Shown one piece after another: positions 1-32,723 of a DNA stretch of 32,723 nt. This DNA is from an uncultured Chthonomonadaceae bacterium (GTDB lineage Bacteria; Armatimonadota; Fimbriimonadia; Fimbriimonadales; Fimbriimonadaceae), in NCBI GenBank assembly GCA_946479035.1, contig CAMLDW010000026.1, positions 1-32,723 of the forward strand, read 5' to 3'. The notes below the pieces were generated by a model. The model saw only the letters and a program-made list of their open reading frames with translations, did no database searches and was not told where the DNA came from. A program made the position numbers and the translations under genes. Within the stretch, counting starts at the first letter, position 1, and each line of letters begins with the position of its first letter.

Positions 1-407
1 AGCAGGCGCTGGCCTGTGGCTCGGTGGACGATGTCGCCCGTCGCATCGAGGTCGAACGCGCCGTCTCTCGTGTAAGAGATGCCAGCGGAGTTCGAGACCA
101 TTAAGAAACCGCTGCCCTGGATCGCCAGGTCGGTCGGCCGGTTCGTCGAGTTGAGCGAACCCTGTTCGTTGTTGACGTCAGTGCCGGCGACGAGCACGCC
201 CAGGCCGTACTGGATCGGGTTGGTACCGCCAAGAGCGGCGTTCGGGCGCGATGCGCCGCGGATCGTCTGCGCGATCATGTCCTGGAACGTGATGCGCGTG
301 CTCTTGTAGGCGGTCGTGTTGACGTTGGCAAGGTTGTTGCCGATCACGTTCATGCGCGTCTGTTGCGCCTTGATGCTGGCGACGCCAGCGAGCATTGCTT
401 GTAGCAT
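1..407 (-). CDS. flgE: Flagellar hook protein FlgE, N-terminal part (gene runs off the left edge)
   Basis: This is the N-terminal 135 codons of a hook/rod-family protein; the C-terminus lies outside the window. Seen: an N-terminal D0 helix with the family signature GNNLANVNTTAYK, followed by the D1 motif LAIQGSGFLMVSN, both shared by FlgE, FlgF and FlgG. A purine-rich GAGGAAG ribosome site precedes the ATG at 405-407. Known: FlgE polymerises outside the cell into the hook joining rod and filament, on the FlgD cap, with length measured by FliK. The order fliK-flgD-flg_new-flgE matches the hook clusters of many non-enteric bacteria, so FlgE is preferred over FlgF/FlgG, but the missing C-terminus leaves some doubt. 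Confidence 0.85.
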   Translation of the reverse strand, partial: MLQAMLAGVASIKAQQTRMNVIGNNLANVNTTAYKSTRITFQDMIAQTIRGASRPNAALGGTNPIQYGLGVLVAGTDVNNEQGSLNSTNRPTDLAIQGSGFLMVSNSAGISYTRDGAFDLDATGDIVHRATGQRL

Positions 408-534
408 TGTTGTCTTTTCTTCCTCAGGTTTCTTAGTCTGTGGAAGGCCGGCTCGGCCGTTCTGGCCTCGCCCTGGCTCCCGCGCCTTCGGCACGGGTCC
501 ACCAATTTCGCCTTCCCTTTTCTTGTCGTTGCGG

Positions 535-912
535 TCAGACGATGACCGCGCTGTCGATGTTCGTGAACACGTTTTCCTTGAGCTTCTCCTGCTCGACCGC
601 CGTGATGACCGTGCGGTTCTTCACGCTTACGATCAGTGCGACGTTGTCGACCATGACGAGCGACTCCTTCGCGCCCTTGGCGGCCGCCTTCTCCACGCCC
701 TGCATCACGCGCTCCCACGCGCCATGGTCGAGCTGGATGTCCCGGCTCTGAAGGCGCGTCTGCGCGTGGCTGCTGACCTTCAAGCGGTCCGAAAGGATCG
801 CCGAGAAGTCTGGCGCCGCTGCTGACGGTGAAGGAACCCTCGCAGCTTGCTGCGGGCTCGTCCTCGTCTGGACGAGCTTCTGCAACTGGCTGTTCTGGAT
901 CGGTGCGCTCAT
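535..912 (-). CDS. Flagellar operon protein, flg_new (TIGR02530) family
   Basis: A 125-residue cytoplasmic protein. Residues from about 35 onward match the conserved family core: a helical SSHAQTRLQSRDIQL segment, then KAAAKGAKESLVMVDNVALI, then VKNRTVITA and the closing FTNIDSAVIV. This family is found almost only between flgD and flgE in clusters of Firmicutes/Thermotoga type, which is exactly its place here: it starts 4 bp after the flgD stop. Its precise role is not established; a hook-assembly accessory role is inferred from position. The first 34 residues are low-complexity and variable. A 122-bp gap with a short hairpin separates it from flgE. Confidence 0.85.
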   Translation of the reverse strand: MSAPIQNSQLQKLVQTRTSPQQAARVPSPSAAAPDFSAILSDRLKVSSHAQTRLQSRDIQLDHGAWERVMQGVEKAAAKGAKESLVMVDNVALIVSVKNRTVITAVEQEKLKENVFTNIDSAVIV

Positions 913-916
913 TGGA

Positions 917-1336
917 TTACCCCGTGATCTGCTGGATCGAGCTGAGCTTGACCTCGACGATTCCGCCGTCCGTGTCGCGGATGCCCAGGATGCGCTCGCC
1001 GTTCTTGATCGTGACCTGCTCGACCCGGCCCGTCACCAGGCTGTCGAACTGCTGTCCCGTGTCAGTGAACGGCCGCACGGCCGTGACTGTCTTTCCGATC
1101 AGGCTCGCAGCCTGGGACATGTCGATCGAAGACTGGACGTTGTCCAGGCCCTCGACCTGCCCGAGCTGCGCCATCTGCGCGAAGAAGTCTCGGTCGTTCA
1201 TCGGTTCCAGCGGGTTCTGATTGATGAGCTGCACAGTGAGGAGCTTCATAAAAGTCTCCATGTTCAGCTCTGGCTTCGGAGCCGCCGGCTTCATGCCGAA
1301 GTACTGGAAGCCGTCAGTGGGTGTGACTGGATTCAT
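917..1336 (-). CDS. flgD: Flagellar hook assembly scaffold protein FlgD (short form)
   Basis: A 139-residue FlgD. The N-terminal FlgD signature is clear: METFMKLLTVQLINQNPLEP near residue 26, then NDRDFFAQMAQLGQVEGLDN. The conserved SLIGKTVTA segment follows, leading into a short beta-rich tail. FlgD is exported and caps the growing hook so that FlgE subunits can add beneath it. Enteric FlgD is about 230 residues because of an FlgD-Ig/tudor region; this copy is the short form, common in other phyla. An AGAGGAA ribosome site lies in the 15-bp gap after the fliK stop. The downstream flg_new start is 4 bp past its own stop, so the three are surely co-transcribed. Confidence 0.9.
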   Translation of the reverse strand: MNPVTPTDGFQYFGMKPAAPKPELNMETFMKLLTVQLINQNPLEPMNDRDFFAQMAQLGQVEGLDNVQSSIDMSQAASLIGKTVTAVRPFTDTGQQFDSLVTGRVEQVTIKNGERILGIRDTDGGIVEVKLSSIQQITG

Positions 1337-1351
1337 CTGTTTCTGTTTCCT

Positions 1352-3187
1352 CTATGCGAGGGTGTCGAGGCCGACGAGCTTGAACCGTGCAAAGCTCGGT
1401 CCTGGCTCGGCGGCGAGTTGGTCGTGGCGGGGGCCCCAAACGTTGGCGCTCCTCGCGAACTCTTGTCGCATGTCGTGGCCGTGCTTGTTGCCTTGGCCCT
1501 GGCCCTGTTGCCAGGCCTCTGGTCCAGGCTCTTTGCCGACCGTGAAACTGTTGAGCGATAGCCCCTTGTTCTCGATTCCCTGCAAGAGCTCGCTGCGCTG
1601 CGCGTGCAGCGAGTCGCGGAGGTGGTTGTTGCTCGCCGTGACTTGCGCCGACACCTTGTCGCCCGCCGATTGGACGGACACCGTGAGCGTGCCCAGGTCG
1701 TCCGGCTGGAGCTTGATCGTGACGCGGTTGTTGCCCCGCAGCGCAACCATCTCCTGGACCTGGTCGATGACCTTCGCCTTGACCGCAGCTGTTTGCGTGT
1801 CGTCCGGCTTGATTGCTGCGGGGCCGTCCGACTTCGCCACCGGCGCCTCTGGTGCTGCGACGATCGGGCGTGGCTTTGCCTCCTCCGCCTTACTGTCCTG
1901 CTTTACTTCGTCCTCTTTCTTCTCAAGGTGGCTCGTAGGAGCGGGCTTCTCGTTTCTACCCGTCCGCGAAACGGCCTCCGGCTGCTTGAGCGAGACGTCC
2001 ACCTTGGTCTTAGAGTCGTCTTCGTCTTCTGAGCTAGTAGGCCTTGGCTTGACGAGCGGCGGCGTGGCGACGTTGGCTACGATCGGTTGCGCAGGCGAGC
2101 CGTTCGTCGGCTCCGGCCTTGGCTGGGCGCTGGGCAGCGGCTCTTCGAGAACGTTTGCAACCCGCGGCTCAACCGTTGGCGTCGGTGCCTTTTGAAGCGT
2201 TATGACAGAGGAGAACGGCTTGGGCCTCTCGTTCGTGGGCGTGGGGTTCGTCCTGTGAGACTCGACGTTCATCTGCTTGATCCCGAGCGCGTCGACGATC
2301 TTCTTCTCAATCGCGCCGGAACTGTCGGTCAGCTTCTTCGCACCTGTGGCAAACGTCCCATCGCCGCTCTGCACCTGGGGCACAGCAGCAATCGCGCTGG
2401 GAAGCGGCCTCTGGTCCGTAGACAGAACTGTCGTAAGATCGATCGGCACGGCGCTGGACTGGGGCCGCGGCTTGGAGAGCGCTGTCTCTTCACCCGCATC
2501 TTCGCGCTGGATCTGGTCTACCGGCCCAACCATTCTGGTCTCCGGTCTCTTGCGCTGGTCTCCCGCAGCAAAAGGCTTGGGCTTCTCGCCCGTAACGCTG
2601 AGCCGCGTCGTGCCCGCGGCGGCCTGTGGCCCAGAGGTCGCGGTTGGAACGCCCCCACTGCTCGAGGCAGCGGGCTGCGGCACGTGCTTTTGCCCCAGAT
2701 GGAAGAGCATCGAAAGCAGCGCGCTGATGCCCGCCGGCAGCGTCTTCGAAACGAGCGCGTCTGCGATTGCTTTCTTGAACCCTTCGATGTCGCGCGGATC
2801 GAACTGCGCGGGCACCGGCACCCCGAGCGCCTTCAGCAGGTCGCTGTAGTTGGGAGTGTTCGCATTGAGTCCATGGCCACCAAGATCGATCGAAAGCCCG
2901 ACGGACTTCTCGCCCGCGGTCGTCAACTGCGCACCCGTGAATGCCGAGGTGAGAGCAGAGTTAGAGGGCGCTACCTCCAGTTTGAGCATCTGCTTCAGAA
3001 GGTCCAGTATCAGCGCCGGAGTCTTCGGCCCGGTCGCCACTTCCTTCTGAAGCCCGCCCACTCCGAGTGGAGGGCTTCCAAAGCCGGGTGGACCGGTGTC
3101 TGCCTCGGTCGGCGCTCCGCTTTGAAAAGCCTTCGCCACGGCAGGCACTCCCACCAGTGAGAACAGGTTCAGCTTTGTAAGGTCCAT
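1352..3187 (-). CDS. fliK: Flagellar hook-length control protein FliK
   Basis: A 611-residue protein with FliK architecture. There is a long Pro/Ser/Lys/Glu-rich, probably disordered stretch (about residues 30-470) that works as a molecular ruler. A compact C-terminal Flg_hook domain follows (about 473-552), containing NNRVTIKLQPDDLGTLTVSV and the helix region before LSLNSFTVGK. A Gln/Gly/His-rich tail of about 60 residues ends the protein. FliK is secreted intermittently and switches the export gate from hook to filament substrates. It is the first gene of the hook block. The ATG at 3185-3187 has no strong Shine-Dalgarno and I see no clear sigma-28 or sigma-54 promoter upstream. Identity rests on the C-terminal domain plus synteny with flgD and flgE. 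Confidence 0.9.
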   Translation of the reverse strand: MDLTKLNLFSLVGVPAVAKAFQSGAPTEADTGPPGFGSPPLGVGGLQKEVATGPKTPALILDLLKQMLKLEVAPSNSALTSAFTGAQLTTAGEKSVGLSIDLGGHGLNANTPNYSDLLKALGVPVPAQFDPRDIEGFKKAIADALVSKTLPAGISALLSMLFHLGQKHVPQPAASSSGGVPTATSGPQAAAGTTRLSVTGEKPKPFAAGDQRKRPETRMVGPVDQIQREDAGEETALSKPRPQSSAVPIDLTTVLSTDQRPLPSAIAAVPQVQSGDGTFATGAKKLTDSSGAIEKKIVDALGIKQMNVESHRTNPTPTNERPKPFSSVITLQKAPTPTVEPRVANVLEEPLPSAQPRPEPTNGSPAQPIVANVATPPLVKPRPTSSEDEDDSKTKVDVSLKQPEAVSRTGRNEKPAPTSHLEKKEDEVKQDSKAEEAKPRPIVAAPEAPVAKSDGPAAIKPDDTQTAAVKAKVIDQVQEMVALRGNNRVTIKLQPDDLGTLTVSVQSAGDKVSAQVTASNNHLRDSLHAQRSELLQGIENKGLSLNSFTVGKEPGPEAWQQGQGQGNKHGHDMRQEFARSANVWGPRHDQLAAEPGPSFARFKLVGLDTLA

Positions 3188-3251
3188 AGTCCGGCCTAGC
3201 CATATCTTCGGCTGGGGGTGCCCGCAAATTTAGCAGGGAGTCCTGAATTGC

Positions 3252-3280
3252 TTGGCTTGAACCTGGCGATCTGCCATACT
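3252..3280 (+). promoter_or_regulatory. Candidate sigma-70-type promoter for the GH42-like gene and era
   Basis: TTGGCT (3252-3257) and CATACT (3275-3280) are separated by exactly 17 bp on the plus strand, in the 209-bp divergent gap between fliK and the 3397 gene. This would give a leader of about 110 nt. The hexamers are only partial matches, so this is a candidate only. The rest of the gap shows no gene. Confidence 0.4.
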
Positions 3281-3396
3281 GGGGCGTCCCAAGCTCAGTT
3301 TTCGGTCTGAGACCCCAACAGTCCACCGGGGAGCAAGCTTAGGGGCCTGGACGCTGGCGTAGGCCCGTACAGAAATCCACACCGCGCGGCAAGCAC

Positions 3397-6306
3397 ATGC
3401 CAAGAGAAGAAAAAGACCAGATTCAGGCGGAGAACTCCGCCCCGCTAGACGACGCCACGGCCAACGAAGGAGAGCCCAAAAAGCGCATCAGCCTGCGCAA
3501 GTCGGAGACCCGCAAGCCAAGGCCGGAGCGCGGCCGTAGAGACCGCGAGGCCAAGACAGATGCCCCACCGGTCGTCGCTCCGCCTCCTGTGATCCATGCC
3601 CCCGAAGGCGCGGAGGACGTCCTCGCGCACTTGAGCTGGAGGCCGAGACAATCGCGCCCAATCCCCACAAACACAGAGGAAGAGCCCGTCGCACCCAAGG
3701 CAAACGCCACCTTCCGCCAAAAGAGAGAGCCGGCCGCGCCCCAACTGCAAAGAAAGGAGCCCGCCGCCGCAAAGCCCGCACCCCAGCACAAAGAAGCGCC
3801 TGCGGTCCCCAAACGCAAGCCGATCAGGATTCACGAAGAGGCTGCGCAGGTCATCCTGCACGAAGGGATCCCGAGCCTTGTCTACAAAAAGCACATCGTT
3901 CCTCCTATGATGTTCGCCGCCAGACTCGGCGAGGACAAGCACCGCGAAACCGTCCTGGACGAAGCCCGAATGGCCGCCGACAAAGGAGTCAGGCTCGCAT
4001 CCGTGATGCTCGACGTGGTCGTCGAAAAGGCCACGATCGAGTCGGCGGCAAAGAGCGCCCTAGAATCCGTCGCCGCTCTGCGCGATGCAAACCCCGAAGG
4101 GCTCTTCATCTTGCGCACGAACCTCGTCGCGCCCAAAGACTGGGACAGGCGATACAAAAAGGCCCGCTACAAGAGCGGAGGCGTGTACTCCGACGAGCCG
4201 AGCGTATGCGACGACGAGTTCTGGTCCGTCGCCGAAGAGTGCCTGGTGAGTTTTATCAAGTCTGTGCGCGAGCAGGACCGCGAAGGCTCTGTCATCGGCG
4301 TCCACATCGACCGGGATGAGTGGTTCTATAGGAACGGCGCCACTTGCGACGTTTCAGACTCCGCGAGAGAAGCGTTCGGCAAATGGCTGCGCCACCGCTA
4401 CCGCGACGACAAGGTCTCCCTGCGGGCTGCGTGGTTCGACGGCACCGTCGAATTCGACACCGCACAGATCCCAGAGCCGACCAGCGTCAAGTCCGGCGAG
4501 GAGTTTGTCCGGACCGGCCGTCGCGCGCGCAAATGGGTCGACTTCAATCTCTTCTTGAGCGACTCCACAGTCGACCGCATCGCCAAGCTCGCCTACGCCG
4601 CAAAGCAGGCCAGCGAAGGATGGTTCCTCGTCGGCGTCAGTTACGGATATACCTTCGAGTGGTCGCACCCCGGCAGCGGCCACCTCTCGCTCGGAAAGCT
4701 CCTGCGCTGCCCGGACGTCGACTACATCGCCGGCCCGCCCAGCTACAAGGGCCGCGAGCCAGGCGGATCTGCCCCCTTCCCTTGCCCCATCGACAGCTTC
4801 ACCCTCAACGGCAAGCTCTATATCAGCGAAGACGATTTCAAGACCCCGATCAGCGGCGGCAACGAGCCGGACGAGCACAACCCGCTTATGAAGACGCCCC
4901 AGGCGCTCGAGAGCGCCCACTGGCGCAGCGCAGGCGCTGCCCTCGCCCACCGCGCAGGCGCCGCTTGGATCGATTCCTGGGGCAACGGATGGCTCACCTC
5001 CCGCGGGATCTGGGAGAGGGCCGCCCTCGTGGAGCGCACGCTTGGTCAGAGGTACGCGGTACCGCAGGGCGAGACCGACGTCGCCGTCTTTGTCGACGAG
5101 CGCTCGCTCGCCTACCTCGTCGACCCCCGAGCGTTCGAGGTGCTCGTGCAAAACGTGCGCGAGTCGGTCCTGCGCTCTGGGCTGAGCGCGAGCTTCTACC
5201 TCCTGAGCGACCTCGCCCACCGCGAGAACTTTCCTGAGTCGAAGCTCTACGTCTTCATGAACGCCTGGGACCTGCGCCCCGAGGTCCGCAGCGCGGTCAA
5301 GACGCGCCTGCAGCGCGACAACAAAGTCCTCTTTTGGCTCTATAGCGCCGGCCTCTTCGAAGCAGGGCGCGAGTCCCTCGAGCGAGTCCGTGAAGTCACT
5401 GGCATCCCGCTCAAGCCGCAGCCCTACCACAGCAAGCCCGGCACGACGCTTCTCAACACTCGCCACCCGCTCTGCTCCTCCCTGCCTGTCCAAAAGATGG
5501 CGGAGGGCGGACAGCTCGAGCCCAGCTACTTCGCGATCCCGGAGGACAGCACAGTATTTGGCGAGTACTCGCACACGGGCCTGCCGAGCTTCGTCGTCAA
5601 AGAGACCATCGACGAAAAGGACAAACAGAACCTCTGGACCTCCGTGTTCCTCGGAGAGCCCGTCGTGACCCCGGGACTTTTCCGCGCGCTCGGCCAGATG
5701 GCTGGCGCGCACGTCTGGAACTTCGACGACGACGTCGTCCATATCCGAGCACCGTTCGTAACCGTCCATTGCAAGGGCGCTGGGCAGCGCACCCTCACGC
5801 TTCCCAACAACTGGAGCGCGTACGACCTCGTAGGCGCAGAATGGGCCAACGTCGAGTCCAACAGCATCCGATTCACCGCCATCGACGGACACACTTACGT
5901 CTTCCTCGCTGGAATCAAGACAGAGATCGAGACGCTGCTCAATGCCGACCTTGGGCCATTGCTCACGCTTGATAGGATCGAGCCGCGCGGCGACGACACG
6001 GTCCACTGGGACGCCGTCCAGTTCGACGTCCAGATCATGAAGCTCGACGAGTGGGTCGAGGAGACCTGGTCCGAGCAGCACGCCGACGACCTCCTCCTTA
6101 AGCCCTCCATGCTCGATATCGACACGGAGCCACAAGAAGAGGAGCCAGAGCCGGAGCAGAAGTCCCGCGGCAGGCAGAGGGGCCGCGGCAGGCGAAGGCG
6201 AGGCGGCAGGCGCGGTTCCGAAGAGACCGCACAGCCGCGCAGAGAGGGCGCGGACATGGAGTTTGACGAGGCAGGCATCGGCGTCCTCTTCCGCAAGCGC
6301 CAATGA
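3397..6306 (+). CDS. GH42-like glycoside hydrolase (beta-galactosidase fold) with basic disordered tails
   Basis: A 969-residue protein in three parts. Residues 1-150 are Lys/Arg/Glu/Pro-rich and look disordered. Residues about 160-560 resemble a GH42-type TIM barrel: E308 in HIDRDEWFYRNG is the likely acid/base, FGKWLRHRY is a family-typical helix, and E478 in LYISEDDFKT is the likely nucleophile, followed by AWIDSWGNGWL. Residues about 565-700 look like the class-I-glutaminase-like trimerisation domain (YVFMNAWDLRPE, KVLFWLYSAGLFEAG). The last 70 residues contain an Arg/Gly-rich run near 925-945. No signal peptide is present, so it should be cytoplasmic. The ATG lacks a clear ribosome site. 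Its stop overlaps the era start. The sugar substrate cannot be told. The tails are unusual for a glycosidase. Confidence 0.7.
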   Translation: MPREEKDQIQAENSAPLDDATANEGEPKKRISLRKSETRKPRPERGRRDREAKTDAPPVVAPPPVIHAPEGAEDVLAHLSWRPRQSRPIPTNTEEEPVAPKANATFRQKREPAAPQLQRKEPAAAKPAPQHKEAPAVPKRKPIRIHEEAAQVILHEGIPSLVYKKHIVPPMMFAARLGEDKHRETVLDEARMAADKGVRLASVMLDVVVEKATIESAAKSALESVAALRDANPEGLFILRTNLVAPKDWDRRYKKARYKSGGVYSDEPSVCDDEFWSVAEECLVSFIKSVREQDREGSVIGVHIDRDEWFYRNGATCDVSDSAREAFGKWLRHRYRDDKVSLRAAWFDGTVEFDTAQIPEPTSVKSGEEFVRTGRRARKWVDFNLFLSDSTVDRIAKLAYAAKQASEGWFLVGVSYGYTFEWSHPGSGHLSLGKLLRCPDVDYIAGPPSYKGREPGGSAPFPCPIDSFTLNGKLYISEDDFKTPISGGNEPDEHNPLMKTPQALESAHWRSAGAALAHRAGAAWIDSWGNGWLTSRGIWERAALVERTLGQRYAVPQGETDVAVFVDERSLAYLVDPRAFEVLVQNVRESVLRSGLSASFYLLSDLAHRENFPESKLYVFMNAWDLRPEVRSAVKTRLQRDNKVLFWLYSAGLFEAGRESLERVREVTGIPLKPQPYHSKPGTTLLNTRHPLCSSLPVQKMAEGGQLEPSYFAIPEDSTVFGEYSHTGLPSFVVKETIDEKDKQNLWTSVFLGEPVVTPGLFRALGQMAGAHVWNFDDDVVHIRAPFVTVHCKGAGQRTLTLPNNWSAYDLVGAEWANVESNSIRFTAIDGHTYVFLAGIKTEIETLLNADLGPLLTLDRIEPRGDDTVHWDAVQFDVQIMKLDEWVEETWSEQHADDLLLKPSMLDIDTEPQEEEPEPEQKSRGRQRGRGRRRRGGRRGSEETAQPRREGADMEFDEAGIGVLFRKRQ

Positions 6307-7196
6307 GCTTTCGAACCGGCGTCGTCGCCGTCCTTGGCCGCCCGAACGTCGGCAAGAGCACCCTGGTCAACGCCGTCGTCGGCCAGAAGGTCTCCATCGT
6401 CTCTGACAAGGCTCAGACCACTCGCCGTCGCACCGTCGGCGTGGCGACCACCAAGGACTGGCAGATCGTCTTCATCGATACCCCGGGCGTCCACGCGCCT
6501 CAGCACAGGCTCGGAAAGGCCCTGAACGAAACGGCCAAACAGTCTGTGCAGGACGTCGACGTGCTGCTCGTCATGGTGGATGTGAGCAAGCCCCCGAACA
6601 AGGACGACGAGAGCCTCGCCAAGATGCTCCACGAGTCGGAAGCGCTCAAAAGGGAGAGCAGCGTGCTCTGCCTGAACAAGATGGACCTGCTCAAGGCCGA
6701 AGACGTGCAGCGCCAATACGAGCTCTATCACAAGCTCTTCCCCGCCGGCGCTGACATGATGACTAGCCTGACGAAGGGCCAGAACCTCAATGAGCTCGTG
6801 GCGCTGATCGTCGAGAGGCTCCCCGAGGGCGAGCCGCTCTACGACGCCGAAACGGTGACCGACCAGCCCATGCGTCTATTCGCCGCCGAGCTCGTCCGCG
6901 AGAAGATCCTGCATGCCACGCGCGAAGAGGTCCCTCACGCGGTCGCGACCTACGTCGAGGAGTGGGAAGAGGACGAAGACCTCGCGCGCATCTCCATCGT
7001 CGTGATGGTCGAGCGAGAGGGCCAGAAAGGAATCATCATCGGCAAAAAAGGAGCGATGCTAGGCCAGGTCGGCAAGGCCGCCCGAGAAGAGATCGAGCTC
7101 GCGCTCGGCAAGAAGGTCTTTCTAAAGCTCTTCGTCAAGGTCAGCGAGGACTGGCGTCAGAGCCCGCGGATCCTGCAAGAGCTCGAGTATCACTAG
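6303..7196 (+). CDS. era: GTPase Era
   Basis: A 297-residue Era of normal length. The G1 loop GRPNVGKS is at residues 12-19, the switch region has QTTRRRTVG, G3 DTPG is at 59-62 and G4 NKMD at 125-128. The C-terminal KH domain carries GQKGIIIGKKGAML with its GxxG loop, followed by the family ending KLFVKVSEDWR. Era binds the 3' end of 16S rRNA and helps 30S subunit maturation. The ATG overlaps the stop of the upstream GH42-like gene (ATGA at 6303-6306), so translation is coupled to that gene. This is an odd partner, since era usually sits with rnc, ybeY or recO. Confidence 0.97.
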   Translation: MSFRTGVVAVLGRPNVGKSTLVNAVVGQKVSIVSDKAQTTRRRTVGVATTKDWQIVFIDTPGVHAPQHRLGKALNETAKQSVQDVDVLLVMVDVSKPPNKDDESLAKMLHESEALKRESSVLCLNKMDLLKAEDVQRQYELYHKLFPAGADMMTSLTKGQNLNELVALIVERLPEGEPLYDAETVTDQPMRLFAAELVREKILHATREEVPHAVATYVEEWEEDEDLARISIVVMVEREGQKGIIIGKKGAMLGQVGKAAREEIELALGKKVFLKLFVKVSEDWRQSPRILQELEYH

Positions 7197-7199
7197 AGG

Positions 7200-8105
7200 C
7201 TACTTCCAGTCGAACTGCGCCACCACGTACCGGTGGTCCGAGACCCGGCTGTTGCTCGCCCATGTCCCCTGTGGCCTAAGATCCGACGAGCACCAAACCT
7301 GGTCGATCCTAAAGAGCAGCACAGAAGAAAGAGCGGTCGCGTACCACCCTCTCCCCGCCGCCCTGAACGAGTCCGTCAGGTCCGGCCCAAGGATCTCCGG
7401 CTCGCGGGAGTCCGGCACGAGGTTGAAGTCCCCGCCCAGCACCATCGGCGATCCGGTCCTGAGCTTCTTGACCGATTCCCATATCCCGGCCAGCTCCTCC
7501 AAGTGCTGCTCCCGATGGACCGTGTAGTTCCGCCAGCAGTCGGCAGACCAATAGTCGAGCCGCACGTGCGGCGCCTGCATCCGTAGGCTCACCACGTCCA
7601 TCTCCCGTCCGTCCTTCAGCTTCACGTGCGCAAACGTGAAGTCGCCCGACCTCTTGTTCACCGAAACGATCTTGCCGCGCACAAAGATGCTCGCGTCGAG
7701 ACCGAACACGCCCTCGTAGTCCGCGCCCAGTTCGTCACGGAGCACCTCTTTCTCGTCCGGTAGGTCGGCCGACTCTTGCAAGAGCACGATGTCTGGCCGC
7801 ATTGGAGCGACCTCCCGGATCGCTCCCAGCATCGCCCCGGCCGTGTTGAACGTCACCACGCGCAGGCCGTGCTCGCCCAGGTTCGGCGGCATCACGATCC
7901 GCCATACATCTGAGAAGACCACCGCGACGACCGTCCATGCGGCCAAGGGCAACAGCAGAGAGCGCCAAAACCCCTTCCGCCTCTCCAACGTCAGCAGCAG
8001 CCCGCCCACCGCCCACACCCACGAGGGCCAGATCGTCATAGCCTCAAGTGCAAATGGCCGCGCCCAGTAGAGCGCAAAGAACGCTGTAGCGAACAGCACG
8101 GACAC
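7200..8105 (-). CDS. Endonuclease/exonuclease/phosphatase-family protein with N-terminal membrane segments
   Basis: From the GTG at 8105 this gives 301 residues. About three hydrophobic segments occupy residues 1-70, followed by an EEP (DNase I-like) domain from about 82. EEP signatures are in order: VVTFNTAG, IVLLQES (metal-binding Glu), GGDFNLVPDS (catalytic Asp/Asn) and SDHRYVVAQF (catalytic His). The layout matches membrane-anchored EEP proteins whose catalytic domain faces outward; the substrate (nucleic acid, phospholipid or inositol phosphate) is unknown. An in-frame ATG at 8237 would add a Ser/Arg/Pro-rich leader, but that stretch lies over the FeoB-associated gene in another frame. 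I therefore prefer the GTG at 8105 (or 8099), which also starts at the first membrane helix. The start is uncertain. It converges on era, with 3 bp between stops. Confidence 0.75.
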   Translation of the reverse strand: MSVLFATAFFALYWARPFALEAMTIWPSWVWAVGGLLLTLERRKGFWRSLLLPLAAWTVVAVVFSDVWRIVMPPNLGEHGLRVVTFNTAGAMLGAIREVAPMRPDIVLLQESADLPDEKEVLRDELGADYEGVFGLDASIFVRGKIVSVNKRSGDFTFAHVKLKDGREMDVVSLRMQAPHVRLDYWSADCWRNYTVHREQHLEELAGIWESVKKLRTGSPMVLGGDFNLVPDSREPEILGPDLTDSFRAAGRGWYATALSSVLLFRIDQVWCSSDLRPQGTWASNSRVSDHRYVVAQFDWK

Positions 8106-8124
8106 GACGGTGCGCCAGGGGCGC

Positions 8125-8289
8125 TTACTCTTTGGGCTCGGCTCGTTTGGACTGTTCGCAGGCACACACGTCTCCGCAGGCTCGACACGCCCCCTTCGGC
8201 TTGCCGAACGGTCGCAAGAACTGCCGCACGACGACAAACAGCGCGACGCATACCGTCGCGCCGACCAAGGCGCCTTCGATCCAACTCAA
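8125..8289 (-). CDS. FeoB-associated Cys-rich membrane protein (small)
   Basis: A 54-residue protein read from a TTG at 8287-8289 that overlaps the feoB stop as TTGA. It has one transmembrane helix (about residues 6-24) and a basic linker, then four clustered cysteines in CRACGDVCAC and a charged tail. This is the plan of the FeoB-associated Cys-rich proteins found directly after feoB in many bacteria. They are thought to help ferrous-iron transport, perhaps like FeoC, though the function is not proven. No better ATG or GTG lies close to the helix, and the stop/start overlap supports translation coupled to feoB. A longer in-frame start at 8373 would lie inside feoB and is less likely. Confidence 0.75.
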   Translation of the reverse strand: MSWIEGALVGATVCVALFVVVRQFLRPFGKPKGACRACGDVCACEQSKRAEPKE

Positions 8290-10436
8290 GAGACGGCCTC
8301 CCCGACCAAATTGATTGCCACCGCGAAAAGATACGCCAGCACCGTCATGTACGTGAACGCGAAGAGCGGCCACTTCCAGCTGTTCGTCTCACGCTTGATC
8401 GTCGCCAGCGTCGCCATGCACTGGCAGCAGAGTGCGAAGAACACCATCATGCTCACCGCGTTCCATGCCGTCATCAGAGGCCGACCGTCGGGCCACTTCG
8501 CGCTGTTGAGAGCCCCGCGTAGGTCGCCCGACTTCTCGTCCACGTCGCCGCCAAGGCTGAAGATGATGCCCAGCGCAGGGATCACCACCTCTCGCGCCGG
8601 GAAAGCGGCCAAGATCCCCGTCGTCAACCGCCAGTCGAACCCCGCAGGCACGAACGCTGGCTCGATCGCCTTTCCGAACTTGCCTAGATAGGAGTTCCGC
8701 AGTTGCTCCTGCGCGACGTAGTTCCCCTGAGCAAACGCAGCCTTCTGCGTGGCCGGCAGACCCTGGTACTCCGCCAAGTACCGCGCCGTCGCCTCGTCGC
8801 TGCGAGGAAAGTACAGCAGCGCCCAGATCACGATCGACATCGCAAAGATGATCGTCCCCGCCGTCTGCAAGAACATCCGGCCGCGCGAATAGACCGAGAG
8901 GCCCACGTCCTTCCAGCGAGGCATCTGGTACCGCGGCAGCTCCAGTGTGAACGGCAGCGCCCGCCCCTTCAACACACCGCGGTTCAAAACGAACACCACC
9001 GGGATCGCCACGAGAAGCCCCACGAAGTGCATCGCAAACAGCGCCGCCCCCGCCCACGCCGGCCCGAACCTCGGCTCGATGAATGCGCCGATAAGCAGCA
9101 CGTACACCGGCAGGCGCGCGCTACACGACATCAGAGGCGCGACGAGGATCGTCGCCAGCCGGCTCTTCGCGTCCGGCATCACGCGCGCCGCCATGATCCC
9201 CGGCACAGCGCACGCGAAGCTTGAGAGCAGGGGAATGAATGCGCGGCCGTTCAGCCCGCACCAACCAAGAAGCCGGTCCATCAAGAAGGCGGCGCGAGCC
9301 AAGTATCCAGTCCCCTCCAGCACTGCGATAAAGAAGAAAAGGATGCAGATCTGCGGCAAGAACACCATCACTGCGCCGATCCCCGTGATTACACCGTCCA
9401 CCACGAGCGACTTGAGCACGGGCGTCGATTCCAGCATCCCGCCGACCATCCCCTTCAAACCCGTAAACCCAGAGTTGATCAGGTCCATCAGCGGCGCGGC
9501 CAACGTGTAGATCGACTGGAACACCAGGTACATGACTCCGAGGAACACCACAAGACCGAGCACTCGGTGAGTCAGAATCCGGTCCAGCGCGTCCGTCGAG
9601 GTCCGCGCGACGTGCTTTTCGACCCGCACGCACTCCTTTGTCACCCCCGCCGCCCAGGCGTAGCGCGCTTGTGCATCGATCGTCTTGCCCTGCGCGCTCG
9701 CTCCTAGGATTCGCGCCTTCGCCGCGCTCAGCGCCCGAGCGCCTTCCGCGCTGCTACCGACAGGCAGGTCCTTGTCGCCGAGCAGAGCGCGCCGGACCTC
9801 CAGAGCGCCGAGCCTTACACCGTCGCCCAAGAACGCCGCCTGCACCTCGCGCACTGCCTGCGCCACGACCTCTGGGAACCCGACGTCGATCAGTGGCACC
9901 GCGGGAGAGCGTAGCGCCTCCGCGATCGCCTCCTTCAGATCGTCGGTCCCGTCACCCTTGTGCGCCAGCACTGTCACGACCCGCGTCCCGAGGCGGGCCG
10001 CGAGCCTCTCCGTGTCCATCCGCCTTCCCTCGCGCTCCAAGACGTCCGTCATCGTGAGCGCCACAATCACCGGCGTGCCCGATTCACAGAGCTGGCTGAA
10101 GAAAAAGAGGTTGCGCTCCAGCGTCGCGGCGTCCAGCACGTACACGAACAAGTCTGCGCGCCGCCCGTCGCTCCCGCTCTCGATCACTTCCGTAGCGACC
10201 GACTCGTCCGCCGAGACCGCGCGCATGCTGTAAAGACCGGGGATGTCCACGCACTCGATCCGCTCTCCGCTGACCTCCATCCACCCGCTCAGCTTCTCGA
10301 CGGTGACGCCCGGGTAGTTGCCGATCTTCTGCCGCGCCCCGGTCAGGCAGTTGAAGAGGCTGGACTTACCCGCGTTCGGGTTGCCCACGAGAGCGACGAC
10401 GGGAACGGCGGTCCGGCTCTCCGATAAAGTGAACAC
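8286..10436 (-). CDS. feoB: Ferrous iron transporter FeoB
   Basis: A 716-residue FeoB of usual length. The N-terminal G domain has GNPNAGKSS at residues 18-26, GNYPGVTVEKLSG as switch I, DIPGLYSM as G3 and TMTD as G4. A helical GDI-like spacer follows to about 270. The C-terminal half is polytopic, with two Gate repeats around FLPQICILFFFIAVLEGTGY and the second near VIPALGIIFSLGG. The latter has the classic CAVPGIMAARVM core between them. FeoB imports Fe2+ across the inner membrane. It starts with GTG at 10434-10436, immediately after the feoA TAA, so the two are coupled. Expression is probably iron-controlled through the palindrome upstream of feoA. Confidence 0.97.
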   Translation of the reverse strand: MFTLSESRTAVPVVALVGNPNAGKSSLFNCLTGARQKIGNYPGVTVEKLSGWMEVSGERIECVDIPGLYSMRAVSADESVATEVIESGSDGRRADLFVYVLDAATLERNLFFFSQLCESGTPVIVALTMTDVLEREGRRMDTERLAARLGTRVVTVLAHKGDGTDDLKEAIAEALRSPAVPLIDVGFPEVVAQAVREVQAAFLGDGVRLGALEVRRALLGDKDLPVGSSAEGARALSAAKARILGASAQGKTIDAQARYAWAAGVTKECVRVEKHVARTSTDALDRILTHRVLGLVVFLGVMYLVFQSIYTLAAPLMDLINSGFTGLKGMVGGMLESTPVLKSLVVDGVITGIGAVMVFLPQICILFFFIAVLEGTGYLARAAFLMDRLLGWCGLNGRAFIPLLSSFACAVPGIMAARVMPDAKSRLATILVAPLMSCSARLPVYVLLIGAFIEPRFGPAWAGAALFAMHFVGLLVAIPVVFVLNRGVLKGRALPFTLELPRYQMPRWKDVGLSVYSRGRMFLQTAGTIIFAMSIVIWALLYFPRSDEATARYLAEYQGLPATQKAAFAQGNYVAQEQLRNSYLGKFGKAIEPAFVPAGFDWRLTTGILAAFPAREVVIPALGIIFSLGGDVDEKSGDLRGALNSAKWPDGRPLMTAWNAVSMMVFFALCCQCMATLATIKRETNSWKWPLFAFTYMTVLAYLFAVAINLVGEAVS

Positions 10437-10679
10437 TTATTCCACCAGCTCGAGCAACAGGTCAGCGCTCTCCTGGCGACGCAGACAGAGCCTGTAGCCC
10501 CGGAATGCGATCTCGATCGGGTCCCCCAATGGCGCGATCTTCGTCACCGTGAACTCCACCCCAGGCGTCAACCCCAGCTCCATCAGCCGCACCGTGTCCG
10601 GGCCGTGCCCGGTCACCCTCGCGACCCGGGCCTTCATGCCTTTCTTCAGATCCCCGAACCCAAAAGTAGACTCCTTCAC
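10437..10679 (-). CDS. feoA: Ferrous iron transport protein FeoA
   Basis: An 80-residue SH3-like FeoA protein. The family core MKARVARVTG, then RLMELGLTPGVEFTV and PIEIAFRGYRLCLRRQES, matches the FeoA/DtxR-C fold. FeoA is a small cytosolic partner that regulates FeoB. It starts at a GTG (10677-10679) behind a GAGGG ribosome site at good distance. Its TAA touches the feoB GTG with no gap. It leads the feoA-feoB-small-Cys-protein operon. Confidence 0.95.
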   Translation of the reverse strand: MKESTFGFGDLKKGMKARVARVTGHGPDTVRLMELGLTPGVEFTVTKIAPLGDPIEIAFRGYRLCLRRQESADLLLELVE

Positions 10680-10689
10680 CGCACCCTCA

Positions 10690-10704
10690 ATCTTGACTTA
10701 AGAT
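10690..10704 (-). promoter_or_regulatory. Palindromic operator-like site in the feoA promoter region
   Basis: A 15-bp imperfect palindrome with 5-bp arms ATCTT and AAGAT around GACTT lies 11-25 bp before the feoA GTG. On the feo strand it overlaps a -10-like TATCTT/TACTAT. Size and place fit a metalloregulator site (Fur or DtxR/IdeR type), but the sequence matches neither consensus closely enough to name the protein. Confidence 0.4.
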
Positions 10705-10760
10705 AGTACCTTTGGGCAGGGACGATGGGGGGCCATGGGGTTCAGTGAGCCTAGGGGCGC

Positions 10761-11507
10761 TCATTTGACGACGAAAAGGCCCTCGTCTACCGCGGCGTTC
10801 ACGGCCAGGTTCGCGGTCTCGGTCGTGACGACGTTCACCTTTCGACCGTTCACCTGGTAGGGCTGGGTCAGTCGGAACTTGAGCACGTCGAAGGTCATTG
10901 AGACCCAGATCTCGAACACGCCGACTGGATAGAGAGACCCGATGTAGGGCTGCCATTCGCCCTTCATGTAGTACGCCTTTTGCCCGCCCAGGTCCACGGT
11001 TCCTCCGAGGGCGATGGTCCGGACGTTGATCTTAAAGTCCTTCAGATGGTCCATGTGCGCGATCGCCAGGTCCAGCACGGTGCTTGGCATGAGCGATTTG
11101 TGCGCGGCCGCGTACATCAGGCCGACGTCGTGCACAAACGCCTGCCCTCCCCCCTCCTTTTTGATCGTCACAAGCTCGTACAGGCGCTCGCCGGGCTTTG
11201 GCTTGAGGATCGAGTCGAGCGGCGGGTCGTACGAGAACTTCGTACCGTCGCTGACGAGCGAGAGCATCAGCCCGTTCTTGCCCTTGTAGTCCTGCTTGAC
11301 CGAGATCTTGTCAGGGCGGACGTAGCTGACCTGCGTCGTGACTTTCTTTGTGCCGGCTCCGTCCGTCGTCTCGCAGGTTATTGTTCCTTTCAGGCTCGAA
11401 GCGTAGTAGTAGCGCTTGAACACTTCAGAGACGATCGCGCCCGGGTCGTTCTGCAAGGCCGGGGCTTGGTCTTGCACCGCGAGCATAAAGCCAATCGCTG
11501 CTATCAT
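10761..11507 (-). CDS. LolA-like outer-membrane lipoprotein-sorting family protein
   Basis: A 248-residue predicted exported protein with a short hydrophobic start (residues 1-10) but little positive charge, so the signal peptide is weak. The body alternates beta strands in the LolA/DUF2092 manner: ASSLKGTITCETTDG, VSYVRPDKISVKQ, LVSDGTKFSYDPP, then QPYIGSLYPVGVFEIWVSM near the end. Such proteins form a half-barrel that carries lipids or lipoproteins through the periplasm. No Cys lipobox is seen. It starts with ATG at 11505-11507 overlapping the stop of the adenosyltransferase (ATGA), behind a GGAGG site. Family assignment is by fold-like pattern; true LolA function is not shown. Confidence 0.6.
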   Translation of the reverse strand: MIAAIGFMLAVQDQAPALQNDPGAIVSEVFKRYYYASSLKGTITCETTDGAGTKKVTTQVSYVRPDKISVKQDYKGKNGLMLSLVSDGTKFSYDPPLDSILKPKPGERLYELVTIKKEGGGQAFVHDVGLMYAAAHKSLMPSTVLDLAIAHMDHLKDFKINVRTIALGGTVDLGGQKAYYMKGEWQPYIGSLYPVGVFEIWVSMTFDVLKFRLTQPYQVNGRKVNVVTTETANLAVNAAVDEGLFVVK

Positions 11508-12049
11508 TCTTGGTTTCCTCCGGTCCAGACGACGTCCTTTACGCCCGCTTCGTGGTTCGCAAACCGCGCCGCGCAGAACAGCCAGTCAGAGATCCGGTTC
11601 ACAAAAGCCGTGACCTCGGGCCTGATCCTCTTTTGCTGCGCCAGCGACGAGAGGGACCTCTCTGCGCGCCTACACACGGTCCGGGCCAAGTGCAGGTCCG
11701 CAGAGAGGATTGTACCGCCCGGCAGCACGAAGTTCTTCAACTCAGGCATCTGCTCCGTGAGCCTGTCGATCCACTCCTCCGTCTCCAGAGTGATCGCCTC
11801 GACGCCTTTGGCGGCGAACCGCCCATCCGTCGAGGCGATCTCGGCGCCCACGTCGAACACGGTGCTTTGCAGCTTTTTCAAAAACGCTTCGCTGCTCGAT
11901 CCGTTCGCGTGCACGATCGCAGTCCCGAGGCAGGCATTAAACTCGTCGAGGTCGCCGAGCACGCAGAGCACGGGGTCGGACTTCGGCACGCGCCCGCCGC
12001 CTAGGAGCCCCGTGTATCCGCTGTCTCCTTTCTTCGTGTAGATCTTCAA
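11504..12049 (-). CDS. Cob(I)alamin adenosyltransferase, PduO/MMAB type
   Basis: 181 residues from a TTG at 12047-12049, giving the standard N-terminus KIYTKKGDSGYTGLLGG that forms the ATP-binding loop. Further signatures are GDLDEFNACLG, the Arg-containing CRRAERSLSSL helix and FVNRISDWLFCAARFANHEAG. The enzyme transfers the adenosyl group of ATP to reduced corrinoid to make coenzyme B12. The TTG overlaps the stop of the upstream glycosyltransferase (TTGA) and has GAGG seven bases ahead. This decides for the short start over an in-frame ATG at 12163 lying inside the neighbour. Two in-frame overlaps tie it to genes on both sides. Confidence 0.92.
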   Translation of the reverse strand: MKIYTKKGDSGYTGLLGGGRVPKSDPVLCVLGDLDEFNACLGTAIVHANGSSSEAFLKKLQSTVFDVGAEIASTDGRFAAKGVEAITLETEEWIDRLTEQMPELKNFVLPGGTILSADLHLARTVCRRAERSLSSLAQQKRIRPEVTAFVNRISDWLFCAARFANHEAGVKDVVWTGGNQE

Positions 12050-12798
12050 CTTTTGCCTCGCAGAACCAGCAACACAAATCGCGGCAGTCGCGCAACCTTC
12101 TGGAACTTCCGCGGGTTCTGAACGAGCCGCCAAAACCACTCGAGCTTGACCCGTTGCACCCACCGCGGCGCGCGCTTCACGCGCCCGCTATAGACGTCCA
12201 GCGATCCGCCTACCCCCATCGCCACCTTTGCGCCGGTCGTCGCAAGCGTTTTTGCGAGGAACTTCTCCTGCCGAGGGATCCCCATCGCCACCAGGAGCAC
12301 GTCCGGCCGCGATTTGGCGACCTCCTCCGCGACCACGTCCGAGTCCTCGAACGGGAAAAAGCCGTCCCTCGTCCCCACGATGTTGCACCCCGGGTACTTC
12401 AAACGCAGCTTTTCAGCCGCCTGATCAGCGACTCCAGGCGCGGCGCCCAATAGGAACATCCGGTACCCGTGCTCCGCGCTCATGGCGCACAGCTCTCCCA
12501 CCAGGTCGACCCCGCTCACGCGCTCCACGGCGGGCCCGCGCCGTCCGAGCGCCCAAACGACGCCCGAGCTGTCAGCCGTCACAACCGCCGCGCCCCTATA
12601 GATCTCGCCGAGCTCCGTGTCCTCCCTCGCCAGCACCAGCCCGTACGAGTCTGCGGTCACAACCATGCTGGGCTGTCCGCTCGCGATCAGCCCCTCGATG
12701 TACGCTACCGTCTCGCGCATCCCCATCGTGCTGACGGGGACGCCGAGCAAGTCTCGGCACGGCGGCGGCTGGATCATGGAGGAGGAGGCACTAGTCAC
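12046..12798 (-). CDS. WecG/TagA/CpsF-family glycosyltransferase
   Basis: About 250 residues with the whole GT26 pattern: LGVPVSTMGMRETVAYIEGL, VVTADSYGLVLARED, the ADSSGVVWALGRRG loop retaining the Asp expected to act in catalysis, and ERVSGVDLV. The nucleotide-sugar part follows, MFLLGAAPGVADQAAEKL, then LLVAMGIPRQEKFL and GVGGSLDVYSGRVKRAP. Such enzymes add N-acetylmannosaminuronate or ManNAc to lipid-linked sugars for surface polysaccharide or teichoic-acid linkage; the exact sugar is not predictable. Start choice: the GTG at 12798 lies 10 nt after TACAAT and neither it nor the ATG at 12777 has a Shine-Dalgarno, so I take the GTG as a near-leaderless start. The ATG stays possible. Confidence 0.9.
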   Translation of the reverse strand: MTSASSSMIQPPPCRDLLGVPVSTMGMRETVAYIEGLIASGQPSMVVTADSYGLVLAREDTELGEIYRGAAVVTADSSGVVWALGRRGPAVERVSGVDLVGELCAMSAEHGYRMFLLGAAPGVADQAAEKLRLKYPGCNIVGTRDGFFPFEDSDVVAEEVAKSRPDVLLVAMGIPRQEKFLAKTLATTGAKVAMGVGGSLDVYSGRVKRAPRWVQRVKLEWFWRLVQNPRKFQKVARLPRFVLLVLRGKS

Positions 12799-12808
12799 GC
12801 CTAACACT

Positions 12809-12814
12809 ATTGTA
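12809..12814 (-). promoter_or_regulatory. -10 element (TACAAT) of the wecG-type gene
   Basis: TACAAT on the minus strand ends 10 nt before the GTG at 12798. A TTGACG lies upstream at 12829-12834, but the 14-bp spacer is too short for a normal -35, so only the -10 is proposed. Confidence 0.5.
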
Positions 12815-12897
12815 CAGCGTCTTTTCGGCGTCAAGCAGGGTGGAACCGGGCCACCCCAGGGCGTTGTTCCAGCCGGTAGTAAACTGTGCGAGTTCTC

Positions 12898-15141
12898 ATG
12901 CCTATGGGACGCTTTCTGGCCCTCGTCGTTTTGCTGGCCGCGCCCCTGCTTGTGCGCGCCGACAACACGCCGCCGAGCGTCAAGCTCACGCTCTCAAAAG
13001 CGACCGCTGCACCAGGCGAAGAGGTCAAGGGCACGGTCGAGGTCACCTTTGCGCCTGGCCTGCACGGCTACCAAAACCCACCCGATCCCAACTACGTCCT
13101 TCCCGTCGAGGTCGTCGCCGGCGAAGGGACGAAGCTCAAGTCTGTCAGCTATCCAAAGGGGGTGAAGGAGGTCGTCGCTGGCGTGATGTCGGCGGTCTAC
13201 ACCGAGTCCGTTTCGTTTCCCGTCGTGCTCTTTGCGCCGACGGCGCCAGGTCCTGCGAAACTGAACCTCACATTCAAGTACCAGCAGTGCGACGACCAGA
13301 CCTGCTATCCGCCTTCGACGGTCGCCCTGACTACAAACCTCACCGTCGCTGGAAAGACAGCGCCCGCGCCAGACGCAGCCCTGGGCACTGTCGCGCCGAG
13401 CCAGGCGAAGTTCGACATCGAGGTCCCGCTCAAACTGGTCACCGTCGGCACCGAGTACACCGTCACGCTGATCGTGTCGCCGGGCAGGGGGCTCGTGCTC
13501 GTGCGCCCTCGCGGCGCACAGAGCGCCTTCCTCGTCACCGGCCCAGGCGTGCTCTCGAGCGTGTCCCCCGCAGGCAAAGAGCGGCTGATCTCCGGCAAGT
13601 CGGTCACGGTCTACTCGCGCGACGTCAAGGTTCCGGTCGTTCTCAAGGCACCGAATGAGCCCGGTCGACGCGACCTCGAGGTCGAAGTCTCCTACACCCA
13701 GGCCGACGAAAGACAGATCTTCGACGTCCAGACGAAGACAGTCCGCTTCAGCTTCGAGTTCGTCGCGCCGCCAGTGGCGATAGGTGCCGCGGGCCAAGAG
13801 CCGCCCACGACCAAGGTCCAACAGGTCACGCAGCCCGCGAAGTCCGGGCTCGAAGGGTTCGTCGACCGCGCGCTCGAAAGCGGCAACTGGTTCTTTATCA
13901 TCGGCGCAGCGCTCCTGGTCGGCCTCGCGCTTTGCCTCACGCCGTGCGTCTTCCCGATGATTCCGGTCACGGTCACTTACTTCGCAAACCAGGGCGCGAA
14001 GACGAACGCGGGCCGTTTCTCGCTCGGGCTCTTCTACGCGCTCGGGATCGCCGTCACCTACGGCACCGTCGGCGGTATCTCTGCTGCGCTCGGCGGGGCG
14101 GTCGGGGCGCTCTTCACCAAACCCTGGTTCGTGATCGCGCTCGCGCTGCTGCTCGTCGCGCTCGCGCTCTCGATGTTCGACGTCTGGGAGATTCGGCTTC
14201 CAGGCTTCATCCAGCGCAACCTCAAGGGCCGCAGCGGCCCGGTCGGGTCGCTCATCATGGGCCTGCTCATGGGCTTCGCGGCCGCTCCTTGCGCGGGCGC
14301 GCTGGTCGGCGCTTTTGCGGCCAAGGTCGCACAGATCGGCTCGGTCTCGACCGGCGTGGGCTTCTTCGCGACGATCGGGCTCGGCATGGGCCTTCCGTTC
14401 ATGGTCCTGGCCTCGATGTCCTCGGGCGCCAAGACCCTGCCGAAGTCCGGCGCATGGCTCAAGACGACCAAGGCGGTCCTCGGCCTCGTCGTGCTCTCCA
14501 TCGCGGCGGGCTACCTGTTCCAAGGTTTCGGGCTCAAGCCCGACGCCGCGACCACCAAGCTCGCTTGGATCGCGCTCTACGCCGCCTTTGCCGTCTACCT
14601 CCTGTTCTTCGACCGCACCGACTCCACCCGCGCCGTCGCCATCATCAAAGGCGTCGCGTGCGTCGCGATCGGCCTCTTCGTCGGTGTGGCATACAGCGAC
14701 TATCAAGGCATCAGGTTCCAAGAGCGCCTGGCCCAAGCCCAGGCTGGCGGCAGCGGGCAGGCGAACGGCCAGATCGTCGGCGACACGATCAACTGGATCC
14801 CTTACAACGACAAGAGCTTCGCCGACGCAGTCGCGTCTGGCAAGCCGATCATGATCGACGGCAAGGCGGACTGGTGCCTCCGGTGCCACGAGATCGAGCG
14901 CGACGTCTTTAAGTCGCCCGAAGGGCTCGTCGCGCTCTCCGGCGTCTACCTCATGTCCATCGACTGGTCCACCGGCGTCGATCCTGCCTACGAGAAGATG
15001 ACCAGAGAGCGGTTCAAGATCTCTGGGCTCCCGCACGTCGTCTTCATGGGGCCAGGCGGCAAGGACGAGTTCTCCGTCAACGACATTACGTCGGTCGAGG
15101 AGCTGAAGCAGCACCTTCGCAAGGCCGGAGCAAAGCTATGA
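12898..15141 (+). CDS. dsbD: Thiol:disulfide interchange protein DsbD
   Basis: 747 residues with the three DsbD parts. After a signal peptide, an N-terminal periplasmic domain carries C131 and C136 (YQQCDDQTCYPP), and a second Ig-like domain without Cys extends to about residue 305. Eight or so membrane helices follow, with the redox pair in LALCLTPCVFPM (C350) and AAAPCAGALV (C465). A C-terminal thioredoxin domain has WCLRC (C660, C663). DsbD moves electrons from cytoplasmic thioredoxin to periplasmic proteins, for disulfide repair and cytochrome maturation. Start options are GTG 12886 and ATG 12898 or 12904; TAAACT at 12880-12885 argues for 12898. The stop overlaps kdsA (ATGA). Confidence 0.94.
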   Translation: MPMGRFLALVVLLAAPLLVRADNTPPSVKLTLSKATAAPGEEVKGTVEVTFAPGLHGYQNPPDPNYVLPVEVVAGEGTKLKSVSYPKGVKEVVAGVMSAVYTESVSFPVVLFAPTAPGPAKLNLTFKYQQCDDQTCYPPSTVALTTNLTVAGKTAPAPDAALGTVAPSQAKFDIEVPLKLVTVGTEYTVTLIVSPGRGLVLVRPRGAQSAFLVTGPGVLSSVSPAGKERLISGKSVTVYSRDVKVPVVLKAPNEPGRRDLEVEVSYTQADERQIFDVQTKTVRFSFEFVAPPVAIGAAGQEPPTTKVQQVTQPAKSGLEGFVDRALESGNWFFIIGAALLVGLALCLTPCVFPMIPVTVTYFANQGAKTNAGRFSLGLFYALGIAVTYGTVGGISAALGGAVGALFTKPWFVIALALLLVALALSMFDVWEIRLPGFIQRNLKGRSGPVGSLIMGLLMGFAAAPCAGALVGAFAAKVAQIGSVSTGVGFFATIGLGMGLPFMVLASMSSGAKTLPKSGAWLKTTKAVLGLVVLSIAAGYLFQGFGLKPDAATTKLAWIALYAAFAVYLLFFDRTDSTRAVAIIKGVACVAIGLFVGVAYSDYQGIRFQERLAQAQAGGSGQANGQIVGDTINWIPYNDKSFADAVASGKPIMIDGKADWCLRCHEIERDVFKSPEGLVALSGVYLMSIDWSTGVDPAYEKMTRERFKISGLPHVVFMGPGGKDEFSVNDITSVEELKQHLRKAGAKL

Positions 15142-15968
15142 AGACGTTCCGCGTCGGGCCTCTGACGATCGGCGACGGCGCGCTCGCAGTCATCGCAGGC
15201 CCATGCCTGGCAGAATCCCGCGAGCTGTGCCTGCGCGTCGCAGAGCACATGAAGCCGATCTGCGAGAGGCTCGGCTTCCCGTACGTCTTCAAGGCCTCCT
15301 TCGACAAGGCGAACCGCTCGTCCCTCTCCACAGCCCGCGGCGACGGGATCGAAGAGGGCCTCAGTGCCTTGAGAGAGGTCAGCAAGGCGCTCGACGTGCC
15401 GACGACCACCGACATCCACCTCCCCGACCAGGCCGCGATCGCCGCAAGGACCGTCGACCTACTGCAGATCCCCGCCTTTCTCTGCCGCCAGAGCGACCTG
15501 CTCGAAGCCGCAGCCAAGACCGGCAAGCCCGTCAATGTAAAGAAGGGCCAGTTCCTCTCGCCACACGACACGAAGAACATCGTCTCAAAGCTCGAGTCGT
15601 TTGGTGCGAAAGGCACGATGCTCACCGAGCGCGGGACGACATTCGGCTACAACGCGCTCGTCGTCGACATGCCCGGGCTTGAGGTCATGCGAGGCTTCGG
15701 CGTCCCGGTCTGTTTCGACGCGACGCACAGCGCTCAGCGGCCCGGCGCGGCCGGCACCCAGACGGGCGGCGCGAGGGAGACGATCCCTGCGATGGTCCGT
15801 GCCGCGGTCGCAGTGGGAGTGGACGCGCTGTTCATCGAGGTCCACCCGGACCCCGCGCGCGCCCTGAGCGATTCCGCGACCCAGTGGCCGCTGGAAAAGG
15901 CGCAAGAACTGCTCGAACAGGCCGCGCGCGTACGAGATGCGGTAGAAAGTCAAAAGTCGAAAGTCTAA
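15138..15968 (+). CDS. kdsA: 3-deoxy-8-phosphooctulonate synthase (Kdo-8-P synthase), metal-dependent type
   Basis: 276 residues, full length. The enzyme condenses PEP with arabinose-5-phosphate to Kdo-8-phosphate for the lipopolysaccharide core. Signatures are VIAGPCLAES at 18-27, FKASFDKANRSS, the TTDIHLPDQA segment, NVKKGQFLSPHD, CFDATHSAQRPG and FIEVHPDPARALSD. C23 replaces the Asn of the E. coli enzyme, and together with the His of ATHS, the Glu of IEVH and the Asp of LSD it makes the metal-ligand set of the Aquifex-like metal-dependent class. The start overlaps the dsbD stop. The last residues (QKSKV) are encoded by a small AAAGTC repeat that is part of the intergenic inverted repeat. 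Confidence 0.96.
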   Translation: MKTFRVGPLTIGDGALAVIAGPCLAESRELCLRVAEHMKPICERLGFPYVFKASFDKANRSSLSTARGDGIEEGLSALREVSKALDVPTTTDIHLPDQAAIAARTVDLLQIPAFLCRQSDLLEAAAKTGKPVNVKKGQFLSPHDTKNIVSKLESFGAKGTMLTERGTTFGYNALVVDMPGLEVMRGFGVPVCFDATHSAQRPGAAGTQTGGARETIPAMVRAAVAVGVDALFIEVHPDPARALSDSATQWPLEKAQELLEQAARVRDAVESQKSKV

Positions 15969-15987
15969 CGTCTGTCTGACTTTCTAC
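15942..15987. terminator. Bidirectional inverted repeat between kdsA and the esterase gene
   Basis: Perfect 11-bp arms, GTAGAAAGTCA at 15942-15952 and TGACTTTCTAC at 15977-15987, flank a 24-nt loop holding further AAAGTC copies. The arms reach into the end of kdsA and the stop codon of the convergent esterase gene. Position fits a shared terminator, although the stem is not GC-rich and a clean T-run is absent. Confidence 0.45.
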
Positions 15988-16880
15988 TAGAGGCTCTTCC
16001 TCAGCCATCCGGCGTTCCTCTCCACCATGGACGGGTGCCAGTCGTGCCCGCCGTCGATCGCCTCGATCGCCTTCTCCCCTGCCAGAGCCTCGTACACCGA
16101 GCGCACCTCGAACTCCCGCACCGCCGGGTCCTTCAAGCCGTACGTCACCAGGGTCGGCACGCGGCAGAACGACGCGACGTTCACCGTGTCGAAGAACGCC
16201 ATCGTCTCAAGCGCACGCTCGCGGTGCGACGAGGACTGCTCCATCCAGTCCACAACCTCCTTGAGCGGATATCGGTGGATCGGCCGATCGAAAACGATCG
16301 GCCGCGCCGCACCAAACGGCATGTCCCCCACCGCACAGCGCACCAACGGTATAAACGCGCCCATCCAGACCGCGACCCCTCCCCCCTGGCTCATCCCCAT
16401 GGCCGCGATCCGCGCTGGATTCACCTCCGGTTGCACCGAAAGCACGCGAGCGGCCACCACCGAGTCCTGGAACACGCGTCGGAACACCCAAGTCCTCGGC
16501 GATTCGATCCCTTCCGTGAAGTAACCGCGCGAAGGCGTGTACTCCTCGACATGGAACGCGCTCTCACCAAAGTAATTGAGGGAGAGCGAGCAGAACCCCC
16601 CGCGCGTCCCGTACTCGTTCGGCAACATCGACCGCCGACCGTAAGGCGGCAGCCACAAGAAGCCGGGCGAAGCCTCGCCCGATTCCGGATAGGAGAACCA
16701 GCCATGGAGCCGCTGCCCCTGCATCCCTCTAAAGTGAACGAGGTCGATCACGAACCCCGCCAGCGACACCTCGCTCTGTGGCTCGCGCTCAAAAGCAAGA
16801 GGCGACTCGAGCGCCTCGGCCGCCGTATGGGACCAAAAGTCCTCAAAGCCTTCTGGCAAGTACGGCCGCTGCAGCGTCAT
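15987..16880 (-). CDS. Acetyl-xylan-esterase-like alpha/beta hydrolase (AXE1 / CE7-like)
   Basis: 297 residues. The layout is that of carbohydrate esterase family 7 and related AXE1 hydrolases: N-terminal PEGFEDFW start, GFVIDLVHFRGMQGQRLHGW, the oxyanion-side WLPPYG, RGYFTEGIESPRTWVFRRVF and nucleophile Ser in GMSQGGGVA. The acid Asp is in TYGLKDPAV and the His in DGGHDWHPSM. These enzymes remove acetyl groups from sugars, or cephalosporins. No signal peptide is present, so it is likely cytoplasmic. The ATG at 16880 overlaps the NIL-domain stop (ATGA), which fixes the start over a longer reading. The convergent kdsA ends 18 bp away. Confidence 0.87.
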   Translation of the reverse strand: MTLQRPYLPEGFEDFWSHTAAEALESPLAFEREPQSEVSLAGFVIDLVHFRGMQGQRLHGWFSYPESGEASPGFLWLPPYGRRSMLPNEYGTRGGFCSLSLNYFGESAFHVEEYTPSRGYFTEGIESPRTWVFRRVFQDSVVAARVLSVQPEVNPARIAAMGMSQGGGVAVWMGAFIPLVRCAVGDMPFGAARPIVFDRPIHRYPLKEVVDWMEQSSSHRERALETMAFFDTVNVASFCRVPTLVTYGLKDPAVREFEVRSVYEALAGEKAIEAIDGGHDWHPSMVERNAGWLRKSL

Positions 16881-17116
16881 GACCCGACGGACCGCTGCTC
16901 TGCTTCGACGTGGAGCCCTGTCGTCATCAACCACGCCGTCGCGCGCTGGATCTCCTCCACCGGTCCTTCGAGCCGAACTTTCGCCCAACCGAAGTCCTCG
17001 TCTATGCTCGCCTTGAGGATCGAGACCTTCAAGTCGAACTCGCGCGCCAAGCGCCAGATCCAGGCCTCGCCGACCTGCTCGCCCTTGGCCGTCAACGTCA
17101 CGTCAACCGCTGCCAT
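16877..17116 (-). CDS. Stand-alone NIL-domain protein
   Basis: 79 residues consisting of one NIL domain (ACT-like ferredoxin fold), as at the C-terminus of the methionine importer MetN. Seen are AVDVTLTAKG, ILKASIDEDFGWAKVRLEG and the closing EEIQRATAWLMTTGLHVE; the middle segment holds the hydrophobic NIL-like pattern. It is likely an amino-acid- or thiol-sensing module, with the partner unknown. It has no Shine-Dalgarno, but a TACACT ends 8 nt before the ATG. It is coupled to the esterase gene and runs opposite to leuA from the same intergenic region. Confidence 0.75.
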   Translation of the reverse strand: MAAVDVTLTAKGEQVGEAWIWRLAREFDLKVSILKASIDEDFGWAKVRLEGPVEEIQRATAWLMTTGLHVEAEQRSVGS

Positions 17117-17124
17117 GGGAGAGG

Positions 17125-17130
17125 AGTGTA
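17125..17130 (-). promoter_or_regulatory. -10 element (TACACT) of the NIL-domain gene
   Basis: TACACT on the minus strand is 8 nt upstream of the ATG and no ribosome site intervenes, so the transcript should begin at or next to the start codon. Confidence 0.5.
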
Positions 17131-17197
17131 CCGGGGAAGGGCCCGGCGTCGTAATCCGACGCTAGGCGCTTGACGCTCGACGCCAGTAAGGCGCGCG

Positions 17198-17203
17198 TAT
17201 AAT
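17198..17203 (+). promoter_or_regulatory. -10 element (TATAAT) of leuA
   Basis: A consensus TATAAT ends 9 nt before the GTG of leuA, with no Shine-Dalgarno between. TTGACG lies 22 bp upstream, too far for a standard -35. A near-leaderless mRNA is expected. Confidence 0.65.
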
Positions 17204-17212
17204 GAATCCACA

Positions 17213-18370
17213 GTGCCCCAGCAAGTCGACATCTTCGATACCACGCTCCGCGACGGCGAGCAGAGCCCCGGCGTCCACCTCGACATGGCGCAGAAGCTCG
17301 AGATCGCGCGCATGCTCGAGGACCTCGGCGTCAACGTCATCGAGGCTGGCTTCCCCATCTCCTCCCCAGGCGACTTCGAGAGCGTCAACACCCTCAGCAA
17401 GGAGATGAAGCGCGTCACCGTCTGCGGGCTCACCCGCGCCGTCTCCAAAGACATCGAGTGCGCCGCCGAAGCGCTAAGACCCGCGAAAAAGCCGCGCATC
17501 CACACCGGCCTCGGCGTCAGCAAGAACCACCTCGAGCACAAACTGAAACTGACCAAAGAGCAGGCGCTCGAAAAGGGAGTGAACGCCGTCAAGCTCGCCA
17601 AGTCGTTCGTGGACGACGTCGAGTACTTCATGGAGGACTCCGGCCGCGGCTTCCTCGACCACCCCGACTACCTCTACAAGGTCGTCGAAGAGGTGATCAA
17701 TGCCGGCGCGACCGTCATCAACATGCCCGACACCACCGGCTACATGTTCCCCACCGAGTACCGCGACTTCTTCGCCAACGTCATCAGCAACGTCCCGAAC
17801 AGCGACAGGGCGAAGTTCTCCTGCCACTGCCACAACGACCTGGGGATGGCGACCGCCAACACCCTCGGCGGCGTGGTCGGCGGTGCCCGCCAGGTCGAAG
17901 TGACGGTCAACGGCATCGGCGAGCGCGCCGGAAACACCTCGCTCGAAGAGGTCGTGATGGCGCTGCACGTCCGCCACGACTTCTTCGGCCTGGAGACCAC
18001 CATCGACACGCACAAGCTGCTCGCTGCCTCGCGGCTCGTCTCACAGCACACCGGAATGATCGTGCAGCGCAACAAGGCCGTCGTCGGAGCGAACGCCTAT
18101 GCGCACTCTTCTGGGATCCATCAGGACGGCGTGCTCAAGGAGCGCACGACCTACGAGATCATCGCGCCGGAGCTGGTCGGGGCGGCGAAGTCGGAGATCA
18201 TCCTGACGGCGCGCTCCGGGCGCCACGGGCTCAAGCACCGGCTCAGCGAGCTCGGCTTCGACTTCCCAGCCGAGCGGTTCGAGAAGATCTACACCAAGTT
18301 CCTCGAGGTCGCGGACAAAAAGAGCGAGATCATGGACGACGACCTCCGCACGCTGGTCGAGTCGGCTTAG
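17213..18370 (+). CDS. leuA: 2-isopropylmalate synthase, short form without the regulatory domain
   Basis: 385 residues covering the catalytic TIM barrel and both linker subdomains. DTTLRDGEQSPG lies at residues 9-20 (metal-binding Asp14 and neighbours), GFPISSPGDFE follows, then the metal-ligand pair H205 and H207 in SCHCHNDLGMATANTLGG. NGIGERAGNTSLEE and HSSGIHQDGVLKER complete the IPMS-specific set. Typical LeuA is 500-520 residues with a C-terminal allosteric leucine-binding domain; this one stops right after linker II, and no remnant of that domain follows the TAG in any frame I examined. It condenses 2-oxoisovalerate with acetyl-CoA, the first step of leucine synthesis. It may be insensitive to leucine feedback or may be a related synthase. 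Confidence 0.9.
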   Translation: MPQQVDIFDTTLRDGEQSPGVHLDMAQKLEIARMLEDLGVNVIEAGFPISSPGDFESVNTLSKEMKRVTVCGLTRAVSKDIECAAEALRPAKKPRIHTGLGVSKNHLEHKLKLTKEQALEKGVNAVKLAKSFVDDVEYFMEDSGRGFLDHPDYLYKVVEEVINAGATVINMPDTTGYMFPTEYRDFFANVISNVPNSDRAKFSCHCHNDLGMATANTLGGVVGGARQVEVTVNGIGERAGNTSLEEVVMALHVRHDFFGLETTIDTHKLLAASRLVSQHTGMIVQRNKAVVGANAYAHSSGIHQDGVLKERTTYEIIAPELVGAAKSEIILTARSGRHGLKHRLSELGFDFPAERFEKIYTKFLEVADKKSEIMDDDLRTLVESA

Positions 18371-18445
18371 GTTCAAGCCATCCGGTATGAGAGGTCCTCC
18401 GTACCTCGGCACGTTGAAGCACTAAAGCACTGAGAGCAATTTGGA

Positions 18446-18838
18446 TTACTCCTCTCCAGGAGAAACCGTCTGGGTATAGCCAGGACTGCAGGTGCAACAT
18501 CCATACGGAACGTCGCTCGGAGCGTTCTTCGTGCAGAGATAGGGGAACGAACTCTGCACCCAAACCTCGCGAAACCGCTTCCAGGCTTGGGAGTCCGGTC
18601 GACCGCCACTGCAATTCTCCGCCGTGTTGCAGAAGACGTAGAAGCAGGTCTTCTCCCCGTAGACGGCACCGTCAGGAGCAGGGGGCAGGTCTTTGCAACT
18701 CATCGAGACGTAGTTCCCGTTTGGGATCTTGATGGTGACGGTCTCAGAGATGCCGTAGCAGACTGTCGCATAGGCGGCGGCACATGTGGCCGCGCCGGTA
18801 GCGACAGCTGCGAGTCGAGTCAGTTGAGTGTTCTTCAT
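18446..18838 (-). CDS. Cys-rich secreted protein of unknown function
   Basis: 130 residues from the ATG at 18838, which has AGGA about 9 bp upstream. N-terminal residues 1-27 look like a signal peptide: MKNTQLTR, then an Ala/Val-rich stretch ending near AAYATVCYG. The mature part has about nine cysteines, with spaced CFYVFC and a CC-containing CCTC near the end, and ends in Pro/Gly/Glu. No family is recognised. It is the last gene of the AT-rich cassette, 8 bp after the pseudopilin stop. The many Cys fit an exported disulfide-bonded protein and may be a client of the CxxC protein encoded upstream; that link is inference. Confidence 0.65.
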   Translation of the reverse strand: MKNTQLTRLAAVATGAATCAAAYATVCYGISETVTIKIPNGNYVSMSCKDLPPAPDGAVYGEKTCFYVFCNTAENCSGGRPDSQAWKRFREVWVQSSFPYLCTKNAPSDVPYGCCTCSPGYTQTVSPGEE

Positions 18839-18846
18839 GATGTGTC

Positions 18847-19389
18847 CTATAGGTTGGATTCCGGAGGGACGAGAGAGGGGTCGCAGAGCCCCTTGATCGT
18901 CTTCAGTCGGTCGGCGGGAACGGACGAAAAGCTGCCGTTCTCCCTTACGAAGAAAAATACAGAGCCAGGAAGGTAGATGTTTGTAGAAATGAGGTGGTTC
19001 ATGTCCCGAATAAGTGGGTAATCGCCACCGCGCATCGTGCGGCACCCTTCCGATGCGGATACGAAAGCTTCTGGAAAGACGCTGTTTGTCGATCCTACCA
19101 TGAGGTAATGGAACTCCGCATTAGGCTCCTTGCTCTTTGGGCACGCCAACGGCTTCGGATAGTAGACCTGGAACGCCGGCCAGACGACGCTGTTTGGCGG
19201 ATAGCAGTCGTAGTCGCCCTCATAGAGCTTCATGGCGAGATAGATTTGGTGCATGTTCGATACGCAAACGACGTCCTTTGCGCGATCCTTCGCCTTTGAG
19301 AACACGGGCAACATAATGCTTACCACGACCGACAAGATCAGGACCACGACCAAGATTTCCGTCAGAGAGAAGGCTTTCTTCTGTTGCAT
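18847..19389 (-). CDS. Prepilin-like protein (type II/IV pseudopilin, H...NG variant)
   Basis: 180 residues from the ATG at 19389, behind a GGAGG site. The prepilin start is clear: MQQKKA, then FSLTEILVVVLILSVVVSIM with the conserved Glu at +5, cleaved between A6 and F7. The hydrophobic helix is followed by FSKAKDRAKDV, a basic stretch typical of the family. The C-terminal half has DMNHLIS...FFFVRENGSF, resembling the H-X9-DG pattern of the DUF1559-like prepilins, but with NG instead of DG. Alanine, not glycine, precedes the cut site. Five Cys are present in the body. It is co-encoded with two membrane-related proteins and a secreted Cys-rich protein. Confidence 0.85.
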   Translation of the reverse strand: MQQKKAFSLTEILVVVLILSVVVSIMLPVFSKAKDRAKDVVCVSNMHQIYLAMKLYEGDYDCYPPNSVVWPAFQVYYPKPLACPKSKEPNAEFHYLMVGSTNSVFPEAFVSASEGCRTMRGGDYPLIRDMNHLISTNIYLPGSVFFFVRENGSFSSVPADRLKTIKGLCDPSLVPPESNL

Positions 19390-19390
19390 A

Positions 19391-20002
19391 TTATGATTCC
19401 TCCCAGAGTTCTGGGAACCACTTGGTGACCACAAGTGCCACCACGACGACGACCGCAATGACCGTCGTTAAAGCGAGGTGCCTGGTCAGCGGGTAATAGC
19501 TGTAAACGTCGTCTCGCAGTAGGGCTTGCGCCCAGCCATAAAGCAGAGCGACGATGCCTAAGGCGACGAACATCAACGTCACGCGCTCGCGAGACGGCCG
19601 ACTTGGTGTAACACAGTATAGAACGATACCAAGCACGATCGAGATTGGGATCCAGGCATAAGCAGGCCATGGGTTACGGTCCGCGAGGTCGAAAAGTCCG
19701 TGCCAGTATAAGGGACCGCGAAAATGAAAGAGCACGAACCAGGCGAACGCATAGCCGACGCCCAAGGCCAGCAACCCGTCTCGTCCAATGGGGATCGCAT
19801 ACCAGACCGCGATCGCGCAGAGTAGCGCGATAATTAGCGGTGACCCGAACGGAAGCATGACATACCCATAGGGGCTGTGCTGGAAAAACCACTCGTGGAG
19901 GTTGTGATAGAGACTGTCTGCCAAAGATAGAAACGCGGTCGGCACGACAACGAGAAGTGGCAGAGCGAGGTGGCGCTCAGGAGTCCAGTCAGCTTCGTTC
20001 AT
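19391..20002 (-). CDS. Multi-span membrane protein of unknown function
   Basis: 203 residues with about six hydrophobic segments: near residues 13-32, 44-66, 75-93, 113-131, 142-160 and 175-195. A soluble-facing charged loop TPSRPSRERV sits between helices 4 and 5. No family is recognised from motifs; it contains no HExxH, CxxC or obvious peptidase or acyltransferase signature. ATG at 20002 overlaps the upstream stop (ATGA); its own TAA is one base from the pseudopilin ATG. It is in the AT-richer block and probably acts with the pseudopilin and CxxC protein. Confidence 0.7.
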   Translation of the reverse strand: MNEADWTPERHLALPLLVVVPTAFLSLADSLYHNLHEWFFQHSPYGYVMLPFGSPLIIALLCAIAVWYAIPIGRDGLLALGVGYAFAWFVLFHFRGPLYWHGLFDLADRNPWPAYAWIPISIVLGIVLYCVTPSRPSRERVTLMFVALGIVALLYGWAQALLRDDVYSYYPLTRHLALTTVIAVVVVVALVVTKWFPELWEES

Positions 20003-20556
20003 TTTCCTGCCCTCAGTTCGAAGTCCTCGTCGGGATTGTGCTGGATATAGGTGATACGTCCGTCTGCGCCAAGTTCGTAATACCTGGGAGAAAAAGCGAC
20101 GTTCAAGTCCCTAACGACGGAAGTGTCGGCAAACCGAATGTTCTTCGAGCGTGTGGCCTCAGCAAGCTTAGTGAAGTAGTAGTTGTCGCCCGTCGCGTCA
20201 ATAATCAAGACCTTGGGGTTCCGAGCAAGTCGGTCTGTCCGCTCTGACTCGGGTAACGAACATGACGGGCAAGACGCGTAAACGACGATCCTGCGATGGT
20301 CACCGACTAACTCCCGGATCGAACTTGGAGGCAACTGGCCCAATTCCAGATCGCCAATCAGAGAGGGAAGGTTCGGTACAAACGGATCGACGGGAACGTA
20401 GCTCGCTGCGGCAAAGCGCATTCCGAATACATCGAGCGCACAAAGGCTGAACCACGCAGGAACAGAAAGCACCACGATACCAATGGCACCAGGCCTGTAA
20501 GCCTTCGCTGTCCGTATCACCCCATTGGACTTCCTACTTGCTCCGATAGCCAGCAT
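19999..20556 (-). CDS. Membrane-anchored thioredoxin-like protein with CPSC motif
   Basis: 185 residues from the ATG at 20556 (a TTG at 20640 would add 28 residues). One transmembrane helix lies near residues 22-42, after a basic start, so the rest should face the periplasm. IVVYASCPSCSLPES around C96 and C99 looks like a thioredoxin active site after a beta strand, with KVLIIDATGDN as the following strand, although the usual Trp-Cys is replaced and overall identity to TlpA or DsbE is not evident. The last part has ELGADGRITYIQH, like the DG-turn beta hairpin of thioredoxin-fold proteins. It leads the cassette after the repeat region and overlaps the membrane-protein gene by 4 bp. Confidence 0.7.
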   Translation of the reverse strand: MLAIGASRKSNGVIRTAKAYRPGAIGIVVLSVPAWFSLCALDVFGMRFAAASYVPVDPFVPNLPSLIGDLELGQLPPSSIRELVGDHRRIVVYASCPSCSLPESERTDRLARNPKVLIIDATGDNYYFTKLAEATRSKNIRFADTSVVRDLNVAFSPRYYELGADGRITYIQHNPDEDFELRAGK

Positions 20557-20605
20557 GGCACGAAGTCCAAAGAAGCTGGTTTGCTTCCATTGGCTTCTGT
20601 TATCC

Positions 20606-20830
20606 TCAGACAGGTTCAAATGAACCTGCCGCCGGCTCAAATGTGGCTGTTTTAGGGTCGAGGACGGGCGTTTCGACTTGAAAACGGCTCTGCTCGACTC
20701 GAAAACGACGATCTTCGACTCGAAGACAGCTCTCTTCGACTTGAAAACGGCCTTCTTCGACTCGAGAATAGCTCTCCTCGACTCGAAAACGGCGATCTTC
20801 GACGCGAAGGCGGGGCGTAGTTAGTAGCAC
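20606..20830 (-). CDS. Possible small protein of heptapeptide repeats
   Basis: 74 codons from a GTG at 20830, with GGAG eight bases ahead. The frame stays open through the 21-bp tandem repeat because its period is a multiple of three, and the units read as heptapeptides of the type RVEDRRF, RVEESYS, RVEEGRF, QVEESCL. The ending DPKTATFEPAAGSFEPV continues the period in weaker form. It lies upstream of and in the same direction as the CxxC-protein gene (49-bp gap), so it might be the first cistron of the cassette. Equally it could be non-coding repeat. Translation is unproven. Confidence 0.3.
   Translation of the reverse strand: MLLTTPRLRVEDRRFRVEESYSRVEEGRFQVEESCLRVEDRRFRVEQSRFQVETPVLDPKTATFEPAAGSFEPV
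20611..20628. repeat. 18-bp palindrome before the CxxC-protein gene
   Basis: Eight-bp perfect arms CAGGTTCA and TGAACCTG surround AA. It lies at the edge of the tandem repeat, 55 bp upstream of the ATG at 20556, and could be an operator for the cassette. It also falls in the repeat period, so it may merely be a degenerate unit. Confidence 0.4.
20673..20819 (+). repeat. 21-bp tandem repeat, seven clear units
   Basis: Seven units with starts at exactly 21-bp spacing (20673, 20694, 20715, 20736, 20757, 20778, 20799) share the core TCGACTCGAAAACG with a few changes each; the last is more diverged. About three weaker units continue to 20610. Each unit equals seven codons. Confidence 0.9.
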
Positions 20831-20838
20831 CTATCCCG

Positions 20839-20856
20839 CTCCGGGGTAGCCCGGAG
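20839..20856. other. Hairpin in the leader of the tiny plus-strand reading frame
   Basis: CTCCGGG and CCCGGAG arms (7 bp, perfect) surround the GTAG loop. A wider pair, CCCGCT at 20835-20840 and AGCGGG at 20867-20872, encloses it. It ends just before TAGGAGG at 20873-20879. A structured leader is possible; no known riboswitch motif is recognised. On the minus strand the same bases overlap the GGAG proposed for the heptad-repeat frame. Confidence 0.4.
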
Positions 20857-20887
20857 AGCAATAAAAAGCGGGTAGGAGGCAATAAGA

Positions 20888-21067
20888 ATGGCAAGGATCA
20901 AGACACGCCCGGACGAGCTCCGGGACCAGCTCAATCAGGCATCGGCGGCAGCGACCGCCGCAGGGCCCACGTGGCCCACATCCGCACCGACCCCCGCCGC
21001 GCCCACGGCCGCAGCCGCGCGATCACCTCGGCGTTCGAGTCCACGCCCCCTTGGTTCCTGTGGATGA
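20888..21067 (+). CDS. Tiny reading frame with strong ribosome site, possible gene remnant
   Basis: 59 codons from ATG at 20888, behind an AGGAGG site nine bases ahead (TAGGAGGCAATAAGAATG). The first 22 residues (MARIKTRPDELRDQLNQASA) look like an ordinary soluble helix; after that the frame becomes Ala/Pro/Arg-rich and runs antisense across the small membrane-protein gene, as a shadow frame does in GC-rich DNA. It may be a gene start whose remainder was lost when the neighbouring sequence changed. No family is recognised. Confidence 0.25.
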   Translation: MARIKTRPDELRDQLNQASAAATAAGPTWPTSAPTPAAPTAAAARSPRRSSPRPLGSCG

Positions 21068-21191
21068 TCTCCGCCATGCGCCGCTGGTGCGCCGTCAGGA
21101 TCGCGATCAACGGGATCACCACCACCAGTCCCAACCCGATCACCATCTCGATCGCGTCTTCAAAGCTGGCAACTAGGAGCGTCGGAGCCAT
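20931..21191 (-). CDS. Small single-span membrane protein, PspB-like layout
   Basis: 86 residues from the ATG at 21191. A membrane helix (about residues 14-34, VIGLGLVVVIPLIAILTAH) is followed by AHQRRMAEIIHRNQGGVDS, an amphipathic helix, and an Arg/Trp-rich tail. The short TM-plus-helix plan recalls PspB and other small conserved inner-membrane proteins, but no assignment is made. GATAAT ends six bases before the ATG without a ribosome site. It is a separate unit beyond the AT-rich cassette, on the same strand. Confidence 0.65.
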   Translation of the reverse strand: MAPTLLVASFEDAIEMVIGLGLVVVIPLIAILTAHQRRMAEIIHRNQGGVDSNAEVIARLRPWARRGSVRMWATWALRRSLPPMPD

Positions 21192-21197
21192 GCACGT

Positions 21198-21203
21198 ATT
21201 ATC
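21198..21203 (-). promoter_or_regulatory. -10 element (GATAAT) of the small membrane-protein gene
   Basis: GATAAT on the minus strand is six bases before the ATG at 21191. With normal spacing to the transcription start the message would have no or nearly no leader. Confidence 0.5.
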
Positions 21204-21253
21204 GCGCAACCGTGGCTAGGGTTGCGGCACACCAAACGTCCGGCCCGATTGCC

Positions 21254-22618
21254 TTACCCCGCCAGGCTCCCCATCGGGTCCCAAGGGTCCAGAACCACCG
21301 GCTCTTGCGAAAGCACTTCGACCACCGAGGCCGGCACGTGGCGCTTCTGCACCACCACCTCGAAGTTGTACTCCTCGAACCACCGGTCCGTCATCTGGAA
21401 GTAGCCCTTCTCCCCCGCCTCGTCGCCCCACGAGTTCTCCACGCGCCACTTGCGCGGCGACCCCGCGTCGTCCAGGTCCACTCCCGTAAAGACCATCGCG
21501 TGCGTCATCATCGAGTGCCGGTACATCAGCCGCTCCGCCTTGCTCAGACCGAGGTCGGACCCGTACAGCAGGTCATACGCGTAGAGGTCGAGGTCCATCG
21601 AGCCCAGGTCGCGGCTCAGGTACTTCCCTACGTCGCAGCCGAACCAGACCGGGTCGCCGTCCTTGATCTGCTCGATCGCCGCGCGCTTCATCGTTCCGAG
21701 GTCGACGTTCACGTACGCGATCGGCTCTCCGCCCACCACGTTCCCCAAGAACTTCACGGTGTAGAGCTTGTTGAACGAGTGCTGTGGCCGCGGGTCGTGG
21801 ATCAGGCAAACTAGGTCGCCAAGGTCCATCCCGACGTACTTCTTGAAAAAACCCTGCGGCGTCAGGCGACCGGCGCGCGTGAACTTCTTGTCCTTGTCGC
21901 GCCACTGCCACTCGAACTCCGTCGGTGGCACCCCCAGGTGCACGCACAGCATCTTATACACTTGCGCCATCTGCTCCTCGCGCATCGCCTCGAGCTTCTT
22001 AGGAGCGGCGCCGCCCTCGTGCGCCTCGCGCAGGCGCACCGCAAACTCGCGCAGCCGACCTGTGACCTGCGCGTTCATCGGGCCGGTCGCCGAGGAGCTC
22101 TCCGTCTCCGGCATTACGCTCTTCGGCACCACGCCGTACTTGTTCACCAGGTTGATGAACATGTGCCACTGCCCGCCGTCCTGGATCGGGTCGCTGAGCA
22201 GATGGTCGAGCACGCGGCTCCCCACTGGCTCGTCCAACGTCTCGATGATGTTCGTCAGGAAGTAGTTCGCCTTTTCCAGTTTGTCGAAGAAGCACTGGTA
22301 CGCCTGGCTCAGCTCCCACTCTTCGCCCAGGTTCATCGAGGCGATGCACTTTGCGCGGAAGGTGTTTAGGGCGGCAAACAGCCAGCACCGGCCGGACTGC
22401 TTCTGCGCCGTTGCAGCGTTCTCCGGCAAGTGGTGCGAGAACGAGCGGTCGATCCGGGCCGCCACCTCGCGGTCGACCGCCACTTTCGCCAGCGGCGCGG
22501 CGGTCACGGCGTTCATCGCCGCCAGGTTCTTCGGGTCGTTGCGGAAAGCCCGCTCGAAGGCCGACAGGGTCTCCGGGGTCAGCGCGGTCGAGGGCTTGCC
22601 GACAAGGGTGCTTGCCAT
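21254..22618 (-). CDS. pepC: Aminopeptidase C / bleomycin hydrolase (peptidase C1B)
   Basis: 454 residues, the family's usual length. The papain-like triad is complete: Cys78 in QKQSGRCWLFAALN, His in MMTHAMVFTGV and Asn in WRVENSWGDEAGEKGYF. Other family signatures are LSQAYQCFFDKLEKANYFL, DGGQWHMFINLVNKYGVVPK and DPVWFGCDVGKYL. Known members form barrel-like hexamers in the cytoplasm and release N-terminal residues from peptides. The C-terminal region, which in the family enters the active site, ends here in DPWDPMGSLAG. A TAAAAT ending six bases before the ATG gives it its own start site, overlapping the stop codon of the GNAT gene. Confidence 0.95.
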   Translation of the reverse strand: MASTLVGKPSTALTPETLSAFERAFRNDPKNLAAMNAVTAAPLAKVAVDREVAARIDRSFSHHLPENAATAQKQSGRCWLFAALNTFRAKCIASMNLGEEWELSQAYQCFFDKLEKANYFLTNIIETLDEPVGSRVLDHLLSDPIQDGGQWHMFINLVNKYGVVPKSVMPETESSSATGPMNAQVTGRLREFAVRLREAHEGGAAPKKLEAMREEQMAQVYKMLCVHLGVPPTEFEWQWRDKDKKFTRAGRLTPQGFFKKYVGMDLGDLVCLIHDPRPQHSFNKLYTVKFLGNVVGGEPIAYVNVDLGTMKRAAIEQIKDGDPVWFGCDVGKYLSRDLGSMDLDLYAYDLLYGSDLGLSKAERLMYRHSMMTHAMVFTGVDLDDAGSPRKWRVENSWGDEAGEKGYFQMTDRWFEEYNFEVVVQKRHVPASVVEVLSQEPVVLDPWDPMGSLAG

Positions 22619-22624
22619 GGCCCG

Positions 22625-22630
22625 ATTTTA
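22625..22630 (-). promoter_or_regulatory. -10 element (TAAAAT) of pepC, overlapping the GNAT stop
   Basis: TAAAAT on the minus strand ends six bases before the pepC ATG; its first three bases are the TAA stop of the upstream acetyltransferase gene. No ribosome site lies between. Confidence 0.5.
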
Positions 22631-23137
22631 CTCGCCGGTCGGGGGCTTGGCACCGGGAGAAGAGAACTCGAACACTGGGCCCTTCCAGTCCGTGGTCCGG
22701 AACTCATGCATCTTCCCGCCCGTGTACCGCCACACCACAGTCTTCCAGAACGACCGTGCCGCCTTGTTCTCCTCCTGCACCGCAACCTGCCACTTGCCGG
22801 GGAACCTGTCGAAGACGATCCGCGCGATCTCCTCGCCGATCCCGAGCCGACGGTACGAGTGCATGATGAAGAACTCAGCCACAGTGTGCACCTGCGCACC
22901 TTTGTACGACTCGATGTCGCGGATCAGCCCGAACCCTGCGATCTGCTCCCGGACCTTGAACAAGAACGCGTGCCGCTCCGGCTCGACCCAGTAGCACGAG
23001 AACGGCGGGTACTCCATGTTCCCGTCCTCGCCCACGCGCACCGCCTCGAACTGCGACATCTCGTGCAGGTACATGTTTAGCAGGTTGCGCACTAGGTCGC
23101 GCTGCTGGAGGGTCGCTCTCTCGATCTGCAGCGGCAT
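22628..23137 (-). CDS. GNAT-family N-acetyltransferase
   Basis: 169 residues. The acetyl-CoA loop is seen in HSYRRLGIGEEIARIVFDRF, preceded by the strand AEFFIMH; a C-terminal strand-helix QVAVQEENKAARSFWKTV completes motif B. The start MPLQIERATLQQRDLVRNLL is typical. Acetylates an unknown amine, small molecule or protein. GGGAGGG lies five bases before the ATG, a strong ribosome site. The substrate cannot be inferred from pepC, which is nine bases downstream but seems to have its own promoter. Confidence 0.88.
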   Translation of the reverse strand: MPLQIERATLQQRDLVRNLLNMYLHEMSQFEAVRVGEDGNMEYPPFSCYWVEPERHAFLFKVREQIAGFGLIRDIESYKGAQVHTVAEFFIMHSYRRLGIGEEIARIVFDRFPGKWQVAVQEENKAARSFWKTVVWRYTGGKMHEFRTTDWKGPVFEFSSPGAKPPTGE

Positions 23138-23291
23138 CGCTACCCTCCCCCTCCGCAGGCACGAACAAGCCCACCGGCACGAACTATCGTTCCGCCAGCA
23201 GGGCCGCGCTCTTCGAAACGCCGGGTATTCCCGGGCATCCTTCTGATCGAACGACGCTTCCAGGACCCGGAACGTTCGCGGGCACAGAAAT

Positions 23292-23316
23292 GCGCCCCTG
23301 TCTTGGACAGGGGCGC
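23292..23316 (-). terminator. Intrinsic terminator downstream of rpsT
   Basis: Perfect 11-bp arms, GCGCCCCTGTC and GACAGGGGCGC, enclose a 3-base loop. It lies 24 bp past the rpsT stop. On the rpsT strand the stem is followed by ATTTCTGT, a short U-rich run. The remaining bases between here and the GNAT gene (23138-23291) are its upstream region and hold no gene that I can see. Confidence 0.75.
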
Positions 23317-23339
23317 TCTCATCTCAGAACCCTCGGGCC

Positions 23340-23609
23340 TCAGCCCTTCTTGGCCTTGGCGACCGCCGATGCGATGCGCGACTTGCGCCGTGCGGCCTGT
23401 CGCTTATGGATGATCCCGCGCTGCGCCGCCTTGTCGAACTGCTTCTGCACCTCGATGAGCGCCGCCGCGGTCTTCTTGGGGTCCCCCTCTGCAATCGCCG
23501 CGCGCACCTTCTTAACGTGAGTCTTCAGGCCCGTGCGCACGCCCTGGTTCGCCGCGCGCCGCTTCGCGTTGCGCTTGATGTCCTTCTTCGATGATTTTAG
23601 ATTTGCCAT
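23340..23609 (-). CDS. rpsT: 30S ribosomal protein S20
   Basis: 89 residues, normal length. The start MANLKSSKKDIKRNAKRRAA, the internal ALIEVQKQFDKAAQRGIIHK and the closing ARRKSRIASAVAKAKKG are the S20 pattern, Lys/Arg-rich helices that bind the 5' domain of 16S rRNA. Directly upstream is a TATAAT (23627-23632), 17 bases before the ATG, so the leader should be only about ten bases. It sits 28 bp after the stop of the large unrecognised gene and has its own terminator. Confidence 0.97.
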   Translation of the reverse strand: MANLKSSKKDIKRNAKRRAANQGVRTGLKTHVKKVRAAIAEGDPKKTAAALIEVQKQFDKAAQRGIIHKRQAARRKSRIASAVAKAKKG

Positions 23610-23626
23610 GTCTAGCTAGGAACCCA

Positions 23627-23632
23627 ATTATA
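23627..23632 (-). promoter_or_regulatory. -10 element (TATAAT) of rpsT
   Basis: Consensus TATAAT on the minus strand, 17 bp before the ATG, in the gap after the upstream gene. TTCGTC at 23650-23655 is at the right distance (17 bp) but matches a -35 poorly. Confidence 0.6.
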
Positions 23633-23637
23633 TCCCG

Positions 23638-25458
23638 TCAGTCCTTTACGACGAACTTCCGCTTCGTCTTGTCGAAACCCTGCTCGACCTTCTTGTGGTC
23701 GTAGTGCCACACCGGCGAGCCAGAGCGCTGGTAGAAGCACGAGTACCCGCTCAGGACCGAGGCCAGCAGGCGTCGCGACGTCCGCCGCACCACGTTGACC
23801 TCCCAAAGCACGGTCAGGAAGTCCGCGCCCTTCGGCCAGTGCGTCATCACCTCGCGCAGCACGTCGAACGTGCTCATCCCTTCGGCCCGCCCTGCGATTC
23901 CGCGCAGCTCTTCCATCCGCTGGCCGCTGATGTAAACCACCGGGTCCGTCTGGTCCAGCCACTCGAACTCGAACACGTTCGGCCGCTCGGTCTTCGTGAG
24001 AGTGAATACCGCGCCCGACTCAACGGGCTGGTCCAGCCACCAGTCGATCAGATTGAACAACAACCGCAGGCGGTGGTTCATCCACACCTGCAGCTCGCGC
24101 CCCTCTTTGTCCACGAACAGCAGCTCTTGTATCTGCGGCTTGGCGTCGAAGTAGTTCGTCGGGAACTGGCACATCGGGAACGTCCCCAGCTCGCGGTGGA
24201 TCGGCTTCAGCACCAGGCGCAGGGTATCCGGCAGAGTCTTCGGCTCGGGAAGGATATCTTCGTCCTTCACGTCCGTCGCCAGCGGGTGCGAAAGCAGCTT
24301 GCGCAGTGAGCTGCTCAGCCCTTCGTCCGTCATCTCGACGTCGAACGGCTCGCCCTCTGCGTCCTTCAGGTCCGACCTCTCGAACTTGAACGGCTTGGGC
24401 AGCGAACGGATGAACTCAGGCGCAGAATCCGGCGCTCGGAACCGGTCGCCGCCGACCCACCAGACCTCGTCGCGGCTCTGCAGCGCCGCCATCATGTTCG
24501 CCATGTCGTCCGGGTACGTCTTCACAGCCGGCGTGATCTCGTAGTGCTGTTCGAGCAGCTCGGCCACAGTGACGGTCTTTTCGCTCGCCCTGATCTCCTT
24601 GATCAGCCCCTTCACGTCAGCCGCCTTCAGCTCCAGCGGTGCGACGTCCTCGATCTCGATCGTCGGCTTGATCTTCGTCGCGATCACGGAAGCGAGCTTC
24701 AGCCACTTCCCCGCCTCGTTCTCGGCGTAGATCTTCCCGTTGGGAGAGTACACGAAACCTGGAATGCTCAACAGCTCCGCGTTGAACGAGCGCCAGTCGA
24801 AAAGCCGCTCGGCCTGCGGGTCTTCCGGCGACAGCTTCTTCCAAGCCGCGGCGCCCAGCGCCTTCAGCCCGACCGGCGCGCACCGCTCGAGCGCGAGCAT
24901 GATCGCGTCGTCCTGCGACCAGTTGAACCGGGTGAGCTCCCGCTCGATCGCATCCACTTCCTCTCCAATGACGCCGTTGACCAGCAGCGCGCGCTCGACT
25001 GGCTCGTCGTTCGCCTTGAACACGATCGTCGCCGGCACGACCAGGTCGTTGCGTGCGATGAAGAGGTACTCGCTGTCCGCCGCCGTGCGACGGATCGCGC
25101 CTTCGACCCACTCCGCCGAGCGTCCGCGGGTCCGGCTGATCTCCTGCACACAAAGCTCGATCGGCATCGGCGCGTCGAACCGTTCCACCACGAGCCGTAG
25201 CGCCTCGTGGAACGGCTTGCCTGTGCTCGCGACCCGCGCCGCCGGAACCCATCGCCGCTCCTGGTAGGCGAACATCCGCGGATTGGACGCCAAGAGCGAC
25301 CGGACGGCCGGTAGCCCGAGCCCCGTCCCCTTGAGCCGGTCCGAGATCTCGCTCGGCTTCATCACCTCGTAGAGCTCCGTGAGTTGTTCTAGGATTAATC
25401 GGTCTGCATAGAGCCTGGCGGCCTGTTCGCTGGGTTTGAGTGTGCTCGCTTTCGACAA
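23638..25458 (-). CDS. Large protein of unknown function with repeated winged-helix-like modules
   Basis: 606 residues from a TTG at 25458, chosen because AGGAG lies eight bases ahead; another TTG at 25521 would add 21 residues. Not recognised as a family. Three stretches share a helix-helix-strand pattern ending in a basic or aromatic residue and a VP/AP turn: about 21-76 (ending AYQERRWVPAARV), 92-143 (ending EYLFIARNDLVVPA) and 293-343 (ending EVWWVGGDRFRAP). This resembles HARE-type or other winged-helix DNA-binding modules. No catalytic motif, signal peptide or membrane helix is seen. The C-terminal 200 residues are more globular, with many Trp. It lies just upstream of rpsT. Confidence 0.6.
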   Translation of the reverse strand: MSKASTLKPSEQAARLYADRLILEQLTELYEVMKPSEISDRLKGTGLGLPAVRSLLASNPRMFAYQERRWVPAARVASTGKPFHEALRLVVERFDAPMPIELCVQEISRTRGRSAEWVEGAIRRTAADSEYLFIARNDLVVPATIVFKANDEPVERALLVNGVIGEEVDAIERELTRFNWSQDDAIMLALERCAPVGLKALGAAAWKKLSPEDPQAERLFDWRSFNAELLSIPGFVYSPNGKIYAENEAGKWLKLASVIATKIKPTIEIEDVAPLELKAADVKGLIKEIRASEKTVTVAELLEQHYEITPAVKTYPDDMANMMAALQSRDEVWWVGGDRFRAPDSAPEFIRSLPKPFKFERSDLKDAEGEPFDVEMTDEGLSSSLRKLLSHPLATDVKDEDILPEPKTLPDTLRLVLKPIHRELGTFPMCQFPTNYFDAKPQIQELLFVDKEGRELQVWMNHRLRLLFNLIDWWLDQPVESGAVFTLTKTERPNVFEFEWLDQTDPVVYISGQRMEELRGIAGRAEGMSTFDVLREVMTHWPKGADFLTVLWEVNVVRRTSRRLLASVLSGYSCFYQRSGSPVWHYDHKKVEQGFDKTKRKFVVKD

Positions 25459-25575
25459 AGGGGTGGCTCCTAGGTTCAAATCTGCCGCGCGGCTGAGCGT
25501 TTGACAGGTCCGCGCAAACAAAAATTATGGCACACTCCAGCCCCCGGCCCGCCCCTGTTTTGGGCCCCTTCCCGG

Positions 25576-27204
25576 CTACTTCGAGCGGGCCTGGCCCGCC
25601 TCTTCCCGGTTCGATTCGGCCGTCCTTCCCAGGTCGACCGCCGAGACCGCCAGCATTAGCACCACTAGCAGAGCAAACCCCGAGTTGGCGAGGAGGGTCT
25701 GAAGCGTGAAGCTCAGCCGCCGGCCCCGCCGCAGCATCTCTACGAACGCCACCAGCATCTGGCCGCCGTCGAGCGGCACGATCGGCAACAGGTTCATCAC
25801 TCCGAGCGAAACGCTCAACAGCCCCGCGTAGACCAGCACGTTGTAGAGTCCTTGCTGGACGACCGCGCTCGTCACCTGCGCCATCGCGGTCGGACCTGCC
25901 ACGTTCTCCGCCGCCTTCGATGGCGCGAGCACCGTCTTCGTGAGCCCAGCTACCATCTGAATCGGCGCGTTGACCGATTCCCCCAGAGCCGCGCCAAGGG
26001 TGATCGGCTCGAACCGGGTCCCGAACATCACGCCGAGCCGGGCCGAAATCGCCTTTTCGTCCGAAAGCTCCATCCCTGGCTTGAACACGACGCCGGGCTT
26101 TTCATCCACCTTCGGAACGACGCGGGCCGTCACAAGCAGACCGTCGTGCCGGTAGGTGACGCTGACTGGCACTGCGACGCGCGAGCCGTCCGCCCCTTCG
26201 CGCCACTTGTCGTGCATCAGTTTCGTGATCGTGTAGAAGTTCGGCACCGCCTGCCCGTCGATCGAAACGATCGTGTCGCCCTTCTGGATCCCCGCCGCCG
26301 CCGCGCCGCCATCCTTGTCGACTCCCCCGACGATCGGTCGGTCGTCGGGCACCTCTTTGCCGTAGGCCGAATACGCGGCAGTCATCACCACGATGCCGAA
26401 CAGCACGCTAAAGAACGGCCCAGCAAAGAGCGTGATCAACCGCTGCCACGGAGGCCTGCTGTAAAACCCGTCCTCGATCCGCACCTCGCTCCCGTCCTGC
26501 CGAGCCTGCATCCCCCGGATCGCAGCAAACCCACCGATCGGCAGGAGCAACAAGGAAAACTCGGTGCCGCTCTTGCTCGTGCGCGCCCACAGCGGCCGAT
26601 AGCGCACGGGCACTCGCTCCTCGCCCGGGCGCAACACGATCTCGCCAAACCCCTGCTTGTCGTCCTCCTGCTCCTTCATCTGAACCGGCAGATAGTAAAC
26701 GAGCATCAGCGCGATCAAGCTCGCGCCCGTCGCCACGCCGAGCCCCATCTCCGCGCTCACGCCCTGGAACCGCGTCCCGATCACAAGCACGACCGCCCCT
26801 ACCGCGAGCGACTTCCCCCAAGTCAGCAGCACCTGCCGCAACGGAACGTGGTAAAGCGCGCTCAGGCGGAGGATCGTCCAGATCGGCACGACCACGCCAG
26901 CCACGGCGAGCCCAGAAAAGTAGAGAGAGCCAGAACCGACCAACGCCCCTGCCACCATCCCGACAAATGCAAGCGCGAACACGCTCCAAACGACCAAAGC
27001 CGGCGCAATCGGCCGCTCCAAGTACGGCGAAAGGTCCGTCTTGCGATATCCGCCCATGAAGATCGCGAACGCGTTTACGCGCATCCCGAACCACCGCGCG
27101 AACAGATAGTGCCCCAGCTCGTGGACGTATACGAGCACCGTCAGCACGACCGTTGCCACGGCGATCGTGAGCAGGGCGTGCCCCAGTGCCCCAAAAGCGC
27201 CCAT
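25576..27204 (-). CDS. rseP: RseP-like site-2 metalloprotease with a large membrane insertion
   Basis: 542 residues. Zinc motif HELGH at 28-32 is inside the first helix, the PDZ domain is at about 283-370 (KGDTIVSIDGQAVPNF), and the second metal motif NLLPIVPLDGG is at 471-481. Normal RseP runs from HExxH straight to the membrane-associated GGY loop; here TEFSLLLLPIGGFAAIRGM begins only at about 213. The intervening 155 residues contain about four extra hydrophobic segments. RseP cuts membrane-bound anti-sigma factors and remnant signal peptides. It follows dxr with no gap (TAGATG), a gene pair kept in many bacteria. Confidence 0.93.
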   Translation of the reverse strand: MGAFGALGHALLTIAVATVVLTVLVYVHELGHYLFARWFGMRVNAFAIFMGGYRKTDLSPYLERPIAPALVVWSVFALAFVGMVAGALVGSGSLYFSGLAVAGVVVPIWTILRLSALYHVPLRQVLLTWGKSLAVGAVVLVIGTRFQGVSAEMGLGVATGASLIALMLVYYLPVQMKEQEDDKQGFGEIVLRPGEERVPVRYRPLWARTSKSGTEFSLLLLPIGGFAAIRGMQARQDGSEVRIEDGFYSRPPWQRLITLFAGPFFSVLFGIVVMTAAYSAYGKEVPDDRPIVGGVDKDGGAAAAGIQKGDTIVSIDGQAVPNFYTITKLMHDKWREGADGSRVAVPVSVTYRHDGLLVTARVVPKVDEKPGVVFKPGMELSDEKAISARLGVMFGTRFEPITLGAALGESVNAPIQMVAGLTKTVLAPSKAAENVAGPTAMAQVTSAVVQQGLYNVLVYAGLLSVSLGVMNLLPIVPLDGGQMLVAFVEMLRRGRRLSFTLQTLLANSGFALLVVLMLAVSAVDLGRTAESNREEAGQARSK

Positions 27205-28332
27205 CTAGACCCTGCTCCCGAGCAGGGACTGGGCCGTGCGCCTGGCCCACGCGTCGGTCTCGATCAGGTTGTCCAGCCTTGGGCGTCCGGGCGCGTGCTT
27301 CACCATGACCTCTTCTACGATCTCTGCGATCTGCAGGAAGCCACAAGACCCATTCAAAAAGGCGTTCGCCGCGACCTCGTTCGCCGCGTTCATCGCGCAA
27401 GGCATCGTCCCGCCCGTCGCCAGAGCCTGCCGCGCCAGCCGCAAGCAACGGAATGTCTTCTCGTCCGGCTCCTCAAACGAGAGCACGGGCGTGTCGGTCG
27501 GGTCCCACGGCCGCAGCTCGTTCGGCTTGCGCTCAGGATAGAGCATCGCGTACTGGATCGCAAGCCGCATGTCCGGCCAGCCGAACTGCCCCAGCACGCT
27601 CCCGTCCTTGAACTTCACGAACGAATGAACGATGCTCTGTGGGTGGATCACCACGTCCACCTGCGCCGGCTTCACGTCGAAGAGCCACCGCGCCTCGATG
27701 ATCTCGAGCCCCTTGTTCATCAGCGTCGCGCTGTCCACCGTGATCTTCCCGCCCATCCGCCACGTCGGGTGCCGCAGCGCCTGCTCGGTCGTGACGTTGC
27801 GCAGCTCGTCCCGCGTCTTCCCACGGAACGGGCCGCCAGAGCCCGTGATGATCAGCCGGTCGATCTGGTCGTTCGTCGACCCCTGCATGCACTGGAACAG
27901 CGCGCTGTGCTCGCTGTCGATCGGCGTCATCGTGATCTTCTTCTCGCGCACGAGCGGCATCACGACCTCTCCCGCCGCCACCAACACCTCTTTGCTCGCC
28001 AGTGCGACGTTCTTCCCCGCTTGCACCGCAGCGATCGTCGGCATCAGGCCGATCACCCCCGCCACAGCCACTACGACAAGGTCCACCTCGTCCATCGCCG
28101 CCAGCGCGGTCACCGCGTCGATCCCGCCAGGGATCCCCGCCTTCCGCGCCGCCGCCTCGTCGTTCAGCGCCAGGTGCTCGACCCCGAACTCCCTGGCCTG
28201 CTTGCGGATCTCGTCGGCGTTCCGGTGCGCCGCCAGCCCCACCACTTGCAGCCGGTCCGGGTGCTGGCGCACGATGTCGAGCGTCTGCACACCGATAGAC
28301 CCCGTCGAACCGAGCACTACAACGCGCTTCAC
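27205..28332 (-). CDS. dxr: 1-deoxy-D-xylulose 5-phosphate reductoisomerase
   Basis: 375 residues from the GTG at 28330-28332. The NADPH loop VVVLGSTGSIGVQTLDIV opens the protein; catalytic and metal residues are in LASKEVLV, TPIDSEHSALFQCMQG, LIITGSGGPFRG, HPTWRMGGKITVDSATLMNK and HPQSIVHSFV. C-terminal four-helix segment follows MPCAMNAANEVAANAFL. It makes 2-C-methyl-D-erythritol 4-phosphate, the committed step of the MEP isoprenoid pathway. The GTG sits eight bases after TACAAT and has no ribosome site. A longer reading from 28476 gives an unlikely Arg-rich leader. Confidence 0.97.
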   Translation of the reverse strand: MKRVVVLGSTGSIGVQTLDIVRQHPDRLQVVGLAAHRNADEIRKQAREFGVEHLALNDEAAARKAGIPGGIDAVTALAAMDEVDLVVVAVAGVIGLMPTIAAVQAGKNVALASKEVLVAAGEVVMPLVREKKITMTPIDSEHSALFQCMQGSTNDQIDRLIITGSGGPFRGKTRDELRNVTTEQALRHPTWRMGGKITVDSATLMNKGLEIIEARWLFDVKPAQVDVVIHPQSIVHSFVKFKDGSVLGQFGWPDMRLAIQYAMLYPERKPNELRPWDPTDTPVLSFEEPDEKTFRCLRLARQALATGGTMPCAMNAANEVAANAFLNGSCGFLQIAEIVEEVMVKHAPGRPRLDNLIETDAWARRTAQSLLGSRV

Positions 28333-28340
28333 AGGGAGAG

Positions 28341-28346
28341 ATTGTA
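28341..28346 (-). promoter_or_regulatory. -10 element (TACAAT) of dxr
   Basis: TACAAT on the minus strand, eight bases before the dxr GTG, no ribosome site between. The rest of the 153-bp divergent gap toward lysA shows no gene. Confidence 0.55.
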
Positions 28347-28473
28347 CCGGTCCCACCGCCTCTGCCCTTCCGAACCTTCTCGACCCGACGCGCACAAACC
28401 CGAACCCCTTACCGCAATCGACCCATGCCTCATGGCTCGGGACCCGTGACTCCCGGCTCCTACATCCCCCTGC

Positions 28474-28479
28474 CATAAT
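28474..28479 (+). promoter_or_regulatory. -10 element (CATAAT) of lysA
   Basis: CATAAT ends six bases before the lysA ATG, with no ribosome site. A recognisable -35 is not seen at normal spacing. Confidence 0.5.
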
Positions 28480-28485
28480 TCCCTA

Positions 28486-29790
28486 ATGCCCACGGAGGCA
28501 GCCTTGGACTCGCGACTCATCCTCTCGGACGACAAGGTCCGTGGGCTCGCAGCCTCCTACGGCACGCCCCTCTACGTCCTCGACGAGCAGCACTTGCGAG
28601 ACCGCGTCCGCGCATACAAGGCCGCCTTCGCAAAGGCCCATCCCAAAACCGAGCTCACCTTCGCCAGCAAGGCCAACTCCACCCTCGCCGTGCTTGCCAT
28701 CGTCGCGAGCGAGGGATGCCTCATCGACGCCGCGAGCGAAGGCGAGCTGCGCGCTGCGCTCCGCGCCGGCGTCCCCTCGGGCAAGGTCCACCTCCACGGC
28801 AACGCAAAGTGCGCGCAGGAGATCAAGGCCGCCTTCGAAGCGCGCGTCTCCCAGATCGTCGTCGACAATCTCGAAGAGATCGAGGCGATTGCGAACACCA
28901 AGGGCGACTGCCCGCCGCTCGTCCTGCGTCTCGCACCCGGCGTCGACCCCAAGACCCACGCCAAGATCAGCACCGGCCAGGCGGACACCAAGTTCGGCTT
29001 CAACATCGCCGACGGCTCCGCACAGGCGGCGCTCCTCGTCGCGCTCAGCAAGAAACTGCCCGTCATCGGATTCCACTGCCACGTCGGCTCGCAGTTGCTA
29101 GACCCTGAGGCGCAGATCGCAGGCGGCCAGGCCCTCGCGTCCTTCGCGCGCGAGATGCACAACATGCACGGCTTCGAGACCAAGGTTCTCAACGTCGGCG
29201 GGGGCATGGGCATCCGCTACACCGACGAGTCGCAAGAACCCGACCTGCAGTCCTACTGCAGCGCGATCGCGCAAGCGGTCACAAAAGGGCTCGAAGGCTC
29301 CGACCTCGACCCGCTGCTCGTCCAAGAGCCCGGACGCTGGATCGTCGGAGAGTCCTGCGTCACCATCTATGAGGTCAACAACGTCAAGACCGTCCCGACC
29401 AAGCACGGCACACGGACCTACGTCTCGGTCGACGGCGGGATGAGCGACAACCCCCGCCCCGCGCTCTACCAAAGCCCCTACCCGGTCAGGTGGGTCGGCA
29501 AGGACGGCCGCGCACCGGGCGAGCAGACGACCGTCCGCGTCGCAGGCAAGCACTGCGAGTCCGACACCCTTTTTGACGACAAACCGCTCCCCAAGAACGT
29601 CCAAAAAGGCGACTTCCTCCAAGTCCTCTGCACCGGCGCGTACAACTCTTCGATGGCGAGCAACTACAACCGATACTCCCGCCCCGCCACGGTCCTTCTG
29701 CGCCCGGGCGGCACGCACGAACTCGTCCAGCGCCGAGAGACGTGGGACGAGATGTTCGCGCGCGAGGTCCTGCCGGAGGACCTCCGTTAG
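28486..29790 (+). CDS. lysA: Diaminopimelate decarboxylase
   Basis: 434 residues, usual length. PLP lysine is K62 in LTFASKANSTLAVL. The barrel holds the family signatures HCHVGSQ, LNVGGGMGIRY and QEPGRWIVGESCVTI. The C-terminal beta domain has YVSVDGGMSDNPRPALYQS and the Cys-containing LCTGAYNSSMASNYN with the substrate-contacting region. The enzyme decarboxylates meso-diaminopimelate to lysine, the last step of the DAP pathway. The stop TAG shares its final base with the GTG of the M50 protease gene. Confidence 0.97.
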   Translation: MPTEAALDSRLILSDDKVRGLAASYGTPLYVLDEQHLRDRVRAYKAAFAKAHPKTELTFASKANSTLAVLAIVASEGCLIDAASEGELRAALRAGVPSGKVHLHGNAKCAQEIKAAFEARVSQIVVDNLEEIEAIANTKGDCPPLVLRLAPGVDPKTHAKISTGQADTKFGFNIADGSAQAALLVALSKKLPVIGFHCHVGSQLLDPEAQIAGGQALASFAREMHNMHGFETKVLNVGGGMGIRYTDESQEPDLQSYCSAIAQAVTKGLEGSDLDPLLVQEPGRWIVGESCVTIYEVNNVKTVPTKHGTRTYVSVDGGMSDNPRPALYQSPYPVRWVGKDGRAPGEQTTVRVAGKHCESDTLFDDKPLPKNVQKGDFLQVLCTGAYNSSMASNYNRYSRPATVLLRPGGTHELVQRRETWDEMFAREVLPEDLR

Positions 29791-30461
29791 TGCATATCCC
29801 TCCGCTTCCCGTCCTTCTCGCCATCGGCATCATCCTCTTCGTCGCCATCGGCCTGCACGAATACGCACACTGCAAGGTCGCGGACATGTTCGGCGACCCC
29901 ACGCCGGGCTCTTTCGGCCGCGTCACCCTCAACCTCACCAAGCACTTCGAGCCGACCGGCGTCTTCATGATGGTCTTCACGACGCTCTCCGGCTACGGCG
30001 TCGGGTGGGGCAAGCCCGCACCGGTCGATATGAGAAAGATGCGCAACCCGCGCTGGGACGGCTTCCTCACCGTCGCCGCCGGGCCGATCTGCAACCTGCT
30101 GCAGGCCACCGTCTTTGCGATCGTCATCCGCTCGCTGGTCCTCGCGCGGGTCGACTTCGGCCCCGACAGTTGGTTCACGCTCCTGCTCTACGTCGGCGTG
30201 GTGCTCAACGTCCGCCTCGCGCTCTTCAACCTCATCCCGTTCGGGCTTCTCGACGGACACTGGCTCGTCGGCCTGCTGATGCCGGAAAAGCCGCGCTACT
30301 ATTGGTTCAAATTCAACCGCTCATACGGCATCGTCATGATCCTCGGCGTGATCCTCGTCTCGCAGTACATGGAGAGCAATGGCCACAAATCGCCGCTGAC
30401 GTACTTCATCGACGTCCCGGGCTCGTACATCGAGCGCTTCCTGCTCGGCGCGCCCAAATGA
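29790..30461 (+). CDS. M50 (site-2-protease-like) membrane metalloprotease, short SpoIVFB/YwhC type
   Basis: 223 residues from a GTG at 29790-29792, overlapping the lysA stop (TAGTG); GGAGG lies about ten bases before it. HEYAH at 23-27 in the first helix binds zinc; the second motif is in FNLIPFGLLDGHWL with D155. About five hydrophobic segments, no PDZ domain: the short stand-alone M50 type common beside trpS, scpA/scpB and lysA genes in diverse bacteria. Substrate unknown. The gene is a second intramembrane protease besides RseP in this window. Confidence 0.9.
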   Translation: MHIPPLPVLLAIGIILFVAIGLHEYAHCKVADMFGDPTPGSFGRVTLNLTKHFEPTGVFMMVFTTLSGYGVGWGKPAPVDMRKMRNPRWDGFLTVAAGPICNLLQATVFAIVIRSLVLARVDFGPDSWFTLLLYVGVVLNVRLALFNLIPFGLLDGHWLVGLLMPEKPRYYWFKFNRSYGIVMILGVILVSQYMESNGHKSPLTYFIDVPGSYIERFLLGAPK

Positions 30462-30501
30462 CCATGACCGAATCCCGACGATTCCTCTCCGGCACGCCGC
30501 G

Positions 30502-30576
30502 TTCCCTCCCCCTTGGGATTGGCCGCGCGAAGTCTCCAGCGGAGACTTCGCCCGCGCCAAGGTTAGGGTGGGGGTC
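30502..30576 (+). repeat. Mosaic intergenic repeat, copy 1
   Basis: The 53 bases at 30502-30554 recur at 32671-32723 with one change. Within it, GCGAAGTCTCC (30527-30537) and GGAGACTTCGC (30541-30551) make a perfect 11-bp hairpin with loop AGC. The end part, GGTTAGGGTGGGGGTC (30561-30576), also recurs at 32556-32571 on the same strand. Confidence 0.85.
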
Positions 30577-30579
30577 CGC

Positions 30580-30585
30580 TAGAAT
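30580..30585 (+). promoter_or_regulatory. -10 element (TAGAAT) of trpS
   Basis: TAGAAT ends 15 bases before the trpS ATG and follows the repeat directly, implying a leader of about eight bases. Confidence 0.4.
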
Positions 30586-30600
30586 CAACCCCGGACCGCA

Positions 30601-31617
30601 ATGACCGAAACCCGACGAATCCTCTCCGGCATGCGCGCCACCAACCCGAGGCTCCACCTCGGCAACTACGAGGGCGCCCTCCGCAACTGGGTCGTGCTCC
30701 AAAACCAGGGCTGCGAGATGTACTGCATGGTCGCCGACTACCACGCCCTCACAACAATGGGCCACACTCCCGACGACCTCGCGCACAACTCCATCGAGGT
30801 CGCCAAGGACTTCATCGCCGGCGGCATCGATCCCGACAAGGCGGCCGTCTTCGTCCAGTCCACCGTCCACCAGCACGCCGAGCTGAACCTCGTCCTTAGC
30901 ATGGTCACCGGCCTTGGCAAGCTCGAGCGCGTCCCCACTTTCAAAGAAAAGAAGGCCGAACTGGCCAAGGACGTGCCCGTCTCATTCGGACTCCTCGGCT
31001 ACCCGGTCCTGCAGGCGGCAGACATCCTCCTCTACAAGCCGTACGGAGTCCCGGTCGGGAAGGACCAGGCGCCGCACCTCGAGCTGACCCGCGAGATAGC
31101 GCGCTCCTTCAACTCGATCTTCGGCAAAGACGTCTTCCATGACATCAAGGACATCATCCCAGAAGACGATAGCCGCGCGAAGCTGCCCGGCCTCGACGCC
31201 GACGAGAACGGCAAGCTGCGAAAAATGTCCAAGTCCTACGACAACTGCCTATACATCAACGAGTCACCCGACGAGACCGCAAAGAAGATCATGTCGGCCT
31301 ACACCACGCCCACAAAGCTAAAGAAGACCGACCCCGGTGTCCCCGAGGGATGCGCCGTCTGCCAGTACCTCAAGCTCTACTCCCCAGACTGGAAGACGCA
31401 GTGGGAGGAGGACCGCATGGGCCAAAGGGGCTGCGTCCAGAACAAAAAGGACCTCATCGAGGTCATAAACGAGTTCCTGCGCCCCATGAGGGACCTTCGT
31501 ACCAAGCTCGACGACGCTACGATCCATGACGTATTAAGGAAAGGAGCACAAAAAGCTTCGGAAAGGGCGGAGAAGACCATGCAAGAGGTCCGCGAGGCCA
31601 TGAGGATGGCCCTCTGA
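30601..31617 (+). CDS. trpS: Tryptophanyl-tRNA synthetase
   Basis: 338 residues, normal bacterial length. The class I motifs are both present: LHLGN at residues 18-22 (HIGH-like) and KMSKS at 208-212. Between are YCMVADYHALTT, VFVQSTVHQHAELN, LLGYPVLQAADILLY and PVGKDQAPHLELTREIA, all TrpRS signatures. It charges tRNA-Trp. Its first ten codons are duplicated 137 bp upstream, and the promoter-proximal DNA is a mosaic repeat, so this start region has been rearranged. Confidence 0.97.
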   Translation: MTETRRILSGMRATNPRLHLGNYEGALRNWVVLQNQGCEMYCMVADYHALTTMGHTPDDLAHNSIEVAKDFIAGGIDPDKAAVFVQSTVHQHAELNLVLSMVTGLGKLERVPTFKEKKAELAKDVPVSFGLLGYPVLQAADILLYKPYGVPVGKDQAPHLELTREIARSFNSIFGKDVFHDIKDIIPEDDSRAKLPGLDADENGKLRKMSKSYDNCLYINESPDETAKKIMSAYTTPTKLKKTDPGVPEGCAVCQYLKLYSPDWKTQWEEDRMGQRGCVQNKKDLIEVINEFLRPMRDLRTKLDDATIHDVLRKGAQKASERAEKTMQEVREAMRMAL

Positions 31618-31682
31618 ACGGATGGGGATAGCGCGTCACCAAGCCGAGAATGATAAAGAGAAACCATGGAGGGTCCACACCT

Positions 31683-32501
31683 GTGAGCCTGGACGAAGGA
31701 TTCGATCCTAGGCTGAAGAAGACCGCCACGACGCCGCGACCCCAGTTCGCGCACGTCAAAGTGGTCTACTTCGACCTCGACGACACCCTTTGTGCCTACT
31801 GGGACGCTGCGAAAAAAGGGCTCCGACTCGCCTTCGAAGACCACCCCGAGCACGGCAAGCCCATCGACACCATGATCCGGCACTGGGGCGACGCCTTCCG
31901 CGAGTTCTCTCCGACCATCAAGGACACACACTGGTACGCCAAGTACCTCGAGAGCGGCGAGACGACTCGCATAGAGCTCATGCGCCGAGTCCTCGAAAGG
32001 GTCGGCGTCTACGACGAAGACCTCGCAGAGCGCCTCTCGCACACCTATTACGTCGAGCGCCACGCGGCGCTCGAGCTCTTCCCCGAGGCGCGCGAAGTGC
32101 TGGAGCAGCTCCACAGAAGGTTTAAGCTCGGGCTCATCACAAACGGGCCCGCTGACATCCAGAGGCAGGAGATCGAGACCCTCCACATCCTCCACTTCTT
32201 CAACGCCGTGCTGATCGAAGGAGAAATGGGCAAGGGCAAGCCGCACCCCGACGTCATGAAGCTCGCCGAACAGCTCAGCGGTTTCGCTGGAGAAGAGGTC
32301 CTCTTCGTCGGCAACAGCTACAAGCACGACGTCGCGCCGGCGAGGGAAGCCGGGTGGCACCAAGCTTGGGTCCGCAGGCCGTCCGACGTCTCACCCACCT
32401 CAAAGTCGCAAGAGCCCGAAGGGATCCCCGAAGGCGCACCCGAGCCCGACATCACCATCACCAACCTCCGCCAGCTCCTCCCAGCCCTCGGTCTCTCCTG
32501 A
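31683..32501 (+). CDS. HAD-superfamily hydrolase (HAD-IA, YjjG-like)
   Basis: 272 residues from the GTG at 31683, which has GGAGGG nine bases before it; an ATG at 31650 would add eleven residues. Motif I is VVYFDLDDTLCAYW (D31 and D33), motif II LITNG, motif III Lys in MGKGKPHPDVM and motif IV FVGNSYKHDVAPAREAGW. The helical cap (about 45-125) is of C1 type. Acts as a phosphatase on an unknown small molecule, perhaps a nucleotide or sugar phosphate. The last 45 residues, rich in Pro/Glu, extend past the core. It is followed only by repeats to the window end. Confidence 0.9.
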   Translation: MSLDEGFDPRLKKTATTPRPQFAHVKVVYFDLDDTLCAYWDAAKKGLRLAFEDHPEHGKPIDTMIRHWGDAFREFSPTIKDTHWYAKYLESGETTRIELMRRVLERVGVYDEDLAERLSHTYYVERHAALELFPEAREVLEQLHRRFKLGLITNGPADIQRQEIETLHILHFFNAVLIEGEMGKGKPHPDVMKLAEQLSGFAGEEVLFVGNSYKHDVAPAREAGWHQAWVRRPSDVSPTSKSQEPEGIPEGAPEPDITITNLRQLLPALGLS

Positions 32502-32507
32502 CACAGT

Positions 32508-32723
32508 TCCCTCCCCATCGGCATGGGCCGCGCAGATTCCCTCCCCCTTGGGGGAGGGTTAGGGTGGGGGTCGACGATGCCTCCGCCACGCATCGAGTGG
32601 TGGAGGCGAAACAGAAAGCGTGACGCCGTAATTGTGGTGCAGGCCTCTGGCCTGCGCCCGGCCGCGCAGATTCCCTCCCCCTTGGGATTGGCCGCGCGAA
32701 GTCTCCTGCGGAGACTTCGCCCG
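32508..32723 (+). repeat. Cluster of mosaic intergenic repeats to the right edge
   Basis: Several elements follow the HAD gene. CCCTCCCCC/GGGGGAGGG hairpin at 32539-32558 is joined to GGTTAGGGTGGGGGTC. GCCTCCGCCAC/GTGGTGGAGGC (one G-U pair) is at 32579-32607 with a 7-base loop. GCAGGCC/GGCCTGC is at 32639-32655. A second copy of the trpS-side repeat is at 32671-32723 with its perfect 11-bp hairpin at 32696-32720 and running off the window. No gene is seen in this stretch; some hairpins may act as terminators for the HAD gene. Confidence 0.8.

What the first reader, a model, noticed from the sequence alone, without database searches (positions are those of the whole stretch)
18446..20830. AT-richer cassette: CxxC membrane protein, polytopic protein, pseudopilin and Cys-rich secreted protein
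Four genes in one overlapping or nearly overlapping run (gaps of -4, 1 and 8 bp), clearly lower in GC than both flanks, combine a pseudopilin, a single-span protein with CPSC, an unrecognised multi-span protein and an exported protein with about nine Cys. No general pilus machinery (ATPase, secretin) is here. I infer a dedicated surface or secretion unit in which the CxxC protein handles disulfides of the Cys-rich product, perhaps using housekeeping pilin machinery elsewhere. The lower GC suggests lateral transfer or relaxed selection.
Basis: partly seen in the sequence, partly recalled or inferred. Interest (0 to 1): 0.7.

Follow-up and report, generated by a model that had tools for sequence, protein, structure and literature searches.

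The report
Thioredoxin-pseudopilin-cysteine-rich protein gene module
Four neighbouring genes form a recurring but, as far as I could find, undescribed bacterial gene module that pairs a membrane-bound disulfide-handling protein with a pilus-like protein and a small secreted protein packed with cysteines, and related modules occur in many genomes of one poorly studied phylum.

Summary
The four genes are real and at the stated places, and they are a unit. Profiles of the polytopic protein and of the pseudopilin pick out the same ten genomes, five of which supplied no profile sequence. Of 11 further cassettes read, eight keep the order CxxC protein, polytopic protein, pseudopilin, Cys-rich protein; three are decayed. 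The CxxC protein is a membrane-anchored thioredoxin of TlpA/ResA/CcmG type. Its profile opens a wider family: 54 of 61 places have a pseudopilin directly downstream and 37 also a signal-bearing Cys-rich ORF (46 and 30 of 53 without the eight profile seeds). Controls: 1 and 1 of 47 other genes; 0 and 2 of 18 Chloroflexota thioredoxins. The window is subtype A, with the polytopic protein; B and C lack it. C pairs a CxC thioredoxin with a pilin-like protein that has no prepilin motif. Pilus ATPase, prepilin peptidase and secretin lie elsewhere in 12 of 12 relatives tested. Best reading: the thioredoxin corrects disulfides of the co-encoded exported Cys-rich protein beside a pseudopilin. The redox step is inferred; the product's and the polytopic protein's roles are unknown; lateral transfer is plausible, not shown.

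The parts
19999..20556 (-). Membrane-anchored thioredoxin-like protein (185 aa from ATG 20556; 213 aa if TTG 20640 is the start); CPSC encoded at 20260-20271; one N-terminal span
   Evidence: family alignment A12 with near-invariant G, CxxC and PR; profile hit to DsbE/CcmG 3kh7 E 1.8e-5 and to ResA
19391..20002 (-). Polytopic membrane protein, 203 aa, motif FRGPLYWHGLFD, no Pfam or NCBIfam family above cut-off
   Evidence: relatives in 10 of 291 Armatimonadota genomes, all among the 113 genomes of the class
18847..19389 (-). Pseudopilin, 180 aa, prepilin motif and GspG-like N-terminal helix, own C-terminal domain (D-x-N-H ... R-E-N-G) with conserved Cys
   Evidence: alignment A8
18446..18838 (-). 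Secreted Cys-rich protein, 130 aa, signal-peptide-like N-terminus, 9 Cys in the mature part
   Evidence: 63% identical relative P0005; alignment A9
20672..20808 (.). Tandem array of about 6.5 units of 21 bp (TCGACTCGAAAACGGC core) upstream of the operon; role unknown
   Evidence: no exact copy of the 16-base core in the other 181 loci held

Best explanation
This is a dedicated folding and display or export module. Shown by sequence: four co-directional, overlapping or nearly overlapping genes, kept together across genomes, encoding (1) a membrane-anchored TlpA/ResA/CcmG-type thioredoxin, (2) a polytopic membrane protein, (3) a pseudopilin with its own conserved C-terminal domain and (4) a protein with a signal peptide and about nine Cys. 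Inferred: the thioredoxin domain faces the periplasm; after export the Cys-rich protein is oxidised there; the thioredoxin reduces or isomerises its disulfides (and perhaps those of the pseudopilin) until the right ones form; the pseudopilin, processed by the housekeeping prepilin peptidase, holds the product at the membrane or moves it out with housekeeping type IV pilus/type II secretion machinery; the polytopic protein is a subtype-specific accessory in the membrane. What the finished Cys-rich protein does outside is not known; a surface or secreted structural or binding protein is my best guess.
For: Co-occurrence: the polytopic profile finds 10 of 291 genomes; full-length pseudopilin hits of 118 bits or more fall in the same 10 genomes (12 places; next best 88 bits). 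Five of the ten supplied sequences to the profiles; the other five (G004, G030, G065, G078, G082) were found by both searches. Order kept in loci L016-L020, L063, L067. Wider family: 54 of 61 thioredoxin places have a pseudopilin directly downstream and 37 a signal-bearing Cys-rich ORF; without the 8 profile seeds 46 and 30 of 53; control genes 1 and 1 of 47; Chloroflexota thioredoxins 0 and 2 of 18. Thioredoxin identity. Mature Cys counts are even in 29 of 37 (p about 8e-4, sequences related), as expected of paired disulfides. dN/dS 0.05-0.17 in the 4 of 8 comparisons where dS could be estimated. Coupled change: the five CxC thioredoxins all go with pilin-like partners lacking the prepilin motif. 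Host machinery elsewhere in 12 of 12 genomes.
Against: No experiment and no usable structure (pLDDT 54 and 35). The window thioredoxin alone is below Pfam's Redoxin cut-off (14.3 against 26.6). By my count 14 of 62 aligned rows lack a clear CxxC or CxC (a few are truncated or generic thioredoxins). The polytopic protein has no conserved Cys, so it is not an obvious electron partner like DsbD or DsbB. Subtype C shows the module can do without prepilin processing. Of 40 further places read only 27 had the pilin and 25 the Cys-rich ORF. The window's own Cys count is odd (nine).
Confidence: 0.55

Rival explanations
1. Pilin-first reading: the thioredoxin serves mainly the pseudopilin's own conserved Cys, and the Cys-rich protein is a tip or surface-attached partner of a pseudopilus, an adhesin-like structure.
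For: In subtype A the pseudopilin is the best conserved of the four between loci (28-47% identity to the window) and has Cys at three conserved positions (C83 and C116 invariant, C169 nearly so); Fimbriimonas ginsengisoli is described as bearing fimbriae and 79 PulG-like genes (PMC4072686, passages read).
Against: Pilin ORFs outside subtype A have few Cys (0-11 per stop-to-stop ORF, mostly 0-5) while their Cys-rich partners keep 6-14; subtype C partners lack the prepilin motif.
Confidence: 0.2
2. Antagonism reading: the Cys-rich protein is a diverging secreted antibacterial protein, and the polytopic protein (or the ~200-aa single-span protein of subtype B) is its immunity or export partner.
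For: Cys-rich products diverge strongly between subtype A loci (19-26% identity to the window apart from P0005); the accessory membrane protein differs by subtype; patchy occurrence and decayed copies.
Against: No match to known defence families (PADLOC); between G066 and G067 the Cys-rich gene is the best conserved of the three (91% identity, dN/dS 0.066), with no sign of diversifying selection; small bacteriocins are not known to me to need a pseudopilin (recalled).
Confidence: 0.13
3. Maturation reading, like methylamine dehydrogenase: thioredoxin and polytopic protein play the parts of MauD and MauE for a Cys-rich small subunit of a periplasmic enzyme.
For: Same kinds of parts: anchored thioredoxin, polytopic protein, disulfide-rich small protein (Mau layout recalled).
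Against: No Mau family matched; no large enzyme subunit gene in the cassette; most places lack the polytopic gene (10 of 61 have it).
Confidence: 0.05
4. Ordinary accident: unrelated small genes gathered in an AT-richer hot spot.
For: AT-richer DNA and orphan genes are common in such spots (general knowledge).
Against: Order and strand repeat across genomes with controls near zero.
Confidence: 0.02

Closest known systems
TlpA / ResA / CcmG(DsbE) membrane-anchored thioredoxins
   Same: N-terminal span, DPxxG stretch, CxxC, Pro loop; profile match to 3kh7 DsbE E 1.8e-5 and to ResA
   Different: Pro-Arg in the loop (at least 90% of 50 members); few members match a Pfam family (10 of 50 match Redoxin at E<=0.01); a pseudopilin gene is next to it in 54 of 61 places
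GspG-type pseudopilins and the H-X9-DG/DUF1559 proteins
   Same: Prepilin cleavage motif and N-terminal helix; a D-x-N-H ... G pattern near the C-terminus that recalls H-X9-DG (resemblance recalled, not tested)
   Different: Below the GspG equivalog cut-off (31.3 against 88.85) and the DUF1559 cut-off (20.2 against 23.3); own conserved Cys; no ATPase or secretin in the cassette
Methylamine dehydrogenase maturation genes (MauD, MauE, MauA)
   Same: Works-like resemblance only: thioredoxin, polytopic protein and disulfide-rich product (recalled)
   Different: No sequence match, no large subunit, a pseudopilin is present
Verru_Chthon cassette (TIGR02596, TIGR02599)
   Same: A named cassette that includes prepilin-like proteins; 3 of 12 and 1 of 12 pilins match weakly
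   Different: To my recall no thioredoxin and no Cys-rich product in that cassette; not tested

Membership tests
TlpA/ResA/CcmG thioredoxins | CxxC in a thioredoxin-type sequence | tested here: met
   Both Cys at least 90% conserved in the 50 members of A12; aligns with the CPSC of DsbE 3kh7
TlpA/ResA/CcmG thioredoxins | cis-Pro loop opposite the active site | tested here: met
   P169-R170 at least 90% conserved and the Pro aligned with that of 3kh7; cis geometry not tested
TlpA/ResA/CcmG thioredoxins | Passes a curated family cut-off | tested here: not met
   Window protein Redoxin 14.3 bits against 26.6
TlpA/ResA/CcmG thioredoxins | Thiol-disulfide activity | not testable with these tools
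   Needs an assay
Type IV pilin-like proteins | Prepilin peptidase motif followed by hydrophobic helix | tested here: met
   PF07963 22.3 against 21.2; TIGR02532 21.2 against 16.3
GspG major pseudopilin | Equivalog cut-off TIGR01710 | tested here: not met
   31.3 against 88.85 bits
DUF1559 / SBP_bac_10 family | PF07596 cut-off | tested here: not met
   20.2 against 23.3 bits
Mau maturation system | MauD/MauE/MauA family members | tested here: not met
   No Mau family in Pfam or NCBIfam scans of the window proteins or in the Pfam scan of 13 polytopic members
Anti-phage defence systems | PADLOC models | tested here: not met
   0 families for the four window proteins

The most novel reading that the evidence does not exclude
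A system spread through Armatimonadota, not described in what I could search, in which a dedicated thioredoxin and a pseudopilin (or, in subtype C, a pilin-like domain freed from pilus assembly) fold and present one co-encoded, highly variable, 6-14-Cys secreted protein: a modular way for these bacteria to make disulfide-rich extracellular proteins.
Probability: 0.4. Interest if true: 0.78.

Novelty: new variant of a known kind. Interest (0 to 1): 0.62.

Why it matters
Armatimonadota genomes carry many pseudopilins of unknown purpose (79 PulG-like genes in one published genome, PMC4072686, passages read). This module ties a subset of them to one partner set and gives a testable job: co-operation with a dedicated thioredoxin and a disulfide-rich secreted product. 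Subtype C, where the pilin domain persists without its prepilin signal, suggests that the domain itself, not the filament, is what the module needs. It also gives two protein families (the polytopic and the Cys-rich) a functional context although the Pfam and NCBIfam scans found no family for them.

Tried and rejected
Selenoprotein idea: in G030 (locus L064) TGA stands at the first Cys of the CxxC. Rejected: no strong tRNA-Sec match in that genome (best E 9.9e-8, the level of other tRNAs, against 4e-13 to 3e-17 where strong), and its Cys-rich gene has its signal part and its mature part in different frames, so it reads as a decayed copy. One search used stricter filters, so absence is not absolute.

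Repeat ORF 20606-20830 as a gene: rejected; tandem repeat, no family match above cut-off. No homologue search was run with it.

Hit G033 (locus L021): false positive, no cassette seen there.

Structure prediction of the polytopic and Cys-rich proteins: too poor to search, so no fold search was run. Sequences from the genome search were not handed to that tool, because its stated rule does not list them.

Defence system: no PADLOC match. DsbD (window 12886-15141) as part of the module: rejected, a phmmer search with it found no relative in the ORFs of the module loci used.

Searches that found nothing: genome contigs and viral contigs with the polytopic alignment, plasmids with the Cys-rich protein. 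Rows dropped: of 62 thioredoxin rows, 50 went into A12; 12 were left out (near-duplicates, copies with a stop or at contig ends, low-scoring ones). The near-identical G078 copy is not counted apart from G082 in the cassette tally.

Limits: the genome search scored only the best candidates of each genome (up to 30 per genome, 10, 11, 8), so counts are lower bounds.

Not-in-print statements rest only (open-licence PMC papers); of PMC4072686 I saw passages, of the other papers the listings.
Full report
Where it is. The window reads as bacterial chromosome. In the genome-contig scan its aminopeptidase-like protein was closest (59%) to a Fimbriimonadaceae genome (L001), so I place it in or near the class Fimbriimonadia, phylum Armatimonadota (inference). 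No whole genome is held for the window. The cassette lies between 2-isopropylmalate synthase (17213-18370) and a C1-type aminopeptidase (21254-22618; name recalled, NCBIfam gave none).

What is there. One search confirms four genes with the stated spacings of -4, 1 and 8 bp. The pseudopilin passes PF07963 and TIGR02532. The polytopic and Cys-rich proteins match no Pfam or NCBIfam family above cut-off. Among about 5.8 billion proteins, at a sensitivity that needs shared five-residue words, the polytopic protein has one relative (P0002, 40%), the CxxC protein only a near-identical fragment, and the Cys-rich protein one relative (P0005, 63%). Eight of the nine mature Cys are kept in P0005. GC and GC3 of the four genes lie below those of all 21 other window genes measured.

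It is a unit. With G001 as centre, a two-sequence polytopic profile found 6 of 113 class genomes; one (G033) is a false hit. The other places showed CxxC protein, polytopic, pseudopilin, Cys-rich, in that order and on one strand, in G071, G011, G027 (two tandem copies), G035 and G072. An eight-member profile then found 10 of 291 phylum genomes, all among the 113 of the class. A pseudopilin profile found full-length hits of 118 bits or more at 12 places in the same ten genomes, the next hit being 88 bits. The two searches are not wholly independent: five of the ten genomes supplied sequences to both profiles; G004, G030, G065, G078 and G082 are new and were found by both. Eleven of the 12 pilin places lie beside a polytopic hit; at the twelfth (G082 contig 41) I found a diverged polytopic frame by eye. 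Leaving out the near-identical G078, I read 11 copies besides the window: eight with all four genes (G071, G011, G027 twice, G035, G072, G004, G082 contig 61) and three decayed (G030: stop in the thioredoxin and frame break in the Cys-rich gene; G065: no thioredoxin found; G082 contig 41: thioredoxin domain missing). Among the eight, G011 has CLSS in place of CxxC and the G082 Cys-rich frame has no clear start codon. G013 contig 114 has a thioredoxin, a pilin broken by a stop and no polytopic gene. In G072, G004 and G082 a second thioredoxin-like gene (CGCxxC) lies upstream.

The CxxC protein is a thioredoxin. A nine-member profile found 61 places in 37 of 113 class genomes. Fifty members aligned (A12) keep only the G of DPxxG, both Cys, and Pro-Arg at 90% or more. 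The profile matches solved DsbE/CcmG (3kh7, E 1.8e-5) and, more weakly, ResA structures, with CxxC on CxxC and Pro on Pro. Ten of 50 members match Redoxin at E 0.01 or better. Fold and active site are well supported; activity is inferred. By my count 14 of the 62 rows lack a clear CxxC or CxC.

A wider module. Of the 61 places, eight were seeds of the profile; the rest were chosen by the thioredoxin alone. Fifty-four have a pseudopilin directly downstream on the same strand, and 37 of 61 also a signal-bearing ORF of 60-175 aa with at least six mature Cys (a slightly different rule gave 54 and 36). Without the seeds: 46 and 30 of 53. Some pilin matches are weak (15-22 bits for four subtype C members). 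Of the seven without a pilin, one is at a contig end, one has a short pilin fragment at a contig end, one has the pilin upstream, and four are among the five lowest-scoring hits (17.6 bits or less) and look like ordinary thioredoxins or diverged copies. Controls: 47 other genes in the same loci, 1 with a pilin downstream and 1 with a Cys-rich ORF; 18 places from the Chloroflexota search (18 of 400 genomes at E 1e-8, best 44 bits; phylum by record title), 0 with a pilin and 2 with a Cys-rich ORF.

Spread. A12 matches 85 of 291 Armatimonadota genomes at E 1e-6. Since Chloroflexota thioredoxins reach 44 bits, the safer figure is 56 of 291 with 50 bits or more (90 places), 39 of them in the class (recounted). 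Of 40 further places read, 27 have the pilin and 25 the Cys-rich ORF. No match at E 1e-6 in three genomes labelled as other phyla. Planctomycetota and Verrucomicrobiota, which I recall as rich in pseudopilins, were not searched, so restriction to Armatimonadota is not shown.

Subtypes. A (the window): polytopic protein between thioredoxin and pilin; 10 of the 61 places. B: no polytopic protein; often a ~200-aa single-span protein after the Cys-rich gene (relatives of one such protein in 20 ORFs of the loci, itself included). C (L093, L096, L101, L105, L125): CxC thioredoxin and a pilin-like protein without prepilin motif. The link between active-site type and partner type argues that thioredoxin and pilin-like protein work together; five cases, possibly of common descent.

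The product. Cys-rich proteins of B and C share a rough frame C-x-W ... C ... GC ... C ... CC ... C (by eye). Those of subtype A resemble them only weakly (hhalign probability 88 over 35 columns; composition can cause this), so common descent is open. Mature Cys counts are even in 29 of 37 (p 8e-4; among those with 8 or more, 26 of 34, p 0.003); the sequences are related, the ORF rule required six Cys, and the window's own count is nine.

Selection and history. dN/dS is 0.17 for the thioredoxin of the G027 tandem copies and 0.05-0.08 for thioredoxin, pilin and Cys-rich genes between G066 and G067; dS is high in several of these (0.9-3.1), and four of the eight comparisons were saturated. Thioredoxin and pilin distances over 47 modules correlate (r 0.56, 0 of 2000 permutations as high); without a species tree, kinship of hosts may explain this. 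Module GC is lower than flanks in 46 of 53 loci (mean -0.048). Patchiness, different neighbours and decayed copies fit repeated gain and loss; transfer itself is not shown.

Machinery. In 12 chosen genomes with modules: secretion/pilus ATPase 12 of 12, prepilin peptidase 12 of 12 (one match each), secretin 12 of 12. The Fimbriimonas ginsengisoli genome paper reports PilB, C, D, Q, M and 79 PulG-like genes and, in the passages I read, no such module (PMC4072686). The window's own genome could not be checked.

Mechanism. Most likely the thioredoxin corrects disulfides of the exported Cys-rich partner near the pseudopilin, which uses shared machinery where it has a prepilin motif. Shown: parts, order, conservation, active site. 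Inferred: substrate, direction of the redox reaction, display or export. Unknown: role of the polytopic protein (no conserved Cys) and of the finished product.

Known or new. The thioredoxin and pilin kinds are known; the polytopic and Cys-rich families and the combination I did not find named in the family libraries or in print with the searches listed under Tried and rejected.

Noticed in passing
window 20672-20808: About 6.5 tandem 21-bp units (TCGACTCGAAAACGGC core) directly upstream of the operon; 0 of 100 shuffles give as many matches, and no exact copy of the core in the other 181 loci held.
   Followed up: partly
window 12886-15141: DsbD-like disulfide reductase (NCBIfam PRK00293 245 bits, below its cut-off of 330) about 3.3 kb from the cassette; no relative found in the other module loci searched.
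   Followed up: partly
L064:7779-7781: TGA in place of the first Cys codon of the thioredoxin CxxC in G030; the genome shows no strong tRNA-Sec and the copy looks decayed.
   Followed up: yes
L093, L096, L101, L105, L125: Subtype C: pilin-like proteins that keep the C-terminal domain but have no prepilin motif, paired with CxC thioredoxins.
   Followed up: partly
L104:5722-6345 and 19 other ORFs: A ~200-aa single-span protein family that follows the Cys-rich gene in many subtype B modules; no known name sought.
   Followed up: partly
L020:8795-9202, L063:9062-9502, L067:8815-9231: A second, CGCxxC thioredoxin-like gene upstream of some subtype A modules.
   Followed up: partly
Fimbriimonadia-class genomes listed: First-look pseudopilin candidates (not verified) run from 8 to 150 per listed genome.
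   Followed up: no
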